64,000 nt of DNA from Tyzzerella sp. Lineage in GTDB: Bacteria > Bacillota > Clostridia > Lachnospirales > Lachnospiraceae. Where the stretch lies: the NCBI GenBank assembly GCA_017472665.1, contig JAFUOS010000007.1:1-64000 (forward strand). The letters are read 5' to 3'. The number at the start of each line of letters is the position of its first letter. Positions within the stretch are counted from its first letter, which is position 1. Of this stretch, positions 1 through 64,000 are shown piece after piece. The notes beneath the pieces are model-generated. The model had not been told where the DNA came from. It made no database searches and saw only the letters and a program-made list of their open reading frames with translations. The translations under genes and the position numbers were made by a program.

Positions 1-1086
1 CGCATATATCCAAACAAAAGACAGAGAGAACTTTTGTCAAAAACCTTTGGAAGTTGCAGATTCGTTTATAATTATTTCTTAAATAAACGGATTGAGACAT
101 ACCAAACTGAGCAGAAAACAATGACTTATAATCAGTGTTCCTTGGAACTGACGAAATTAAAGTCAGAATTAGAATGGTTAAAGGAGCCGGATAAATGTTC
201 TCTGCAAAATGCCTTAAAAGACATGGATAGAGCATACAAGAATTTCTTCAAAAATAACGCAGGCTTTCCAAAGTATAAGTCCAAGAAAACACACCGTTTT
301 TCTTATCGGACAAATGCGACAAACGGAAATATTGCGTATTGCGAAAAATACATTAAGCTTCCAAAACTTGGTATGGTAAAAACCAGAACCAAGCTGATAC
401 CACAAGGCAGAATCCTGAATGCGACCATCGCGCAGGAGCCAAGTGGGAAATATTATGTTTCACTTTGTTGTACCGATGTAGAAATGCCAGAACTCGAAAA
501 AACGGGAAATGAGATTGGTATCGATTTGGGAATCAAAGCCTTTGCTGTTACAAGCAATGGAGATTTTATTCCAAATCCGAAATATCTGCAAAAGTCTTTG
601 AACAAACTTGCAAGGTTACAACGAGAGTTATCTCGAAAAACAAGAGGCGGCTCTAATTGGAATAAGGCAAGAATTAAAGTTGCAAGACTACAAGAACATA
701 TAACCAATCAAAGAACGGATTTTCTACAGAAGTTATCTACCAGACTGATTCGTGAGAATGATATCATCTGTATGGAAGACTTGCAGGTAAAGAACATGAT
801 TCGAAACCATAAGTTAGCAAGAAACATTGCAGATATATCATGGTCAGAGTTTACCAGACAGTTGGCATATAAGGCGGATTGGTATGGAAGAAAACTTGTA
901 AAGGTAGATAAATGGTATGCGAGTAGTCAGATATGTAACTGCTGTGGACATCAGTTTCCAATTACAAAGGACTTATCTGTTAGAGAATGGATCTGTCCAA
1001 ACTGTCACACAACATTAGACAGAGATGGAAATGCGGCAAAGAACATACTGAGAGAAGGGAAAAGAATCTTGGCTAATGTAGCCTAA
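1..1086 (+). CDS. tnpB: TnpB RNA-guided nuclease of an IS200/IS605 element (5' end cut by window)
   Basis: TnpB is the RNA-guided RuvC-type DNA nuclease of IS200/IS605 elements and the ancestor of Cas12. The frame is open to base 1, and the residues before the first in-window TTG (RIYPNKRQRELL) match the usual TnpB N-terminus, so the true start is upstream. All catalytic landmarks are present: the RuvC Asp in IGIDLGIK (codon 523-525), Glu in ICMEDL (775-777) and the final DRDGNAAKNI motif (about 1018-1041). A four-Cys zinc ribbon lies between the last two (CNCC and CPNC, about 934-1008). No frameshift or stop is seen, so the nuclease looks intact. The stop is followed by the element's structured right end, which should supply its guide RNA. 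Confidence 0.93.
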   Translation, partial: RIYPNKRQRELLSKTFGSCRFVYNYFLNKRIETYQTEQKTMTYNQCSLELTKLKSELEWLKEPDKCSLQNALKDMDRAYKNFFKNNAGFPKYKSKKTHRFSYRTNATNGNIAYCEKYIKLPKLGMVKTRTKLIPQGRILNATIAQEPSGKYYVSLCCTDVEMPELEKTGNEIGIDLGIKAFAVTSNGDFIPNPKYLQKSLNKLARLQRELSRKTRGGSNWNKARIKVARLQEHITNQRTDFLQKLSTRLIRENDIICMEDLQVKNMIRNHKLARNIADISWSEFTRQLAYKADWYGRKLVKVDKWYASSQICNCCGHQFPITKDLSVREWICPNCHTTLDRDGNAAKNILREGKRILANVA

Positions 1087-1193
1087 TAACAACATATATA
1101 AGAACCGTAGGAACTGCGGGGATAGCCTGGATATGCTTAGTGCGTTAGCACTATCGACCAGGAACCCTGCGACTTGAGTCGTGGGAGGTTCAG
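1..1193 (+). mobile_element. IS200/IS605-type element, right part, inserted in ribF
   Basis: The left edge of the window lies inside tnpB, so only the right part of the element is visible. It consists of tnpB followed by about 105 bp of hairpin-rich DNA that ends in the GTGGGAGGTTCA-type terminus typical of such elements. Directly after position 1193 the sequence reads in frame as the conserved GLHQGH motif of the RibF nucleotidyltransferase, which places the right boundary at about 1193. The left end and any tnpA gene are outside the window. The exact boundary is uncertain by one or two bases because the junction is G-rich. Confidence 0.8.
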
Positions 1194-1209
1194 GGGCTGC
1201 ATCAGGGAC
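1087..1209 (+). ncRNA. Candidate omega-RNA (TnpB guide RNA) with guide reading into ribF
   Basis: The right end after tnpB folds into several helices. CCTGG (1126-1130) pairs with CCAGG (1158-1162) and encloses TAGTGC/GCACTA (1138-1143 with 1148-1153). A terminal hairpin pairs CCTGCGACT (1166-1174) with AGTCGTGGG (1177-1185). In characterised TnpB systems the omega-RNA scaffold is the right end of the element, and the guide is the roughly 16-20 nt flanking it. Here the guide would begin at about 1194 with GGGCTGCATCAGGGAC, part of ribF. The 5' end is not defined and may lie inside tnpB. Confidence 0.55.
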
Positions 1210-1694
1210 ATGAACTTTTGATAGAAAGAGTGATTTGGCATCAAAAGCATGATGGTGTAGACAGCGTTGTATTTGCATTCGATATGAAACCGCTCTATGA
1301 AAAAAAGAATATGAGTTACGAACGTCTTCTTTCTAATGAAGAAAAAGCAGCAAGATTGGATGGAAGGATTGACTATTTTGTGGAGTGCCCTTTTGTAGAC
1401 AGCATTGCAGGGATAGAGGCAGAAGCATTTATTGAGAAAATACTTGTTGGGATTTTTCATGCAAAATATATTGTTGTAGGTACAGATTTTCACTTTGGAT
1501 ACAAGCGGCGAGGCACTGCCGATATGCTGAAAAAATATAGTGAAACTTATGGATATGAAGTGGAAGTAATCGGGAAGAAGCAGTATCAAGGCAGAGAAAT
1601 CAGCAGCACTTATATCAAAGAAGAATTAAAAAAAGGAAATTCAGCTTTGGTAGATGAACTTTTGGGATATTCTTACGAAAAATTCAAAGAATAG
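1194..1694 (+). pseudogene. ribF: 3' part of a ribF-like FAD synthetase gene, interrupted by the IS element
   Basis: The frame begins GLHQGHELLIERV, the HxGH nucleotidyltransferase motif of FMN adenylyltransferase (RibF). It continues through VVFAFD, GTDFHFGYKRRG and ISSTYIKEEL, all typical of the N-terminal FAD synthetase domain. The first 20 or so codons, up to the conserved FDG, are missing and should lie left of the element. The frame also stops right after LLGYSYEKFKE, where a normal bifunctional RibF continues into the riboflavin kinase domain. The gene is therefore broken at its 5' end and lacks the kinase domain. A TTG at 1218 could restart translation but would omit the HxGH motif. 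Whether the short form is ancestral or a second truncation cannot be told here. Confidence 0.8.
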
Positions 1695-1708
1695 AAGTAA
1701 GAAACTGT

Positions 1709-1737
1709 TTGACACACAAAAGAAGTTGTGATACAAT
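1709..1737 (+). promoter_or_regulatory. Sigma-A-type promoter of rpsO
   Basis: TTGACA (1709-1714) is followed after 17 bp by TACAAT (1732-1737). The promoter lies just after the ribF remnant and upstream of the rpsO leader. Confidence 0.8.
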
Positions 1738-1755
1738 CAACAAGGTTGAAACATA

Positions 1756-1802
1756 GCCAGTGTTCGGTAATTGGAAACTCCAACCGTTACTTAATGCTTG
1801 GC
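1756..1802 (+). promoter_or_regulatory. rpsO leader hairpin, probable S15 autoregulatory element
   Basis: A long irregular hairpin pairs GCCAG (1756-1760) with CTTGGC (1797-1802) and ends in a TTGG/CCAA tip (1771-1774 with 1780-1783). It lies in the 5' leader of rpsO, where Firmicutes S15 mRNAs carry structures bound by S15 itself. Feedback control is inferred from this position and form. Confidence 0.55.
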
Positions 1803-1832
1803 GTTTAATTAAGAAAATAGGAGGAACAAAAA

Positions 1833-2099
1833 ATGATTTCTAAAGAAAAGAAACAAGCAATCATGGCTGAATATGCCAGAACAGAAGGCGACACAGGATC
1901 TCCAGAAGTTCAAATCGCTATCTTAACAGCGAGAATTAACGAATTAACAGATCACTTTAAAGCAAATCCAAAGGATCACCACTCAAGAAGAGGTCTTCTT
2001 AAAATGGTAGGTCAAAGACGTGGTTTACTTGCTTACTTAAAGAAAACTGATATCGAAAGATACCGTTCATTGATCGAAAGATTAGGATTAAGAAAATAG
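1833..2099 (+). CDS. rpsO: 30S ribosomal protein S15
   Basis: S15 binds 16S rRNA in the platform of the small subunit and helps early assembly. The 88-residue product has the family's usual length and hallmark segments: [17 protein letters not shown] near residue 20, then HSRRGLL and the basic [10 protein letters not shown] stretch. A strong AGGAGG lies about 8 bases before the ATG. The gene is monocistronic, with its own promoter, a structured leader and a terminator (2148-2179). In many Firmicutes rpsO follows ribF, as it does here despite the IS insertion. Confidence 0.98.
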
Positions 2100-2147
2100 T
2101 TTTAAAGTTATCAAATTTTATACAGACACACAACACAACAACAGCAA

Positions 2148-2179
2148 AGAGGCAGACTTAAGGTTTGCTTCTTTTTTTG
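2148..2179 (+). terminator. Rho-independent terminator of rpsO
   Basis: A 10-bp stem (2148-2157 with 2163-2172, including two G-U pairs) has a 5-base loop and runs into a T-tract. Confidence 0.85.
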
Positions 2180-2260
2180 TCGAATTTTCTATTTCGGACT
2201 TGCCTATTTTACAGCAAAGTGGTAAAGTCTTGAGTATACTTTACGAAGGGAGAAAGAACG

Positions 2261-3538
2261 ATGAAAAAAGTACCGTTCGTTACCAAAGAACAATTAGAAC
2301 AGATTACAAAAGAATTTCCAACCCCATTTCATTTATATGATGAAAAAGGAATTCGTGAAAATATTAAAGCATTAAAAGAAGCATTCTCATGGAATCCAGG
2401 ATATAAAGAATATTTCGCAGTGAAAGCAACACCAAATCCATTTTTGATTAACATTTTAAGAGAATATGGCTGTGGCTGCGACTGCTCATCTTATACAGAA
2501 TTAATGTTATCAGAAGCAATTGGAGCAGTTGGACATGACATCATGTTTTCTTCCAATGCGACACCGGCAGAAGAATTTCGATTTGCGGACAAATTAGGTG
2601 CGATTATCAATTTGGATGATTTTACACACATTGATTTCTTAGAAAAAACCATCGGACATATTCCGGAAACGATTAGCTGCCGTTACAATCCAGGCGGATT
2701 ATTCAAAATCAGCAATGATATCATGGACAACCCTGGCGATGCAAAATACGGTATGACAACAGAACAACTATTTGAAGCATTTAAAGTATTAAAAGCAAAA
2801 GGTGCTAAAGAATTTGGTATCCACGCATTTTTAGCAAGCAATACCGTCACAAATGATTATTACCCGATGCTTGCAAAAGTATTGTTTGAAGTAGCTGTGA
2901 AGTTAAAAGAAGAAACAGGGGCTCACATTAAATTTATCAATCTGTCTGGTGGAATCGGTATCCCGTATCGTCCAGAACAGGAGCCAAATAATATTTATGC
3001 AATCGGTGAAGGTGTAAGAAAAGTATATGAGGAAGTACTTGTTCCAGCTGGAATGGGTGATGTTGCAATTTACACAGAACTTGGACGTTACATGATGGGA
3101 CCATATGGATGCCTTGTAACGACAGCGATTCATGAAAAACATACCCACAAAGAATATATCGGATGTGATGCTTGTGCAGTAAACCTCATGCGTCCGGCGA
3201 TGTATGGCGCATATCATCATATTACAGTTATGGGAAAAGAAAATGAACCTTGTGACCATAAGTATGATGTAACAGGTTCTCTTTGTGAAAATAATGATAA
3301 GTTTGCCATCGACCGTATGTTACCGAAGATTGATATAGGAGACCTTTTAGTTATCCATGATACTGGAGCACATGGATTTTCTATGGGTTATAATTACAAT
3401 GGAAAATTAAAATCAGCAGAAATTCTGCTGCAGGAAGATGGAACAGCAAAATTGATCCGTAGAGCAGAAACTCCAGCAGATTATTTTGCGACATTTGACT
3501 GCTTTGAAATTGGAAAAAAGATTTCGGTAAAGAAATAA
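2261..3538 (+). CDS. lysA: Diaminopimelate decarboxylase-like PLP enzyme (fold III)
   Basis: The enzyme probably removes CO2 from meso-diaminopimelate to give lysine. The 425-residue protein is a fold-type III PLP decarboxylase. The PLP lysine is in FAVKATPNP near residue 54, and a cofactor-binding glycine segment (NLSGGIGIP) lies near residue 228. An ELGRYMMGP motif sits near 274, and the catalytic CENND segment is near residue 340. In standard LysA a Gly-Ala-Tyr motif follows; here it reads GAHGFSMGYNYNG. A related arginine or ornithine-type decarboxylase is possible but less likely. The gene stands alone, with a good ribosome binding site (GGGAG) 8 bases before the ATG. Confidence 0.82.
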   Translation: MKKVPFVTKEQLEQITKEFPTPFHLYDEKGIRENIKALKEAFSWNPGYKEYFAVKATPNPFLINILREYGCGCDCSSYTELMLSEAIGAVGHDIMFSSNATPAEEFRFADKLGAIINLDDFTHIDFLEKTIGHIPETISCRYNPGGLFKISNDIMDNPGDAKYGMTTEQLFEAFKVLKAKGAKEFGIHAFLASNTVTNDYYPMLAKVLFEVAVKLKEETGAHIKFINLSGGIGIPYRPEQEPNNIYAIGEGVRKVYEEVLVPAGMGDVAIYTELGRYMMGPYGCLVTTAIHEKHTHKEYIGCDACAVNLMRPAMYGAYHHITVMGKENEPCDHKYDVTGSLCENNDKFAIDRMLPKIDIGDLLVIHDTGAHGFSMGYNYNGKLKSAEILLQEDGTAKLIRRAETPADYFATFDCFEIGKKISVKK

Positions 3539-3550
3539 ATAAAAAAGTAG

Positions 3551-3579
3551 TTGACTTTCATTAAAAATTGAGGTATTAT
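3551..3579 (+). promoter_or_regulatory. Promoter of the tRNA-Leu gene
   Basis: TTGACT (3551-3556), a 17-bp spacer and TATTAT (3574-3579), ending 37 bp before the tRNA. Confidence 0.75.
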
Positions 3580-3616
3580 AAACAAGTCGTTTGGAACACG
3601 AGAGTGTTCCAAATGT

Positions 3617-3699
3617 GCAGGAGTGGCGGAATGGCAGACGCACAAGACTCAAAATCTTGCGTAGGTGACTACGTGTGGGTTCAAGTCCCATCTCCTGCA
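3617..3699 (+). tRNA. tRNA-Leu (anticodon CAA)
   Basis: The acceptor stem pairs GCAGGAG (3617-3623) with CTCCTGC (3692-3698), with discriminator A at 3699. The anticodon stem-loop CAAGA-CTCAAAA-TCTTG places CAA at positions 34-36. A long variable arm (GTAGGTGACTAC) marks a class II tRNA, and the T-loop is GTTCAAGTC. The 3' CCA is not encoded. Confidence 0.96.
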
Positions 3700-3702
3700 T
3701 TG

Positions 3703-3735
3703 AAACCCTTGATTTTCAAGGGTTTTTCTTTTTTT
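3703..3735 (+). terminator. Terminator of tRNA-Leu
   Basis: A perfect 10-bp stem (3703-3712 with 3716-3725), a TTT loop and a T-rich tail follow the tRNA within 4 bases. Confidence 0.88.
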
Positions 3736-3747
3736 ATGATATAGACA

Positions 3748-3785
3748 AAAAGCAGCAGGCTTGTGTCCTGTTGCTTTTCTTTTTT
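3748..3785 (+). terminator. Second terminator downstream of tRNA-Leu
   Basis: AAAAGCAGCAGG (3748-3759) pairs with CCTGTTGCTTTT (3767-3778) around a 7-base loop and is followed by a T-run. It backs up the first terminator and separates the tRNA unit from the next gene. Confidence 0.75.
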
Positions 3786-3865
3786 ACAATAGAAATTACT
3801 TTATGAATGCAAAAAAGATTATCTTATAGTACAATAAGAACAATGACAAGATACACAGGAGAAAA

Positions 3866-5149
3866 ATGATGGAAGAACAAGAAAGACTAGAAAGACAAAG
3901 AAGAATGCAAAGGAAAAGACGAAAACAGAAAAGATTGAGACAGAGAAGAATTAGAGTGATTCTTAGTTTACTTGTATTGGTTTTGTTGATTGTATTTGTG
4001 TGGTTTTCATGTTCTCAAAAAGAAAAGGAAAAAGCACAGGAGACGTTACAGAATGTTGTTTCTGACGTGGAAGATGAGTCAGCTAAAGATAAAGAGCCTG
4101 AAGTCTACACGGAACCGGAAGTGGACATTCTCATGGTAGGCGACATTTTATTGCATGAAAATGTACAAGAAAGCGGGAAATTAGCCGATGGAACCTATAA
4201 TTACGACCATTTATTTGCTAATATCAAAGAAGATGTACAAGCGGCAGACATCGCAATTGCCAATCAGGAAGTAATCTTAGGGGGCAAAGAAATCGGTTTA
4301 TATGGATATCCGAACTTTAATGGTCCATACGAAGTTGGAGATGCACTGGTCAAAGCTGGATTCAATGTGATTTTACATGCGACCAATCATACCTTGGACA
4401 GAGGAAAGACGGCACTCGTAAATTGCATGAATTTCTGGAAAACTTCACATAGTGATGTGGCTGTGCTTGGTATTTTTGAAACGCAGGAAGCGTACGATAA
4501 CAATATTTATGTTTATGAAAAAGATGGACTTAAGATTGCCATTTTAAACTATACATATGGAACCAATGGGATGCCGACGCCGAGTGATATGCCATTTGCA
4601 GTAGCGATGCTGGAAGAGGAAAAAGTGATTTCAGATTTAGAAAAAGCAAATGAGATGGCAGACTTTGTAGTGGTATGTCCACATTGGGGAACCGAATATC
4701 GTCATGAACAGTCAGATGAACAAGAATATTGGGCAAACCTGTTTCTGGAGCATGGAGTGGATTTGGTGATTGGTACACATCCGCACTACATTCAGCCGGT
4801 TGAAATGTTGAGAGGCGAGAATGGCGAGCAGATGCTGGTATATTATTCTCTTGGGAATTTTATCAATTCTACCAGTGATAGCGGCCGTGGAACTGCCGAC
4901 CGAATGATTGGCGGCATGGCAAAAATTACTGTGGCAAAGACAGAAAATGGGAAAGCATACATCAAAGATTATGGAGTGGAACCATTAGTAACTCAGCTTT
5001 TGTATGGAACACAGGAGATTACAACTTACAAATTGGCGGATTACACAGAAGAACTGGCAGCACAGAATCAGATTTTGAAAAAAGACAGTGTTTTTAGTCT
5101 GGAATTTTGTAAGGAACTTAGCGCGGAAGTATTTGGAGAATTGTACTAA
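3866..5149 (+). CDS. CapA-family membrane-anchored protein (PGA_cap domain)
   Basis: CapA-like proteins have a metallophosphatase-like fold and are named from poly-gamma-glutamate capsule synthesis; most members, like this one, have no known substrate. The product begins with a very basic stretch of about 30 residues (Arg/Lys/Gln-rich), then a single membrane segment near residues 32-48 and an acidic linker. The PGA_cap domain starts at VDILMVGDILLHENV and contains IANQEV, HATNHTLDRG, VCPHWGTEY, IGTHPHYIQP and YYSLGNFI. Topology is cytoplasmic N-terminus and extracellular domain. No other capsule genes (capB, capC) are nearby, so a capsule role is not supported. The ATG three bases later (3869) is an equally good start. 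Confidence 0.85.
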   Translation: MMEEQERLERQRRMQRKRRKQKRLRQRRIRVILSLLVLVLLIVFVWFSCSQKEKEKAQETLQNVVSDVEDESAKDKEPEVYTEPEVDILMVGDILLHENVQESGKLADGTYNYDHLFANIKEDVQAADIAIANQEVILGGKEIGLYGYPNFNGPYEVGDALVKAGFNVILHATNHTLDRGKTALVNCMNFWKTSHSDVAVLGIFETQEAYDNNIYVYEKDGLKIAILNYTYGTNGMPTPSDMPFAVAMLEEEKVISDLEKANEMADFVVVCPHWGTEYRHEQSDEQEYWANLFLEHGVDLVIGTHPHYIQPVEMLRGENGEQMLVYYSLGNFINSTSDSGRGTADRMIGGMAKITVAKTENGKAYIKDYGVEPLVTQLLYGTQEITTYKLADYTEELAAQNQILKKDSVFSLEFCKELSAEVFGELY

Positions 5150-5169
5150 ATTCAACTTTATGGTAGAAT
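5141..5169 (+). promoter_or_regulatory. Promoter of the aldo/keto reductase gene
   Basis: TTGTAC (5141-5146), a 17-bp spacer and TAGAAT (5164-5169) with an upstream TGG that extends the -10. It overlaps the end of the capA-like gene. Confidence 0.5.
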
Positions 5170-5204
5170 AGCAGATATATGTGATTTAAAACGGAGGTCG
5201 TGAT

Positions 5205-6323
5205 ATGTATTATAAACAATACGGAAATACAGATATGAAAGTTTCTGCCATTGGGCTTGGAACCCTTAGATACGACGAAGAAGACATTAAAGCGGGAAGA
5301 TTTGAAAAATGTGCGGAAATCCCACTTTATGCATTCGAAAAAGGAATCAATTATTGGGACACCGCTCCGTTTTATTGTGATGATAAGAGTGAAATCGTAA
5401 CTGGGATTGCTCTTTCACAAGTAAAGAGAAGTGACGTATATGTGACATCGAAAACCAATTTTAATACCCTTGGCAGCAATCCGACGAGAGATGATTTTCG
5501 GCGCAGATTGGAAATGTCATTAGACCGACTGAAAACAGATTATATTGATTTTTACCATATGTGGTGCATGATGAATCTGGAATCATGGGAAAAACATATG
5601 GAAGCATTATATAAGTTCTTTGAAGAGGCAAAATCGGAAGGCTTGATTCGTAATATTGCGTTCTCTTCCCATATGCAGGGAAATGATATTGAAACGGTAG
5701 TGGAGACTGGAAAATTTAAAGGAATGTTGATTGGTTATAATGCACTCAACTATCGCTTCCGACAGAGCGGAATCGAGGCGGCTCATAAAAATGGAATGGG
5801 CGTTGTTGTTATGAATCCATTGGGCGGAGGTACGATTCCACAGAATCCAGAGGCATTTCGATATTTGACAGAGGGAACAGATTTGACGGTTCCACAGGCG
5901 GCACTTCGCTTTGTCGCTTCTCACAAAGAAATCACAGTTACATTGGCAGGATGTACCACAAAAGAACACATAGATGATGCGGTAAAAGCTGTGGAAGGGT
6001 TAGAAGAAAGACCTGCAAAAGAAATTGTGAAAGCATATGAAGACAGAGGAGTTTCTTTGAATAATTTATGTACTGGATGTGGATATTGTGTGAAGGGCTG
6101 TCCAAAGAAAATTGAAATTCCAAAGTTTATGGATGCTTATAATCAATACATATTTACAGGAGAACAGGAACGCGTTTTGGGACGTTTGGATAGCCATTGG
6201 GATATGGAAAAGAAAATTGCACAAAATAAAGCGAAAGAATGTATTGCTTGTGGAAAATGCGAGAAAGCGTGTACACAGCACTTACCAATCATTGAGAGAT
6301 TAAAGGAAATCGCAGCGTTATAA
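5205..6323 (+). CDS. Aldo/keto reductase with C-terminal ferredoxin-type Fe-S domain
   Basis: This is an NAD(P)H-linked carbonyl reductase fold with an added iron-sulfur module, common in anaerobic Clostridia; its physiological substrate is unknown. Residues 1 to about 270 form the (beta/alpha)8 barrel, with NYWDTAPFYCDDKSE (catalytic Asp and candidate Tyr), VTSKTNF (Lys) and DFYHMW (His). Near residue 287, CTGCGYCVKGCPKKI gives one Cys cluster, and near 346 CIACGKCEKACTQH gives a second, together a 2[4Fe-4S] ferredoxin-like set. Electron exchange with ferredoxin is a reasonable inference. GGAGG precedes the ATG by 8 bases. Confidence 0.9.
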   Translation: MYYKQYGNTDMKVSAIGLGTLRYDEEDIKAGRFEKCAEIPLYAFEKGINYWDTAPFYCDDKSEIVTGIALSQVKRSDVYVTSKTNFNTLGSNPTRDDFRRRLEMSLDRLKTDYIDFYHMWCMMNLESWEKHMEALYKFFEEAKSEGLIRNIAFSSHMQGNDIETVVETGKFKGMLIGYNALNYRFRQSGIEAAHKNGMGVVVMNPLGGGTIPQNPEAFRYLTEGTDLTVPQAALRFVASHKEITVTLAGCTTKEHIDDAVKAVEGLEERPAKEIVKAYEDRGVSLNNLCTGCGYCVKGCPKKIEIPKFMDAYNQYIFTGEQERVLGRLDSHWDMEKKIAQNKAKECIACGKCEKACTQHLPIIERLKEIAAL

Positions 6324-6346
6324 GTTGATAAAAAAGGAGCAGACGA

Positions 6347-8962
6347 ATGAGTGACAAGATCGTTTTGATAGATGGACATAGTATTTTAAACCGTGCATTT
6401 TACGGAGTGCCGGATTTGACAAATTCAGAAGGACTTCATACAAATGCTATCTATGGATTTTTAAATATTATGTTCAAAATCTTAGAAGAAGAAAAACCAG
6501 AATATTTGACGGTTGCATTTGATGTACATGCGCCAACATTTCGCCATGAGATGTACGCAGATTATAAAGGTACCAGAAAACCGATGATGGAAGAACTTCG
6601 CCAGCAAGTACCTGTTATGAAAGAGGTCCTCAAAGCTATGGGCGTAAAAATCATCGAACAGGCAGGATTGGAGGCAGATGACCTTTTGGGAACGCTTTCA
6701 AAACGATGTGAAGCACAGGGAATGGATGTTTCTATTATCTCTGGAGACCGAGACTTATTACAACTTGCCACAGAGAAAGTGAAAATCCGTATTCCAAAGA
6801 CGAAACAGGGCAAAACGGAAATAGAAGATTATTATGCAGCGGATGTAAAAGCCCGTTATGAAGTGACGCCAAAAGAATTCATTGATTTAAAGGCTTTGAT
6901 GGGTGATACTTCTGATAATATTCCGGGAGTGCCAAGTGTTGGCGAAAAAACGGCCACAAAAATCATTACAGAATATGGTTCTATTGAAAATGCATTTGCC
7001 CATGTAGATGAAATCAAACCTCCGCGTGCAAGTAAGGCATTGCAGGAACACTATGATTTGGCACAGCTTAGTAAAGTGCTTGCAACGATACATGTAGATG
7101 CAGATTTTGCATACGATTTGGACCAGGCAAAATTAGGCGACTTATATACAGAAGAAGCCTATATTTTATTCCAAAGACTGCAATTTAAAAATTTATTGTC
7201 CCGTTTTGAAGTGTCTGCACCGGCAAATAAATTAGAAGATGCATTTAAAATAATTACGAAAAAATCAGAAGCAGAAAAGATTTTTAGCAATGCAAAATCA
7301 CAAAAAGTAGTAGGGGTTTCTTTTTATAAAGATACAAAAAATGTGTTGCCATTGTTTATCAACAATGTTGGACTGACAGGTGTTGGAGTTGCATTTGGAA
7401 CATCAGACATTTATGTTTTGAAGACAGAGGGTGACATGTCTATTGATTATCTTCTAAATCAGGTAGAAGAGCTTTCAAAATTGGTAGAAGTACTCTCTAT
7501 CTTTGGTGTGAAAGAAGCGATGGAATATATTCCAAATGTGAATCAGTCGGCGTGTTTTGATGCAATTGTAGCCGCCTATCTTTTAAATCCATTGAAAAAT
7601 GATTATGATTTCATGGATGTGGCAAGGGAACAATTGGATATTTTAATAGATGTGAAAGCAGAGGATTTACAAAAGAGCTTTTATGAGGCTTATGCTGCCT
7701 ATGCTTCTTATGAGCTTCTTACAAAGAAATTAGAAGAGACAGGCATGAAGAAGTTGTTTGACGAGATTGAGATGCCGCTTGTATTTACACTTTATGACAT
7801 GGAAAAGAATGGTGTAAAAGTAGAAGCAGAGGCTTTAAGAATCTATGGTGAACAACTTGGAAACAAAATCGTGGAAGTGGAAAAACAGATTTATGAGCTG
7901 ACTGGAGAAAACTTTAACATTAACTCTCCGAAACAACTTGGCGTGATTCTGTTCGAAAAAATGGGACTGCCTCATGGTAAGAAGACAAAGACAGGCTATT
8001 CAACTTCAGCTGATATTTTAGAAAAATTAGCACCAGAATACCCAGTAGTATCTGATATTTTGAAGTACAGACAGCTTACGAAATTAAAATCGACTTATGC
8101 CGATGGTTTGGCAAATTTTATACAGGAAGATGGTCGTATCCATGGTAAATTTAATCAGACGATTACGGCGACAGGACGTATCAGCAGTACAGAACCGAAC
8201 CTACAGAACATTCCAGTTCGTATGGAGTTGGGACGTCTGATTCGAAAAGTATTTATCCCTGAGGATGGATATGCATTTGTGGATGCCGACTATTCGCAGA
8301 TTGAACTTCGTATTTTGGCGCACTGTTCTGGCGATGAGCAGTTAATCAATGCTTACAAAGAAGCGCGGGATATTCACAGGATTACAGCTTCGCAAGTGTT
8401 TCATATTCCATTTGATGAAGTCACAGATTTACAACGTCGTAATGCCAAGGCTGTAAACTTTGGGATTGTGTATGGAATCAGTTCATTTGGTCTAAGTGAG
8501 GACCTAAGTATTACAAAAAAAGAAGCGGCGCAGTATATTGAAAATTATTTCAATACCTATCCGGGAATTAAGAAGTTTTTGGACGACGCGGTAGCCCATG
8601 CAAAAGAAAATGGATATGTGGAAACCTTATTTGGCCGAAGAAGACCAGTCCCAGAATTATCATCCAGCAACTTCATGCAACGTTCTTTTGGAGAACGTGT
8701 TGCTATGAATTCGCCGATTCAGGGAACTGCAGCGGATATTATGAAGATCGCGATGATTGGCGTAAATAAGCGTCTGAAGGAAAATCAGATGAAATCAAGA
8801 CTCGTGCTTCAAGTACACGATGAGCTTTTAATTGAAGCACATCAGGATGAAGTGGAGCAAGTGAAAGAAATTTTGAAATATGAGATGGAACATGCGACAT
8901 CTTTATTAGTTCCATTGGATGTAGATATGCATGTTGGTGAAAACTGGTACGAGGCAAAATAA
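6347..8962 (+). CDS. polA: DNA polymerase I
   Basis: PolA fills gaps and removes RNA primers during lagging-strand synthesis and repair. The 871-residue protein has an N-terminal 5'-3' flap nuclease (residues 1 to about 290, with LIDGHSILNRAFYG, EADDLLGTL and GDRDLLQL). The middle 3'-5' exonuclease-like domain (about 300-470) lacks the usual DxE and other catalytic acids, as in Bacillus-type enzymes without proofreading. The polymerase domain carries motif A DADYSQIELR (646-655), motif B RRNAKAVNFGIVYG (about 697-710) and motif C QVHDE (about 822). It overlaps coaE by one base (TAATG), so the two are translationally coupled. Confidence 0.97.
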   Translation: MSDKIVLIDGHSILNRAFYGVPDLTNSEGLHTNAIYGFLNIMFKILEEEKPEYLTVAFDVHAPTFRHEMYADYKGTRKPMMEELRQQVPVMKEVLKAMGVKIIEQAGLEADDLLGTLSKRCEAQGMDVSIISGDRDLLQLATEKVKIRIPKTKQGKTEIEDYYAADVKARYEVTPKEFIDLKALMGDTSDNIPGVPSVGEKTATKIITEYGSIENAFAHVDEIKPPRASKALQEHYDLAQLSKVLATIHVDADFAYDLDQAKLGDLYTEEAYILFQRLQFKNLLSRFEVSAPANKLEDAFKIITKKSEAEKIFSNAKSQKVVGVSFYKDTKNVLPLFINNVGLTGVGVAFGTSDIYVLKTEGDMSIDYLLNQVEELSKLVEVLSIFGVKEAMEYIPNVNQSACFDAIVAAYLLNPLKNDYDFMDVAREQLDILIDVKAEDLQKSFYEAYAAYASYELLTKKLEETGMKKLFDEIEMPLVFTLYDMEKNGVKVEAEALRIYGEQLGNKIVEVEKQIYELTGENFNINSPKQLGVILFEKMGLPHGKKTKTGYSTSADILEKLAPEYPVVSDILKYRQLTKLKSTYADGLANFIQEDGRIHGKFNQTITATGRISSTEPNLQNIPVRMELGRLIRKVFIPEDGYAFVDADYSQIELRILAHCSGDEQLINAYKEARDIHRITASQVFHIPFDEVTDLQRRNAKAVNFGIVYGISSFGLSEDLSITKKEAAQYIENYFNTYPGIKKFLDDAVAHAKENGYVETLFGRRRPVPELSSSNFMQRSFGERVAMNSPIQGTAADIMKIAMIGVNKRLKENQMKSRLVLQVHDELLIEAHQDEVEQVKEILKYEMEHATSLLVPLDVDMHVGENWYEAK

Positions 8963-9564
8963 TGAAAATTATTGGGATTACAGGAGGCGTCGGCTCTGGA
9001 AAGAGCCGGGTGCTTTCTTTTATGGAAGAGCGGTTCCAAGCGGTCATATGTCAAGCAGACCATGTGGCATGGGAATTGCAGGAACCGGGACAAGTATGTT
9101 ATAAAGAAATCGTGGCGCATTTTGGAACTTCGGTTTTAAATGAAGATATGACATTGAATCGAAAAACACTAGGGCAAATTGTGTTTCAAGATATAAATGA
9201 ATTATGGAAGCTGAATCAGATTATGCATCCAGTAGTGAAAAAAGAGATTAAAAATCGTATTCAGCAGGAAAAAGAAAAGGGCACGAAATTATTTGTTCTG
9301 GAAGCAGCATTATTAATTGAAGAAGATTATGGTGAAATTTGCGATGAATTGTGGTATATTTATACGAGTGAGCCGATTCGTCGCCTCAGATTAAAAGAAT
9401 CCAGACAGTATAACGACGAAAAAATCGATGCGATTATGGCCACTCAGCTTTCAGAAGAAGTGTTTCGAAAGGAATGCCAGCGGATCATTGATAACAGCGG
9501 TAACTTCGAAGAAACATGTGCACAACTTGAGGAAGCTGTGAAGGTAAGTACACGAAGTTGTTAG
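8962..9564 (+). CDS. coaE: Dephospho-CoA kinase
   Basis: CoaE catalyses the last step of coenzyme A synthesis, phosphorylating the 3'-hydroxyl of dephospho-CoA with ATP. The 200-residue product has the P-loop GGVGSGKS (residues 8-15), the QADHVAWELQEPG segment of the substrate site, IMHPVVKKEI and the lid-type RRLRLKES segment. Length and motifs are standard. The ATG overlaps the polA stop codon, a common polA-coaE pairing in Firmicutes. Confidence 0.95.
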   Translation: MKIIGITGGVGSGKSRVLSFMEERFQAVICQADHVAWELQEPGQVCYKEIVAHFGTSVLNEDMTLNRKTLGQIVFQDINELWKLNQIMHPVVKKEIKNRIQQEKEKGTKLFVLEAALLIEEDYGEICDELWYIYTSEPIRRLRLKESRQYNDEKIDAIMATQLSEEVFRKECQRIIDNSGNFEETCAQLEEAVKVSTRSC

Positions 9565-9597
9565 AACTAAAAAGATAGGACTTAGGAGAGAATTAAG

Positions 9598-10395
9598 ATG
9601 AGATTATGCAGTATAGCAAGCGGCAGCAGTGGAAATTGCATCTACGTAGGCAGCGAGCAAACCCATCTTTTAATAGACACAGGGATCAGCAAAAAAAGAA
9701 TTGATGAAAGTTTAGCTGAACTTGGTATCAAAGGGGAAGAATTAAACGGGATTCTGGTTACTCATGAACATGCGGACCATATTCAGGGATTAGGAGTATT
9801 CAGTCGAAAATATGGAGTTCCAATTTATGCAACAAAAGGAACAATTTCTGGAATCATGGAATACAAAGGTCTTGGAAAGATGCCGGAAGGGCTATACCAC
9901 GAGGTGTCGATTGATCAGAGTTTTTTAATAGGTGACTTGGAAGTGAATCCATTTGCTATTTCTCATGATGCCAATGAACCATCGGGATTCCGCATTGAAA
10001 ACAGTACAAAATCAGTTGCGATTGCGACCGATCTAGGAGTATATGATGACTATACAGTTGAAAATTTAAAGAATTTAGATGCAATTGTGCTGGAGGCTAA
10101 TCATGATGTACATATGTTGGAAGTGGGTCCGTACCCATATTATTTGAAACAACGTGTACTTGGAAATCGTGGACATTTATCAAATGAGTTGACAGGAAGG
10201 TTACTTTGTAATATCCTACATGATAACTTGAAATATATCATGCTTGGACATCTCAGTAAGGAAAATAATTACGAAGAACTTGCAAGAGAAACCGTAAAAC
10301 TAGAAGTGACAATGGGCAACACACCATTCAAAGGAGAAGATTTACCTTTGTTGGTTGCAAATAGAGATGTCATGTCAAAGATACTTGATGTCTAG
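9598..10395 (+). CDS. walJ: MBL-fold metallohydrolase, WalJ/YycJ-like
   Basis: This is a metallo-beta-lactamase-fold phosphodiesterase of the YycJ/WalJ type, implicated in Bacillus and streptococci in coordinating DNA replication or repair with cell-wall signalling. The start MRLCSIASGSSGNC is characteristic of the group. The metal site HxHxDH is HEHADH at residues 56-61; further ligands lie in ISHDANEPSG, ATDLG and the late LGHLSKENN. Here it is not next to walRK; it sits between coaE and an ACT-domain protein. Confidence 0.85.
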   Translation: MRLCSIASGSSGNCIYVGSEQTHLLIDTGISKKRIDESLAELGIKGEELNGILVTHEHADHIQGLGVFSRKYGVPIYATKGTISGIMEYKGLGKMPEGLYHEVSIDQSFLIGDLEVNPFAISHDANEPSGFRIENSTKSVAIATDLGVYDDYTVENLKNLDAIVLEANHDVHMLEVGPYPYYLKQRVLGNRGHLSNELTGRLLCNILHDNLKYIMLGHLSKENNYEELARETVKLEVTMGNTPFKGEDLPLLVANRDVMSKILDV

Positions 10396-10415
10396 CAAAT
10401 ATGGAGGAAAATAAG

Positions 10416-10688
10416 ATGAAAAAATGTATTATCACAGTAGTAGGAAAAGACACCGTAGGGATTATCGCAAAAGTATGTACATATCTTGCTGAAAATCAGA
10501 TTAACATTTTAGATATTTCGCAGACAATTGTACAGGGTTATTTTAACATGATGATGATTACAGACATAGGTCAGGCAACAAAAGAACTCGGAGAAGTGTC
10601 GAAAGAGTTGGAAACTATTGGTGAAGAAATTGGCGTTACGATTCGCTGTCAAAGAGCTGAAATTTTTGAAAAAATGCACAGACTTTAA
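10416..10688 (+). CDS. ACT domain protein (UPF0237)
   Basis: A single ACT domain of 90 residues, beginning MKKCIITVVGKDTVGIIAKV; ACT domains usually bind amino acids or other small ligands. The start is the ATG at 10416, because GGAGG at 10403-10407 lies 8 bases before it; a longer in-frame start at 10401 has no site. The gene sits 23 bp before the UPF0210 gene. The two families are neighbours in many Firmicutes, so a shared, still unknown role with an ACT sensor partner is likely. Confidence 0.9.
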   Translation: MKKCIITVVGKDTVGIIAKVCTYLAENQINILDISQTIVQGYFNMMMITDIGQATKELGEVSKELETIGEEIGVTIRCQRAEIFEKMHRL

Positions 10689-10711
10689 TTTGAGGAAGCG
10701 AGGAAGATACG

Positions 10712-12076
10712 ATGATTAATATTTATGAGGTAACTGAGACAAATCAGATGATTGAACAGGAAAATCTCGATGTTCGTACCATTACATTGGGAATCAGTCT
10801 GATGGACTGCATTGATTCTGATTTGGAAAAACTAAATGATAAGATTTATAAGAAAATCACAACACTTGCGAAAGACCTAGTAAAAACAGGGCAAGATATA
10901 GAACAAGAATATGGAATTCCGATTGTAAATAAACGTATTTCAATCACACCAATTTCATTGATTGGTGCTGCAGCATGTAAGACATCAGAAGACTTTGTGA
11001 CGATTGCAAAGACTCTGGATGCAGCTGCCAAAGAAGTCGGAGTAAACTTTATTGGCGGATATTCAGCATTGGTTTCAAAAGGAATGACTCCGGCAGAAGA
11101 AGCATTGATTCGTTCTATTCCAGAAGCATTGGCAGTGACAGAAAGAGTATGTAGTTCTGTAAATGTTGGCTCTACTAAAACAGGGATTAATATGGATGCT
11201 GTGAAACTTTGCGGAGAAATCGTAAAAGCAACAGCAGAAGCAACAGCAGACAGAGATTCATTAGGATGTGCAAAACTTGTTATCTTCTGTAATGCACCAG
11301 ATGATAATCCATTTATGGCAGGAGCATTTTTAGGAGTGACAGAAGCAGATGCAGTGATTAATGTGGGTGTAAGTGGTCCGGGTGTTGTAAAACATGCGAT
11401 TGAACAAGTGAGAGGACAAGGTTTTGAACAACTTTGTGAAACCATTAAAAAGACAGCATTCAAGATTACACGTGTAGGCCAATTGGTTGCAGGAGAAGCG
11501 TCAAAACGTCTTGGTATTCCATTTGGAATTATTGATTTATCTTTGGCTCCAACTCCGGCGGTGGGAGACAGTATTGCGGAAATCTTAGAAGAGATTGGCT
11601 TGGAACGCGTTGGTGCGCCAGGCACAACAGCCGCACTTGCAATGCTCAATGATCAAGTGAAAAAAGGCGGTGTTATGGCATCTTCTTATGTAGGTGGGCT
11701 TAGCGGTGCATTTATTCCGGTAAGTGAAGACCAAGGTATGATTGATGCAGTTAACGCTGGTTCCCTTACATTGGAAAAACTAGAAGCTATGACTTGCGTT
11801 TGCTCTGTAGGACTTGACATGATTGCAATTCCAGGTAAGACAAAGGCATCCACGATTTCGGGTATCATTGCGGATGAGATGGCAATTGGTATGGTAAATC
11901 AAAAGACAACAGCAGTACGTCTGATTCCGGTAATCGGAAAAGATGTAGGAGAGATTGCTGAATTTGGTGGTTTATTAGGATATGCACCGATTATGCCAGT
12001 GAATGAGTTTGATTGTTCAGATTTTGTGAATCGAAAAGGACGTATTCCGGCACCGATTCATAGTTTTAAGAATTAA
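10712..12076 (+). CDS. UPF0210 / PFL-family protein (DUF711)
   Basis: This 454-residue protein belongs to the conserved UPF0210 (DUF711) family, whose fold resembles glycyl radical enzymes but whose function is not established. Typical segments are [48 protein letters not shown] and [17 protein letters not shown]. The length is normal for the family and the frame is intact. It is cotranscribed with the upstream ACT-domain gene and ends at a strong terminator shared with the convergent tmcAL. Confidence 0.9.
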
Positions 12077-12098
12077 AAAGAACATGTATTAACATGAC

Positions 12099-12147
12099 AA
12101 AAAAGACTTTGGATGATTTTGAAATTTCATCATGCAAAGTCTTTTTT
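12099..12147. terminator. Bidirectional terminator between UPF0210 and tmcAL
   Basis: A perfect 13-bp stem (12099-12111 with 12135-12147) is A-rich on one arm and T-rich on the other, so it can terminate both convergent genes. An inner GATGA/TCATC pairing extends it. Confidence 0.88.
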
Positions 12148-12154
12148 GATGTTA

Positions 12155-13369
12155 TTATATTCGTATGATTTGCTGTTCGTATTCGTTCTTGAAAGATGTT
12201 TCAAATTTATCTGTAATGACAGATTCATACAAATCGGAAACTAGAATATCTTTGTTCAGCATTCTAGCTGCAGCCAAGGATAACTCTTTAGATGCAGTCA
12301 GTTTTGATAAAAGCGGAATGGAAGATTGCTTTTTAATTTGTGACAAAATCTCCATGCTGTCTTTTCGGAAGCCGAGGACACGGGCATACTCAATTTCTGT
12401 GTAGTCATCCTTTTTAATATCTAACAAAATATGAAGCAGTGCCCGGCTGATTCGGGAATAGGTCACTTCTTTGGTTTTTAATAACTCACAGAATTGTTCA
12501 AAATTCAAATACTGATTTAAATGATTTGCGATTCTATTTGCTAGTTCTTCAGAAACATCTGCATATTCCACTAACGAAGTTTTTGTTTCGCCAAGTAATT
12601 TGTATTTTAACAAAATAGAAAAATCATTTGCATAAACCGGATAACGTCTCTGGTAATTTTCTTGTAGTATAGAAATACTCGTATCTGGAATCTGATTTTC
12701 TAAATCAGAGTGGTCAAATGTTTTCCCGGCAATCTCTTTTCGAATCGCAGAAGCAGAACTATAGGTTTCCTGTAATTCTTCATCGTGATAATGAGAAGAG
12801 ATGCGCTGGATAGTATGTGGAGTAATTTTGCTGTTCAAACGATAAAGTGCTTTTAAATACTCAATTCCAAGAATGTTATTCGGCTCAGCTAAAACAGAAT
12901 CTACAATGTCTGAGCGCAGATAATCTTTCAGCGCTTTCTGCCTTGCAAGGGGAAATGCGTTTCCATGGCGAAGATATTGATTCAAATATTCTTTGTATTC
13001 TACAGGTTCATCCTGAATAATCTTGGCAAAATCCTGCAACACTTCAATATCACCACATTCACTTCCAAAACAAATACTATCGATACAACCCAGTTTATCC
13101 AAAAGCGACACAGTACCATATGCAAAGAATTCTGCGCTTCCAGTGGCGTAACAAACAGGCAGCTCGATTACAAGAGAAGCACCAGATCTTAAAGCAGCCT
13201 CCGCACGCAAATGTTTTGGCATAATAGCAGGAGTGCCGCGTTGTACAAAATTACCGCTCATTACAACAATGACGGCATCTGCATTTGTGATTTCCCGGGC
13301 TTTTTCAATATGATATTGATGTCCGTTATGGAATGGGTTATATTCTGCAATTAAGCCGACAATTCGCAT
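12155..13369 (-). CDS. tmcAL: tRNA(Met) cytidine acetate ligase
   Basis: TmcAL (formerly YlbM) acetylates the wobble cytidine of elongator tRNA-Met using acetate and ATP, forming ac4C. The N-terminus GLIAEYNPFHNGHQYHI holds the HxGH nucleotidyltransferase motif (HNGH), followed by VVMSGNFVQRG and SLVIELPVCYATGSAEFFA. All are hallmarks of the family, and 404 residues is its usual length. A GGAGG site precedes the start. Acetate is a product of the nearby pta-ackA pathway, but that link is only suggestive. Confidence 0.95.
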   Translation of the reverse strand: MRIVGLIAEYNPFHNGHQYHIEKAREITNADAVIVVMSGNFVQRGTPAIMPKHLRAEAALRSGASLVIELPVCYATGSAEFFAYGTVSLLDKLGCIDSICFGSECGDIEVLQDFAKIIQDEPVEYKEYLNQYLRHGNAFPLARQKALKDYLRSDIVDSVLAEPNNILGIEYLKALYRLNSKITPHTIQRISSHYHDEELQETYSSASAIRKEIAGKTFDHSDLENQIPDTSISILQENYQRRYPVYANDFSILLKYKLLGETKTSLVEYADVSEELANRIANHLNQYLNFEQFCELLKTKEVTYSRISRALLHILLDIKKDDYTEIEYARVLGFRKDSMEILSQIKKQSSIPLLSKLTASKELSLAAARMLNKDILVSDLYESVITDKFETSFKNEYEQQIIRI

Positions 13370-13435
13370 ATTTTTCCTCCTTATTTGCTGGATGTCTCAT
13401 CGCTCGCCATTAAAGGTGCTTTCCTAAGTGTTCCT

Positions 13436-13464
13436 ATTATACAACAGAAAAATACATAAGGCAA
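13436..13464 (-). promoter_or_regulatory. Promoter of tmcAL (minus strand)
   Basis: On the minus strand TTGCCT (13464-13459) is followed after 17 bp by TATAAT (13441-13436). It is divergent from the mgtE promoter. Confidence 0.65.
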
Positions 13465-13483
13465 AAATAAAATGTCGTTTTGT

Positions 13484-13513
13484 TTGACAAAAATATGGAT
13501 TAAGGGGTACACT
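13484..13513 (+). promoter_or_regulatory. Promoter of mgtE
   Basis: TTGACA (13484-13489), an 18-bp spacer and TACACT (13508-13513). The leader to the ATG is only about 40 nt, too short for an M-box magnesium riboswitch. Confidence 0.6.
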
Positions 13514-13561
13514 TAGAAAGGCAAATGCAATTTGTGTGATATCAGAAAGGGGGAAAACAGT

Positions 13562-14908
13562 ATGGAAAAAGAAAAGATTTTGGAAATGCTGGAAGAAAGA
13601 AGATTTAAAGAATTAAAAACGGAATTAGAGAATCTGCACCCCGTCGATATTGCTGAGTTATTAGAAGAATTTGAAGAAAAGCAGATGATTTTGATTTTCA
13701 GGCTTCTTGCGAAAGATGAAGCGGCGGAAACATTCACGGAAATGAACAGTGACATGAGAGAAACGCTTCTGAATGCGCTGACTGATTCTGAAATTGAGGA
13801 AGTCATGGCCGAAATGTATCTGGATGATACTGTCGATGTTTTAGAAGAAATGCCGGCAAACGTGGTGGAGAGACTCCTTCTGGCAACGGACGAAGAAACC
13901 CGTGCACAGATTAATGAACTGTTGAACTATCCAGATGACAGTGCCGGAAGCATCATGAACGTGGAATATATCGCGTTTCAAAAAGAGATGACAGTCGAAG
14001 AGGCGATTTTGAAGATTCGACAAGTCGGTATTAATCGAGAGACGATTTATACCTGTTATGTTACAGAAAAACGAAAACTGATTGGTGTAGTCAATGTAAA
14101 AGACCTGCTTACCACTGGGGATAATCATACAATCGAAGAAATCATGGAAACCAATATGATTTATGTGCATACCCATGATGACCAGGAAGAAGCTGCAACG
14201 CTGATTAATAAATACGGCTTGATTGCAATTCCGGTTGTGGATAATGATATGCGTATGGTCGGAATTGTTACCGTAGATGACGCTATGGAAGTCTTAGAAG
14301 AAGAGGCTACCGAAGATATGAGCATGATGGCAGGTATCGCGCCGAGCGAAGACTCTTATTTTGAGACAACTGTTTGGGAACATGCAAAGAGTCGTTTTCC
14401 ATGGTTGCTATTCCTGATGCTTTCAGCGACGCTCAGCGGTCTGGCTTTAGACCATTTTGATTATGTCGTAGCAGTGATGCCTATTTTAAATTCCTTCGTG
14501 CCGATGCTTACCGGAACGGGTGGAAACTGTGGTTCACAGAGTTCGACTTTGATTATCCGAGGTCTTGCCACGAATGAAATCGAGTTTAAAGACATTTTCC
14601 GGGTAATGTTTAAAGAAATAAGAGTTGCTCTGACTGTGAGTGTTATGCTTGCCATAGTAAATGGCATCCGAATCGTAATCATGTACAATCATATTTATGA
14701 TAATGCACTGATGATTGCAATCGTACTTGGCATTACGCTGATTTGTACAGTGCTGCTCTCTAAGACAATTGGATGTACCTTACCGCTTGTGGCGAAGAAA
14801 TGCGGACTGGATCCAGCTCTCATGGCAGCACCGCTCATTACCACATTAGTTGATACGGGAACAATTCTTCTTTACTTTACAATTGCTACGAAGATATTCA
14901 ATATATGA
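13562..14908 (+). CDS. mgtE: Magnesium transporter MgtE
   Basis: MgtE is a dimeric Mg2+ channel gated by its own cytoplasmic domains. The product has an acidic N-domain (about residues 1-130), two CBS domains (about 130-255) and five membrane segments at the C-terminus. The conserved pore sequence PMLTGTGGNCGSQSSTL begins the membrane part. The ATG at 13562 is preferred because AAAGGGGG (13546-13553) lies 8 bases upstream. No Mg2+ riboswitch is visible, so control is probably post-translational through the Mg2+-sensing domains. Confidence 0.95.
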   Translation: MEKEKILEMLEERRFKELKTELENLHPVDIAELLEEFEEKQMILIFRLLAKDEAAETFTEMNSDMRETLLNALTDSEIEEVMAEMYLDDTVDVLEEMPANVVERLLLATDEETRAQINELLNYPDDSAGSIMNVEYIAFQKEMTVEEAILKIRQVGINRETIYTCYVTEKRKLIGVVNVKDLLTTGDNHTIEEIMETNMIYVHTHDDQEEAATLINKYGLIAIPVVDNDMRMVGIVTVDDAMEVLEEEATEDMSMMAGIAPSEDSYFETTVWEHAKSRFPWLLFLMLSATLSGLALDHFDYVVAVMPILNSFVPMLTGTGGNCGSQSSTLIIRGLATNEIEFKDIFRVMFKEIRVALTVSVMLAIVNGIRIVIMYNHIYDNALMIAIVLGITLICTVLLSKTIGCTLPLVAKKCGLDPALMAAPLITTLVDTGTILLYFTIATKIFNI

Positions 14909-14958
14909 CAGTTCAGCCATGGTATAAGATTGTACGAAAAAAGAGACATAAAAGGCTC

Positions 14959-14987
14959 TTGTATACAAAATACGAATGAGCTATAAT
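14959..14987 (+). promoter_or_regulatory. Promoter of pta-ackA
   Basis: TTGTAT (14959-14964), 17-bp spacer, TATAAT (14982-14987), about 39 bp before the pta start. Confidence 0.72.
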
Positions 14988-15025
14988 ATAAAATAGTGAG
15001 AAAAAACGAAAGGGGTCATTAAGTC

Positions 15026-16027
15026 ATGGGATTTATTGATGTAATTAAAGAAAAAGCAAAACAAAATGTAAAAACAATTGTACTTCCAGAGACAGAAGAC
15101 AAGAGAACTTATGAAGCAGCAGAAGCAGTATTAAAAGAAGGAACTGCAAAACTGATTTTAGTAGGAAGCAAAGATGAGATTGAAAAGAACGGTGCCGGAT
15201 TTGATATTTCAGGTGCGACAATCGTTGACCCTGCAACAAACGAAAAGACGGAAGAATATATTGCAAAATTAGTAGAACTTAGATCTAAAAAAGGTATGAC
15301 AGAAGAACAGGCAAGAGAGTTACTTCTGACAAACTATTTATACTATGGTGTCATGATGGTAAAAATGGGCGATGCTGACGGTATGGTATCAGGTGCCTGC
15401 CACTCAACAGCTGACACATTAAGACCATGCTTACAAATCTTAAAAACAAAACCAGGTACAAAATTAGTATCCGCATTCTTCGTAATGGTAGTTCCAGATT
15501 GCGAAATGGGAGAAAATGGTACATTTATCTTTGGTGATTCCGGATTGGAACAAAATCCAGATCCGGAAAAATTGGCAAACATTGCAATTTCTTCAGCAGA
15601 GTCATTCAAGACATTAGTTGGTGCAGAGCCAAAAGTAGCTATGCTTTCACACTCAACAAAAGGTAGTGCAAAACACGCAGACGTTGACAAAGTTGTAGAA
15701 GCTACACGTATCGCAAAAGAATTAGCTCCAGAACTTATGTTAGACGGAGAATTACAATTAGATGCAGCTATCGTTCCTGAAATCGGTGAATCAAAAGCTC
15801 CAGGAAGCAAAGTCGCAGGACATGCTAACGTGCTTATTTTCCCAGACTTAGATGCAGGAAACATCGGATACAAATTAGTTCAAAGACTCGCAAAAGCAGA
15901 AGCTTACGGACCATTAACACAAGGTATCGCAAAACCAGTTAACGATTTGTCTCGTGGATGCAGCGCTGCAGATATCGAAGGTGTTATTGCAATTACAGCT
16001 GTACAAGCACAGGCAGAAGAAAATTAA
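15026..16027 (+). CDS. pta: Phosphate acetyltransferase
   Basis: Pta converts acetyl-CoA and phosphate to acetyl phosphate, the first step of ATP-yielding acetate formation. The 333-residue single-domain form is typical of Firmicutes. Recognisable segments include IVLPETEDKRTYEAA, MVSGACHSTADTLRP, FFVMVVPDCEMGE and LSHSTKGSAKH, and the C-terminal PVNDLSRGCSA. It is followed 30 bp later by ackA. Codon use looks biased as for a strongly expressed gene. Confidence 0.97.
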   Translation: MGFIDVIKEKAKQNVKTIVLPETEDKRTYEAAEAVLKEGTAKLILVGSKDEIEKNGAGFDISGATIVDPATNEKTEEYIAKLVELRSKKGMTEEQARELLLTNYLYYGVMMVKMGDADGMVSGACHSTADTLRPCLQILKTKPGTKLVSAFFVMVVPDCEMGENGTFIFGDSGLEQNPDPEKLANIAISSAESFKTLVGAEPKVAMLSHSTKGSAKHADVDKVVEATRIAKELAPELMLDGELQLDAAIVPEIGESKAPGSKVAGHANVLIFPDLDAGNIGYKLVQRLAKAEAYGPLTQGIAKPVNDLSRGCSAADIEGVIAITAVQAQAEEN

Positions 16028-16057
16028 TAGGAATGTAGCATAACGGAGGAAAGAAAA

Positions 16058-17245
16058 ATGAATGTTTTAGTAATCAACTGTGGAAGTTCTTCATTGAAAT
16101 TCCAATTAATCAACTCTGATACAGAAGCTGTATTAGCAAAAGGTCTTTGTGAAAGAATCGGTATTGACGGAAGACTTACTTACCAACCAGCAGGTGGAGA
16201 AAAAACAGTAGAAGACAAAGCAATGCCTACACACACAGAAGCAATCCAATTCGTAATCGACGCATTGACAGATTCTGAAAGAGGTGTAGTAGCAAGTTTG
16301 TCAGAAATCGGAGCAGTAGGACATCGTGTCGTACATGGTGGAGAAAAATTCGCAAGTTCAGCAGTCATTACAGAAGAAATGATCAAAGCAGTAGAAGAAT
16401 GCAACGATTTAGCACCACTTCACAATCCTGCAAACTTAATCGGTATTCGTGCATGTCAGGAATTGATGCCAAACGTACCAATGGTTGGTGTGTTTGACAC
16501 AGCTTTCCATCAGACAATGCCAGAAAAAGCGTATATGTATGGACTTCCATACGAATACTATGAAAACTACAAAGTAAGACGTTATGGATTCCACGGAACA
16601 AGCCACAGCTTTGTTTCTAAGAGAGTAGCAGAAATCTTAGACAGACCATATGATGCAACAAAGACAATCGTTTGCCACTTAGGAAACGGTGCAAGTATCT
16701 GCGCAGTAGAAAATGGAAAATCAGTAGATACTTCTATGGGTCTTACACCACTTGAAGGTCTTGTAATGGGAACACGTTCAGGGGATGTTGATCCGGGTGC
16801 ATTAGAATTTCTTGCTAAGAAAGAAGGTCTTGATATAGCCGGTCTTTTAAATATGTTAAACAAAAAGTCTGGTGTACATGGTCTTTCAGGAATCTCAAGT
16901 GACTTCCGTGATTTAGCAGCTGGTGCAGAGGCTGGAAACAGACAAGCACAGATTGCCATCGATGTATTTGCTTATCGTGTGGCAAAATATGTTGGAAGCT
17001 ATGTGGCAGCCATGAATGGTGTAGACGCAATCGCTTTCACAGCAGGAATTGGTGAAAACGACGGCAGCATCCGAGAAAAAGTATGTTCTTACTTAGGCTA
17101 TTTAGGAATTGAAATTGATAAAGAAGCAAATGGAAAACGCGGTGAAGAAATCGTGATTTCCACTGCAGATTCAAAAGTCAAAGTATTAGTAGTTCCTACA
17201 AACGAAGAACTTGCAATCGCTCGCGAGACAGTTGCATTAGTTTAG
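16058..17245 (+). CDS. ackA: Acetate kinase
   Basis: AckA transfers phosphate from acetyl phosphate to ADP, giving acetate and ATP. The 395-residue protein starts with [10 protein letters not shown] (residues 6-15) and contains [43 protein letters not shown] and FTAGIGEND, the full acetokinase signature set. A GGAGG site lies 8 bases before the ATG. It forms an operon with pta and is the main substrate-level phosphorylation route visible in this window. Confidence 0.98.
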
Positions 17246-17266
17246 GATAAAATTACTAATTCGTTG

Positions 17267-17294
17267 TTGACAAATGGATTTTTCATGATATAAT
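17267..17294 (+). promoter_or_regulatory. Promoter of the DUF177-rpmF unit
   Basis: TTGACA (17267-17272), 16-bp spacer, TATAAT (17289-17294) with a TG one base before it. Confidence 0.8.
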
Positions 17295-17321
17295 TATTTA
17301 GGTGTGAGTAGGAGTAACGAT

Positions 17322-17849
17322 ATGTTAATAAACCTATCAGACGTTTTATCTGAACATCATAAGACAATTGAAGAGAATGTCCCTGTAGAAATGACAGAGT
17401 TTAAAACATCATTTGGTCGTTTTTCGATTGTTGATAAGCAGGATGTGCACATTGTTGTAAAACATGTGAAACAGCGTGAGTTATCGATTACCGGAGAAGC
17501 GAATGTGGTATTAGAAGTACCATGTGACCGATGTTTAGAACCAGTAAAGGTGCCATTCGATTTAAAGTTTGCGAAAAATGTGGACTTGCAAGAGTCTGAG
17601 GATGCACAGGTAGATGAACTAGACGAAAAAAATTATATTGACGGATATAATCTTGACGTAGACAAATTACTCTATAATGAGATTTTGATAGGATGGCCGA
17701 TGAAAATTCTTTGTAGCGAAGACTGTAAAGGGATTTGCAACGTGTGTGGTCAAAACCTAAATGAGGGATCTTGTGACTGCGAAGATACAAGTCTTGACCC
17801 TAGAATGTCAGTTATCCGCGATGTGTTTAAGAATTTTAAGGAGGTGTAA
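17322..17849 (+). CDS. DUF177 (YceD-like) protein
   Basis: YceD/DUF177 proteins are small, acidic and nearly always encoded beside rpmF; a role in 23S rRNA or large-subunit biogenesis has been proposed for relatives. Two Cys pairs are visible, CDRC in the middle and CSEDCKGICNVCG with CDCED near the end, which suggests metal binding. The ATG at 17322 is chosen because TAGGAG (17309-17314) precedes it; a GTG at 17304 would lie upstream of the site. The stop is 3 bases before the rpmF start. Confidence 0.88.
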   Translation: MLINLSDVLSEHHKTIEENVPVEMTEFKTSFGRFSIVDKQDVHIVVKHVKQRELSITGEANVVLEVPCDRCLEPVKVPFDLKFAKNVDLQESEDAQVDELDEKNYIDGYNLDVDKLLYNEILIGWPMKILCSEDCKGICNVCGQNLNEGSCDCEDTSLDPRMSVIRDVFKNFKEV

Positions 17850-17852
17850 CCT

Positions 17853-18032
17853 ATGTCAATTTGTCCAAAGAATAAATCTTCTAAAGCAAGAAGAGACAAA
17901 AGAAGAGCAAACTGGAAAATGAGCGCTCCAAATTTAGTAAAATGCAGCAAATGTGGTGAATTAATGATGCCACACAGAGTATGCAAAGCTTGCGGTTCTT
18001 ACAACAAAAAAGAAATCGTAGCTGTAGACTAA
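17853..18032 (+). CDS. rpmF: 50S ribosomal protein L32
   Basis: L32 is a small zinc-binding protein of the large ribosomal subunit. The 59-residue frame begins MSICPKNKSSKARRDKRRAN and carries the Cys4 zinc motif CSKC and CKAC near residues 31-47. AAGGAGGTG lies just upstream, inside the end of the DUF177 gene. It ends at a strong terminator, so plsX is probably read from read-through or its own weak promoter. Confidence 0.97.
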   Translation: MSICPKNKSSKARRDKRRANWKMSAPNLVKCSKCGELMMPHRVCKACGSYNKKEIVAVD

Positions 18033-18047
18033 TTACAAAAAGTCATT

Positions 18048-18083
18048 AAAATCAAGGGTTTTTAATGAACCCTTGATTTTTTT
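18048..18083 (+). terminator. Terminator after rpmF
   Basis: A 12-bp stem AAATCAAGGGTT (18048-18059) with AACCCTTGATTT (18068-18079), a short loop and a T-run. Confidence 0.88.
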
Positions 18084-18152
18084 GTGCGAATTTATATTGA
18101 TTTTTGTGGTAATGTCTAGTAAAATTACGTTAGCAGTGCAGGAGGTATAAGC

Positions 18153-19160
18153 ATGTCAGAGATTACAAAAGTAGCATTAGATGCTATGGGAGGAGACAAT
18201 GCACCTGGAGAAATGGTAAAGGGTGCAGTTGATGCGATTCATAAGCGTAAGGATATCAAGGTATTTCTGGTTGGTCAGGAAGACGTGATTCAGAAAGAAC
18301 TTGCGCAGTACACTTATGAAACGGATCAAATAGAAGTTGTGAATGCAACAGAGGTCATTGAGACTGCAGAACCACCAGTTATGGCGATTCGTAGGAAAAA
18401 AGACTCATCAATTGTTGTTGCGATGAATATGGTGAAGAAAGGGGAGGCAGATGCATTTGTTTCTGCTGGAAATTCAGGCGCAGTTCTTGTTGGCGGACAA
18501 CTTATCGTTGGACGTATCAAAGGAATTGAAAGGCCACCATTAGCACCACTTATTCCGACGGCAAAAGGAGTTTCCCTGCTGATTGATTGCGGCGCGAATG
18601 TAGATGCCAGATCTTCGCACCTGGTACAATTTGCAAAATTAGGTTCTATCTACATGGAACACGTAATGGGGATTCAGAATCCGAAAGTTGCGATTGTTAA
18701 CATTGGTGCAGAAGAAGAAAAAGGCAATGCCCTTGTAAAAGAAACATTTCCACTGCTGAAAGAATGCAAAGACATCAACTTCATTGGAAGTATTGAGGCG
18801 CGAGATATTCCACATGGAATGGCAGATGTCATTGTATGTGAAGCATTTGTTGGAAATGTCATCTTGAAACTTTATGAAGGAGTTGGCTCCGTGATGATGC
18901 ATAAAGTAAAACAAGGCATGATGACTACACTTCGAAGCAAGATAGGCGCTCTGCTTGTAAAACCAGCACTAAAAGAAACATTGAAGAGCTTTGATGCAAG
19001 CGAGCATGGTGGTGCACCACTATTGGGACTTAACGGTCTTGTGGTGAAGACTCATGGCAGTTCAAAAGCAAAAGAAGTCTCAAATTCAATTATTCAATGT
19101 GTTACATTCAAAGAACAAAGAATTAATGATAAGATCAGAGAATGTATCAAAGAAGATTAA
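18153..19160 (+). CDS. plsX: Phosphate acyltransferase PlsX
   Basis: PlsX makes acyl phosphate from acyl-ACP, the acyl donor for the first acylation of glycerol-3-phosphate in phospholipid synthesis. Features are LDAMGGDNAPGEMVKGA at the N-terminus, then FVSAGNSGAVLVGG, RPPLAPLIPT, DCGANVDARS and VCEAFVGNVILKLYEG. 335 residues is the normal length. GGAGGTA precedes the ATG. It is followed at 23 bp by acpP, which supplies the acyl carrier. Confidence 0.97.
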   Translation: MSEITKVALDAMGGDNAPGEMVKGAVDAIHKRKDIKVFLVGQEDVIQKELAQYTYETDQIEVVNATEVIETAEPPVMAIRRKKDSSIVVAMNMVKKGEADAFVSAGNSGAVLVGGQLIVGRIKGIERPPLAPLIPTAKGVSLLIDCGANVDARSSHLVQFAKLGSIYMEHVMGIQNPKVAIVNIGAEEEKGNALVKETFPLLKECKDINFIGSIEARDIPHGMADVIVCEAFVGNVILKLYEGVGSVMMHKVKQGMMTTLRSKIGALLVKPALKETLKSFDASEHGGAPLLGLNGLVVKTHGSSKAKEVSNSIIQCVTFKEQRINDKIRECIKED

Positions 19161-19183
19161 TCCAATATTAAGGAGAGAACGTT

Positions 19184-19414
19184 ATGGAATTTGAAAAATT
19201 ACAGGAAATTATCGCAGACGTATTAAATGCAAATCCAGAGGAGATTACGATGGAAACCACATTTGTAGACGATTTAGGAGCAGACTCATTGGATATTTTC
19301 CAAATCATTATGGGAATTGAAGAAACATTTGATATTGAAATTGAAAACGAAGATGCTGAAAAAATTGTCACAGTGGGAGATGCTGTAGAACAAATTAAAA
19401 ACGCTATACATTAG
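19184..19414 (+). CDS. acpP: Acyl carrier protein
   Basis: ACP carries growing fatty acyl chains on a 4'-phosphopantetheine arm. The 76-residue acidic protein has the attachment motif GADSLD with the modified Ser at residue 35. A hairpin directly after the stop (19424-19450) may partly separate it from rnc. Confidence 0.97.
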
Positions 19415-19423
19415 GCAATAGAT

Positions 19424-19450
19424 GAAAAAGCCCAAACGGGCTTTTTCATT
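19424..19450 (+). terminator. Terminator or attenuator between acpP and rnc
   Basis: GAAAAAGCCC (19424-19433) pairs perfectly with GGGCTTTTTC (19438-19447) around AAAC, followed by ATTTTA. The weak T-tract and tight spacing suggest partial termination, which would give more acpP than rnc message. Confidence 0.72.
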
Positions 19451-19469
19451 TTATGCGAGAGGGAGCAAC

Positions 19470-20165
19470 ATGCAACAGAAATTACTAGAATTACAAAACA
19501 AGATTGGATATCAATTCCATGATGTGGAACTATTAAAATCAGCAATGATGCATAGTTCTTATACCAATGAGAAACATCTTCCAAAATGCAAGTGTAATGA
19601 AAGATTAGAGTTCTTGGGGGATGCTGTATTAGAATTAGTCTCCAGTGAATTTTTATTTTCCGAAAATGAAACGATGCCAGAGGGAGAATTAACGAAGCTG
19701 CGTGCAAGTATGGTGTGCGAACCATCTTTGGCATTTTGTGCGCGGGAAATCGACTTAGGGAGTTATCTGCTTCTTGGAAAAGGAGAAGAAGTGACTGGAG
19801 GACGAACCAGAGCATCTATCACTTCAGATGCGTTGGAAGCACTCATTGGAGCGATTTATCAGGATGGTGGTTTTGCTAATGCAAAAGAGTTCATTCTTAA
19901 ATTTGTATTGAATGATTTGGAACACAAAAAACTCTTTTATGATAGCAAGACTATCCTACAAGAACTTGTGCAGGGAAACTTTTCAGAAACTCTGTCATAT
20001 CAGCTTGTGAAAGAAGAAGGCCCTGACCATAACAAAGCTTTTTTCGTAGAGGTATGCATTGGAGAGAATCGTTATGGAGAAGGTTCTGGCAGAACGAAAA
20101 AAGCGGCGGAACAAGATGCCGCATATCATGCAATTTTGAAATTACACGAGAAGAATATAAAGTAG
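19470..20165 (+). CDS. rnc: Ribonuclease III
   Basis: RNase III cuts double-stranded RNA, including rRNA precursors. The 231-residue protein has the signature ERLEFLGDAVLEL near residue 40, the second catalytic segment SDALEALIGAIYQDGG, and a C-terminal double-stranded RNA-binding domain ending GSGRTKKAAEQDAAYHAI. The ATG at 19470 follows GAGAGGGA; a longer frame begins inside the preceding hairpin and is unlikely to be used. Confidence 0.96.
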   Translation: MQQKLLELQNKIGYQFHDVELLKSAMMHSSYTNEKHLPKCKCNERLEFLGDAVLELVSSEFLFSENETMPEGELTKLRASMVCEPSLAFCAREIDLGSYLLLGKGEEVTGGRTRASITSDALEALIGAIYQDGGFANAKEFILKFVLNDLEHKKLFYDSKTILQELVQGNFSETLSYQLVKEEGPDHNKAFFVEVCIGENRYGEGSGRTKKAAEQDAAYHAILKLHEKNIK

Positions 20166-20172
20166 GTGTGAG

Positions 20173-23100
20173 ATGTATTTAAAAAGTATTGAAGTACAAG
20201 GGTTCAAGTCCTTTGCTAACAAAATCGTATTTGATTTTCATAATGGGATTACTGGTATAGTTGGACCGAACGGCAGCGGAAAAAGTAATGTTGCCGATGC
20301 GGTAAGGTGGGTTCTTGGAGAACAGCGTGTGAAACAGCTTCGTGGAGGAAATATGCAGGACGTTATTTTCTCTGGTACGGAACTTCGAAAACCGCTTAGT
20401 TATGCATCGGTTGCGATTACGTTGGATAATTCTGACCATCATTTGCCGATTGATTACAATGAAGTGACCGTTGCCAGAAAGTTGTATCGTTCTGGCGAAA
20501 GTGAATATCTGATTAATGGAAGCACATGTCGTCTGAAAGATGTCAATGAGCTCTTTTATGATACTGGTATCGGTAAAGAAGGTTATTCTATCATTGGACA
20601 AGGTCAGATTGATAAAATCTTAAGTGGAAAGCCGGAAGAACGTAGAGAGCTTTTTGATGAAGCGGCTGGTATCGTAAAGTTTAAAAGACGTAAAAATATG
20701 TCTTTGAAGAAACTGGAAGAAGAACGTCAGAATCTTGTACGTGTCAATGATATTTTGGCAGAATTAGAAAAGCAGATTGGACCTTTGGAGAAGCAATCCG
20801 AAGTTGCTAAGACCTATTTGCGTAAAAAGGAAGAATTGAAAACATACGATATCAATATGTTTTTATTGGAAACGGCCCGAATAAAAGCAGAACTTGCTGC
20901 TGTGGAAGAAAAGATTAAGATTACCCAGGATGAATTGGATGATGTTACTGCACAATATGAAAATACGAAGACAGAGTATGAAGCCATTGAAGTGCAGACA
21001 GATGAGATTGACAATTCGCTGGAACGTGCAAAACGACAGCTCAACGAGACAAAGCTTTTAAAACAACAATTAGAAGGACAGATTGAGGTCTTAAAAGAGC
21101 AGATTAATACAGCTCGTATGAACGACGAGCATTTGGAACAACGTTCGAAAGCGATTTATGCTGAACTTACGGAACGTGAGAAGAGCATGGCTAATCTAGC
21201 GAAAGAAAAAGAAGAACTGGAGCATCAGATATCTGAAAAACATGTAGAAGATGAGGACGCGCAGACCAAGTTGTTTCGCATTCAGACAAGGATTGCAGAA
21301 TTGGCGGGAACTATTGAAAACAACAAACAGGATTTGATCGAACTTTTGAATAATCGTTCTTCTACAAAGGCGAATATTCAGAAATTTGATACCATGTTGG
21401 AACAGATCCAAGTGCGCCGCTCGGAGTTGCATCAGAGACTGATTACCGCAAAAAGTGAAGCAGATAAGCAGAAAGCATTAAGTACACAATTTGAAAATGA
21501 GTTGAAAGCGGTTTCTGGAACGATTATTGAATATGCGAACCAGATTAAGTCATATGAGGCTGAAATTGAACGTCTACAGGCTGAGATTTTGAAAAAAACA
21601 GAAGAACACCGCAATGGACAGAGTGCATACCATAGAGAAGCTTCGCGTTTAGAGTCTTTAAAAAACATTACAGAACGTTATGACGGATATGGCAACAGCA
21701 TTCGCCGTGTCATGGAAAGAAAAGCGCATGTACCAGGAATCCTTGGAGTTGTTGCTGATCTTGTAAAAGTGTCGAAAGAGTACGAGGTTGCAATTGAAAC
21801 TGCACTTGGCGGAAGTATTCAGAATATCGTTACTGATAATGAAAACACTGCAAAGCAGATGATTACATACTTGAAACAAAACAAATTTGGACGAGCAACC
21901 TTCCTTCCGCTTACAAGTGTGAATGGAAGCAATCATAAAGTTCAAAAAGAAGTGCTGAGTGAAGAAGGCGTAATTGGCGTTGCGAGCACTTTGGTTCAAG
22001 TAGAAGATAAATATCAGGGACTGGCTGAAAATTTACTCGGCCGTACCATTGTTGTAAAAAACATTGACAATGGAATTGCTCTGGCAAGAAAATACAAACA
22101 ATCTCTCCGCATCGTTACGCTGGAAGGCGAACTTATGAATCCGGGCGGAGCTATGACTGGTGGTGCATTTAAAAACTCTAGTAATCTTCTTAGCAGAAGG
22201 CGTGAAATCGAGGAATTGGAAAAGACAGTGAAAAAGTTACAGTCCGATATGGAAGCGATGGAGCGCGCTGTAGAAAACTGTAAAGAAGAGCGTGCAGGAC
22301 TTTACGTAAAAGTAGAGGAAGTCAAAGAACAACTGCAGAAGGCTTACGTGGTACAAAATACAGCGAAGATGAATATGGATCAGGTGAATTCAAAGATTGC
22401 GCAGACCAATGCAGAAACGAAGCATATTCATGAAGAAAACGAGGATTTGGAAAGCCAGATTCAAGAAATTAAAGACAACCATGAATCGATTCAGGTTGAA
22501 TTGGAATATTCTGAAAAAATGGAACGAGAGTTAAATAGCTCTTCCGTAGAGCAGCAAAAAGAATTGGATGAGGCTCGCGAGGAAGAAAGCAGGCAGCTGC
22601 AGGAAACTGAAAAGATGCACTTGTCTTATGCTGCATTGGAGCAAAAATATCAATTCCTACAGGAAAACGAAGTTCGTATTCAGGAAGAAATTCAAAAATT
22701 CAATGAAGAATTGTCTGGCTTAGATATTAGTAAAGGTGATGCTTCTGAGGAAATCAAGCAGAAGGAAGCACAAATTCAGGATATTCAGGATACGATTACA
22801 AATTCTGCAGAATTGTTTGCGGAAATTGAGGCAGAGATTCAGAAATTTGTGGCAGAAAAAGAAGAACTAACGAAGCAGCATAAAGCATTCTTGGCAAAAC
22901 GTGAAGAATTGGCAAAACGAATGGCAGAACTGGATAAAGAATCTTTCCGTTTAAACAGTAAACGAGAAGGTTATGAAGAATCTTCTGAAAAGCAGATTAG
23001 TTATATGTGGGATGAGTACGAACTCACTTACAATATGGCACTTGAAATCCGCGATGAAAACCTCAACGATTTGGCATTTATGAAGAAGCAGATTCAAACG

Positions 23101-23733
23101 TTAAAGAATGAGATTCGTGCACTTGGCTCTGTCAATGTCAATGCAATTGAAGATTACAAAAACGTTTCAGAACGTTATGAATTCTTGAAAACACAGCATG
23201 ATGACTTGGTAGAAGCAGAGGCAACTCTAGTAAATATTATCGAGGAACTGGACGCAGCAATGCGCAAACAGTTCAAGGAAAGTTTTGAAGAAATCAGCGT
23301 AGAATTTGATAAAGTATTTAAACAACTTTTCGGTGGTGGAAAGGGTACCTTGGAATTGATGGAGGATGAGGATATCCTAGAAGCAGGTATTCGCATTATT
23401 GCACAACCACCAGGAAAAAAACTACAGAACATGATGCAATTATCCGGTGGAGAAAAAGCGTTGACAGCGATTTCACTGTTATTTGCAATTCAGAATTTGA
23501 AGCCGTCTCCATTCTGTCTCTTGGACGAAATCGAGGCTGCATTAGATGATTCTAACGTGGATCGTTTTGCAAATTATCTGCACAAGTTGACGAAGCATAC
23601 ACAGTTTATTGTAATTACCCACAGAAGAGGTACGATGACCGCTGCAGATCGTCTGTATGGTATTACCATGCAGGAAAAAGGGGTATCAACACTGGTATCT
23701 GTAGACTTGTTAGAAAAAGAATTAGATGATTAG
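20173..23733 (+). CDS. smc: Chromosome segregation ATPase SMC
   Basis: SMC dimers load at origins and fold the chromosome with ScpA/ScpB. The 1186-residue protein has Walker A GPNGSGKSN near residue 32, long coiled coils (about 170-500 and 680-1000), and a central hinge (about 510-670). The signature LSGGEKALTA begins at 1090 and Walker B LLDEIEAALD is near 1116. Length and layout match full-length bacterial SMC, with no interruption. It follows rnc by 7 bp and precedes ftsY by 15 bp, a conserved trio. Confidence 0.98.
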   Translation: MYLKSIEVQGFKSFANKIVFDFHNGITGIVGPNGSGKSNVADAVRWVLGEQRVKQLRGGNMQDVIFSGTELRKPLSYASVAITLDNSDHHLPIDYNEVTVARKLYRSGESEYLINGSTCRLKDVNELFYDTGIGKEGYSIIGQGQIDKILSGKPEERRELFDEAAGIVKFKRRKNMSLKKLEEERQNLVRVNDILAELEKQIGPLEKQSEVAKTYLRKKEELKTYDINMFLLETARIKAELAAVEEKIKITQDELDDVTAQYENTKTEYEAIEVQTDEIDNSLERAKRQLNETKLLKQQLEGQIEVLKEQINTARMNDEHLEQRSKAIYAELTEREKSMANLAKEKEELEHQISEKHVEDEDAQTKLFRIQTRIAELAGTIENNKQDLIELLNNRSSTKANIQKFDTMLEQIQVRRSELHQRLITAKSEADKQKALSTQFENELKAVSGTIIEYANQIKSYEAEIERLQAEILKKTEEHRNGQSAYHREASRLESLKNITERYDGYGNSIRRVMERKAHVPGILGVVADLVKVSKEYEVAIETALGGSIQNIVTDNENTAKQMITYLKQNKFGRATFLPLTSVNGSNHKVQKEVLSEEGVIGVASTLVQVEDKYQGLAENLLGRTIVVKNIDNGIALARKYKQSLRIVTLEGELMNPGGAMTGGAFKNSSNLLSRRREIEELEKTVKKLQSDMEAMERAVENCKEERAGLYVKVEEVKEQLQKAYVVQNTAKMNMDQVNSKIAQTNAETKHIHEENEDLESQIQEIKDNHESIQVELEYSEKMERELNSSSVEQQKELDEAREEESRQLQETEKMHLSYAALEQKYQFLQENEVRIQEEIQKFNEELSGLDISKGDASEEIKQKEAQIQDIQDTITNSAELFAEIEAEIQKFVAEKEELTKQHKAFLAKREELAKRMAELDKESFRLNSKREGYEESSEKQISYMWDEYELTYNMALEIRDENLNDLAFMKKQIQTLKNEIRALGSVNVNAIEDYKNVSERYEFLKTQHDDLVEAEATLVNIIEELDAAMRKQFKESFEEISVEFDKVFKQLFGGGKGTLELMEDEDILEAGIRIIAQPPGKKLQNMMQLSGGEKALTAISLLFAIQNLKPSPFCLLDEIEAALDDSNVDRFANYLHKLTKHTQFIVITHRRGTMTAADRLYGITMQEKGVSTLVSVDLLEKELDD

Positions 23734-23748
23734 AAATTGGGAGGTTTT

Positions 23749-24681
23749 ATGGGAGAAGAAAAGAAAGGATTTTTTAAACGCCTTGTTTCCGGTCTCACAA
23801 AGACAAGAGATAATATTGTATCGGGAATTGACAGCATTTTTAAAGGATTTTCTCATATCGATGATGATTTTTATGAAGAATTAGAAGAAATCCTCATTAT
23901 GGGCGATTTAGGCGTTCGTGCGACGATGGATATTATCGAGGACTTGAAAAAGAAAGTAAAAGAAAACCATATCAAAGAACCAGCAGATTGTAAGCAATTC
24001 CTAATTGAGAGTATTAAGGAACAGATGGATGTAGGTGAAGCGGCTTATGAGTTTGAACATCAGACATCCGTTGTGCTTGTGATTGGTGTAAATGGTGTTG
24101 GGAAGACTACAACCATTGGGAAATTAGCTGGAAAGCTAAGAGATCAGGGCAAGAAAGTGGTACTTGCGGCTGCAGATACATTCCGCGCGGCAGCTGGTGA
24201 ACAGTTGAAAGAATGGGCTCGTAGAGCAGATGCAGACTTGATTGGTGGACAAGAGGGGTCTGATCCGGCGGCTGTTGTTTTCGATGCGGTTGCTGCAGCA
24301 AAATCAAGAAAAGCAGATGTACTTTTGGTTGACACCGCAGGAAGACTCCATAACAAGAAGAATCTTATGGAGGAGCTTCGCAAAATCAATCGTGTGCTCG
24401 AAAGAGAATATCCAGAAGCATTTCGCGAAACATTGGTGGTGCTGGATGGTACAACAGGACAGAACGCATTAGCACAGGCGAAAGAATTTAAAGATGTTGC
24501 AGATATTACAGGTATTGTTTTGACAAAGATGGATGGAACTGCAAAAGGTGGAATTGCAGTGGCAATTCAAGCAGAGCTTGGCATTCCGGTAAAATATATT
24601 GGTGTCGGAGAAACGATTGATGATTTACAAAAGTTTAACTCCGATGACTTTGTAAACGCATTATTTATGACAGAAGAATAA
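23749..24681 (+). CDS. ftsY: Signal recognition particle receptor FtsY
   Basis: FtsY is the membrane-associated GTPase that receives ribosome-SRP complexes. The N-domain (about residues 1-90) contains the short LGVRATMDII segment, and the G-domain carries GVNGVGKTTTIGKLA, AADTFRAAAGEQL, DTAGRLHNK, TKMDGTAKGG and GVGETIDDLQ. The acidic A-domain is very short, as is usual in Clostridia. The ATG at 23749 is chosen because GGGAGG lies just before it; the TTG at 23737 precedes that site. Confidence 0.97.
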   Translation: MGEEKKGFFKRLVSGLTKTRDNIVSGIDSIFKGFSHIDDDFYEELEEILIMGDLGVRATMDIIEDLKKKVKENHIKEPADCKQFLIESIKEQMDVGEAAYEFEHQTSVVLVIGVNGVGKTTTIGKLAGKLRDQGKKVVLAAADTFRAAAGEQLKEWARRADADLIGGQEGSDPAAVVFDAVAAAKSRKADVLLVDTAGRLHNKKNLMEELRKINRVLEREYPEAFRETLVVLDGTTGQNALAQAKEFKDVADITGIVLTKMDGTAKGGIAVAIQAELGIPVKYIGVGETIDDLQKFNSDDFVNALFMTEE

Positions 24682-24705
24682 AAGCAGAAGAAAGGATGTG
24701 TTCAG

Positions 24706-25920
24706 ATGTTAACTTTACAAAAGTTTGAAGAAGCAAGTGAAATTGTAAAGAAAGTAACGAAGCCAACAAAGTTAGTATATAGTGAGTATCTTAGCCAACA
24801 GACAGGCGGAAAGGTATACTTAAAACCAGAAAACATGCAGCATACAGGAGCATTTAAGCTTCGTGGTGCTTATTACAAAATCAGTACATTATCAGAAGAA
24901 GAGAGAGCAAAAGGTCTGATTACTGCTTCGGCAGGCAATCATGCGCAAGGTGTTGCTTATGCAGCAAAAGCATTTGGGTGTAAGGCGACGATTGTAATGC
25001 CAACAATTACTCCACTGATTAAAGTCAATCGTACGAAAGAATATGGATCAGATGTGGTTTTGTTCGGAGATGTCTATGATGATGCTTGTCAGAGGGCTTA
25101 TGAACTGGCAAATGAAACAGGCGCTACTTTTGTGCATCCGTTTGATGATTTAGATGTTATCACTGGGCAAGGAACGATTACGATGGAGATTATACAAGAA
25201 CTTCCAACTGTAGATTACATTTTAGCACCAGTTGGCGGCGGTGGACTCATCGCAGGTGTTGCAACGCTTGCAAAAATGTTGAATCCAAAGATTAAAGTAA
25301 TCGGGGTAGAACCTGCAAATGCAGCCAGTATGTCAGAGGCACTTGCAGCTGGAAAAACAGTGACTCTTTCTAGTGCAGATACTATTGCAGATGGTACAGC
25401 AGTAAAAACTGTTGGTGAAAATGCATTAAAATATGTACAGGAATATGTAGATGAAATGCTCCTCGTGGAAGATGACGAATTAATCGGAGCATTCCTTGAT
25501 ATGGTAGAAAATCATAAGATGGTTGTAGAAAATGCAGGTCTTTTGACAGTAGCTGCATTGAAACAACTTGATTTGGAAGGGAAAAAAGTAGTATCCATCT
25601 TAAGTGGCGGTAACATGGATGTGATCACTATGTCCTCTATCGTACAGCATGGATTAATCCAGAGAGACCGTATTTTCTCAGTGTCAGTATTGCTTCCAGA
25701 TAAGCCGGGCGAACTGGTACGTGTTGCAGATACGATTGCAAAAGCACAAGGCAATGTTATTAAATTGGAACACAACCAGTTTGTAAGTACAAATCGTAAT
25801 GCGGCAGTGGAACTTCGTATTACGTTGGAGTCATTTGGTACAGAACATAAACGAGAAATTTTAAAAGCCCTTGAAGATAACGGTTACAAGCCAAAGAGCA
25901 TCAGTGCGAAATTATACTAA
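24706..25920 (+). CDS. ilvA: Threonine ammonia-lyase
   Basis: This PLP enzyme deaminates threonine to 2-oxobutyrate, the entry to isoleucine synthesis or to threonine catabolism. The PLP lysine is in HTGAFKLRGA near residue 51, the asparagine loop is SAGNHAQGVAYAA, and the phosphate-binding glycine loop is VGGGGLIAG near 183. A single C-terminal ACT-like domain starts near residue 325 (FSVSVLLPDKPGEL), giving the 404-residue short form. No T-box or leader attenuator is visible, which slightly favours a catabolic or unregulated role. GGATGTG precedes the ATG. Confidence 0.93.
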   Translation: MLTLQKFEEASEIVKKVTKPTKLVYSEYLSQQTGGKVYLKPENMQHTGAFKLRGAYYKISTLSEEERAKGLITASAGNHAQGVAYAAKAFGCKATIVMPTITPLIKVNRTKEYGSDVVLFGDVYDDACQRAYELANETGATFVHPFDDLDVITGQGTITMEIIQELPTVDYILAPVGGGGLIAGVATLAKMLNPKIKVIGVEPANAASMSEALAAGKTVTLSSADTIADGTAVKTVGENALKYVQEYVDEMLLVEDDELIGAFLDMVENHKMVVENAGLLTVAALKQLDLEGKKVVSILSGGNMDVITMSSIVQHGLIQRDRIFSVSVLLPDKPGELVRVADTIAKAQGNVIKLEHNQFVSTNRNAAVELRITLESFGTEHKREILKALEDNGYKPKSISAKLY

Positions 25921-25995
25921 GCAAAATTGATTGAAGAGTCATCGCACACGTTGTAGCAAGAATGTTGATGCATTTTTGAGTGAAAGGGGATTTGT

Positions 25996-26556
25996 ATGGA
26001 GTATAGAATACCAAAAAAAGGGGAAATTTATAGACACTTCAAAGGAAACCTGTATGAAATTATCATTATTGCGAGAGATTCGGAAACCTTGGAAGAAAAA
26101 GTTGTATATAAGGAAGTAGATGGGGATGCTGCTTATGTACGTCCGCTTCCAATGTTTGTAAGCTTAGTTGATAAAGAAAAATATCCGAATGCAACGCAGG
26201 AATTTCGATTTGAACTTGTGCAGGGAGTGAAGCGACACAGTGACAAGCAAATGATTTTGCAGGCAGCTATGCAAAGCAGTTTGCAGAGTGACGCATTTGC
26301 AGATGCAGAACGCAATAACTGTGAGGCTAGTATAGCAGACCATGGTATGATTATGGAATATTTGGATTTGGATACGGTGAGTGATAAAATCGAGTATTTG
26401 CTCCGCGTAAAAGATCAAATTACAGAAGAGTTTATCGAAGTTGTTGCACAGTCGTTGGAATTCACGGAGAATGCTGGGAGTCTGGTCGAGAGATATGAGG
26501 CAATTTTGCGATATCTTAGGACCGTGGCGAGATATGAAAGTGGAAGATTGAGATAA
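25996..26556 (+). CDS. DUF1653 domain protein
   Basis: The first 70 or so residues form a DUF1653 domain (PKKGEIYRHFKGNLYEIIIIARDSE), a small beta-rich unit of unknown function common in gut Firmicutes. The remaining 115 residues are predicted helical, with YLDLDTVSDKIEYLLRVKDQI near residue 117, and are not recognised. AAAGGGG lies about 8 bases before the ATG. A strong terminator follows. Confidence 0.85.
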   Translation: MEYRIPKKGEIYRHFKGNLYEIIIIARDSETLEEKVVYKEVDGDAAYVRPLPMFVSLVDKEKYPNATQEFRFELVQGVKRHSDKQMILQAAMQSSLQSDAFADAERNNCEASIADHGMIMEYLDLDTVSDKIEYLLRVKDQITEEFIEVVAQSLEFTENAGSLVERYEAILRYLRTVARYESGRLR

Positions 26557-26588
26557 ATAAAAAGTGAAGTAAATATTCAATATGGAGT

Positions 26589-26625
26589 AAAAGAGATGAG
26601 ATTTTGTGATTTCATCTCTTTTTTG
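26589..26625 (+). terminator. Terminator after the DUF1653 gene
   Basis: An 11-bp stem AAAAGAGATGA (26589-26599) with TCATCTCTTTT (26612-26622) and a T-rich tail. Confidence 0.85.
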
Positions 26626-26699
26626 CAAAATTTTATGAGGATTTTATTTTTTACAATAGACGGGCTCATAGATTTGCAAGAAAAATAGTTAGAAATGGA

Positions 26700-26728
26700 T
26701 TGACAAGAAATGTATAATTGTATACAAT
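26700..26728 (+). promoter_or_regulatory. Promoter of the citrate synthase-gntR-icd unit
   Basis: TTGACA (26700-26705), 17-bp spacer, TACAAT (26723-26728). The -10 is embedded in a perfect 12-bp palindrome. Confidence 0.8.
26717..26728. promoter_or_regulatory. Candidate operator for the neighbouring GntR/FadR-type regulator
   Basis: ATTGTATACAAT is a perfect palindrome over the -10 box. It fits the TNGTNNNACNA pattern known for FadR-subfamily GntR sites. The regulator encoded two genes downstream is of that subfamily, so negative autoregulation of the cluster is inferred. Confidence 0.55.
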
Positions 26729-26769
26729 CATACAAGAAAACAAAAACACAAAGAAAAGAGGCTTATTTT

Positions 26770-28158
26770 ATGGAAAACAGACGCGTATTTATGAATGAAC
26801 AGAACAACTTACTATCATTGGAAGAACACATGTATCCTCTGGTAGATGTACAGACACCAAATATATTTCGAAACTTATTTCCATACGAAGAAATTCCGAA
26901 AATAGCATTTAACGATAGAATTGTACCACATAATATGCCAGATGAGATCTGGATTACAGATACCACATTCCGTGATGGACAGCAATCCAGAGCACCATAT
27001 TCTACAGAACAGATTGTCACGATTTATGATAAATTTCACAAATTAGGCGGACCAAAAGGCAAGATTCGTCAGTGTGAGTTTTTCTTATACAGTAAAAAAG
27101 ACCGTGATGCTGTTTATAAATGTATGGAAAGAGGTTATGAGTTCCCAGAAGTAACCAGCTGGATTCGAGCAAGCAAAAAGGATTTCCAACTCGTAAAAGA
27201 CATTGGTATGAAAGAAACGGGTATTCTGGTAAGTTGTTCCGATTATCATATTTTCTACAAGTTGAATATGACAAGAAAGCAAGCCATGGAACATTACCTC
27301 GGAATTGTTCGTGATTGCTTGGAAATCGGTGTAAGTCCAAGATGTCACTTGGAGGACATTACACGTGCCGACATTTATGGTTTTGTAATTCCATTCTGCT
27401 TAGAATTGATGAAATTAAGAGAAGAATATCAAATTCCAGTAAAAGTTCGCGTATGTGACACTATGGGATATGGAGTAAACTTCCCAGGTGCTGTAATTCC
27501 ACGTTCGATTCCGGGAATTATTTATGGCATCATGGTTCATGCAGGTGTTCCAAGTGAATTGATTGAATTCCATGGACACAATGATTTCTATAAGGCGGTA
27601 AATAACTCAACAACAGCATGGCTATATGGAGCATCTGGTGTAAACTGTTCACTGTTTGGTATTGGTGAACGTACAGGTAATACACCACTGGAAGCAATGG
27701 TATTCGAGTATGCTCAGCTTCGAGGAACATTGGATGGTATGGATACAACTGTAATTACAGAACTTGCTGAATATTATGAAAAAGAAATTGGTTACAAAGT
27801 ACCATCTAGAACCCCATTTGTAGGAAGCAGCTTCAATGTGACAAGAGCAGGCATTCATGCAGATGGATTGCTTAAGAACCAAGAAATTTACAACATTTTC
27901 AATACAGAAAAATTCTTGAACAGACCAGCCTTGGTTGCTGTATCAAATACTTCTGGTTTGGCAGGAATTGCACACTGGATGAACGCTTATTATAAATTGA
28001 CAGGTGACCGTGCAGTAGACAAGAGTTCGCCAGTGGTTACAAAAGTCAAAGAATGGGTCGACGCAGAATATGAAGCAGGCCGTGTGACGGTAATCACAGA
28101 CGAAGAATTAGTGAGGGTAATCACAGATGTTTGCCATGAATTACAAATAGTGCTATAA
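26770..28158 (+). CDS. DRE-TIM metallolyase, probable Re-citrate synthase
   Basis: The protein belongs to the 2-isopropylmalate/homocitrate synthase superfamily, which condenses acetyl-CoA with 2-oxo acids. It has the metal and catalytic motif TDTTFRDGQQSR near residue 59, the HxH metal motif in EFHGHNDF, and the GIGERTGNTPLEA loop. It lacks the long regulatory LeuA C-terminal domain. Clostridia without a classical GltA use a member of this family as (Re)-citrate synthase. Immediate linkage to icd and a shared regulator favours citrate synthase over isopropylmalate or homocitrate synthase; no leucine or lysine genes are near. Start ATG 26770 follows AAAGAGG. No aconitase gene is in the window. 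Confidence 0.68.
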   Translation: MENRRVFMNEQNNLLSLEEHMYPLVDVQTPNIFRNLFPYEEIPKIAFNDRIVPHNMPDEIWITDTTFRDGQQSRAPYSTEQIVTIYDKFHKLGGPKGKIRQCEFFLYSKKDRDAVYKCMERGYEFPEVTSWIRASKKDFQLVKDIGMKETGILVSCSDYHIFYKLNMTRKQAMEHYLGIVRDCLEIGVSPRCHLEDITRADIYGFVIPFCLELMKLREEYQIPVKVRVCDTMGYGVNFPGAVIPRSIPGIIYGIMVHAGVPSELIEFHGHNDFYKAVNNSTTAWLYGASGVNCSLFGIGERTGNTPLEAMVFEYAQLRGTLDGMDTTVITELAEYYEKEIGYKVPSRTPFVGSSFNVTRAGIHADGLLKNQEIYNIFNTEKFLNRPALVAVSNTSGLAGIAHWMNAYYKLTGDRAVDKSSPVVTKVKEWVDAEYEAGRVTVITDEELVRVITDVCHELQIVL

Positions 28159-28159
28159 T
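28131..28159 (+). promoter_or_regulatory. Internal promoter before gntR-icd
   Basis: TTGCCA (28131-28136), 17-bp spacer, TATAAT (28154-28159) with TGC directly before it (extended -10). It lies over the end of the citrate synthase gene. Confidence 0.6.
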
Positions 28160-28162
28160 ATG

Positions 28163-28242
28163 GGTGCTTAGCGAATTTGAGCCTTTGGTGACGGATGAGT
28201 TTAGTGAGACATATGCCCTTGTGGCACAGTCTAGGTAGCATT
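28163..28242 (+). other. Structured 5' leader of gntR, type unknown
   Basis: The 110 bp between the citrate synthase stop and gntR hold no gene. If transcription starts about 28165, the leader can close with GGTGCT (28163-28168) pairing AGCATT (28237-28242, with G-U pairs) and contains a TGCC/GGCA hairpin (28214-28226). It matches no riboswitch class I can recognise. Confidence 0.35.
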
Positions 28243-28268
28243 GAAAGTAACAATTAGGAGAGAGCAAA

Positions 28269-28919
28269 ATGGAAGAGTATCAAGAGCTGTCTTTGCGAGG
28301 AAAAGTATTTCAAAAGATTCGCGATGATATTTTAAAAGGGAGATACGAAGAAAATGAAGAGCTAAGGGAAAGCACCCTTGGAAAAGAGCTGGGAGTCAGC
28401 CGTACCCCGGTAAGAGAGGCACTTAGACAACTGGAGTTAGAGGGACTCGTGAAGATTATTCCGAATAAAGGGGCTTATGTTACTGGCATTACGGGAAAAG
28501 ATGTAAGTGATATTTATATCATTCGTTCTCTTTTGGAAGGACTTTGTGCCAGATGGGCAACAGAACATATTACCGAAGAACAGATTGACAAGTTAGAGGA
28601 AATTATATTATTATCTGAATATCATGTGAACAAGAAAAAGGAACTGGCAGCGCAGGTGACAAAGCTGGACAGTGAGTTCCATGAAGTGCTGTATGAGGCT
28701 TCCAACAGCCGTATTTTAGAGCATGTGTTATCTGATTTTCATAATTATGTGCAGTCTGCGAGAAAAATGTCAGTTGCAAATCAGGATCGTGCAGAAAAGT
28801 CTATTGCGGAGCATAAGGAAATCTTGCAGGCGATTAAGGATAAAGATGCAGACAGGGCAGAACAGCTGGCAAATGCACATATTTTGAATGTGATGAAAAA
28901 CTTGAAAATGGATGTCTAG
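28269..28919 (+). CDS. GntR-family regulator, FadR subfamily (FCD domain)
   Basis: This is a DNA-binding repressor or activator controlled by a small carboxylate. The N-terminal winged helix carries LRESTLGKELGVSRTPVREALRQLELEGLV (given here only as a landmark, residues about 36-65), and the C-terminal helical FCD domain has a metal/ligand set including DSEFHEVLYEASNS and AEHKEILQAI. It sits between the probable citrate synthase and icd, 16 bp before icd. It most likely senses a TCA-type acid and controls this cluster through the palindrome at 26717. Confidence 0.92.
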   Translation: MEEYQELSLRGKVFQKIRDDILKGRYEENEELRESTLGKELGVSRTPVREALRQLELEGLVKIIPNKGAYVTGITGKDVSDIYIIRSLLEGLCARWATEHITEEQIDKLEEIILLSEYHVNKKKELAAQVTKLDSEFHEVLYEASNSRILEHVLSDFHNYVQSARKMSVANQDRAEKSIAEHKEILQAIKDKDADRAEQLANAHILNVMKNLKMDV

Positions 28920-28935
28920 ATAGGAGGATTTGAGA

Positions 28936-30132
28936 ATGGACAAGATTAAAATGACAACACCACTTGTAGAAATGGATGGAGATGAGATGACAAGAATTCT
29001 TTGGAAAATGATCAAAGATGAATTGTTATTGCCATATATTGATTTGAAAACAGAGTATTATGACCTTGGTTTGGAACATCGTAATGAAACAAATGACCAG
29101 GTGACAATTGATTCTGCAAATGCAACAAAGAAATATGGCGTTGCTGTAAAATGTGCTACAATCACACCAAATGCAGCACGTATGACAGAATACAACTTAA
29201 AAGAAATGTGGAAGAGCCCAAACGGAACAATCCGTGCGATGCTTGACGGAACAGTATTCCGTGCACCAATCGTTGTAAAAGGGATTGAGCCTTGCGTGAA
29301 GAATTGGAAGAAACCAATTACAATCGCAAGACATGCGTATGGTGATGTTTACAAGAACACAGAGATGATTGTTCCAGGTCCTGGGAAAGTGGAATTGGTT
29401 TATACAGCAGAAGATGGAACAGAGACACGTGAGTTAGTACATAACTATAAGAGTGCGGGAGTTGCACAAGGTATGCATAACTTAGATGACTCCATTGAAA
29501 GTTTTGCAAGAAGCTGCTTTAACTATGCATTAGATACAAAGCAGAGTTTATGGTTTGCAACAAAAGATACAATTTCTAAGAAATATGACCATACTTTCAA
29601 AGACATTTTCCAAGAAATCTTTGATAAGGAATACAAAGAAGCATTTGACAAAGCAGGTATCGAATATTTTTATACATTAATTGATGATGCAGTTGCTCGT
29701 GTTATGAAAGCAGAAGGTGGATTCATCTGGGCTTGTAAGAACTATGATGGTGATGTTATGAGCGATATGGTTTCCTCTGCATTTGGCTCACTTGCAATGA
29801 TGACATCTGTACTTGTTTCACCACAAGGATACTATGAATACGAGGCTGCTCATGGAACTGTACAACGCCACTATTACAAACACCTCAAGGGTGAAGAAAC
29901 ATCTACAAACTCTGTAGCAACAATCTTTGCTTGGACAGGTGCACTTCGTAAACGTGGTGAATTAGATGGAAATAAAGAGTTGATGGAATTTGCTGATAGA
30001 TTGGAAAAAGCAACTCTTGATACAATTGAAAGTGGTAAGATGACAAAAGACTTGGCACTTATTACAACAATTGAAAATCCAACTGTTTTAAATAGTGAGG
30101 AGTTTATTAAAGAGATTGCGAAATCTTTATAA
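28936..30132 (+). CDS. icd: NADP-dependent isocitrate dehydrogenase
   Basis: The enzyme oxidatively decarboxylates isocitrate to 2-oxoglutarate, feeding glutamate synthesis. The 398-residue sequence is of the homodimeric, eukaryote-like type II family. Segments are [12 protein letters not shown], the substrate loop [29 protein letters not shown] and [13 protein letters not shown], the last typical of NADP specificity. The ATG at 28936 follows AGGAGG; the TTG at 28930 is too close to it. With the upstream citrate synthase it gives an oxidative half-cycle, with aconitase expected elsewhere. Confidence 0.95.
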
Positions 30133-30160
30133 GATGATGGAATTTATCTTGCAATTGAGA

Positions 30161-30211
30161 TGTAATTTCTAAATACCTATAATTTCGAAATACATGTAAT
30201 TTCTAAACACA
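30161..30211 (+). repeat. Three tandem 17-bp repeats
   Basis: Copies start at 30161, 30178 and 30195 with an exact 17-bp period. Each is close to TGTAATTTCTAAATACC. They lie between the icd stop and its terminator. Confidence 0.75.
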
Positions 30212-30212
30212 T

Positions 30213-30274
30213 AAAAAACACTCTGTAATACCCTGGATTTATACAGAACTAAGGGTATAGCAGAGTGTTTTTTT
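30213..30274. terminator. Long terminator hairpin between icd and the ABC-F gene
   Basis: Outer stem AAAAAACACTCTG (30213-30225) pairs with CAGAGTGTTTTTT (30261-30273), with a further inner TACCCT/AGGGTA pairing. Both strands end in T-runs. The rest of the 30133-30399 gap, about 125 bp after the hairpin, shows nothing recognisable. Confidence 0.85.
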
Positions 30275-30399
30275 GAAATATAGAAAAATCTGGTGAAATG
30301 AGTGGCAAAATCAATGGATTTTACGGTCTTTTTGGGTATTACAGTACAGAAAATTTGTATATACCAAAATAGGTCTTGCAGAGGAGATGGCTATTGATA

Positions 30400-32397
30400 T
30401 TACTCCGCCAATTCTTCCCATTTTACATACAATTCTTCTAATTCCGCTGCAATGGCAGCCTTTTCTTGTGATAATTCACGACATTTCAAAGAATTTGTGT
30501 AAACATCCTCATGAGTCATCATTTCATCAATTTCAGCATCCCGCTCTTCAAGAGCAGTAATGCGTTCTTCTGTCTTCTTCAAGTCGTTCTGACGTTTCCG
30601 CTCTTTCGCCTGTGCTTCTTTCTGTGCTTTCCAGTCAAGTTTATTTTCAGATTCTTTTACAGGAGCAGAAGATGCCGAAGAACTTGAGAAAGAGCCAGCA
30701 CCTGACGAACTATAAGTATGGTCAGTTCCAGTATTTGAAGAGCCAGTAAGTTTTGTGCCACCAGTAACGCCAGAAGCATAAGCAGCCGTCAATTCTTCTT
30801 TTTTCTCGAGATAATAATCATAGTTTCCGATATAATTTACAAATGTGCCATTTACCAAATCCATAATTCTGCTTGCAGTCTGGTTAATAAAATAACGGTC
30901 ATGTGACACATAAAGAACGGTACCAGTGTATTCGTTCAATGCCTTTTCCAAAATCTCCTTTGAAGCGATATCCAAGTGGTTAGTAGGTTCATCAAGGATT
31001 AAGAAGTTTGCCTCAGACAACATAAGTTTCGCTAAGGAAACACGCCCGCGTTCGCCACCACTAAGGTCGCTAATTAATTTATAAACATCATCGCCCGTAA
31101 ACAAAAAAGCAGCGAGAGTATTACGAATCTGAGTATTGGTCAGCGTCGGATAATCATCTGAAATTTCATCAAAGATGTTTTTATTCATATGCAATACATG
31201 ATGTTCTTGATCGTAATATCCAATCTGTACTTTAGAACCAAGTCGAAATGAACCGCTGTCAGCTGCAACCACTTCATTCAGAATTTTAAGAAGAGTAGTT
31301 TTTCCAGTTCCGTTATCTCCAATGATAGCAACATGTTCACCACGTTTGATTTCAAAATTGACATTTTCAAAGAGCTTTAAATTACCATATGATTTTTCAA
31401 GGTCTTCCACAGACAATACATCGTTTCCGCTGACGCAAGATGGCTCCAAAGAAAAATGCAATTCCTGCGCATCACCCATCGGCTTGTCCACACGCTCCAT
31501 TTTCTCAAGCATCTTTTCACGGCTTTCTGCACGTTTAATCGACTTCTCACGGTTGAAGGAGCGGAGTTTTTCAATGACAGCCTCCTGATGTTTGATTTCA
31601 GCCTGTTGGTTCAGATATTCTTTGATTTTTGCTTCACGAATCATTTTCTTCTTCTCGGCAAAATCAGAATAATTTCCTTGGAAACACATGATATTTCCGT
31701 ATTCAATCTCAATCACTTTAGATACTACACGATTTAAGAAATAACGGTCATGGGATACAATTAAAACTGCGCCGCCATAATTTAATAAATAGTTCTCTAA
31801 CCAGCTGATGGAATTCATATCCAAATGGTTTGTTGGTTCATCCAAAAGTAGAATATCTGGCTTGGTCAATAAAAGTTTGCCAAGCGCAACCCGTGTTTTT
31901 TGACCACCAGAAAGTGTGTCGACTGATTTGGAAAATTCGTCTTCATGGAATCCAAGACCTTTCAATACTCCGATTAGTTCACTTTGATAAGCATAACCAT
32001 TTGCCTGTTCAAAGCGTTCTGTTAAAAGATGATAGGAGTGAAGTCGGTTTTCCAGTTCTTCCCCCTGTAAATGTTTCATTTCCAGCTCCATTACACGAAT
32101 CTGTTTTTCCATTTCAATGATATCCGCTTTGGCCGTTTTGATTTCTTCCAAAATCGAATTTTCACTGGAAAGTTCCTGATGTTGTGACAGATAACCTATG
32201 GTTTTTCCTTTTGCGATGATAATTTCACCACTGTCAGGTTCCAGTTCTTTCATAATCATTTTAAGGACAGTTGATTTACCCGCACCATTTAAGCCAATGA
32301 GAGCGGCTTTTTCTCGATCTTCTATATGAAAGGAGCCAGATTTTACAATGACCTGGTCTCCAAATGCCTTTGAAATATTATGACATGCTAAAATCAT
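30400..32397 (-). CDS. ABC-F family ATPase
   Basis: ABC-F proteins have two ATPase domains and no membrane part and act on the ribosome, either in translation factor roles or in antibiotic protection. Domain 1 has GLNGAGKST and LSGGQKTRVALGK with DEPTNHLD, domain 2 has GDNGTGKTT and LSGGERGRVSLAK with DEPTNHLD. A basic linker near residues 240-310 and a charged coiled-coil C-terminus (about 560-665) with a Ser/Gly-rich stretch before it match the YdiF-like housekeeping group. Nothing specifically marks it as a resistance factor. GGAGGT precedes the start. Confidence 0.92.
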   Translation of the reverse strand: MILACHNISKAFGDQVIVKSGSFHIEDREKAALIGLNGAGKSTVLKMIMKELEPDSGEIIIAKGKTIGYLSQHQELSSENSILEEIKTAKADIIEMEKQIRVMELEMKHLQGEELENRLHSYHLLTERFEQANGYAYQSELIGVLKGLGFHEDEFSKSVDTLSGGQKTRVALGKLLLTKPDILLLDEPTNHLDMNSISWLENYLLNYGGAVLIVSHDRYFLNRVVSKVIEIEYGNIMCFQGNYSDFAEKKKMIREAKIKEYLNQQAEIKHQEAVIEKLRSFNREKSIKRAESREKMLEKMERVDKPMGDAQELHFSLEPSCVSGNDVLSVEDLEKSYGNLKLFENVNFEIKRGEHVAIIGDNGTGKTTLLKILNEVVAADSGSFRLGSKVQIGYYDQEHHVLHMNKNIFDEISDDYPTLTNTQIRNTLAAFLFTGDDVYKLISDLSGGERGRVSLAKLMLSEANFLILDEPTNHLDIASKEILEKALNEYTGTVLYVSHDRYFINQTASRIMDLVNGTFVNYIGNYDYYLEKKEELTAAYASGVTGGTKLTGSSNTGTDHTYSSSGAGSFSSSSASSAPVKESENKLDWKAQKEAQAKERKRQNDLKKTEERITALEERDAEIDEMMTHEDVYTNSLKCRELSQEKAAIAAELEELYVKWEELAE

Positions 32398-32433
32398 ATG
32401 TACCTCCCAATTTAGACATACTTAAACATAATA

Positions 32434-32461
32434 ATTATATCTAAAATTATACAAAAAACAA
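32434..32461 (-). promoter_or_regulatory. Promoter of the ABC-F gene (minus strand)
   Basis: Minus-strand TTGTTT (32461-32456), 16-bp spacer and TATAAT (32439-32434). The region is very AT-rich, so this is tentative. Confidence 0.42.
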
Positions 32462-32469
32462 CTAAAAAT

Positions 32470-32498
32470 TTGACTTTGGTGTCAGAATTACTTATAAT
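32470..32498 (+). promoter_or_regulatory. Promoter of rex
   Basis: TTGACT (32470-32475), 17-bp spacer, TATAAT (32493-32498), 39 bp before the GTG start. Confidence 0.72.
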
Positions 32499-32537
32499 AA
32501 TAACTAATGTAATAATATACAGGAAGGGGAATAAAAG

Positions 32538-33185
32538 GTGGAAGAAAGAGAAATTTCTCAGGCGGTCATTCGTAGATTGCCACGATATTACCGTTACCTT
32601 GGTGAATTGTTGGCGAACGACGTGGAACGTATTTCCTCCAACGATTTAAGCAAGAGAATGCATGTTACAGCCTCTCAAATTAGACAGGATTTAAATAATT
32701 TTGGAGGTTTTGGACAACAAGGCTATGGCTACAATGTGAAGTATTTACATACTGAGATTGGGAAAATTCTCGGTTTGGATGTAAATCATAATTTTATTAT
32801 CATTGGTGCCGGTAATCTTGGTCAGGCGTTAGCAAATTATGCGGCATTTGAAAACAGTGGATTTATTTTAAAGGGAATTTTTGATGTAAATCCAAGATTA
32901 GAAGGGGTTACGATCCGTGGAGTTCCGATACGCATGATGGAAGAACTAAAAGAATTTATTGCAGAAAATAATATTGAAATTGCAGTTTTGACGATTCCGA
33001 AGACAAAGGCAATTGAAGTGGCTGAGATGCTTTCAGATACAGGTATTAAGGGGATTTGGAATTTTGCTCATACAGATTTACATCTTCCGGAAAATATCAT
33101 TGTTGAAAATGTACATTTGGCAGAAAGTCTTATGAGACTTTCCTATGAAGTAGGACGTTACGACGAGGAACACAAGGATATATAA
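32538..33185 (+). CDS. rex: Redox-sensing transcriptional repressor Rex
   Basis: Rex binds DNA when the NADH/NAD+ ratio is low and releases it on NADH binding, controlling fermentation genes. The N-terminal winged helix includes SNDLSKRMHVTASQIRQDL, followed by the FGGFGQQGYGYNV linker. The Rossmann domain has GAGNLGQALANY near residue 92 and the C-terminal swapped helix ends MRLSYEVGRYDEEH. GTG is the start, with GGAAGGGG upstream. A likely target is the alcohol dehydrogenase at 43091, which has a Rex-box-like palindrome. Confidence 0.97.
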   Translation: MEEREISQAVIRRLPRYYRYLGELLANDVERISSNDLSKRMHVTASQIRQDLNNFGGFGQQGYGYNVKYLHTEIGKILGLDVNHNFIIIGAGNLGQALANYAAFENSGFILKGIFDVNPRLEGVTIRGVPIRMMEELKEFIAENNIEIAVLTIPKTKAIEVAEMLSDTGIKGIWNFAHTDLHLPENIIVENVHLAESLMRLSYEVGRYDEEHKDI

Positions 33186-33192
33186 GAATTTG

Positions 33193-33239
33193 AAACGTGT
33201 ATTTAAGCATGAGAGCTACATGCTTTCTTACACGTTTTT
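33193..33239 (+). terminator. Terminator after rex
   Basis: Outer stem AAACGTGTA/TACACGTTT (33193-33201 with 33229-33237) and inner stem AAGCATG/CATGCTT (33205-33211 with 33219-33225), with a short T-tail. Confidence 0.75.
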
Positions 33240-33261
33240 CGTATAAGTAGAGGTGGAAATG

Positions 33262-34794
33262 ATGAGATATTTACCGACAGGGGAGCAAATGAGGAAGGCA
33301 GACTCATATACAATTGAACAGATTGGTCTTCCATCCATGGTGCTTATGGAGCGGGCTGCATTGCAGGTCGTGGAAAAATTAGAACGAGAAAAATTAGACT
33401 TATCGAAGGTTCTGGTTGTCTGCGGTTCTGGAAATAATGGAGGCGATGGTTATGCAGTTGCCAGACTTTTGCATTTAAAAGGAATCCATGTAGAAATTCT
33501 TTTTGCAGGAAAAGACACGTCCAGAAGTGCAGAAAATAGGAAGCAAAAAGAAATTGCTGAATTTTATCAGATTCCAGTAGTTGAAGAAATCCAGGAGAAG
33601 GAATATAGTGTTATTGTTGATGCTATTTTTGGAACAGGGTTAAAAAGAGAGATTGAAGGAAATTATTATGATATTATCTCTCTTTTGAATCAGAAAACAG
33701 GGATCAAGGTTTCCATTGATATTCCATCGGGCATCCATGACACGAGTGGAGCTGTGATGGGGATTGCATTTCGGGCGGATTATACGGTTGCAATTGCTTT
33801 TGCAAAGAGAGGTTCGGTATTATATCCAGGAGCGCAATATGTTGGTAAAATCGTGATTGGAGACATTGGGATTACCAAAGAATCCTTATCTCAAGAAGAA
33901 CGATTTACCTATGGATTTGAAAAAGAGGATTTGAAGTTTTTGTTTCCAAAACGCCAGCCTGATTCTCACAAGGGAAGTTATGGGAAAGTCCTATTGGTTG
34001 TCGGAAGTAAAGGGATGTCTGGGGCAGCTTTTCTGAGTGCAAAAGCGTCCTATGCTGTTGGTGCCGGGTTGGTGCAAATCTATACAGCAGAGGAAAATCG
34101 CGTGATTTTGCAACAGTTATTGCCAGAGGCAATCATCACCACCTATACGGAGTATGATGAAAAGCAATTGGCTGAATTGTTATCATGGGCAGATGTTGTC
34201 GGGATTGGCAGTGGACTTGGAAAGAGCGACACAGCAGTTCAAATTGTGAGACAGACATTGAGAGATACGAAAGCTCCATGTGTTGTGGATGCAGATGCAC
34301 TTAACATCATTGCGGAATATAGAGTATGGTTAGAAGATATATGCGGTCAAACAGAGTGGAAGCAAAACATGGGCTTACAGAATAGCAAACGAGATATCAT
34401 ATTTACGCCGCACATGAAAGAAATGGCAAGATTGTTGGATTCTTCCGTAAGTGAACTGGCCGAACAAAGAATTCCAATTCTGACAGAGTTTGTATCCCAA
34501 TATCCAGTTGTCTGTGTCCTAAAAGATGCCAGAACTTTGGTCGCAAAACAAGATGAGAATTTATATGTGAATCTCTCAGGAAATGCTGCAATGGCAAAAG
34601 CTGGTTCAGGTGATGTCTTGACTGGAATCATTACAGGTATCGTCGCACAGCGGGTAGAAGCTTGCAAAGCAGCATGCCTTGGGGTTTATCTACACGGACT
34701 TGCCGGAGATGCAGCAAAAGAAGAAAAGGGGAGTTACAGTGTCCTTGCAAGTGACATTATAGATAGTATCAGTGATGTGCTGAAAGAAATATAA
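33262..34794 (+). CDS. nnr: Bifunctional NAD(P)H-hydrate epimerase / ADP-dependent dehydratase
   Basis: Nnr repairs hydrated NAD(P)H. The N-terminal YjeF_N epimerase domain (about residues 1-215) has GNNGGDGYAVARLL and DAIFGTGL. The C-terminal dehydratase domain (about 225-510), related to sugar kinases, has SHKGSYGKVLLVVGS, VVDADALN and the catalytic loop GSGDVLTGIITG. Two ATGs (33259, 33262) follow AGAGGTGG; 33262 has the better spacing. Next to rex and upstream of alr with 12 bp between, it fits a redox cofactor context. Confidence 0.94.
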   Translation: MRYLPTGEQMRKADSYTIEQIGLPSMVLMERAALQVVEKLEREKLDLSKVLVVCGSGNNGGDGYAVARLLHLKGIHVEILFAGKDTSRSAENRKQKEIAEFYQIPVVEEIQEKEYSVIVDAIFGTGLKREIEGNYYDIISLLNQKTGIKVSIDIPSGIHDTSGAVMGIAFRADYTVAIAFAKRGSVLYPGAQYVGKIVIGDIGITKESLSQEERFTYGFEKEDLKFLFPKRQPDSHKGSYGKVLLVVGSKGMSGAAFLSAKASYAVGAGLVQIYTAEENRVILQQLLPEAIITTYTEYDEKQLAELLSWADVVGIGSGLGKSDTAVQIVRQTLRDTKAPCVVDADALNIIAEYRVWLEDICGQTEWKQNMGLQNSKRDIIFTPHMKEMARLLDSSVSELAEQRIPILTEFVSQYPVVCVLKDARTLVAKQDENLYVNLSGNAAMAKAGSGDVLTGIITGIVAQRVEACKAACLGVYLHGLAGDAAKEEKGSYSVLASDIIDSISDVLKEI

Positions 34795-34806
34795 GAGGTG
34801 AGTAAA

Positions 34807-35973
34807 TTGAAAACGTATAGCAGAGTATATGCAAGAATTGATTTAGATGCCATCGCATACAATATGGAACAGATGAAACGTAATTTAGAGCCGTGGACAA
34901 AAGTGATGGCGGTAATAAAAGCAGATGGATATGGTCACGGAGCCGTGCAGATAGCAACAATGTTGGAAGGGGTAGATTATATTTGGGGGTTTGCGGTTGC
35001 AACTCTGGATGAAGCAGTCGTACTTCGAACAGAAGGCATTAAGAAGCCTATTTTGGTATTGGGATGTGTGTTTCCAGACCAATATATGGAGATGTTAGAG
35101 CACGATATTCGCATGAATGTTTATACGGAAGAGATGGCAGAGTCTATTTCGCAAATGGCTGCAAGCAAAGGCATGACTGCTCATATACATATTAAATTGG
35201 ATACGGGCATGGCAAGGCTTGGATTTGACATCAGTAAGGCTTCCGTAGCGGCTATTGCAAGAATCAGTCAGCTGAAAAATGTAGATATGGAAGGGATTTT
35301 TACACACTTTGCAAAAGCAGACGAAACGGATAAAACGTTTACTGAAAAGCAAATGAAGGATTTCTGCTGGATGGTAGAACAGCTGAAAGCAAAAGATGTG
35401 GTTTTCAAATACGAACATTGTTCTAACAGTGCGGCAATTATTGATGTGAAAGACGCAAACTTCGATTTAGTGAGAGCAGGCATTTCTACATACGGACTTT
35501 ATCCGTCCGAAGAAGTTATAAAGGAAAATGTAAAATTAAAGCCGGCCATGGCACTCAAAAGCCATGTCGCTTTTGTAAAAGAAATCGAGGCAGACACACC
35601 GATTAGTTATGGAGGAACATTTGTTTCGGATAAAAAAATGAGAATTGCAACGATACCGGTAGGATACGCAGATGGTTATCCAAGAAGTTTGTCGAACTGC
35701 GGATATGTGTTGATTCGCGGCAAGAAAGCACCGATTGTTGGAAGAGTATGCATGGACCAATTTATGGTAGATGTTACAGACATAGAAGGAGCAAGCTTTG
35801 GTGACAATGTCACTTTGATTGGGAAAGATGGAAACGAGACGATTACGGTGGAAGATTTAGGTGATCTTTCTGGACGTTTTAATTACGAATTTGTCTGTGA
35901 TTTAGGAAAACGAATCCCAAGAGTATATGTGAAAAACGGGAAAGTTTCAGAGCAAGTAGACTATTTTGCTTAG
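34807..35973 (+). CDS. alr: Alanine racemase
   Basis: Alr makes D-alanine for peptidoglycan. The PLP lysine is K38 in VIKADGYGHGA; the catalytic Tyr is in IPVGYADGYPRSL. Other segments are HIKLDTGMARLGF, and CMDQFMVDVTDI. TTG at 34807 is taken as the start because AGAGGTG lies just before it and the protein then begins MKTYSRVYARIDLDAI as in relatives; the longer GTG start at 34798 overlaps that site. It precedes the endoA toxin gene, a conserved Firmicutes arrangement. Confidence 0.95.
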   Translation: MKTYSRVYARIDLDAIAYNMEQMKRNLEPWTKVMAVIKADGYGHGAVQIATMLEGVDYIWGFAVATLDEAVVLRTEGIKKPILVLGCVFPDQYMEMLEHDIRMNVYTEEMAESISQMAASKGMTAHIHIKLDTGMARLGFDISKASVAAIARISQLKNVDMEGIFTHFAKADETDKTFTEKQMKDFCWMVEQLKAKDVVFKYEHCSNSAAIIDVKDANFDLVRAGISTYGLYPSEEVIKENVKLKPAMALKSHVAFVKEIEADTPISYGGTFVSDKKMRIATIPVGYADGYPRSLSNCGYVLIRGKKAPIVGRVCMDQFMVDVTDIEGASFGDNVTLIGKDGNETITVEDLGDLSGRFNYEFVCDLGKRIPRVYVKNGKVSEQVDYFA

Positions 35974-36063
35974 AGCATTATGCTAAAATATGATGCATCC
36001 TAGAATACATCCGAAAAAACTGGAAATAATGACTTTATCAAAGTAAATCGGAGTGTGAACAGA

Positions 36064-36411
36064 GTGCAAATTAGACGTGGAGATATATTTTACGCAGATT
36101 TAAGTCCGGTTGTAGGTTCCGAACAAGGTGGAGTCCGACCAGTACTCATTATTCAAAATGATATTGGAAACAAACACAGCCCGACAGTCATCTGTGCAGC
36201 AATTACTTCAAGGATGAACAAAGCAAAATTACCAACACATGTGGAGATAGATGCAAGTAAGTATCATATTGTAAAAAATTCAGTCGTTTTATTGGAACAA
36301 ATTCGAACGATTGATAAACAAAGATTAAAAGATTTGGTTTGTCATGTAGACCAAAAGTTGATGACAAAAGTAGATGAGGCATTGAAAATCAGTTTGGAAC
36401 TGCATACATAG
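36064..36411 (+). CDS. ndoA: EndoA/MazF-type mRNA interferase
   Basis: A PemK/MazF-family endoribonuclease closely resembling Bacillus EndoA through most of its length: [21 protein letters not shown], then [33 protein letters not shown] and VDEALKISL. The GTG at 36064 gives the expected N-terminus; an in-frame GTG at 36055 is also possible. In Bacillus the antitoxin gene endoAI lies between alr and endoA. Here the 90 bp between the genes hold no antitoxin frame, so the toxin is an orphan at this locus. Confidence 0.93.
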
Positions 36412-36550
36412 TGGAAAACATTTGTGTTAAAACTGTACAAATTGAAAAAACAGTGCTAAAATGTTGCTTAAAGTCGGTTGTGTGGTGAAATCATGACTAA
36501 ACTGTAAAAATATAGAAAGATAGAATACAAAGAAGAGAAGAGGTATTGAA

Positions 36551-37282
36551 ATGTCAGGACATTCAAAATTTGCAAATATCAAGCATAAAAAGGAAAAAAA
36601 TGATGCTGCAAAAGGTAAAATTTTTACCAAAATCGGTAGAGAGCTGGCTGTAGCAGTAAAAGAAGGCGGCGGTCCAGATCCTGCAAATAACAGCAGATTA
36701 CGTGATGTTATAGCAAAAGCAAAGGCGAACAATATGCCAAACGATAATATTGATAGAAGTATCAAAAAAGCTGCAGGAGATGCAGATGCATCTAACTACG
36801 AACATGTTACATATGAGGGATATGGTCCAAACGGAACAGCCATTATCGTAGACGCATTAACAGATAATAAAAACCGTACTGCATCAAACGTACGTAACGC
36901 ATTTACAAAAGGAAATGGTAACGTTGGTACACCGGGATGCGTATCATTTATGTTTGATAAAAAGGGTCAGATTATTGTAGATAAAGAAGAATGTGAAATG
37001 GACGCTGATGATTTGATGATGACAGCATTAGATGCTGGCGCAGAAGATTTTGTGGAAGAGGAAGACAGCTTCGAAATTTTAACAGACCCAGATACATTCA
37101 GTGAAGTGCGCGAAGCATTAGAAGCCCAGGGAATTCCGATGGTAAGCGCAGAAGTGACTATGATTCCACAGACTTATGTTGAATTGACAGACGAAAAAGA
37201 TATTAAAAATATCCAGAAAACACTTGATCTTTTGGAAGAAGATGACGACGTCCAAGAGGTTTACCACAACTGGGATGAATAA
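36551..37282 (+). CDS. yebC: YebC/PmpR family protein
   Basis: YebC/TACO1 family proteins act as transcription regulators in some bacteria and, in recent work, help translation of difficult peptide motifs. The 243-residue sequence starts [22 protein letters not shown] landmark and has [33 protein letters not shown] and VMFDKK-like FMFDKKG. Both acidic C-terminal lobes are present and the length is standard. A monocistronic unit by spacing. Confidence 0.95.
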
Positions 37283-37304
37283 CATACGATGAGGAGAGAG
37301 CCAG

Positions 37305-38585
37305 ATGAGCAATTATAAGATGGAAACAAAATGTATCCAGTCCGGATATACACCAAAGAATGGAGAGCCACGAGTTCTTCCAATTTATCAAAGCACCACT
37401 TTCAAGTACGAAGACAGCGATGCAATGGGAAGATTGTTTGACTTGGAGGATTCGGGATATTTTTATACAAGACTTCAAAATCCAACAAACGATGCGGTAG
37501 CAGCTAAGATTTGTGATATGGAAGGCGGAGTTGCAGCGATGCTGACTTCTTCTGGTCAGGCAGCGAACTTTTATGCGATTATGAATATTGCAGAGGCAGG
37601 AGATCATATTGTTTGTTCTTCAGCTGTTTATGGAGGTACATATAACTTATATGCACATACAATTCGTAAGATGGGTATCAGTGCGACATTCATTGATCCA
37701 GATTGTTCTGAAGAAGAGTTAGATGCAGCATTTCAGGAAAATACAAAAGCAGTAGTAGGAGAAACAATTGCAAATCCAGCGCTTACTGTTCTTGATATTG
37801 AAAAATTTGCAAAAGCGGCTCATGCACATGGAGTACCACTTATTATTGACAATACATTTGCAACTCCAATCAACTGTAGACCGTTTGAATGGGGTGCAGA
37901 TATTGTTACTCACTCTACAACAAAATACATGGATGGTCATGCATCATGTGTTGGTGGATGTATCGTAGACAGTGGTAACTTCGACTGGGATGCACATGCA
38001 GAGAAATTTCCAGGGCTTACGACTCCGGATATGACTTATCATGGGTTGGTTTATACAGAAAGGTTCGGAAAAGGTGCGTTTATCACGAAAGCAACTGCGC
38101 AAATGATGAGGGACCTTGGTTCTATACAGGCTCCACAGAATGCATTTTTATTAAATATTGGTCTTGAAACATTACATCTTAGAATGCCAAGACATTGCGA
38201 AAATGCATTAAAGGCTGCAGAATATTTAAAAAACCACGAAAAAGTAGCTTGGGTAAGCTGTCCAATGCTTGAAGGAGATAAATACTATGATCTTGCACAA
38301 AAATATATGCCAAATGGAACATGTGGTGTAATTACATTTGGCGTGAGGGGTGGAAGAGAAGCTTGTGTAAAGATGATGGATAGCTTGAAAATGATTGCTA
38401 TTGTAACACATGTTGCTGATGCAAGAAGCTGTGTGCTTCACCCAGCAAGCCATACACATCGTCAGATGAATGAGCAGGAATTAATTGAAGCAGGAGTTCA
38501 ACCAGATTTGATTCGTTTTAGTGTTGGAATTGAAAATATTGATGATATTATATCTGATTTAGAGCAGGCTTTAGAGCAAGTGTAA
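37305..38585 (+). CDS. metY: O-acetylhomoserine sulfhydrylase-type PLP enzyme
   Basis: A Cys/Met-metabolism PLP enzyme that most likely forms homocysteine from O-acetylhomoserine and sulfide. The 426-residue length and start (TKCIQSGYTPKNGEPRVLPI) match the MetY group, not the shorter MetB/MetC enzymes. The PLP lysine is in THSTTKYMDGHA near residue 207; SSGQAANFYA and ADIVTHST are also present. It follows yebC by 22 bp with its own GGAGAG site. No S-box (SAM riboswitch) or T-box precedes it. Confidence 0.92.
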   Translation: MSNYKMETKCIQSGYTPKNGEPRVLPIYQSTTFKYEDSDAMGRLFDLEDSGYFYTRLQNPTNDAVAAKICDMEGGVAAMLTSSGQAANFYAIMNIAEAGDHIVCSSAVYGGTYNLYAHTIRKMGISATFIDPDCSEEELDAAFQENTKAVVGETIANPALTVLDIEKFAKAAHAHGVPLIIDNTFATPINCRPFEWGADIVTHSTTKYMDGHASCVGGCIVDSGNFDWDAHAEKFPGLTTPDMTYHGLVYTERFGKGAFITKATAQMMRDLGSIQAPQNAFLLNIGLETLHLRMPRHCENALKAAEYLKNHEKVAWVSCPMLEGDKYYDLAQKYMPNGTCGVITFGVRGGREACVKMMDSLKMIAIVTHVADARSCVLHPASHTHRQMNEQELIEAGVQPDLIRFSVGIENIDDIISDLEQALEQV

Positions 38586-38599
38586 ATAAGAAGTATTAT

Positions 38600-38629
38600 A
38601 GTCCGTCACGGAATGTGGCGGACTTTTCT
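38600..38629 (+). terminator. Terminator after metY
   Basis: AGTCCGTCAC (38600-38609) pairs with GTGGCGGACT (38615-38624), one G-U pair, followed by TTTTCT. Confidence 0.75.
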
Positions 38630-38730
38630 ATTGGCGTATGCTTAATATAAAGCATTTCTTTTTTTATGCATTCTTTCAACCAAAATAACGCATACTAAGA
38701 TTAATTTGGAAAATAAGGAGTATGCACAAA

Positions 38731-39468
38731 ATGGAAGACAGAAATTCTATGTATAGTGAGAAGTATGACAATAAAAAAGAACAAGAAAGCAAGGAAGAAC
38801 GAGCACAAAAGAATGAGGAGATCAAAGAGACTGGGAGTATGTCCTTAGTTGATGATAAGAGAAAGCATAAAATTGAACTTTTAACTATTATAGGTGAAAT
38901 TGAAGGACACGAGGTGGCGAGCAGCAGTGCAAAGACAACGAAATATGAGCATTTATTGCCTAAATTGGCAGAGGTTGAGAATAATGACGATATTGACGGG
39001 GTACTGATTCTCTTGAATACATTGGGAGGAGATGTGGAAGCAGGGCTTGCAATTGCGGAAATGATCGCATCGATTAGTAAACCGACAGTGTCTTTGGTAT
39101 TAGGTGGAAGTCATTCAATAGGTGGCCCATTGGCAGTTGCTGCTGATTATTCTTTTATCGTTCCATCTGGAACTATGGTTGTGCATCCAGTTCGTTCCAG
39201 TGGTATGTTTATTGGGGTATATCAAAGTTATAAAAACATGCTCCGCACACAAGACCGTATCACAACATTTCTTTCTAGTCATTCAAAAATCACTAAGGAA
39301 CGAGTAGAAGAATTGATGCTGGATTCTTCGCAATTAGTGAAGGATGTTGGAACGATGCTGGAGGGAGCGGAAGCAGTGAAGGAAGGCTTGATTGATTCAG
39401 TTGGCGGCATGAAAGATGCATTGAGAAAATTACACGAATTAATCGATATAAGAAGCAAAATTTGGTGA
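38731..39468 (+). CDS. tepA: ClpP-like serine protease, TepA type
   Basis: A ClpP-fold protease of the TepA (YmfB) group, implicated in Bacillus in degrading signal peptides or aiding protein translocation. The first 45 residues are highly charged and unstructured. The protease core has LLNTLGGDVEAGLAIAEMI, the nucleophile Ser in GGSHSIGGPLA and the His in MVVHPVRSSG. ATG 38731 lies 10 bases after AAGGAG; the upstream in-frame ATG (38722) overlaps the site. In Bacillus tepA is also next to ftsK/spoIIIE, as here. Confidence 0.9.
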   Translation: MEDRNSMYSEKYDNKKEQESKEERAQKNEEIKETGSMSLVDDKRKHKIELLTIIGEIEGHEVASSSAKTTKYEHLLPKLAEVENNDDIDGVLILLNTLGGDVEAGLAIAEMIASISKPTVSLVLGGSHSIGGPLAVAADYSFIVPSGTMVVHPVRSSGMFIGVYQSYKNMLRTQDRITTFLSSHSKITKERVEELMLDSSQLVKDVGTMLEGAEAVKEGLIDSVGGMKDALRKLHELIDIRSKIW

Positions 39469-39496
39469 TGACATTGGATTTTATTGGTGTTATACT
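39468..39496 (+). promoter_or_regulatory. Promoter of ftsK/spoIIIE
   Basis: ATGACA (39468-39473), 17-bp spacer, TATACT (39491-39496), 34 bp before the ATG and overlapping the tepA stop. Confidence 0.55.
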
Positions 39497-39529
39497 AATT
39501 ACAGTATGTGAAAAATAGGGGGAAGTTTC

Positions 39530-42094
39530 ATGGCTTCAAAAAGAAACACAAGAAAACGAAGTACAAGCAATCAAACTCGTGCGAAGCAGACGAAACCATC
39601 AAATAAAAAGGCGACAGAAAGTCAGAGCTTTCTAAAGGATGAAATTCTTATTTTAGTGACACTGGCAGTTTGTGTATTGCTTATGATTAGCAACTTTGGA
39701 ATTGGAGGATATTTAGGGGATGCGGTTTCCAGTTTCATGTTCGGGGTATTTGGCATTATGGCATATATTGTTCCGATTCTGCTGTTTATAGGAATTACCT
39801 TTATTACTTCTAATAAAGGTAATTCCCTTGCTTACATAAAAACAGGTGCATGCGCTGTGTTAGGTTTTATGTTTTGTACCTTGTTCCAATTAGTAATGAA
39901 TGAGTATACACCAGATACGAGCTTGCTTGATTATTATGAAATGTCTCGTATGCATAAGGATGGTGGCGGCCTTATCGGCGGATGTTTTGTGAATCTGCTA
40001 TGTCCAGCCATTGGCCTCATTGGTACCTATGTTGTTACGATTATTGTTTGCATTATCTGTTTTGTGATTATTACGGAAAAATCATTTATCGCGGGCGTGA
40101 AGAAAAGCAGTGAAAAAGCTTACGCTACTGCGAAAGAAGATGCAAGACGGCGCAAAGAACATGCAGAACTTGTGCGTGAGCAGCGAAAAGAGCAGCAAGT
40201 GGAAGAACGGCAAAGGAAAGGTTCACCAGACCTCTCCGCACATGCAGGGCAGAGAAAAGACCATGTGGTATCTGGCGTTTCTTTTGATACAACGATTACA
40301 AAGAAATCTCCAGAGGTACATGAGATTACGCCGCCAAATGCGTTGCCTGCAGAACCGGTTGACCCAAAAGATGTGTTATTTACTTCAGAGGAAGCTTCAG
40401 GTCAGCTAGTGATTAGCCGTGCTCAACCGCTGACAGAAGCAGAGCCAGAGAAAGTTGCAAAGGATGTAGGCAAAGAACACACAGGCAAAACTGATGCAGA
40501 TGGCACAGGCAAAGAGAAAAGTACAGGTAAACAGATTACAAAAGAGAGCAGACAACAGGTTGCACAGGAAACTGCAAATGTAGAAGTGGAAATACAAAAG
40601 AGCGAAGAAAAGCCGAAGAAAGCATATCAGTTCCCGCCATTGAAGTTATTGCAAAAGGGAAAGAATACTGGCGGCGATTCGGATGCACATTTACGTCAGA
40701 CTGCGATGAAACTGCAGCAGACACTGCAGAATTTCAACGTAAATGTAACTGTTACGAATGTAAGCTGTGGTCCATCTGTTACCAGATATGAACTTCAGCC
40801 AGAGCAAGGTGTGAAAGTAAGTAAGATTGTAGCACTTGCAGATGATATCAAGTTAAATCTGGCAGCTTCCGATATTCGTATCGAAGCACCAATTCCAGGA
40901 AAAGCAGCTGTCGGAATTGAAGTGCCAAATAAAGAAAATAGTACCGTTATGCTCCGTGATTTGTTGGAAACAGATGATTTCAAATATCATGGTTCCAAGA
41001 TTGCATTTGCGGCAGGACGTGACATTGCAGGTAAGGTAGTGATAGCTGATATTGCAAAGATGCCACACGTATTGATTGCAGGTGCGACAGGTTCTGGAAA
41101 ATCTGTTTGTATCAATACTTTGATTATGAGTATCTTATACAAAGCAAGTCCGGATGAAGTCAAACTGATTATGATTGACCCGAAAGTGGTCGAGTTAAGC
41201 GTATATAATGGAATTCCACACTTGTTGATTCCGGTTGTGACAGACCCTAAGAAGGCAGCCGGTGCACTGAACTGGGCTGTAGCAGAGATGTCAAAACGTT
41301 ATCAGCTATTTGCGGAATACAACGTACGTGATTTGAAAGGCTACAATGCAAAGGTAGAATCCATTTCTGATATTGAAGATGAAAATAAACCACAAAAACT
41401 GCCACAAATTGTGATTATTGTGGACGAGCTTGCAGATTTGATGATGGTAGCACCGGGTGAAGTGGAAGAAGCAATTTGCCGTTTAGCACAGCTTGCAAGA
41501 GCCTGTGGTATTCACCTGGTACTTGCGACTCAGAGGCCTTCTGTCAATGTTATTACAGGTCTGATTAAGGCAAATATGCCGTCGCGTATTGCATTCGCGG
41601 TATCATCTGGCGTAGATTCCAGAACCATTATTGATATGAATGGTGCAGAGAAGCTGCTCGGAAAAGGAGATATGTTATTTTATCCTTCTGGACTTCCAAA
41701 ACCGACACGTGTACAAGGTTCTTTCGTGTCTGACAAAGAAGTACAATCGGTAGTTGAATTCCTAATTAACAATGGAGATGGTGTTGCATATGATGAAGAG
41801 ATTGCAAATCATGTGAATAATAACAGTGCGGGAAATGGAATTGCAGCGGCTTCCGGCGGAGCGGCAGATGATAAAGATGTCTACTTTGTAGATGCTGGAA
41901 AGTTTGTGATTGAAAAAGATAAAGCATCCATTGGTATGCTGCAAAGAGTGTTCAAGATTGGATTTAATCGAGCGGCGAGAATCATGGATCAGCTTGCAGA
42001 GGCTGGTGTGGTAGGCGAAGAAGAAGGTACAAAGCCAAGAAAAGTTCTGATGTCGATGGAACAATTTGAACAATATATTGAAGAATATCTCTAA
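39530..42094 (+). CDS. ftsK: DNA translocase FtsK/SpoIIIE
   Basis: A membrane-anchored ATPase that pumps chromosomal DNA through the closing septum. A basic N-terminus (about 1-30) is followed by four membrane segments (about 35-190), a charged linker (about 200-380), and the motor. Walker A GATGSGKSVCINTL is near residue 518 and the Walker B region IVIIVDELADLMM near 640. The C-terminal winged-helix gamma domain (about 790-850, SIGMLQRVFKIGFNRAARI) reads orientation signals. 854 residues is close to Bacillus SpoIIIE. Confidence 0.97.
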   Translation: MASKRNTRKRSTSNQTRAKQTKPSNKKATESQSFLKDEILILVTLAVCVLLMISNFGIGGYLGDAVSSFMFGVFGIMAYIVPILLFIGITFITSNKGNSLAYIKTGACAVLGFMFCTLFQLVMNEYTPDTSLLDYYEMSRMHKDGGGLIGGCFVNLLCPAIGLIGTYVVTIIVCIICFVIITEKSFIAGVKKSSEKAYATAKEDARRRKEHAELVREQRKEQQVEERQRKGSPDLSAHAGQRKDHVVSGVSFDTTITKKSPEVHEITPPNALPAEPVDPKDVLFTSEEASGQLVISRAQPLTEAEPEKVAKDVGKEHTGKTDADGTGKEKSTGKQITKESRQQVAQETANVEVEIQKSEEKPKKAYQFPPLKLLQKGKNTGGDSDAHLRQTAMKLQQTLQNFNVNVTVTNVSCGPSVTRYELQPEQGVKVSKIVALADDIKLNLAASDIRIEAPIPGKAAVGIEVPNKENSTVMLRDLLETDDFKYHGSKIAFAAGRDIAGKVVIADIAKMPHVLIAGATGSGKSVCINTLIMSILYKASPDEVKLIMIDPKVVELSVYNGIPHLLIPVVTDPKKAAGALNWAVAEMSKRYQLFAEYNVRDLKGYNAKVESISDIEDENKPQKLPQIVIIVDELADLMMVAPGEVEEAICRLAQLARACGIHLVLATQRPSVNVITGLIKANMPSRIAFAVSSGVDSRTIIDMNGAEKLLGKGDMLFYPSGLPKPTRVQGSFVSDKEVQSVVEFLINNGDGVAYDEEIANHVNNNSAGNGIAAASGGAADDKDVYFVDAGKFVIEKDKASIGMLQRVFKIGFNRAARIMDQLAEAGVVGEEEGTKPRKVLMSMEQFEQYIEEYL

Positions 42095-42134
42095 ACGATG
42101 CAAGGATTAAAAATAGAAATGAGGAAAAGAAAAT

Positions 42135-42977
42135 ATGGCACAATTAATAGACGGAAAATTAATTTCAACTCAAATTAAAGATGAATTACGCGATGAAGTT
42201 ACTGCTTTAAAAGAGCAAGGGATTATTCCTTGTTTAGCGGTGATTCAGGTTGGAAACGATCCGGCTTCTTCCGTATACGTAAACAATAAGAAAAAAGCAT
42301 GCGCATATATAGGGATTGAATCGCTTTCTTATGAGTTAGAAGAATCTGTTTCACAAGAAGAACTTTTGGAGCTTATTGAGAAGTTAAACAAAGATGATAA
42401 AGTAAATGGAATTTTAGTACAATTACCATTACCAAAACATATCGATGAAAACGCAGTGATTCATGCGATTTCACCAGCAAAGGACGTAGATGGTTTCCAT
42501 CCGGAAACAGTAGGAAATATGTGCATTGGCACAGAAGGATTTCTGCCTTGTACACCAGCCGGAGTCATTCAATTGTTAAAACGAAGCGGTATTGAGATTG
42601 CTGGAAAAGAATGTGTCGTGGTAGGAAGAAGCAATATTGTAGGAAAACCAATGGCGATGTTATTGCTTCGTGAAAATGGAACCGTTACGATTACTCATTC
42701 TAGAACACAAGATTTAAAAGAGGTAACAAAACGTGCAGACATTTTAGTTGTTGCACTTGGAAAGCCCAAATTTATTACAAAAGATTATGTAAAAGAAGGT
42801 GCAGTAGTCATTGATGTCGGTATCCACAGAAATGAAAATAACAAACTTTGCGGGGATGTTGACTTTGATGATGTAGTGGATAAAGTAAGTGCCATCACAC
42901 CGGTTCCAGGAGGAGTTGGACCAATGACGATTGCCATGCTCATGGATAATTGTGTGAAAAGTGTTCTCCATTCTTAA
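42135..42977 (+). CDS. folD: Methylenetetrahydrofolate dehydrogenase / cyclohydrolase
   Basis: FolD interconverts 5,10-methylene- and 10-formyl-tetrahydrofolate with NADP. The 280-residue protein has the catalytic lysine region SSVYVNNKKKAC, the folate site LPLPKHID, DVDGFHP, and the dinucleotide segment VVGRSNIVGKPMAMLL. The C-terminal TPVPGGVGPMTIAMLM signature is intact. It stands as the last gene before the Rex-controlled alcohol dehydrogenase. Confidence 0.97.
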   Translation: MAQLIDGKLISTQIKDELRDEVTALKEQGIIPCLAVIQVGNDPASSVYVNNKKKACAYIGIESLSYELEESVSQEELLELIEKLNKDDKVNGILVQLPLPKHIDENAVIHAISPAKDVDGFHPETVGNMCIGTEGFLPCTPAGVIQLLKRSGIEIAGKECVVVGRSNIVGKPMAMLLLRENGTVTITHSRTQDLKEVTKRADILVVALGKPKFITKDYVKEGAVVIDVGIHRNENNKLCGDVDFDDVVDKVSAITPVPGGVGPMTIAMLMDNCVKSVLHS

Positions 42978-43014
42978 AAAAGTATGAAAAAAGTGTGGAA
43001 TTTGTTCAGCAGCA

Positions 43015-43043
43015 TTGAAAAAAATAACAAAAAAATATATAAT
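43015..43043 (+). promoter_or_regulatory. Promoter of the iron alcohol dehydrogenase
   Basis: TTGAAA (43015-43020), 17-bp spacer, TATAAT (43038-43043). Confidence 0.75.
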
Positions 43044-43055
43044 ATTAGAAAATGA

Positions 43056-43072
43056 TTGTTAATTTTTAACAA
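43056..43072. promoter_or_regulatory. Rex-box-like operator
   Basis: TTGTTAATTTTTAACAA is a perfect palindrome just downstream of the -10, covering the expected transcript start region. Clostridial Rex sites follow TTGTTAANNNNTTAACAA; this one is one base shorter in the spacer. Repression by Rex is inferred. Confidence 0.65.
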
Positions 43073-43090
43073 GATAGGAGGAACATACAT

Positions 43091-44272
43091 ATGAGCAGAT
43101 TTACGTTACCAAGAGACATTTACCATGGCAAGGGAAGCCTCGCAGAATTGAAGAATTTAAAAGGAAAAAAAGCAATTCTCGTTGTAGGTGGCGGCTCAAT
43201 GAAACGTCAGGGATTTCTCGATAAAGCAGTGAATTACTTAAAAGAAGCAGGGATGGAAGTAGAATTATTCGAAGGCGTTGAGCCAGACCCATCTGTAGAA
43301 ACGGTTATGAAAGGTGCAGCAGCGATGCGCGCATTTGAGCCGGACTGGATCGTAGCAATGGGCGGTGGTTCTCCAATCGATGCAGCAAAAGCGATGTGGG
43401 CATTTTATGAATATCCGGAAGTTACATTTGAGGATTTGATTATTCCATTCAACTTCCCAGAATTAAGACAAAAAGCAAAATTTGCAGCGATTCCATCTAC
43501 ATCAGGAACAGCTACAGAAGTTACTGCATTCTCTGTTATCACGGATTATGCAAAAGGAATCAAATATCCATTAGCTGACTTCAATATTACACCAGATGTA
43601 GCTATTGTTGATTCTGAATTAGTAGAAGGATTACCAGCTCACCAAGTTGCTTACACAGGTATGGATGCACTTACACATGCAATCGAAGCATATGTTTCTA
43701 CATTAAACTGCGTATACACAGATCCACTTGCAATCCAAGCGATCGAAATGGTATTTGATTATCTTCCAGCATCATTCAAAGGCAATATGGACGCAAGACA
43801 TCAAATGCATGATGCACAGTGTCTTGCAGGTATGGCATTCTCAAATGCATTATTAGGTATTGTTCACTCTATGGCACATAAAACTGGAGCAGCATTCTCT
43901 ACCGGACATATTACACACGGTTTGGCAAATGCTATGTACTTACCATACGTTATCAAATATAACGCAAAAGATTCTGTTGCAGCAAAACGTTACGCAGAGA
44001 TTGCACGCAGAACAGGTCTTGAAGGTGCTTCAGAAAGAGCACTTATCAACAGTTTATGCAAGAAAATTGATGAATTTAATGTAATCCTTGGAATTCCAGC
44101 TACATTAAAAGACTTCGGAATCAAAGAAGATGAATTCAAAGAAAAGATTGCAACAATTGCAGAGAATGCAGTAGGCGATGCTTGTACGGGTTCTAATCCT
44201 AGACCAATCGATCCTGCAACAATGGAAAGATTATTCACATGCATTTACTACGGAACAGAAGTAGATTTCTAA
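43091..44272 (+). CDS. Iron-containing alcohol dehydrogenase
   Basis: A group III (Fe-type) NAD(P)H-dependent alcohol dehydrogenase, likely reducing acetaldehyde or butyraldehyde-type products of fermentation. It has the nucleotide segment VGGGSMKRQG, GGGSPIDAAKAMW, TSGTATEVTAFSVI and the metal site with DALTHAIEAY, and GIVHSMAHKTGAAF followed by ITHGLANAMYLP. 393 residues is standard. A promoter with a Rex-box-like palindrome precedes it, so expression should rise when NADH is abundant. Confidence 0.94.
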   Translation: MSRFTLPRDIYHGKGSLAELKNLKGKKAILVVGGGSMKRQGFLDKAVNYLKEAGMEVELFEGVEPDPSVETVMKGAAAMRAFEPDWIVAMGGGSPIDAAKAMWAFYEYPEVTFEDLIIPFNFPELRQKAKFAAIPSTSGTATEVTAFSVITDYAKGIKYPLADFNITPDVAIVDSELVEGLPAHQVAYTGMDALTHAIEAYVSTLNCVYTDPLAIQAIEMVFDYLPASFKGNMDARHQMHDAQCLAGMAFSNALLGIVHSMAHKTGAAFSTGHITHGLANAMYLPYVIKYNAKDSVAAKRYAEIARRTGLEGASERALINSLCKKIDEFNVILGIPATLKDFGIKEDEFKEKIATIAENAVGDACTGSNPRPIDPATMERLFTCIYYGTEVDF

Positions 44273-44292
44273 GATAAATTAAGGAAAGAAAG

Positions 44293-44320
44293 GCAGATGC
44301 GCTTTGGGCATCTGCTTTTT
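44293..44320 (+). terminator. Terminator after the alcohol dehydrogenase
   Basis: GCAGATGC (44293-44300) pairs with GCATCTGC (44308-44315) and is followed by TTTTT. Confidence 0.85.
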
Positions 44321-44392
44321 CAAAAATGGGCCTGACATGGCACATTTTTAGAAAGTCACAGTTTCACTGCGAAGTGAAAATATGGAAAATAC

Positions 44393-44421
44393 TTGATATT
44401 TCAATGGGTTTCATATATTAT
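44393..44421 (+). promoter_or_regulatory. Promoter of nfnAB
   Basis: TTGATA (44393-44398), 17-bp spacer, TATTAT (44416-44421), 36 bp before the nfnA start. Confidence 0.65.
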
Positions 44422-44457
44422 GAAGAACAGAGGAATTTTGAAAACAGGAGGCATGGT

Positions 44458-45345
44458 ATGTATAAGATAGTAAAAGCAGAAAAATTGGCCGACAAGATTT
44501 ACCTCATGGATGTAGAAGCTCCACGAGTAGCAAAACACTGTGAGCCAGGTCAATTTGTCATTGTAAAATTAGATGAAAAAGGAGAAAGAGTTCCACTTAC
44601 CATTTGCGATTATGATAGAGAAGCAGGAACCATCACAATCGTGTTCCAGACAATTGGAGCATCTACAGAAAAGATGGCACATTTAAAAGTTGGTGATTAC
44701 TTCAGAGATTTCACAGGCCCATTGGGATGTGCTTCTGAATTTGTAAACGAAGACATTGAATCCTTGAAAGGCAAAAAGATGTTATTTGTAGCTGGTGGTG
44801 TTGGTGCAGCTCCAGTTTACCCTCAGGTAAAATGGTTACATGAAAAAGGCGTTGACGTAGATGTCATTGTTGGTTCAAAAACAAAAGACATGTTAATCCT
44901 TGAAAAAGAAATGGAAGCAGTTGCAGGAAACTACTATCCATGTACAGATGATGGTACATATGGACATGCCGGCATGGTTACTACTAAGATTGAAAAATTA
45001 GTAGAAGAAGGAAATAAATACGATGTATGTGTAGCAATCGGACCAATGATTATGATGAAATTCGTTTGCTTACTTACAAAGAAATTAGAGATTCCTACTA
45101 TTGTAAGTATGAACCCAATCATGGTTGACGGAACAGGTATGTGCGGTGCATGTCGTCTCCAAGTTGGAAATGAAATCAAATTCGCATGCGTAGACGGTCC
45201 AGAATTTGATGGACACTTAGTCGACTTTGACCAGGCTATGAAGAGACAACAAATGTACAAGACAAAAGAGGGCCGCGCAATGCTGAAAGTACAAGAAGGC
45301 GACACACATCACGGTGGATGTGGACAGTGTGGAGGTGACGAATAA
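44458..45345 (+). CDS. nfnA: NfnA-like FAD/NAD-binding, [2Fe-2S] subunit
   Basis: This subunit resembles dihydroorotate dehydrogenase electron-transfer proteins and NfnA of the electron-bifurcating NADH-dependent ferredoxin:NADP+ oxidoreductase. It has the FAD motif VPLTICDYD, the NAD loop FVAGGVGAAPVYPQV and the C-terminal [2Fe-2S] set around MCGACRLQVGNEIKFACVDG. ATG 44458 follows AGGAGG; the longer open frame (from 44326) has no site. Its stop overlaps the nfnB start (TAATG), so the two chains are coupled. Confidence 0.9.
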   Translation: MYKIVKAEKLADKIYLMDVEAPRVAKHCEPGQFVIVKLDEKGERVPLTICDYDREAGTITIVFQTIGASTEKMAHLKVGDYFRDFTGPLGCASEFVNEDIESLKGKKMLFVAGGVGAAPVYPQVKWLHEKGVDVDVIVGSKTKDMLILEKEMEAVAGNYYPCTDDGTYGHAGMVTTKIEKLVEEGNKYDVCVAIGPMIMMKFVCLLTKKLEIPTIVSMNPIMVDGTGMCGACRLQVGNEIKFACVDGPEFDGHLVDFDQAMKRQQMYKTKEGRAMLKVQEGDTHHGGCGQCGGDE

Positions 45346-46733
45346 TGGCTGACGTATTAAAGAAAGTACCTGTAAGAGAACAAGATCCTAAGGTGCGTGC
45401 AACAAATTTTGAAGAAGTATGTCTTGGATACAACAAAGAAGAAGCGATGGAAGAAGCTACAAGATGTATCAATTGTAAAAATGCAAAATGTATCGAGGGA
45501 TGCCCAGTTTCTATCAATATTCCAGGATTTATCAAAGAAGTAAAAGAAGGAAATATCGAAGAAGCATACAAAGTAATCGGCAAATCATCTGCACTCCCAG
45601 CGATTTGCGGTCGTGTCTGTCCACAGGAAAACCAATGCGAAGGAAAATGTATCCGTGGTATCAAAGGCGAACCGGTTTCCATTGGTAAATTGGAAAGATT
45701 CGTTGCAGACTATGCTCTTGAAAATGATATCAAGCCAGAAAAAGCAGAAAGCATGAATGGACATAAAGTAGCAGTTATTGGTTCGGGCCCAGCAGGTCTT
45801 ACATGTGCTGGTGACTTAGCGAAATTAGGCTACGAAGTAACTGTATTTGAAGCATTACATGAATTAGGAGGCGTTTTAGTATACGGTATCCCAGAATTCC
45901 GTTTACCAAAACAAAAAGTTGTAGCAAAAGAAATCGACAAAGTCAAAGAACTTGGCGTAAAATTTGAAACAAACGTCGTTATTGGTAAATCTACAACGAT
46001 TGACCAATTAATCGAAGAAGAAGGCTTTGAGGCTATATTTATCGGTTCTGGTGCAGGTCTTCCGAAGTTCATGGGTATTCCAGGAGAAAATGCAAATGGT
46101 GTATTCTCTGCAAACGAATATTTAACAAGAAATAACCTTATGAAAGCATTCGATCCTTCTTACGATACACCAATCGCTGCAGGTACGAAAGTAGCAGTTG
46201 TCGGGGGTGGTAACGTAGCGATGGATGCTGCAAGAACAGCACTTCGTCTTGGCGCGGAAGTACATATCGTTTACAGACGTAGCGAAGAAGAACTTCCAGC
46301 CAGAGTAGAAGAAGTACATCATGCAAAAGAAGAAGGCATCATCTTTAACTTATTGACAAATCCAACGGAAATCCTTGTGGATGAAAATGGATATGTAAAA
46401 GGTATGAAATGCGTGAAGATGGAACTTGGTGAACCAGATGCTTCTGGAAGAAGACGTCCGGTTGTAGTTGAAGGTTCTGAATTTGAGATGGAATTAGATA
46501 CTGTGATTATGTCACTTGGTACATCTCCAAACCCACTCATTTCTTCTACAACAGAAGGTTTGGAAGTGAATAAATGGAAATGTATCGTGGCTGACGAAGA
46601 GACTGGTAAGACGACAAAAGAAGGCGTTTATGCTGGTGGAGATGCAGTTACTGGTGCAGCGACAGTTATTCTTGCTATGGGAGCTGGAAAAGCTGGTGCG
46701 AAAGGTATTCATGAATATTTGAGTAACAAATAA
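45345..46733 (+). CDS. nfnB: NfnB-like NADPH-dependent flavoprotein (GltD family)
   Basis: The partner of NfnA; with it, the enzyme couples NADPH, NADH and ferredoxin pools. The protein is a glutamate-synthase-small-subunit homolog. N-terminal Cys clusters CINCKNAKCIEGCP and CGRVCPQENQCEGKC bind 4Fe-4S centres, then the FAD site VIGSGPAGLTCAGDLAKLG and NADPH site VVGGGNVAMDAARTALRLGA follow. No glutamate synthase large subunit is nearby, so Nfn is favoured over GltD. 462 residues is standard for NfnB. Confidence 0.9.
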   Translation: MADVLKKVPVREQDPKVRATNFEEVCLGYNKEEAMEEATRCINCKNAKCIEGCPVSINIPGFIKEVKEGNIEEAYKVIGKSSALPAICGRVCPQENQCEGKCIRGIKGEPVSIGKLERFVADYALENDIKPEKAESMNGHKVAVIGSGPAGLTCAGDLAKLGYEVTVFEALHELGGVLVYGIPEFRLPKQKVVAKEIDKVKELGVKFETNVVIGKSTTIDQLIEEEGFEAIFIGSGAGLPKFMGIPGENANGVFSANEYLTRNNLMKAFDPSYDTPIAAGTKVAVVGGGNVAMDAARTALRLGAEVHIVYRRSEEELPARVEEVHHAKEEGIIFNLLTNPTEILVDENGYVKGMKCVKMELGEPDASGRRRPVVVEGSEFEMELDTVIMSLGTSPNPLISSTTEGLEVNKWKCIVADEETGKTTKEGVYAGGDAVTGAATVILAMGAGKAGAKGIHEYLSNK

Positions 46734-46742
46734 TAAGGTATA

Positions 46743-46802
46743 AAAAATGCTGTTGAACTTGACTTTTCATTTTAAGAGAAGTCAGTTCAGCAGCTTTTTT
46801 AT
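46743..46802. terminator. Bidirectional terminator between nfnB and lrgB
   Basis: A long hairpin pairs the arm around TGCTGTTGAACTTGACTT (46748-46765) with AAGTCAGTTCAGCAGC (46779-46794), with few mismatches. T-rich tails occur on both strands, fitting the convergent genes. Confidence 0.82.
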
Positions 46803-46840
46803 AACGTTTATAATGAAGTTTTTAAAAACAGGAAAATCCA

Positions 46841-47533
46841 TTAATAAAACATAGCAAATACAGAGGATAGTACCACTGTCATGAGTCCTGAAACCACGAT
46901 AGCAAGACTGCTCATAGCTCCCTCTACCTGTCCCATCTCCAAGGCTCTTGCAGTTCCGATTGCATGGGAACTCGTTCCAAGCACCAGTCCTTTCGAAATG
47001 GAGTTTTTAATGCGGAAGCATCTGCAGACAAATTCCCCTATCATATTCCCAAGAATACCAGTAACGATAATAACAGCAACAGCAATTGTCACATACCCGC
47101 CCAATTCTTCGGCTACGCCCATCCCAATAGCAGTAGTGATGGACTTTGGAAGGAGCGTCACATATTCTTCGTGTGAGAGGTGGAAAAGCATTGACATAGC
47201 AAGAATAGATAGCAAACTTGTCAGTACGCCAGACAAAATTCCAAGCAAAATTGCTCCAAGGTTCTTCTTTAATAACTCTATCTGCTGATATAACGGAATC
47301 GCCAAACTAACTGTAGCAGGTGTCAGCAAATAACTCAAATATTTCGCGCTTTGATTATAACTGTCATATTTAACATCAAATATCAGCAAAAAAGCAATGA
47401 CCAAGACGATTGATATCAGTAGTGGATTCATAAAAGCTTTTTGTGTTTTCTTCTTTAAAAACATACCAATCTCATAAGCAATCAGACTAATCACAACGCC
47501 GATAGTAGCAGAGTTTACAAATATATTATTCAT
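46841..47533 (-). CDS. lrgB: LrgB-family membrane protein
   Basis: LrgB/CidB proteins are polytopic membrane proteins that, with LrgA, modulate murein hydrolase activity; the LrgAB type is also linked to pyruvate or other small-acid transport. About six hydrophobic segments are seen, with the conserved LLPKSITTAIGMGVAEELGG region and GTSSHAIGTARALEMG. 230 residues is the usual size. Its start overlaps lrgA by 8 bp. Confidence 0.92.
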   Translation of the reverse strand: MNNIFVNSATIGVVISLIAYEIGMFLKKKTQKAFMNPLLISIVLVIAFLLIFDVKYDSYNQSAKYLSYLLTPATVSLAIPLYQQIELLKKNLGAILLGILSGVLTSLLSILAMSMLFHLSHEEYVTLLPKSITTAIGMGVAEELGGYVTIAVAVIIVTGILGNMIGEFVCRCFRIKNSISKGLVLGTSSHAIGTARALEMGQVEGAMSSLAIVVSGLMTVVLSSVFAMFY

Positions 47534-47888
47534 ATTCTTTTTTCTCCTTCCTACTAATCAAAAAATCCGTAGCTTTTCCAGTAGCAATCATAACCAAGAA
47601 AGACGAAACTACAGTAATGACACAGACTGGAACTAATATTTCTGCTAATTGATTCCAAGACACCATTAATCCTACGGCTGCAGGAATGAACATCACTGGC
47701 ATAATATCTACTAAAAACTCGGCTGCTTCTTTTACGGAATCTAATTTCAGCTTTTGGGAAAGTAGTAATCCAAGCATGATTACTAATCCGTAAATGCTTG
47801 CCGGAATTGGCAGTGGTAATAAATATTTTAAAATTTCACCTACGCAGCTTACTGCAACGATGATTAAAAATTGTCGTAAGTATTTCAT
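47526..47888 (-). CDS. lrgA: LrgA/CidA-family holin-like protein
   Basis: A small membrane protein of 120 residues with four hydrophobic segments, containing LPLPIPASIYGLVIMLGLL and FIPAAVGLMV, the family hallmarks. It is the upstream partner of lrgB. No LytSR two-component genes are visible nearby. AAAGG precedes the start at about 11 bases. Confidence 0.92.
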   Translation of the reverse strand: MKYLRQFLIIVAVSCVGEILKYLLPLPIPASIYGLVIMLGLLLSQKLKLDSVKEAAEFLVDIMPVMFIPAAVGLMVSWNQLAEILVPVCVITVVSSFLVMIATGKATDFLISRKEKKEYE

Positions 47889-47923
47889 GAAAATCTATTT
47901 TCCTTTCTTTTTCTCCCTGAATA

Positions 47924-47951
47924 ATCATATCACAGAGGTTGAAAATTGCAA
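47924..47951 (-). promoter_or_regulatory. Promoter of lrgAB (minus strand)
   Basis: Minus-strand TTGCAA (47951-47946), 16-bp spacer, TATGAT (47929-47924) with a TGA before it. Confidence 0.45.
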
Positions 47952-48002
47952 GCAAAAGAATGGGGCAAATATAATGAAAATGGTGTCATATCACATAATT
48001 TC

Positions 48003-48011
48003 TGCTATAAT
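48003..48011 (+). promoter_or_regulatory. Extended -10 promoter of the ZIP transporter gene
   Basis: TGCTATAAT (48003-48011) is a perfect extended -10; no good -35 is present. The start codon is 36 bp downstream. Confidence 0.5.
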
Positions 48012-48046
48012 AAAACAACGAGATTTTTACGTAGGAGGAATTTGAC

Positions 48047-48796
48047 ATGGAATTAGCATTTCTTACAGCGTTAGGCGTGGGCGGAGCCACGATTATCGGT
48101 GTGCTGATTGGATTTTTATTTCATAAAGTACCACATAAATTTAATGATGCGATTTTAGGATTCGCTGCTGGAATCATGCTTGCAGCGGCAGTTTTAGGCT
48201 TAATCGTACCATCCCTGGAAGAAGGAAATATTTGGATTACAGTTGTCGGCATTTTGACAGGCGCGATTTTTTTGAATTTTGCGGATAAAGTCACACCGCA
48301 TTTGCACCATATTACAGGTGTGGACCAAGAAACACATGCGGAAAGCCAGAATAATTTGAATAAGGTCATGTTGTTTGTGATGGCGATTGCCATTCATAAT
48401 TTGCCGGAGGGGATTGCTGCCGGCGTTGGTTTTGGTAGCGAAAACTTAGGAAATGCAGTCACGGTAGCACTTGGTATTGCATTGCAAAATATTCCAGAAG
48501 GTATGGTAATTGTATCACCTATTATCATGGCAGGAGTTAAGAAAAAGAGGGTCCTGGCCATTGCAAGTTTCACTGGACTTATTGAAGTAATTGGAACAAT
48601 GATTGGATTCTTCGCAGTTTCCATTGCAACGGCGATTTTGCCATTTGCACTCGCGTTTGCAGGGGGAACGATGATTTATGTGGTTAGTGATGAGATGATA
48701 CCAGAGACACACAGTCATGGATACGAGAGAATGGCAACTTACTCGTTGTTGCTGGGATTTATTACGATGCTGATTATGGACTTTTATATAGGGTAA
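48047..48796 (+). CDS. ZIP-family metal transporter
   Basis: A ZupT/GufA-like divalent metal (probably zinc) importer. About eight membrane segments are seen in 249 residues. The metal path motifs are HNLPEGIAAGVGFG and NIPEGMVIVSP, and a short His-containing loop (HLHHI) lies between segments 3 and 4. A GGAGGA site precedes the ATG. Monocistronic by spacing. Confidence 0.93.
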   Translation: MELAFLTALGVGGATIIGVLIGFLFHKVPHKFNDAILGFAAGIMLAAAVLGLIVPSLEEGNIWITVVGILTGAIFLNFADKVTPHLHHITGVDQETHAESQNNLNKVMLFVMAIAIHNLPEGIAAGVGFGSENLGNAVTVALGIALQNIPEGMVIVSPIIMAGVKKKRVLAIASFTGLIEVIGTMIGFFAVSIATAILPFALAFAGGTMIYVVSDEMIPETHSHGYERMATYSLLLGFITMLIMDFYIG

Positions 48797-48833
48797 CATG
48801 TATTGGGTTCAATGAAAAAATGAGGAGTTAGAG

Positions 48834-49313
48834 ATGAGAATCACAGTCATTACTGTTGGAAAAATCAAAGAGAAATATTTAAAAGATGCGATTGCGGAAT
48901 ATAGCAAACGTTTGAGTAAATACTGCAAGCTGGAGATTGTCGAAGTTGCGGATGAAAAGACGCCTGACAATGCCAGTGAGGTAGTGGAAAATTCGATTCG
49001 GTCAAAAGAGGCAGAGCGGATTTTGAAATATGTGAAAGAGGATGCTTACATTATTACACTTGAAATTAACGGAAAGCAACTGAGCTCGGAAGAATTGGCA
49101 GATAAGATCAATAAACTCGGTGTACAGGGAACTAGTCATATTATTTTTATCATCGGCGGTTCGATTGGATTGGGTGAGGAAGTGCTGAAAAAGTCAAATT
49201 ATGCGCTTAGTTTTTCAAAAATGACTTTTCCGCATCAGTTGATGCGTGTTATAATATTAGAGCAGATATATCGGAGTTATAGGATTATTAGTGGAGAACC
49301 ATATCATAAGTAA
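48834..49313 (+). CDS. rlmH: 23S rRNA (pseudouridine-1915-N3)-methyltransferase
   Basis: RlmH is a SPOUT-class methyltransferase acting on assembled 70S ribosomes. The 159-residue product has the knot region [14 protein letters not shown] and the C-terminal [20 protein letters not shown] plus GEPYHK, all diagnostic. It ends 35 bp before the accessory peptide locus; rlmH is a frequent neighbour of inserted accessory DNA in Firmicutes. Confidence 0.97.
49250..49255 (+). promoter_or_regulatory. Possible extended -10 for the peptide locus, inside rlmH
   Basis: TGTTATAAT (49247-49255) is an extended -10 about 90 bp before the first gene of the locus. The -35 region is poor and the bases are also constrained by conserved RlmH codons. 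Confidence 0.28.
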
Positions 49314-49348
49314 TAGATTCAGAAGAGTGTCTTAAAGAGAGTTTATAT

Positions 49349-50200
49349 ATGAATAGTAAAGCGAAGAATATTGAAGAGCATTATTTTGATTTAGTAGAAA
49401 GCATAGGAAAAGAAAATATCGATTTTTTTGGAATAAATGTTATAGATGCAGACGAAAGAGATTTAATATATAAAATCTATCACTCTGAAAAAGTAAGTAG
49501 AAATAGAAATCATCCACTTGTTGAATTTGTATATCAAAAGGAGATGCTGCGTTATTTTGCAGATGTCACAGATTCTGAACATCCTGAATTGACACGACTT
49601 GATATATCATTATATAATAGAAATGATTCAAACATGAACGATTTGTTTGATTACTTACTACAAACGGTTCCTTACTTCAAATCGCATGTTTTTGACGTGA
49701 AGATGACTTCTAAAATGAAAATTACAGATGTACAGGATTACCACTTCGCATCCCTTTATCATGTGGGATTGATAGAGAATAAAAAAGTTCCAGAACTTTT
49801 GAAGTTTCATTTTTTTACAAGATGGTGTATTGATCCGAATCATCATACAAAAGAAGGATATCGTGATGCTGAATATTTGGCATATTTGAAATCGATTAAT
49901 ATCAAAGAATATCTTATTTTGGCAGAAAAAGCAGCTTTTTTGCTTGAAAAATGCGGTGGTCATTTATGGATGGCCGGAATGGATATTTCCCATGAAAAAA
50001 CAAAGTACAAAATTTATTTAAAAAATATTAGTAATGCTTACAAGTATCTTCCACATATACTGGGAGAAGCTGCAAATAAGCATTTGCAAGAAATAGAATG
50101 TTGGAATGACAAGCATAAGGAATGTCGTTTGGCGGGAATAGCAATTGCATTGGATTCATATAATGTTTCATCATTGAATCTTTATTATCATTTAAGTTAA
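49349..50200 (+). CDS. Unrecognised protein upstream of a putative RiPP precursor
   Basis: I do not recognise this 283-residue protein. It is soluble, without signal peptide or membrane segments, and its DNA is visibly more AT-rich than the neighbours. Two late segments repeat a pattern of a Gly/Ala-Asp turn followed by an alternating strand: AGMDISHEKTKYKIYLKN (about residues 208-225) and GIAIALDSYNVSSLNLYYHLS (263-283, landmark only). Strand patterns like these, and a C-terminal LYYHLS, recall ABBA-fold prenyltransferases of the cyanobactin PatF/TruF type (about 300 residues), but the resemblance is weak. The position before the peptide and radical SAM genes suggests a tailoring or recognition protein. 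No strong ribosome binding site is seen; AAAGAGAG lies 12 bases upstream. Confidence 0.7.
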   Translation: MNSKAKNIEEHYFDLVESIGKENIDFFGINVIDADERDLIYKIYHSEKVSRNRNHPLVEFVYQKEMLRYFADVTDSEHPELTRLDISLYNRNDSNMNDLFDYLLQTVPYFKSHVFDVKMTSKMKITDVQDYHFASLYHVGLIENKKVPELLKFHFFTRWCIDPNHHTKEGYRDAEYLAYLKSINIKEYLILAEKAAFLLEKCGGHLWMAGMDISHEKTKYKIYLKNISNAYKYLPHILGEAANKHLQEIECWNDKHKECRLAGIAIALDSYNVSSLNLYYHLS

Positions 50201-50203
50201 TAT

Positions 50204-50232
50204 AGCAGAACATCAATGAGATGTATGCTGCT
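50204..50232 (+). other. Imperfect hairpin between the unknown gene and the peptide gene
   Basis: AGCAG and ACATC (50204-50214) pair with GATGT and CTGCT (50220-50232) across a small internal loop. It lacks a clean T-run, so it may be a weak terminator or an RNA-processing site. Confidence 0.4.
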
Positions 50233-50274
50233 TTATTAAATAAAATTCTATTTATAAGAAAGGAGCGCATAAAT

Positions 50275-50427
50275 ATGTTTGATACAATTATTTCTGCAGA
50301 AGCTATGAATCAGCTTGAAGAGAGACTTAGCGTTCTTTTAGGTCAGGGTGTTAAAGCTGAAACAAAACAGTCTGGCGAACTTAACATGAGCGGTTGTGCA
50401 AGCAGCAGCTGCATGGCTTGGGATTAA
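50275..50427 (+). CDS. Putative RiPP precursor peptide
   Basis: A 50-residue peptide with AAAGGAG about 9 bases before its ATG. Residues 1 to about 38 look like a leader: amphipathic and acidic, with EAMNQLEERLSVLLGQGV forming a likely helix (residues 9-26). The C-terminal tail SGCASSSCMAWD (39-50) holds the only two Cys (41, 46), a run of three Ser (43-45), and the only Trp (49), ending in Asp. Such a leader plus short Cys/Ser-rich core, followed by a terminator-like hairpin and a radical SAM/SPASM gene, is the classic layout of a RiPP locus. The exact cleavage site and family are unknown to me. A longer frame from 50221 ignores the ribosome binding site. Confidence 0.75.
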   Translation: MFDTIISAEAMNQLEERLSVLLGQGVKAETKQSGELNMSGCASSSCMAWD

Positions 50428-50455
50428 TTTCTCAAAGACAAAACAATCCTAAAGG

Positions 50456-50487
50456 GCGTCTGCGGGCTTTCCCTGCAGACGCTTTTT
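50456..50487 (+). terminator. Terminator-like hairpin after the peptide gene
   Basis: GCGTCTGC (50456-50463) pairs with GCAGACGC (50475-50482) and the helix extends by GGG/CCC past a bulge; TTTTT follows. Placed between precursor and enzyme genes, it would let the peptide be made in excess over the enzymes. Confidence 0.82.
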
Positions 50488-50530
50488 GGTGATAAAATGA
50501 AAACAAATAGAAGGAAAAAGGGGAAATTTT

Positions 50531-51646
50531 ATGAGGAAAAATCTTGATAAGTATATGAGTCAGCCAGATACAAAAGTGATTATACTAACGCTGACAAATC
50601 ATTGTAATCTTGCTTGTGTATATTGTTATGAACATAACAAGGAAATATGTACGATGGATTTGGATACAGCGATGGATATTGTTGAGAGAGAAATGACAAT
50701 GGACGATGGCTCGAATTTTGTATGTGTGTATTATTTTGGTGGAGAGCCTTATCTTGAATTTGAAAAGATTAAAAAAATCCATGCATTTTTAAAAAGTAGA
50801 GAATGGCCCAAAAAATGGTTTGCGTTTACAACCACAAATGGAACAATGGTTCATGAAGAAGTTCAGCAGTGGCTTCTGGAAAATGATGACACTATTGAAG
50901 TATATGTTAGTATTGATGGCACGAGAGAAATGCATAATCATAATCGAAGTGGCTCCTATGATAAAATTGACATTGATTTTTTCGCGCGCCATTTTCCTTT
51001 TGCTAAAATGACTATTACGGAAAAAACACTGCCTCATCTTGCGGAAGGTGCAATTTCCCTTCACGAAAAAGGGTTTGAGGTGTCTGCAAATATGGGACAT
51101 GGTGTTAAGTGGGAAGAAGATAGTCCTAAGATCTTAGCAGAACAGCTACATATATTGATGAATTATTATTATGAACATCCGGAATATAAACCTGCCAATA
51201 CTTTAAATCTTCCTATTTTGGATTTAGAACCAGAAACCGAACGACCAAGACGTTTTTGTGGTGTTGGTCCTATGATGCGTTCTTATGATGTGAATGGCGA
51301 AGCTTATCCATGTCACGCATTTGCGCCACTTTGTATTGGAAAGGAAAAAGCAGCTCTTTCTCAAAAACTTGATTTTAGCTGTCCATTACAGCTGATTGAA
51401 CTGGATGAGAAATGTAGAAAATGTCCTGTGGTTGGATATTGTCCTACCTGCTACGGAATTCAATTTGGGGCTACTGGAAATGTTTATCATATGCCAGAGG
51501 ACCATTGCAAAATGATGAAGGTGCAATTTTTATGTAATGCAAAGTTTAAGTTTACGTTGTATCAGATGGGACGTCTGGATCTGACACCAGAACAAGAAGT
51601 ACGCTTTTTGCAGAATATTAGAGCTGTACAAAAGCTTGCAGATTAA
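50531..51646 (+). CDS. Radical SAM/SPASM peptide maturase
   Basis: Radical SAM/SPASM enzymes use 5'-deoxyadenosyl radicals to cross-link or modify peptide residues, for example thioethers in sactipeptides and ranthipeptides. The 371-residue protein has the cluster motif C25-x3-C29-x2-C32 (TNHCNLACVYCYEH), the GGEPYLEF motif, and a C-terminal SPASM region (about 240-335). That region carries RRFCGVGP, GEAYPCHAF, CRKCPVVGYCPTCYG and EDHCKMMK, enough Cys for two auxiliary 4Fe-4S clusters. No separate RRE (PqqD-like) gene is seen. It follows the peptide by about 100 bp and the kinase gene follows 15 bp after its stop. The substrate is inferred to be the 50-residue peptide. Confidence 0.93.
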   Translation: MRKNLDKYMSQPDTKVIILTLTNHCNLACVYCYEHNKEICTMDLDTAMDIVEREMTMDDGSNFVCVYYFGGEPYLEFEKIKKIHAFLKSREWPKKWFAFTTTNGTMVHEEVQQWLLENDDTIEVYVSIDGTREMHNHNRSGSYDKIDIDFFARHFPFAKMTITEKTLPHLAEGAISLHEKGFEVSANMGHGVKWEEDSPKILAEQLHILMNYYYEHPEYKPANTLNLPILDLEPETERPRRFCGVGPMMRSYDVNGEAYPCHAFAPLCIGKEKAALSQKLDFSCPLQLIELDEKCRKCPVVGYCPTCYGIQFGATGNVYHMPEDHCKMMKVQFLCNAKFKFTLYQMGRLDLTPEQEVRFLQNIRAVQKLAD

Positions 51647-51661
51647 AGAGAAGTGGACACT

Positions 51662-52666
51662 ATGAAAGAATATTATAAATTGTTTCCATCTATTTGGGAA
51701 GGGTATGAGGCTGGCGAACTTTTGGGAAGCGGGTCTTTTGGTGATGTATATACGTTAAAAAAGAAAGGTTCACTCGAAGCCCCTGTTGAAGCATTCAAAG
51801 AGGTTGCTGTTCCTCCTGCATCTGCAGGCGGTCTTGATGAAGCGCTTTTCCAAGGGTTGGATATAGAGGGTGCAAAATATTATTATGAGGGCATGAAGCA
51901 GAAAGCATTGGAGGAAGCTGAAATCATGAAAAGGTTTTCTGATTGTCCGAATATAGTGCAGTTTAAAGATTATCAGGTAAAGGAACTACCAGAAGATTAT
52001 AACGAATATGGATGGATTATTTTTGTTAGAATGGAATTGCTGCAGCCTTTTAAAGATAAACTTTTTCAGGATGGGATTACAATACGTGAGGTTGCCCGGC
52101 TCATTATAGATCTTTGTACCGCTTTGGAAGCATGTCATGCGCAAGGTATTCTTCATCGTGATATTAAGCCGGAAAATATATTTTATTCGCCAATATCGAG
52201 AACGTTTAAATTGGGTGATTTTGGTATCGCCTGCTATATGACTCGGTTAACCGAAGAAAAAGGATTACCCGGCACATTGACACATATGGCACCAGAGGTT
52301 TACCGCGGGAATTCTTTCGATTATGAGTCTGATCTCTATGCCGTAGGGATGATTTTATATAAATTATTAAATGATAATAGGGTACCATTCCTGCCAGATT
52401 ATCCAGAAAAATATTCGCCGATTATGAGAAATCAGGCAATCCGACGCCGCTTAGAAGGCGAAGAGATACAAATGCCTAGTATTGTTCGTAAAAGCATAAA
52501 CGCTTCACCATTGGCTGTGAAAGTGGGAGATGTATCGGATGAAGCAGTACAAAATTTAGCTTCGATTGCGAAAAAAGCAATTGCTTCAGAACGACAAAAT
52601 AGATATGTATCCGCAACGGATCTAAAACAAGCTTTGATTATGTGGGAAAGTTCATTTTATAACTAA
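51662..52666 (+). CDS. Hanks-type Ser/Thr protein kinase in the RiPP locus
   Basis: All kinase landmarks are intact: glycine loop G22-S-G-S-F-G27 with V29, ATP-binding Lys K46 (AFKEVAV), catalytic HRDIKPEN (H165, D167), metal-binding DFG (186-188), and MAPE followed by the SDLYAVGMILYKLL helix. The 334-residue protein is soluble, without the membrane segment and PASTA repeats of the housekeeping PrkC kinase. ATG 51662 is preferred; a GTG at 51653 is possible. The gene is closely coupled to the radical SAM gene (15 bp). Phosphorylation of the peptide (Ser 43-45) or of a regulator is a hypothesis, not shown by the sequence. No partner phosphatase is visible. Confidence 0.93.
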   Translation: MKEYYKLFPSIWEGYEAGELLGSGSFGDVYTLKKKGSLEAPVEAFKEVAVPPASAGGLDEALFQGLDIEGAKYYYEGMKQKALEEAEIMKRFSDCPNIVQFKDYQVKELPEDYNEYGWIIFVRMELLQPFKDKLFQDGITIREVARLIIDLCTALEACHAQGILHRDIKPENIFYSPISRTFKLGDFGIACYMTRLTEEKGLPGTLTHMAPEVYRGNSFDYESDLYAVGMILYKLLNDNRVPFLPDYPEKYSPIMRNQAIRRRLEGEEIQMPSIVRKSINASPLAVKVGDVSDEAVQNLASIAKKAIASERQNRYVSATDLKQALIMWESSFYN

Positions 52667-52684
52667 TATAAAGGAGGAAGAAAC

Positions 52685-52981
52685 ATGGTACATCACATAG
52701 TTATGTGGAATTTTAAACCAGAAATTGAAGAAGCAAAAAAAGAAAACATCAAAAAGGAGATGGAGGAAAATCTGTGTGCGCTTGTAGGCAAAGTTCCAGG
52801 CCTTTTAACCGTAGAATTTGTAAGCAATCCGATATCATCCAGCACACATGATATCGCACTAGTTACAACGATGGAAAGAGCAGAAGATGTTGCGGTATAT
52901 GCAACGCATCCAGAACATGTAAGAGTGGCAGATACATATGTACGTCCTTACGTAACAAATCGTGCCTGCTTAGATTACTAG
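52685..52981 (+). CDS. Dabb (stress-responsive A/B barrel) protein
   Basis: A 98-residue Dabb domain, starting MVHHIVMWNFKPEIEEA, with VPGLLTVEFV and THPEHVRVADTYVRPYV. Members are dimeric barrels of mostly unknown function; a few are enzymes, such as polyketide cyclases. It starts 18 bp after the kinase stop with a strong AAAGGAGG site, so it is probably in the same transcript. It could be part of the peptide system or simply a downstream passenger; Dabb genes are widespread singletons in Lachnospiraceae. Confidence 0.88.
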   Translation: MVHHIVMWNFKPEIEEAKKENIKKEMEENLCALVGKVPGLLTVEFVSNPISSSTHDIALVTTMERAEDVAVYATHPEHVRVADTYVRPYVTNRACLDY

Positions 52982-53007
52982 AAGACAATGTTATAATCAA
53001 CACATGC

Positions 53008-53054
53008 AAAAAGCGCAACAAACAATCCCATTTGGAATGTTTGCTGCGCTTTTA
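53008..53054. terminator. Bidirectional terminator between the Dabb gene and the ABC permease
   Basis: AAAAGCGCAACAAAC (53009-53023) pairs with GTTTGCTGCGCTTTT (53039-53053), one mismatch, with T-runs on both strands. Confidence 0.8.
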
Positions 53055-55052
53055 TTATCTTAATTTTTTCGCAGTATCCTTCGGAAGCATAACTGAGAGA
53101 TATGGAATCCCATCATCCGTCATAAGTGCTACGTTGCAATCGTAATAATCTTCATAATTGTAACCAGAATCTGTCTTATAGAACATTTCTGATAAAACGA
53201 ATTGGTCCTTGATTTCATTCACCTGTTCTAAATCTGAAACTTCCACATATGCATCCTCGAAACAAATCTCCAAGGAGATGATCTCATATTTGTCGAAAAT
53301 CTCTTCATTAATAGAACCATATTTCGCTGTATTATCATTGCTTTCAATGGAAGCATCTAATAGTGCAATAGTCTGTGTAAATTGCGGATATACGTAGCAT
53401 GAGAAATTACGATTATCCGATTCATCCTCATAGTATACAATAAAATGTCCCAAAGCAGCTTCTGTTGACTCTTGCGAGTAGGTCAGTTCTGTGTATTCAG
53501 CCAGGTAAGTTTCAAAGAGATGTTCCATTTCATTTGTTTCCATGTGTAAAGTAATGGAACTAACCATGTCATTCCAAGCAATATATTTTATTTCGCTCCA
53601 GTCGGCAGAATATAAAGCGCAATAATCATCTTTGAATTCTTTTGTAGCATAAATTTTGTCAAACAATTCCTGGTTCTGTTCCAAATCCATGAAATAGTCT
53701 CGTTTCTTTGTTGTACCATTTTTTAGGCGATATTCAAAACGAATCCAAATGGCATTTTCATTGTTTCCATCTAAATCTTGTTCCACGATGTTCTGAGCTA
53801 ATAAGAAAGCGTCATCCAGATATTCACCAGAAATGCCATTCCCCTCAAGGCCTACATCATACCAGTAGCAGCTATTGTTTACCCCAATCGCAATTGATTC
53901 TAATTTATCCAGTTCAGGTAAATAATCGTCGTATTTGAACCAGTCAAACCAGAAGAAACAAGCGATTCCTATGCAGGCAATAAAGCAGCAAATCATTTGT
54001 TTCTTGTGCGACAATAAACCGCGGATATCAAACTGAAAGATACTTTCAATAATGCCGTGCAGCAGTATTGTTCCAATCACAAAACCAAAAATCATCCAAA
54101 TATTAGAACCAACTGAAGTAACTTCGCTCAAGTACAAACCAAGATAGAGTGTCAAAGGAATTACCAGTAAAATGCGGATTACAGGACTACATTTTTCAAA
54201 TGCCATCGCACGACCAGCAGATTCGGAAGGTCGTTTGATAAATAGGAAATAAGTAAGTAATCCTAATAGGCAAATTAAAACTAGAATAATAACAAAATCT
54301 ATTACGTGGTTACTAGCAGTCCAACCTGAGTCGTATGAATAGTCACCTATCAATTTATAGGCAGAACCAATTGGTGAAAAATAGGTCAAATAACTAAGCA
54401 GTTTTTCGTTTTCAGATGTAACATAGGTTTTGAAGTGTACTGCTGCATAAGAAGGATAGATGTATCGTAAGATAATCGGTACATATGCAGAAAATACACA
54501 AAACCCGAAAAAGGCAATTACCGAATTTCCAGTCATAACCATTGCCAATGCGGCTGTAAGATACGTTATAAGGAAAACAACTATCATACACAAATAATTC
54601 CATAACAAGTTCATAATGAGTGGGGTGGTCGCAAAGCCATATATTGTTAATATCAACATCTCCAGCGCAATACAAAGTGTAAAAGGAATCAGGAACACAA
54701 GAAAGGAACTGGAAATTCGAAGTCCAAACCAAGTTTTTCTACGGATTGGAAGTGATTCATAAAAGTCCACCTGTTTCTTAGAATGTAAATACCGAAAAAA
54801 GTCAAATGCAAGTAAAATTGCAATAAGTACGATTGGTACTACATATCCGTAGCCTGGCTGTGTTATATCTCTCAATTGATTCTTAAGCCAATCTTTTGAA
54901 GAATGAACCACATGTTCCTGAGCCCAATTTTGTATGCTCAAAAAGAACACCAGAAACTGCACAAAAAATACCAGACTGGTTGCAAATATAGAAGCAACAT
55001 GATGTTTTAATGTTTCTCTAATGGATTTAAATAATGAGATTCTGCATGTCAT
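53055..55052 (-). CDS. ABC transporter permease, YtrC/D-like, with large C-terminal domain
   Basis: The 665-residue permease has about nine hydrophobic segments in its first 370 residues. They are followed by an extracytoplasmic domain of about 290 residues that I do not recognise beyond its placement in DUF6449-type permeases. The segment RYLHSKKQVDFYESLPIRRK near residue 90 is common in GntR-linked permeases. It overlaps the ATPase gene by 26 bp. With the ATPase and YtrA-like regulator it forms a unit of the type that responds to envelope-acting peptides in Bacillus and Clostridia; the substrate is unknown. Confidence 0.82.
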   Translation of the reverse strand: MTCRISLFKSIRETLKHHVASIFATSLVFFVQFLVFFLSIQNWAQEHVVHSSKDWLKNQLRDITQPGYGYVVPIVLIAILLAFDFFRYLHSKKQVDFYESLPIRRKTWFGLRISSSFLVFLIPFTLCIALEMLILTIYGFATTPLIMNLLWNYLCMIVVFLITYLTAALAMVMTGNSVIAFFGFCVFSAYVPIILRYIYPSYAAVHFKTYVTSENEKLLSYLTYFSPIGSAYKLIGDYSYDSGWTASNHVIDFVIILVLICLLGLLTYFLFIKRPSESAGRAMAFEKCSPVIRILLVIPLTLYLGLYLSEVTSVGSNIWMIFGFVIGTILLHGIIESIFQFDIRGLLSHKKQMICCFIACIGIACFFWFDWFKYDDYLPELDKLESIAIGVNNSCYWYDVGLEGNGISGEYLDDAFLLAQNIVEQDLDGNNENAIWIRFEYRLKNGTTKKRDYFMDLEQNQELFDKIYATKEFKDDYCALYSADWSEIKYIAWNDMVSSITLHMETNEMEHLFETYLAEYTELTYSQESTEAALGHFIVYYEDESDNRNFSCYVYPQFTQTIALLDASIESNDNTAKYGSINEEIFDKYEIISLEICFEDAYVEVSDLEQVNEIKDQFVLSEMFYKTDSGYNYEDYYDCNVALMTDDGIPYLSVMLPKDTAKKLR

Positions 55053-55926
55053 AACCTACAACCTCCGTTTCGCTGATAAAGATTTCTTCCAGTGTCAGTG
55101 GAAGGGATTCATAGTAAATTGGTTCCAATGCTTTGATAACGTTCAGTACTTGTTCTTCTTGTCCGCGTACCGTCATTGTCAAAAGTTTTCCTCTGCGCTG
55201 CATTTTTAAAATGTCAAGTGAGTGGTGCAGCTCTTCGTCAACTTCTGGCGGCAATACGCATTGTACTTTTAATAAATTGCATTTTAATTCTTCCAAATCT
55301 TTTGAGAGGAGAACGCCTCCTTTGTGAAGGATACCGATATGGTCACAAATATCTTCCAATTCACGCAAATTATGTGAAGCGATGATAGGAGTGAGGCCTC
55401 GTTCCTCGATTTCTTTGGCAAAAAGGCTTTTGATTGCCTGTCGCATAACCGGGTCTAATCCATCAAATGTCTCATCACAGTAAAGATAGGAAGCATTGGA
55501 ACAAATTCCAAGGAGAATCGATACCTGTTTTTTCATTCCTTTTGAGAATGTATTGATTTTGCGGTTATAATCCAAACCAAAGTTCGTCAAAAATTCACGA
55601 AAACGTGTTTCATCAAAAGCAGGATAGTAGTTCTTATAAAAAGAAATCAAATCTGATGGAGTTGCATTTGGGTAATAAAACTGGTCATCGGAAATATAGA
55701 ACAATTTCGATTTCGCATTCGGATTATCCCAGACGGGTTCGCCATCTACATAAATCTGTCCGGAATCTGGCTTTAAAACGCCGGCCATCATACGTAGAAG
55801 AGTACTTTTTCCAGCACCATTTGTTCCAAGCATTCCAAATACAAGACCATTTTGGATTGTTAAATCGATTTGGTCGACTGCCTGTACGTTGCCAAACGAT
55901 TTACTTACATTTTTTATCTTAATCAT
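55027..55926 (-). CDS. ABC transporter ATP-binding protein
   Basis: A 299-residue nucleotide-binding subunit with Walker A GTNGAGKST near residue 36, a degenerate signature (FSKGMKKQVSILLGI), Walker B YLYCDETFDGLDPV and the SHNLRELEDICDHIGIL H-loop region. The signature FSKGM in place of LSGGQ is typical of the YtrB-like group. Its start overlaps the regulator's stop by 4 bp, so all three genes are translationally coupled. Confidence 0.94.
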   Translation of the reverse strand: MIKIKNVSKSFGNVQAVDQIDLTIQNGLVFGMLGTNGAGKSTLLRMMAGVLKPDSGQIYVDGEPVWDNPNAKSKLFYISDDQFYYPNATPSDLISFYKNYYPAFDETRFREFLTNFGLDYNRKINTFSKGMKKQVSILLGICSNASYLYCDETFDGLDPVMRQAIKSLFAKEIEERGLTPIIASHNLRELEDICDHIGILHKGGVLLSKDLEELKCNLLKVQCVLPPEVDEELHHSLDILKMQRRGKLLTMTVRGQEEQVLNVIKALEPIYYESLPLTLEEIFISETEVVGYDMQNLII

Positions 55927-56300
55927 TTATCCACCTCCATAAATATTTTGCTTACATATTCTGTAATTTCCTTTTGGGTGATACCAATCTCTTTGCAATG
56001 CTGTAAATGTTCCTGCAGTTCATTTAGTGTCTTTGCTTTTTGCTTTTCAACTAAAGATTCATCTGCACGAACGAAATTACCACGGCCTTTTACGGAATAA
56101 ATAAATCCGCTTCGTTCGAGTTCGCTGTAAGCACGCTGAATTGTGTTTGCATTAATGGATAGCTCAATTGCAAGCGAACGAACAGACGGAAGCTGAGTAT
56201 CCGGCTCTAGTGCACCATTTAAGATCAGAGTCTGAAAACGATCAATGATCTGTTCATAGATTGGTCGCTTATCGTTATAGTCAATGATAATCAACGCCAT
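55923..56300 (-). CDS. GntR regulator, YtrA subfamily
   Basis: A short 125-residue GntR protein: winged helix with ARSLAIELS-like LPSVRSLAIELSINANTIQRAY (landmark, about 37-58) and ERSGFIYSVKGRGNFV, then only a two-helix dimerisation tail (about 75-125), which defines the YtrA subfamily. YtrA regulators repress ABC genes in response to cell-wall antibiotics. A matching operator half-site pair is seen just upstream (56325-56349), so autoregulation of the three-gene unit is likely. Confidence 0.93.
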   Translation of the reverse strand: MALIIIDYNDKRPIYEQIIDRFQTLILNGALEPDTQLPSVRSLAIELSINANTIQRAYSELERSGFIYSVKGRGNFVRADESLVEKQKAKTLNELQEHLQHCKEIGITQKEITEYVSKIFMEVDK

Positions 56301-56324
56301 TCTCCTTTCTTTAGGATATTTTCA

Positions 56325-56349
56325 TGTGTACTAATTGTATTAATACACT
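56325..56349. promoter_or_regulatory. YtrA-type operator
   Basis: TGTGTA and TACACT half-sites are separated by 13 bp. The Bacillus YtrA operator is described as AGTGTA-N13-TACACT, so only the first base differs. It also covers a minus-strand TACAAT that may be the -10 of the unit. Confidence 0.72.
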
Positions 56350-56415
56350 TATTATTACATGTGGGAATGTTGTAGTCAATATTTTTTGGAAAAATAAGGT
56401 ATTTTTAAGATTTAT

Positions 56416-56496
56416 TAGAAAAAGTTCTTAATATTCATTAGGAAAAAGTAATTGCTATTTTCCTAGAAAAAGTTGACAAATATATTAGGAAATGAT
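56416..56496 (+). repeat. Four phased AT-rich direct repeats upstream of the glycine riboswitch
   Basis: TAGAAAAAGTT-like units start at 56416, 56439, 56464 and, more diverged, 56486. The spacing is 22-25 bp, about two helical turns. The third overlaps the -35 region. Confidence 0.55.
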
Positions 56497-56501
56497 AAAG
56501 T
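56473..56501 (+). promoter_or_regulatory. Promoter of the riboswitch-symporter transcript
   Basis: TTGACA (56473-56478), 17-bp spacer, TAAAGT (56496-56501). The -35 is perfect, the -10 weak. Confidence 0.5.
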
Positions 56502-56530
56502 TAATGAAAATTTTATAACGGCAGATGAAG

Positions 56531-56693
56531 TTCTTAGGGGAATGGCGGGCAGCCTACCGAAGGAGTAAAACTCTCAGGTGTTCAAGATTGAATGAGGACT
56601 AAGAATGGATGTGGCTCTGGAGAATCTCAAGTATGAGTACCGAAGGTGCAAGGCAGTAGAAACTGCTGAATCTCTCAGGTAAAAGGACGGAGT
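56531..56693 (+). promoter_or_regulatory. Tandem glycine riboswitch
   Basis: Two aptamers are seen. The first is closed by TTCTTAG/CTAAGAA (56531-56537 with 56599-56605) and contains TACCGAAGG (56555-56563) and CTCTCAGG (56571-56578). The second is closed by GCTCTG/CGGAGT (56614-56619 with 56688-56693) and contains TACCGAAGG (56638-56646), TCTCTCAGGTAAAAGGAC (56671-56688). These are the signature glycine-aptamer elements. A terminator (56746-56779) follows before an amino acid symporter gene. The arrangement suggests glycine-dependent control; whether it turns the gene on or off needs measurement. Confidence 0.92.
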
Positions 56694-56745
56694 GAGCAAA
56701 TGTAAATGATTGTGTTTATATTTGCTTGTGTGTTATGTCTTCTCT

Positions 56746-56779
56746 GGAGCAGTTGAATATTCAGCTGTTCCGTTTTTAT
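56746..56779 (+). terminator. Riboswitch-controlled terminator
   Basis: An 11-bp stem GGAGCAGTTGA (56746-56756) with TCAGCTGTTCC (56761-56771), two G-U pairs, and a T-rich tail, ending 17 bp before the start codon. It is the probable expression platform. Confidence 0.8.
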
Positions 56780-56795
56780 TTTAGGAGGAAAAAAC

Positions 56796-58214
56796 ATGTT
56801 AGAATCAATTGAATCAACACTTTACCCTATCGTGGTAAAAATGAACGAGTATTTATCTAGTTACATTTTGATCGTTCTGCTCATTGCAGTAGGTCTTTGG
56901 TACACGATTAAAACTCGTTTTGTACAAGTTCGTTACTTTGGCGCAGGTATGAAAAAAGTATTTGGAAACCTTTCTTTAAAAGGCGGCGCACAAAAACAAG
57001 GTATGAGCTCTTTCCAAGCATTAGCAACAGCTATTGCAGCACAAGTAGGTACTGGTAATATCATCGGTGCATCTGGTGCTATCTTAACTGGTGGTCCTGG
57101 TGCAATTTTCTGGATGTGGGTAATCGCATTCTTAGGTATGGCAACGATTTATGCTGAAGCAACATTAGGACAAAAAACACGTGTAATTGATAAAGACGGT
57201 AATGTACATGGTGGTCCGGTTTATTACATAAGAACAGCATTCAAAGGTGGCTTTGGAAAATTCTTAGCAGGTTTCTTTGCAGTAGCTATTATTTTAGCAC
57301 TTGGATTCATGGGATGTATGGTACAATCTAATTCCATCGGATCTACTATGGAAACAGCATTTGGTATCCCAGGATGGGTTGTTGGTCTTGTTTTGGTTGT
57401 GATTTGTGGATTTATTTTCTTAGGCGGTGTACAGCGTCTTGCTGCAGTTTGTGAGAAATTAGTTCCACTTATGGCAGCAATTTTCTTACTTGGTGGTTTA
57501 GTAGTACTTGCTGTTCGTATTAAATACGTTCCAGCAACTTTCGGAATGATTTTTAAATATGCATTCCAGCCACAAGCTATCGTAGGCGGTGCTTTCGGTG
57601 CAGCACTTAAAGCGGCAATCAGCCAAGGTGCAAAACGTGGACTTTTCTCAAATGAAGCTGGTATGGGTTCCACACCACATGCACACGCACAAGCAAATGT
57701 AAGTCATCCACACGAACAAGGTATTGTTGCTATGATTGGTGTATTTATTGATACATTTGTTGTTTTAACATTAAATGCGCTTGTTATTATCGCAACTTTA
57801 TATACAGCAGATGGTCCACTTGCAGAATGCGGAGCTGCTGCAGCAAGCACAGTTCTTACAAAAGCAAATCTTGCACAGACCGCTTTTGGTACTGTAATGG
57901 GCACAAACTTTGGTGCTATGTTTGTAGCAATTTGTTTATTCTTCTTTGCATTTTCAACAATTCTTGGTTGGAACATGTTTGGTAAGATTAACGTAGTTTA
58001 TTTATTCGGTGAAAAGAATGCAAAAATCAGTACAATCATTTATACAGTTGTTGCTTTAGTTTTCATCTTCCTTGGAACATTGATGTCTAACGATTTAGTA
58101 TGGGAACTTACAGATGCATTTAACTATTTAATGGTGCTTCCAAATGCCATTGCATTATTTGCATTAACAGGTATGGTAAAATCATCATTGAATGAAGTGG
58201 AAAAGAAAAAATAA
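56796..58214 (+). CDS. Sodium:alanine/glycine symporter (AGCS family)
   Basis: A 472-residue membrane carrier with about 11 hydrophobic segments that takes up alanine or glycine with Na+. Family landmarks are SFQALATAIAAQVGTGNIIGAS near residue 70 (substrate and Na+ site), GGPGAIFWMWVIAFLGMATIYAE (landmark), and GAKRGLFSNEAGMGS. A tandem glycine riboswitch precedes it, which favours glycine among the family's substrates. A GGAGG site lies 7 bases before the ATG. Confidence 0.95.
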   Translation: MLESIESTLYPIVVKMNEYLSSYILIVLLIAVGLWYTIKTRFVQVRYFGAGMKKVFGNLSLKGGAQKQGMSSFQALATAIAAQVGTGNIIGASGAILTGGPGAIFWMWVIAFLGMATIYAEATLGQKTRVIDKDGNVHGGPVYYIRTAFKGGFGKFLAGFFAVAIILALGFMGCMVQSNSIGSTMETAFGIPGWVVGLVLVVICGFIFLGGVQRLAAVCEKLVPLMAAIFLLGGLVVLAVRIKYVPATFGMIFKYAFQPQAIVGGAFGAALKAAISQGAKRGLFSNEAGMGSTPHAHAQANVSHPHEQGIVAMIGVFIDTFVVLTLNALVIIATLYTADGPLAECGAAAASTVLTKANLAQTAFGTVMGTNFGAMFVAICLFFFAFSTILGWNMFGKINVVYLFGEKNAKISTIIYTVVALVFIFLGTLMSNDLVWELTDAFNYLMVLPNAIALFALTGMVKSSLNEVEKKK

Positions 58215-58236
58215 ATAAGTTGATGAGAGTTTAAGG

Positions 58237-58284
58237 GAACTGTCGCATTTTCGATTTGTAATCGTTGATGTGGCAGTTCTTTTT
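58237..58284 (+). terminator. Terminator after the symporter
   Basis: A 12-bp stem GAACTGTCGCAT (58237-58248) with ATGTGGCAGTTC (58268-58279), an inner CGATT/AATCG pairing, and TTTTT. Confidence 0.85.
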
Positions 58285-58368
58285 GGGTTATACTATATGC
58301 AACGAGATCTAAAATGATTGGGTGATTCTATATGTAACAATACACAAAACAATGATGGAGGAGATTAC

Positions 58369-59583
58369 ATGAACGTACAGGAAATTTTAACAAAAGCGTC
58401 TGAATTGCAGCCACAATTACAATCTATTCGCCGTGATTTGCATCAGCATCCAGAGTTGGGGTTTGATTTGACTTATACAAAAGAATTCGTTAAGAATGAA
58501 TTATTGAAGATGGGATATGAGCCTGTTTCGTGTGGCAAAGCTGGTTTGGTTGTGCTGGTAGGTGGCAAAAAGCCGGGAAAGACCATTTTACTTCGTGCGG
58601 ATATGGATGCACTTGCACTTAAGGAAGAGGCAGATATTGATTTTCGGAGCCAAAACGAAGGAAAAATGCATGGCTGTGGCCATGATATGCATGCCGCGAT
58701 GTTGCTTGGTGCGGCAAAAATATTAAAAGAGTATGAGGATGAGATTCAGGGTACTGTGAAACTGGTATTTCAACCGGCGGAAGAGATTTTCCAAGGGGCC
58801 AATGATATGATTCAGGCAGGTGTTTTGGAAAATCCAGATGTAGATGCTGCACTTATGATTCATGTTATGGCGGGACTTCCAATGCCTTCCGGTTCTGTGC
58901 TGGTACCAAGTGGTGGTATTTCGATGGCATCCTGTGAGCAGTATCATATTCACGTAAAAGGTAAAGGGGGACATGGCTCTGCGCCTCATATTGCGATTGA
59001 CCCAATTACTGCTGCGGCACATATTCATATTGCCTTGCAGGAAATCAACAGTCGCGAGCTTGCAGGCGGAGAATTTGGTGTATTTACTACTTGCCATTTT
59101 GAAGCCGGAAAGACTTCTAATGTAATTCCAGACGATGCCGATATGTGGGGAACAATTCGTACGATTGACCCAGAGGGTAAGATAGGTGGTCAGATTAAAG
59201 AGCGTATGACTGAGATTACGGAAAGTGTTGCGAAAGCATATCGTTGCGAGGCGCAGGTGGAATTCTATGATTATTGTCCATGTATGGTGATTGACGATGC
59301 ACTAGCAGATGCTACATTGACATATATGAATGAGCTTTTGGGACAAGGTGCTGTGAGTATGAAGTCGATTGGGATGGATAAGCCGGCGGGTGGAAGTGAG
59401 GATTTTGCTTTTGTAAGTCATAAGGTGCCGACAGTCAGTATGTTTCTTGCGGCGGGAAATGCGGACGAGGGATATATTTACAGTCAGCATAATCCGAAGG
59501 TGAGATTTGATGATTCTGTTTTATTTAAGGGCAGTGCAGCTTATGCGTATGCGGCGCTTAGATGGTTGGGAAAATCTAAATAA
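58369..59583 (+). CDS. M20-family amidohydrolase
   Basis: A zinc-dependent amidohydrolase of the M20D type (N-acyl-amino-acid or hippurate hydrolases, and IAA-conjugate hydrolases). The start IRRDLHQHPELGF, metal ligands in DMDALAL, GCGHDMHAAMLLGA, PAEEIFQGA and the late PAGGSEDFAFV are all present, with the dimerisation domain (about 190-300). The natural acyl-amino acid is unknown. ATG 58369 follows GGAGGA; an open frame from 58318 has no site. Confidence 0.93.
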   Translation: MNVQEILTKASELQPQLQSIRRDLHQHPELGFDLTYTKEFVKNELLKMGYEPVSCGKAGLVVLVGGKKPGKTILLRADMDALALKEEADIDFRSQNEGKMHGCGHDMHAAMLLGAAKILKEYEDEIQGTVKLVFQPAEEIFQGANDMIQAGVLENPDVDAALMIHVMAGLPMPSGSVLVPSGGISMASCEQYHIHVKGKGGHGSAPHIAIDPITAAAHIHIALQEINSRELAGGEFGVFTTCHFEAGKTSNVIPDDADMWGTIRTIDPEGKIGGQIKERMTEITESVAKAYRCEAQVEFYDYCPCMVIDDALADATLTYMNELLGQGAVSMKSIGMDKPAGGSEDFAFVSHKVPTVSMFLAAGNADEGYIYSQHNPKVRFDDSVLFKGSAAYAYAALRWLGKSK

Positions 59584-59607
59584 AATTTAAAATAAGGATT
59601 TCTTTTG

Positions 59608-59649
59608 TGCGCTCATTCGTTTATAATGAACCTATGGGCGCATTATTTT
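59608..59649 (+). terminator. Terminator after the M20 gene
   Basis: TGCGCTCAT (59608-59616) pairs with ATGGGCGCA (59634-59642), followed by TTATTTTG. Confidence 0.6.
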
Positions 59650-59728
59650 GTTGCCGAGCATATGTGAAAAGGTTTAGTAATCCTTTTCTGAGTGATAATA
59701 ATAAAAATGCGAAGGAGAGAAAAATACT

Positions 59729-60151
59729 ATGAAAAAATTTGTAGAAGAATTCAAGAAATTTATCAGCCGTGGAAATGTCATGGATATGGCAGTCGGTGTT
59801 ATCATCGGGGGTGCGTTTACAAGTATCGTAAATTCGTTGGTAAATGATATTATCAATCCTATTTTGGGTGTTTTTGGCGGATTGAATTTTAGCGAGTATT
59901 CGATTAAATTATCTGGGGATGCGACATTGAATTATGGAAACTTTATCACAGCAGTGATTAATTTCCTGATTATGGCGCTTGTGATTTTTTCGATTGTGAA
60001 GCTCATGAATACAATGGCTGCTAAGATGGCTCCAAAGAAAGAAGAAAAGCCAGCAACACCAACGACAAAGAAATGTCCATTCTGTAAGACGGAGATTGCG
60101 ATTGATGCGACAAGATGTCCGCATTGTACATCTGTATTGGAAGAGGAATAA
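59729..60151 (+). CDS. mscL: Large-conductance mechanosensitive channel MscL with C-terminal zinc ribbon
   Basis: MscL opens under membrane tension and releases solutes on osmotic down-shock. The N-terminus (FKKFISRGNVMDMAVGVIIGG landmark) with the first pore helix, and the second helix (FITAVINFLIMALVIFSIVKLMN landmark), are standard. The periplasmic loop is shorter than in E. coli. After residue 105 the sequence KKCPFCKTEIAIDATRCPHC adds a Cys4 zinc ribbon in place of the simple C-terminal helix bundle. This addition recurs in some Firmicutes; its role is unknown. Confidence 0.95.
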   Translation: MKKFVEEFKKFISRGNVMDMAVGVIIGGAFTSIVNSLVNDIINPILGVFGGLNFSEYSIKLSGDATLNYGNFITAVINFLIMALVIFSIVKLMNTMAAKMAPKKEEKPATPTTKKCPFCKTEIAIDATRCPHCTSVLEEE

Positions 60152-60166
60152 TACATAAGGAAAAAC

Positions 60167-60205
60167 AAGGGCTTAACCATTTTATTGCGTTAGGCCTTTT
60201 CTTTT
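60167..60205 (+). terminator. Terminator after mscL
   Basis: An 11-bp stem AAGGGCTTAAC (60167-60177) with GTTAGGCCTTT (60189-60199), two G-U pairs, then a T-rich tail. Confidence 0.78.
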
Positions 60206-60215
60206 CTTGGCTTGA

Positions 60216-60244
60216 TTGATTTATACTATTTTTCGTGTTAGAAT
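60216..60244 (+). promoter_or_regulatory. Promoter of the methyltransferase gene
   Basis: TTGATT (60216-60221), 17-bp spacer, TAGAAT (60239-60244) with TGT directly before it. Confidence 0.5.
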
Positions 60245-60271
60245 TAAAAACAAAATATTTCAAAAGAGAGA

Positions 60272-61057
60272 ATGAAAATGTCAAAAGAATTAGAAGTTTA
60301 TTATAATAAATTTTGTGAAGAAAAACGACTAACCAGAAGACATGGTAATGTGGAATATGTAACTTCCATGAAATACATTCACAAGTATCTGGAAGAAATG
60401 CCAAAGGATGCAAAAATTCTCGATGTAGGAGCTGGAACTGGAAGATATTCGGTAGCTCTTGCAAATGAAGGTTATGATGTAACAGCAGTGGAGCTTGTAA
60501 AATACAATCTTGGTATCCTAAAGCAAAAAGGGAGTACCGTAAAAGCCTATCAAGGAAATGCCCTTAACTTAAAGAGATTTCAAGATGATACGTTTGACAT
60601 GACGCTGGTGTTTGGGCCAATGTATCATTTGTATACAATGGAAGATAAACAGAAAGCTTTGCAAGAAGCAGTTCGTGTGACAAAACCGAATGGAATTATT
60701 CTTGTTGCATATTGTATGAACGAGTATAGCATCCTGACATATGGATTTAAAGAAAATCATATAAAGGAAAGCTTGGAAAACGGCAAAGTAAATAATTCTT
60801 TTCGTGTAACACCAAAAGCAGAAGATTTATACGATTACGTAAGATTGGAAGATATTGATGAAGTGAATGCGAGCGCTAATGTGGAACGAATTCAGATTAT
60901 TGCGGCGGATGGTCCTGCAAATTATATGCGCCAGGTTTTGAATGCGATGGATGAGGAAACATACAATTTGTTTATTCAATATCATTTGTCTACATGTGAA
61001 AGACCTGAACTACTTGGAGCAAGTGCACATACACTCGACATATTAAGGAAAGTTTAA
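60272..61057 (+). CDS. Class I SAM-dependent methyltransferase, substrate unknown
   Basis: The SAM-binding motif I is ILDVGAGTGRYSVALANEGYD near residue 50, followed by VELVKYNL (motif II) and FDMTLVFGPMYHL (motif IV). This is the general Methyltransf_11/25 fold; the substrate cannot be deduced. An in-frame ATG at 60278 is an equally good start given AAGAGAG upstream. It is spaced 69 bp from the next gene. Confidence 0.88.
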   Translation: MKMSKELEVYYNKFCEEKRLTRRHGNVEYVTSMKYIHKYLEEMPKDAKILDVGAGTGRYSVALANEGYDVTAVELVKYNLGILKQKGSTVKAYQGNALNLKRFQDDTFDMTLVFGPMYHLYTMEDKQKALQEAVRVTKPNGIILVAYCMNEYSILTYGFKENHIKESLENGKVNNSFRVTPKAEDLYDYVRLEDIDEVNASANVERIQIIAADGPANYMRQVLNAMDEETYNLFIQYHLSTCERPELLGASAHTLDILRKV

Positions 61058-61126
61058 ATATCTTCAATTTTATAGAGAAGAGTAATTTACAAGTTATAAG
61101 TGATGAAAAAAGTAAGGAAAAAAGTT

Positions 61127-61798
61127 ATGAAACGAGAAGTTGATATAAAAGAAATCTCAGACGGCAATTTATATGGACCAAATGACATGGTAAAAGCAGA
61201 TTGCGCCGACTGTAAAGGCTGCTCTGCCTGCTGTCAGGGAATGGGTGAATCCATTGTACTTGATCCATACGATGTCTATCGTTTGACAAAGGGACTGAAT
61301 CTTTCGTTTGAAGCCTTGTTAGAGGATAAAATTGAATTAAACGTATTTGATGGCATGATTTTACCAAATCTGAAAATGGCTGGGAATAGGGAAGCATGTG
61401 CATTTTTGAATGAAGAAGGCAGATGCAGCATACATAGTATCCGCCCAGGTATTTGCAGACTATTTCCACTTGGAAGATATTATGAAAATGGCGGTTTTCA
61501 ATACTTTTTGCAAATTCACGAATGTAAAAATGAAAATCGTACAAAAGTGAAAGTAAAGAAATGGATTGACACGCCTGATTTGAAGCAAAATGAAAAATTC
61601 ATTTTGGCATGGCATGACTTTATGGATGAAATCCAAACAAAGATGATGCAAGTTGCAGATGATGCTTTGTTCAAAAAAGTAAATATGTTTTTACTTCAGC
61701 AGTTCTTTATCGAACGTTACAACGAAGAAGATTTTTATAAGCAATTTGAAGAGCGACTGGAAAAAGCAAAAACAGTTGTAAATATGTTAATGAATTAG
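61127..61798 (+). CDS. YkgJ-family cysteine cluster protein
   Basis: YkgJ-like proteins (CxxCxxCC, UPF0153) are thought to bind zinc or an iron-sulfur cluster; their function is not settled. The pattern CADCKGCSACCQG near residue 26, then REACAFLNEEGRCSIHSIRPGICRLFP near 88 (landmark), and HECKNENR near 125 give eight or more conserved Cys. The ATG at 61127 follows TAAGGA at good distance; starts at 61100/61103 lack a site. It precedes the Dus gene by 15 bp. Confidence 0.88.
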   Translation: MKREVDIKEISDGNLYGPNDMVKADCADCKGCSACCQGMGESIVLDPYDVYRLTKGLNLSFEALLEDKIELNVFDGMILPNLKMAGNREACAFLNEEGRCSIHSIRPGICRLFPLGRYYENGGFQYFLQIHECKNENRTKVKVKKWIDTPDLKQNEKFILAWHDFMDEIQTKMMQVADDALFKKVNMFLLQQFFIERYNEEDFYKQFEERLEKAKTVVNMLMN

Positions 61799-61813
61799 AT
61801 TGGAAGAAGATAG

Positions 61814-62752
61814 ATGAAGTATTATCTGGCACCGCTAGAAGGCGTTACGACTTACGTATACCGGAATGCTTATCAAAAGCATTTTCATCCAATGGACAAG
61901 TATTTTACGCCTTTTATCGTACCGCATAAAGAGAAGAAATTTAGTACAAGAGAGAAGAAAGAGTTATCTCCTGAAAATAATCAGGGGCTTTTTGTAGTTC
62001 CGCAATTACTTACGAATAATGCAGAAGATTTCTTGAAAACGGCAAAAGATATCACGCAGTTTGGCTATGATGAAATCAATTTGAATCTTGGCTGTCCATC
62101 CGGAACAGTGGTGGCAAAAAATAAAGGTTCAGGATTTCTTGCGTTTCCAGAGGAGTTGGACCGATTTTTAGATGAAATCTATGAGAAGGCTAATTTTAAG
62201 ATTTCGATTAAAACAAGAATTGGAAAGGAAGATCCAGAAGAATTTTATCAATTGCTTGAGATTTATAACAAATATCCGGTTGAAGAGCTGATAATACATC
62301 CAAGAGTTCAGACGGATTATTATAAGAACACGCCGAACTGGGAGATGTTTGATGAGGCATATAAACACAGTAAAAATCCACTTTGTTATAATGGGGATAT
62401 TTTTACCGTGGAAAATTATAACGAGTTTCATAAGCGGTTTAAAAATATAGACACTATCATGTTGGGGCGTGGAATTATTGCTAACCCAGCACTTGTGAAT
62501 CATATTGAAGGTGAAGAAGCGATTAGCAAAGAAAAGTTGCTTTCGTTTCATAATATGATTTATGAAGAATATCAGCAAATTAGTTCAGGGGACCGAAATG
62601 TGCTGTTTAAAATGAAGGAACTCTGGTTTTATATGGCAAATTTGTTCGAGGGTTCAGAGAAAATGATGAAAAAGATTAAGAAATCAGAGAAGTTAAAAGA
62701 TTATGAAAAGGTAGTGCAGATGTTATTTGAAACTTGTGCGTTGAGTTTATGA
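61814..62752 (+). CDS. dus: tRNA-dihydrouridine synthase family protein
   Basis: Dus enzymes reduce uridine to dihydrouridine in the tRNA D-loop using FMN and NADPH. Landmarks are LAPLEGVTTYVYRNAY (FMN site), INLNLGCPSGTVV (the catalytic Cys region, here in NLGCPS), KTRIGKED, IIHPRVQTDYYKNTPNW, and MLGRGIIANPAL. 312 residues is a normal length. Which uridines are modified cannot be read from sequence. Confidence 0.94.
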   Translation: MKYYLAPLEGVTTYVYRNAYQKHFHPMDKYFTPFIVPHKEKKFSTREKKELSPENNQGLFVVPQLLTNNAEDFLKTAKDITQFGYDEINLNLGCPSGTVVAKNKGSGFLAFPEELDRFLDEIYEKANFKISIKTRIGKEDPEEFYQLLEIYNKYPVEELIIHPRVQTDYYKNTPNWEMFDEAYKHSKNPLCYNGDIFTVENYNEFHKRFKNIDTIMLGRGIIANPALVNHIEGEEAISKEKLLSFHNMIYEEYQQISSGDRNVLFKMKELWFYMANLFEGSEKMMKKIKKSEKLKDYEKVVQMLFETCALSL

Positions 62753-62827
62753 GAAAGATTCTGATGATTTAATAAAGACTTAGGAGTATTGCAAAGAATT
62801 TAGAAAAATACAAAATTGGGAGCAGAC

Positions 62828-63541
62828 ATGATTAAAAGTTATGTAGCATTTGATTTGGAGACAACAGGGCTTTCGCCTGAGACAGACCAAATTATTGAAA
62901 TAGGGGCATTAAAAGTAAAAGATGGAAAAGTGGTAGACCGCTTTATGGAATTTGTAAAGCCAGACCAGCCAATTTCCAGTGCAATTACAGGCATCACAGG
63001 AATCACAAATGAAATGGTTGCAAATGCGAGAAATACAGAAGATATCATCCATGATTTTATGAATTTTTGTGAGGACCATGTACTCATTGGACACAATGTT
63101 ATGTTCGATTACAAATTTTGTAAAATGTATGCCACGAAATATGGGTATCCTTTTGAAAAGAGAGGGATTGATACGCTAAAGATTGCGCGAAAGGTACATA
63201 AGGATTTTGAATCAAAAAGTCTAGGCGCATTGTGTGAGTATTATCATATTACGAATCAGGCCGCACATAGAGCTTATCACGATGCACTGGCAACAGCAAA
63301 ACTATATCAGTGCATGGCGCATTATTTTGAAGCACAGGATGAAAAGTTGTTTGCACCGATGCAGTTAATGTATAAACAGAAAAAAGTGCAGCCAATTACG
63401 AAAAAACAATTAGATTATATTGAATTGTTATGTAAATACCATAATCTGTGTATGGAAAAGAAATGCGAAAATATGACGCGAAGTGAAGCTTCAAAACTTA
63501 TCGATTCCATTATTTCAGAACATGGAAATATGCAGTATTAA
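62828..63541 (+). CDS. DnaQ/PolC-type 3'-5' exonuclease
   Basis: A DEDDh-type exonuclease. Exo I is VAFDLETTGLSPETDQIIEIG (landmark, about 5-25), Exo II is LIGHNVMFDYKF, Exo III is HRAYHDALATAKLY with the final His and Asp. The fold matches the PolC exonuclease insert and epsilon-like proteins, but here it stands alone with an unrecognised C-terminus of about 60 residues (KQLDYIELLCKYHNL) that resembles a small helical DNA-binding add-on. ATG 62828 follows GGGAG. Repair or proofreading is inferred. Confidence 0.9.
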   Translation: MIKSYVAFDLETTGLSPETDQIIEIGALKVKDGKVVDRFMEFVKPDQPISSAITGITGITNEMVANARNTEDIIHDFMNFCEDHVLIGHNVMFDYKFCKMYATKYGYPFEKRGIDTLKIARKVHKDFESKSLGALCEYYHITNQAAHRAYHDALATAKLYQCMAHYFEAQDEKLFAPMQLMYKQKKVQPITKKQLDYIELLCKYHNLCMEKKCENMTRSEASKLIDSIISEHGNMQY

Positions 63542-63638
63542 AGCGATATGCATAGAGAGAATGTAGAGTAAAACAACTGAAAGATAACAAAATGGTAGAA
63601 TTGCAAAATGATAGAACAGTAAACGATAGGGCAGAAAA

Positions 63639-64000
63639 ATGAAAAACAATCAATTGGTAGTTGGAATTCTGGCACATGTGGATGCCGGTAAAACAACACT
63701 TGCAGAAAGCATTCTGTATTTAAGTGGAAATATTCGAAAACTGGGAAGAGTGGATCATGGCGATGCGTTCTTGGATACTTATGAACTGGAACGCTCCAGA
63801 GGAATCACGATTTTTTCAAAACAGGCAGAAATATCATGGAAAGAGAAAAACATTACTCTTTTGGATACACCTGGTCACGTCGATTTCTCGGCTGAAATGG
63901 AACGTACATTACAAGTGTTAGATTATGCGATACTTGTTATCAGTGGTGCGGATGGGGTTCAAGGACATGTGCAGACACTTTGGAAACTTTTGAAACGCTA
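63639..64000 (+). CDS. EF-G/TetM-like translation GTPase (3' end cut by window)
   Basis: The frame runs to the window end without a stop. The first 120 codons give the GTPase P-loop AHVDAGKTTLAES near residue 12, switch I with LERSRGITI, and DTPGHVDFSAEMERTL (switch II). This is the EF-G family; the sequence is closest in character to the chromosomal TetM-like paralogs of Lachnospiraceae, not to true acquired tet genes, but the missing C-terminus decides that. It should not be called a resistance gene on this evidence. The ATG at 63639 follows GATAGGG. Confidence 0.85.
   Translation, partial: MKNNQLVVGILAHVDAGKTTLAESILYLSGNIRKLGRVDHGDAFLDTYELERSRGITIFSKQAEISWKEKNITLLDTPGHVDFSAEMERTLQVLDYAILVISGADGVQGHVQTLWKLLKR

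What the first reader, a model, noticed from the sequence alone, without database searches (positions are those of the whole stretch)
49349..52981. Candidate undescribed RiPP locus: unknown protein, short peptide, radical SAM/SPASM enzyme, Ser/Thr kinase, Dabb protein
Seen: five same-strand genes with short spacing, including a 50-residue peptide ending SGCASSSCMAWD, a terminator-like hairpin after it, an intact radical SAM/SPASM enzyme and an intact soluble Hanks kinase. Known: radical SAM/SPASM enzymes next to small peptides make sactipeptides, ranthipeptides and cyclophane peptides. Inferred: the peptide is the substrate, and the kinase and the unrecognised first gene are extra tailoring or control functions. 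I know of no named RiPP class with this gene set.
Basis: partly seen in the sequence, partly recalled or inferred. Interest (0 to 1): 0.88.

Follow-up and report, generated by a model that had tools for sequence, protein, structure and literature searches.

The report
Modified-peptide locus with likely prenyltransferase
A gut-type bacterium carries a small conserved set of genes that appears to make a chemically cross-linked peptide, and the unrecognised first gene probably attaches a fatty (prenyl) group to the tryptophan at the peptide's end.

Summary
The genes are there as described. The conserved cassette is four genes, not five: unknown protein A (49349-50200), 50-aa peptide (50275-50427), radical SAM/SPASM enzyme B (50531-51646) and Hanks kinase K (51653-52666). 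Dabb was found in 0 of 13 related loci. The peptide lies directly upstream of B in 10 of 10 close relatives where that region is visible, with a near-invariant core ending GC....C.AW[DA]. A strong hairpin follows it in 8 of 8 loci folded, of 11 with a peptide. So the peptide is very probably B's substrate.

New here: A is probably a peptide tryptophan prenyltransferase of ABBA-like build (inference). A-family genes sit beside three differing radical-SAM precursor types that share a Trp at or next to the C-terminus. A type-I IPP isomerase gene (DMAPP supply) abuts three of these loci and is the only one found in those genomes. No paper on prenylated radical-SAM RiPPs turned up in eight searches.

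The parts
49349..50200 (+). Gene A, 283 aa: probable peptide (Trp) prenyltransferase of ABBA-like build (inferred)
   Evidence: No credible family match; full or nearly full homologue in the genomes of 7 of 11 close loci; contexts with C-terminal-Trp precursors and IPP isomerase
50275..50427 (+). Precursor peptide, 50 aa, core ending SGCASSSCMAWD; Cys41, Cys46 and Trp49 invariant in 10 aligned sequences
50453..50490 (+). Hairpin followed by T-run after the peptide gene (likely partial terminator; inferred)
   Evidence: Fold of 50425-50530, z -5.10; not listed by the pattern scan; hairpin in 8 of 8 loci folded
50531..51646 (+). Gene B, radical SAM/SPASM peptide maturase, 371 aa; first Cys at residue 25, so no room for an N-terminal RRE
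   Evidence: PF04055 1.8e-09; best NCBIfam model PapB 140.4 bits, cut-off 340; Cys ligands
51653..52666 (+). Gene K, Hanks-type Ser/Thr kinase, 337 aa
   Evidence: PF00069 1.4e-35; motifs; in the cassette in 9 of 11 close loci
52685..52981 (+). Dabb-domain gene: neighbour, not part of the conserved cassette
   Evidence: PF07876; 0 of 13 related loci

Best explanation
A radical-SAM RiPP biosynthetic cassette. Shown: peptide, SPASM enzyme B and kinase K recur together, with A in most members, in Lachnospiraceae and other Clostridia. Inferred: B cross-links the core through the two invariant cysteines (thioether-like, -2 Da per bond). A, an ABBA-like enzyme, transfers a prenyl group from DMAPP or GPP to the Trp at or next to the C-terminus; three relatives carry their own IPP isomerase for the donor. 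K phosphorylates the peptide (for example the Ser of SGE) or a partner, or regulates the pathway. No protease or dedicated exporter was seen in the cassette, and the core is nearly fixed, so the product is more likely one defined signal or cofactor-like peptide than a diversifying bacteriocin. The hairpin after the peptide gene probably gives precursor in excess of the enzymes.
For: Peptide directly upstream of B in 10 of 10 close loci where visible, 8 invariant residues; last 17 codons against L009: 7 same, 7 synonymous, 3 changed; hairpin in 8 of 8 loci folded. K in the cassette in 9 of 11 close loci. A in 7 of 11. A-family genes beside three differing precursor types ending in W, WD or WA. 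IPP isomerase in 3 of 13 genomes behind the loci, each the only one found and each abutting the locus, against 17 of 299 genomes of the window's family with one anywhere. The L020 protein is the best non-A match of the A profile, score 35.5, P 1.8e-4. Repeated helix-hairpin units in A3 self-alignment.
Against: A has no significant match to PagF, PirF, LimF or NphB: LimF 24.6 against best decoy 24.2; PagF rank 21, NphB 32, the three-sequence profile 67, PirF 141 of 200. The repeat signal is weak (score 21.6 and 21.0; decoys reach 19.4 and one 35.3), and the true ABBA profile used as positive control shows no such repeats. No structure. A is absent from 3 of 11 close genomes and only a remnant in one, yet their peptides keep the Trp. 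A-less relatives L029 and L031 also have Trp in the precursor. The window genome (65% complete) and G1182, G626 and G318 show no IPP isomerase. No chemistry was tested.
Confidence: 0.55

Rival explanations
1. The same RiPP cassette, but A is another kind of tailoring enzyme or a peptide-binding partner, and the IPP isomerase neighbours serve something else.
For: No significant similarity of A to any known prenyltransferase; one A-homologue is followed in frame by a PqqD/RRE-like stretch (E 0.014), a role in peptide binding; Trp is kept where A is lost.
Against: Isomerase gene only in loci of the A/A' family among the 13 genomes and abutting each; Trp-ended precursors in three contexts.
Confidence: 0.25
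2. An ordinary ranthipeptide or sactipeptide locus of the PapB kind with accidental neighbours A and K.
For: PapB is B's best NCBIfam model (140.4 bits) and the peptide has two conserved cysteines.
Against: The score is far below the 340-bit cut-off; B has no room for an N-terminal RRE (sequence); K and A recur with B and the peptide in varying order.
Confidence: 0.1
3. Not a RiPP: a kinase/radical-SAM regulatory or anti-phage defence module in which the small ORF is a regulator.
For: K resembles kinases of defence systems (mad6 1.2e-42, PD-T4-6 3.5e-35) and B weakly matches viperin models (2.2e-09) in PADLOC.
Against: Those kinase matches fit any Hanks kinase; B fits peptide maturase models far better; the small ORF has a leader-core layout with invariant Cys and Trp.
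Confidence: 0.04

Closest known systems
PapB/freyrasin ranthipeptide system
   Same: SPASM radical SAM enzyme beside a short Cys-bearing precursor; PapB is B's best NCBIfam model
   Different: Score 140 against a cut-off of 340; B lacks room for an N-terminal RRE; two core cysteines only; A and K are extra
Cyanobactin prenyltransferases (PagF, PirF, LimF, KgpF) and lanthipeptide prenyltransferase MppC (PMC12715784, parts 1 and 2 of 3 read)
   Same: Inferred ABBA-like build and RiPP prenylation, Trp in KgpF and MppC
   Different: No significant sequence match of A; radical SAM enzyme instead of YcaO/macrocyclase or LanM
PalQ/PalX and ComQ/ComX (PMC10853753, parts 1 and 2 of 4 read)
   Same: Prenylation of a RiPP Trp in Gram-positive bacteria, the C-terminal one in PalX; ComX is a quorum signal
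   Different: Isoprenoid-synthase fold with Asp-rich motifs, which I do not see in A's alignment (by eye); the sections read name no radical SAM enzyme

Membership tests
Radical SAM/SPASM RiPP maturase | CX3CX2C motif, radical SAM fold family and SPASM cysteines | tested here: met
   PF04055 over cut-off; Cys columns
Radical SAM/SPASM RiPP maturase | Conserved short precursor beside the enzyme | tested here: met
   10 of 10 close loci where visible
PapB ranthipeptide maturase (NF047865) | Equivalog score of at least 340 bits | tested here: not met
   140.4 bits
Ranthipeptide/sactipeptide product | Cys thioether cross-link in the product | not testable with these tools
   Needs mass spectrometry
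LynF/TruF/PatF (cyanobactin) prenyltransferase | Sequence membership by NCBIfam models or profile comparison | tested here: not met
   No such NCBIfam match for 8 A members; hhalign not significant
ABBA prenyltransferase fold | Five alpha-beta-beta-alpha repeats forming a barrel | tested here: inconclusive
ComQ/PalQ-type prenyltransferase | Isoprenoid-synthase fold with Asp-rich motif | not tested
   Only judged by eye on the alignment
Hanks-type kinase | Kinase domain with catalytic motifs | tested here: met
   PF00069 1.4e-35; motifs

The most novel reading that the evidence does not exclude
A founds a new family of ABBA-type peptide prenyltransferases that act on radical-SAM-modified precursors, giving a new RiPP class that joins a radical-SAM cross-link, a prenylated C-terminal tryptophan and kinase phosphorylation in one ComX-like signal peptide of gut Clostridia.
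Probability: 0.35. Interest if true: 0.8.

Novelty: new variant of a known kind. Interest (0 to 1): 0.62.

Why it matters
In the papers seen, RiPP prenylation is described for cyanobactins, lanthipeptides, lasso peptides, ComX and PalX. A radical-SAM RiPP with its own prenyltransferase would be a new combination and a new Trp-lipidating enzyme family. A nearly invariant core across several gut lineages suggests one specific signal or cofactor, directly testable by co-expression and mass spectrometry.

Tried and rejected
Dabb as a cassette member: rejected, 0 of 13 loci. A as a database family: Pfam, NCBIfam, PHROGs, PADLOC and PDB profile searches gave nothing credible; one-member hits such as Lnu(B) at 4.8e-4 were taken as chance because 1 of 8 members matched. 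Direct proof of ABBA homology by hhalign against PagF, PirF, LimF and NphB failed. A in the class: 6 of 391 genomes, namely the window's own and five fragmentary matches of 14-17.5 bits taken as chance. Rfam on 48800-53100: 0 matches. Plasmid collection: no PagF relative; 12 records with B relatives at 22.5-35.2% identity. IPP isomerase loci L032-L050 (about 2.7-3.5 kb each) were scanned with A and B profiles: 0 of 19 held an A match, 3 of 19 a weak B-type match; the three wider contexts (L051-L053) hold other systems, so the isomerase alone does not mark this cassette.

Full report
Observation. The five genes are present as described. B is radical SAM, K a protein kinase, the last gene Dabb; A and the peptide have no credible match in Pfam, NCBIfam or PHROGs. 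The hairpin after the peptide gene is real (-33.9 kcal/mol, z -5.10), although the pattern scan lists no terminator. The window's assembly (1.66 Mb, 65% complete) holds one B at E<=1e-60, one A and 20 radical SAM matches in all. Its family name is not told by the tools; the record titles of the relatives say Lachnospiraceae, Clostridia, Ruminococcus, Oribacterium and the like.

Conservation. One pattern-based scan of 84,980 species genomes with B, which finds close relatives only, gave 13 loci: 11 close ones (L009-L019, 63-78% identity) and two distant ones (L020 38%, L021 32%). L011 and L017 look like one locus in two assemblies, so the close set is about ten independent loci. The peptide homologue lies 82 to 414 bases upstream of B in 10 of 10 close loci where the region is visible; in L018 the contig starts inside B. 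In an alignment of ten peptides (window and nine loci; L017 left out, same as L011) G25, E35, N37, G40, C41, C46, A48 and W49 are invariant and S33, G34 are kept in 9 of 10 (L010 differs). The ends are CMAWD, CMAWA or CQAWD. Against L009 the last 17 codons show 7 identical, 7 synonymous, 3 changed; over all 50 codons 12, 17 and 21. A hairpin of differing sequence sits between peptide and B in 8 of 8 loci folded (window, L009-L012, L014, L015, L019; L013, L016 and L017 were not folded), z -4.05 to -6.75.

K is in the cassette in 9 of 11 close loci. In the other two (L013, L018) the locus starts at a contig end beside the cassette; the best kinase matches elsewhere in those genomes are E 3.4e-24 and 8.5e-43, as general kinases give. 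A full or nearly full A is in the genomes of 7 of 11 close loci (L010, L013-L016, L018, L019; in L016 interrupted by a stop). L012 shows what looks like a remnant (E 0.007, 4.8e-4). None was found in the genomes of L009, L011 and L017. A precedes the peptide in the window, L010, L013, L016 and L019, follows K in L014 and L015, and lies about 3.4 kb after B in L018. Dabb: 0 of 13. The cassette is rare: B in 2 of 397 genomes of the family, window included, at E<=1e-60; A in 3 of 392 of the order, window included; in the class only the window and five weak fragments among 391.

What A is. Ten divergent sequences keep invariant D, K-x-K-x-Y and N-x-Y positions. Three lines suggest a peptide Trp prenyltransferase. 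First, context. A-family genes occur beside three precursor types, without evident similarity to one another otherwise, each next to a radical SAM enzyme and each ending in Trp or in Trp plus one residue: the window type; L020 and L077, Cys-rich precursors ending SSGW; and L028, ending DGATW, where the A-homologue runs in frame into a PqqD/RRE-like stretch (PF05402, E 0.014, 16.2 bits, below the 23.4 cut-off). In a fourth context, L027, A follows a different SPASM enzyme and I could not identify a precursor. The tie between A and the L020 protein rests on profile comparison: score 35.5, P 1.8e-4, next LimF 24.6 and decoy 24.2, among 200 targets. With a two-sequence L020/L077 profile it fell to 29.5 (P 0.002); in the reverse scan of 204 targets the window's A (22.4) and L028 (22.2) came first after self, hardly above a reversed sequence (21.2), and the A genes of L014, L015 and L019 in that set were not in the top 20.

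Second, IPP isomerase. In L010, L014 and L020 a type-I isomerase ORF overlaps the end of the neighbouring cassette ORF; it scores 97-102 bits with TIGR02150 (cut-off 105.8) and 6e-31 to 1e-33 with PRK03759, also just below cut-off. Whole-genome searches of the 13 genomes behind L009-L021 found exactly these three isomerase genes at E<=1e-12, whereas 17 of 299 genomes of the window's family have one, 13 of them at 103 bits or more. None was found in the window's genome, G626 and G318 (G593 only a 39.8-bit Nudix match) or G1182; there DMAPP from the usual pathway would have to do (inference).

Third, build. Alignment-averaged Chou-Fasman values suggest strand pairs near 25-45, 135-158, 206-225 and 261-281 with helical stretches between; the second unit of a five-unit model (about 78-92) is not predicted as strand. 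Suboptimal self-alignments join these units in 6 of 7 (A2) and 7 of 7 (A3) cases, while those of B and K scatter. Scores are modest (21.6, 21.0; 30 window proteins on themselves reach 35.3 once, then 19.4), and the PagF/PirF/LimF profile, a true ABBA set, shows no such repeats, so this is suggestive only. Direct comparison with PagF, PirF, LimF and NphB is not significant.

Mechanism. Shown: the recurring unit, the ligand cysteines of B, the kinase motifs. Inferred: B cross-links the core G-C-x4-C-x-A-W; A prenylates the Trp; K phosphorylates peptide or partner. B has no room for an N-terminal RRE (first Cys at residue 25), so leader recognition is open; in L028 that task may lie in the RRE-like stretch of the A-homologue. 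The nearly fixed core argues for one defined product. Trp also occurs in precursors of relatives without A (L029 CGCGWDCSSTKT, L031 CGSNWMQS) and is kept where A is lost, so a role of Trp in B's own chemistry is not excluded.

Literature. Read: PMC12715784 parts 1-2 of 3 and PMC10853753 parts 1-2 of 4. Passages only: PMC11002830, PMC13289728, PMC13290415. They describe prenylation in cyanobactins, lanthipeptides, lasso peptides, ComX and PalX; the 2026 review PMC13290415 has 0 occurrences of 'radical SAM' and of 'ranthipeptide'. Eight answered searches listed no paper whose title or abstract start describes a prenylated radical-SAM RiPP; one search listed 25 of 54 papers. Subscription papers are mostly not held. 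Names such as ABBA, CaaX-like motifs, RRE positions in PapB and RlmH are recalled.

Noticed in passing
window 48834-49349: The cassette begins about 35 bases after an rlmH-like gene (name recalled), and gene A is the AT-richest stretch nearby (GC 0.31-0.32 against 0.34-0.41 around).
   Followed up: no
window 49589-49618: A perfect sigma-70 consensus (TTGACA-18-TATAAT, 12 of 12) lies inside gene A upstream of the peptide; the scan as a whole found no more sites than shuffles (16 against 16.2).
   Followed up: no
L052 (G158:C27) 4483-8022: A peptide-arginase-like ORF, an IPP isomerase ORF with a LuxR-type HTH tail, a large radical SAM ORF and two ABC transporter ORFs upstream: perhaps another isoprenoid-linked RiPP system (labels recalled).
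   Followed up: partly
L051 (G278:C13) 3945-7035: A 483-aa radical SAM ORF, a small ORF ending KWFLCYC and an IPP isomerase ORF within about 3 kb.
   Followed up: partly
L031 (Phocaeicola massiliensis plasmid record OY725981.1) 1830-4843: A B relative at 35% identity with two nearly identical small precursor-like ORFs ending CGSNWMQS and CGSNWMRS, on either side of a peptidase-like ORF.
   Followed up: no
G626 (8.8 Mb, 730 contigs): About 50 kinase matches to K in one genome that also carries an A homologue.
   Followed up: no
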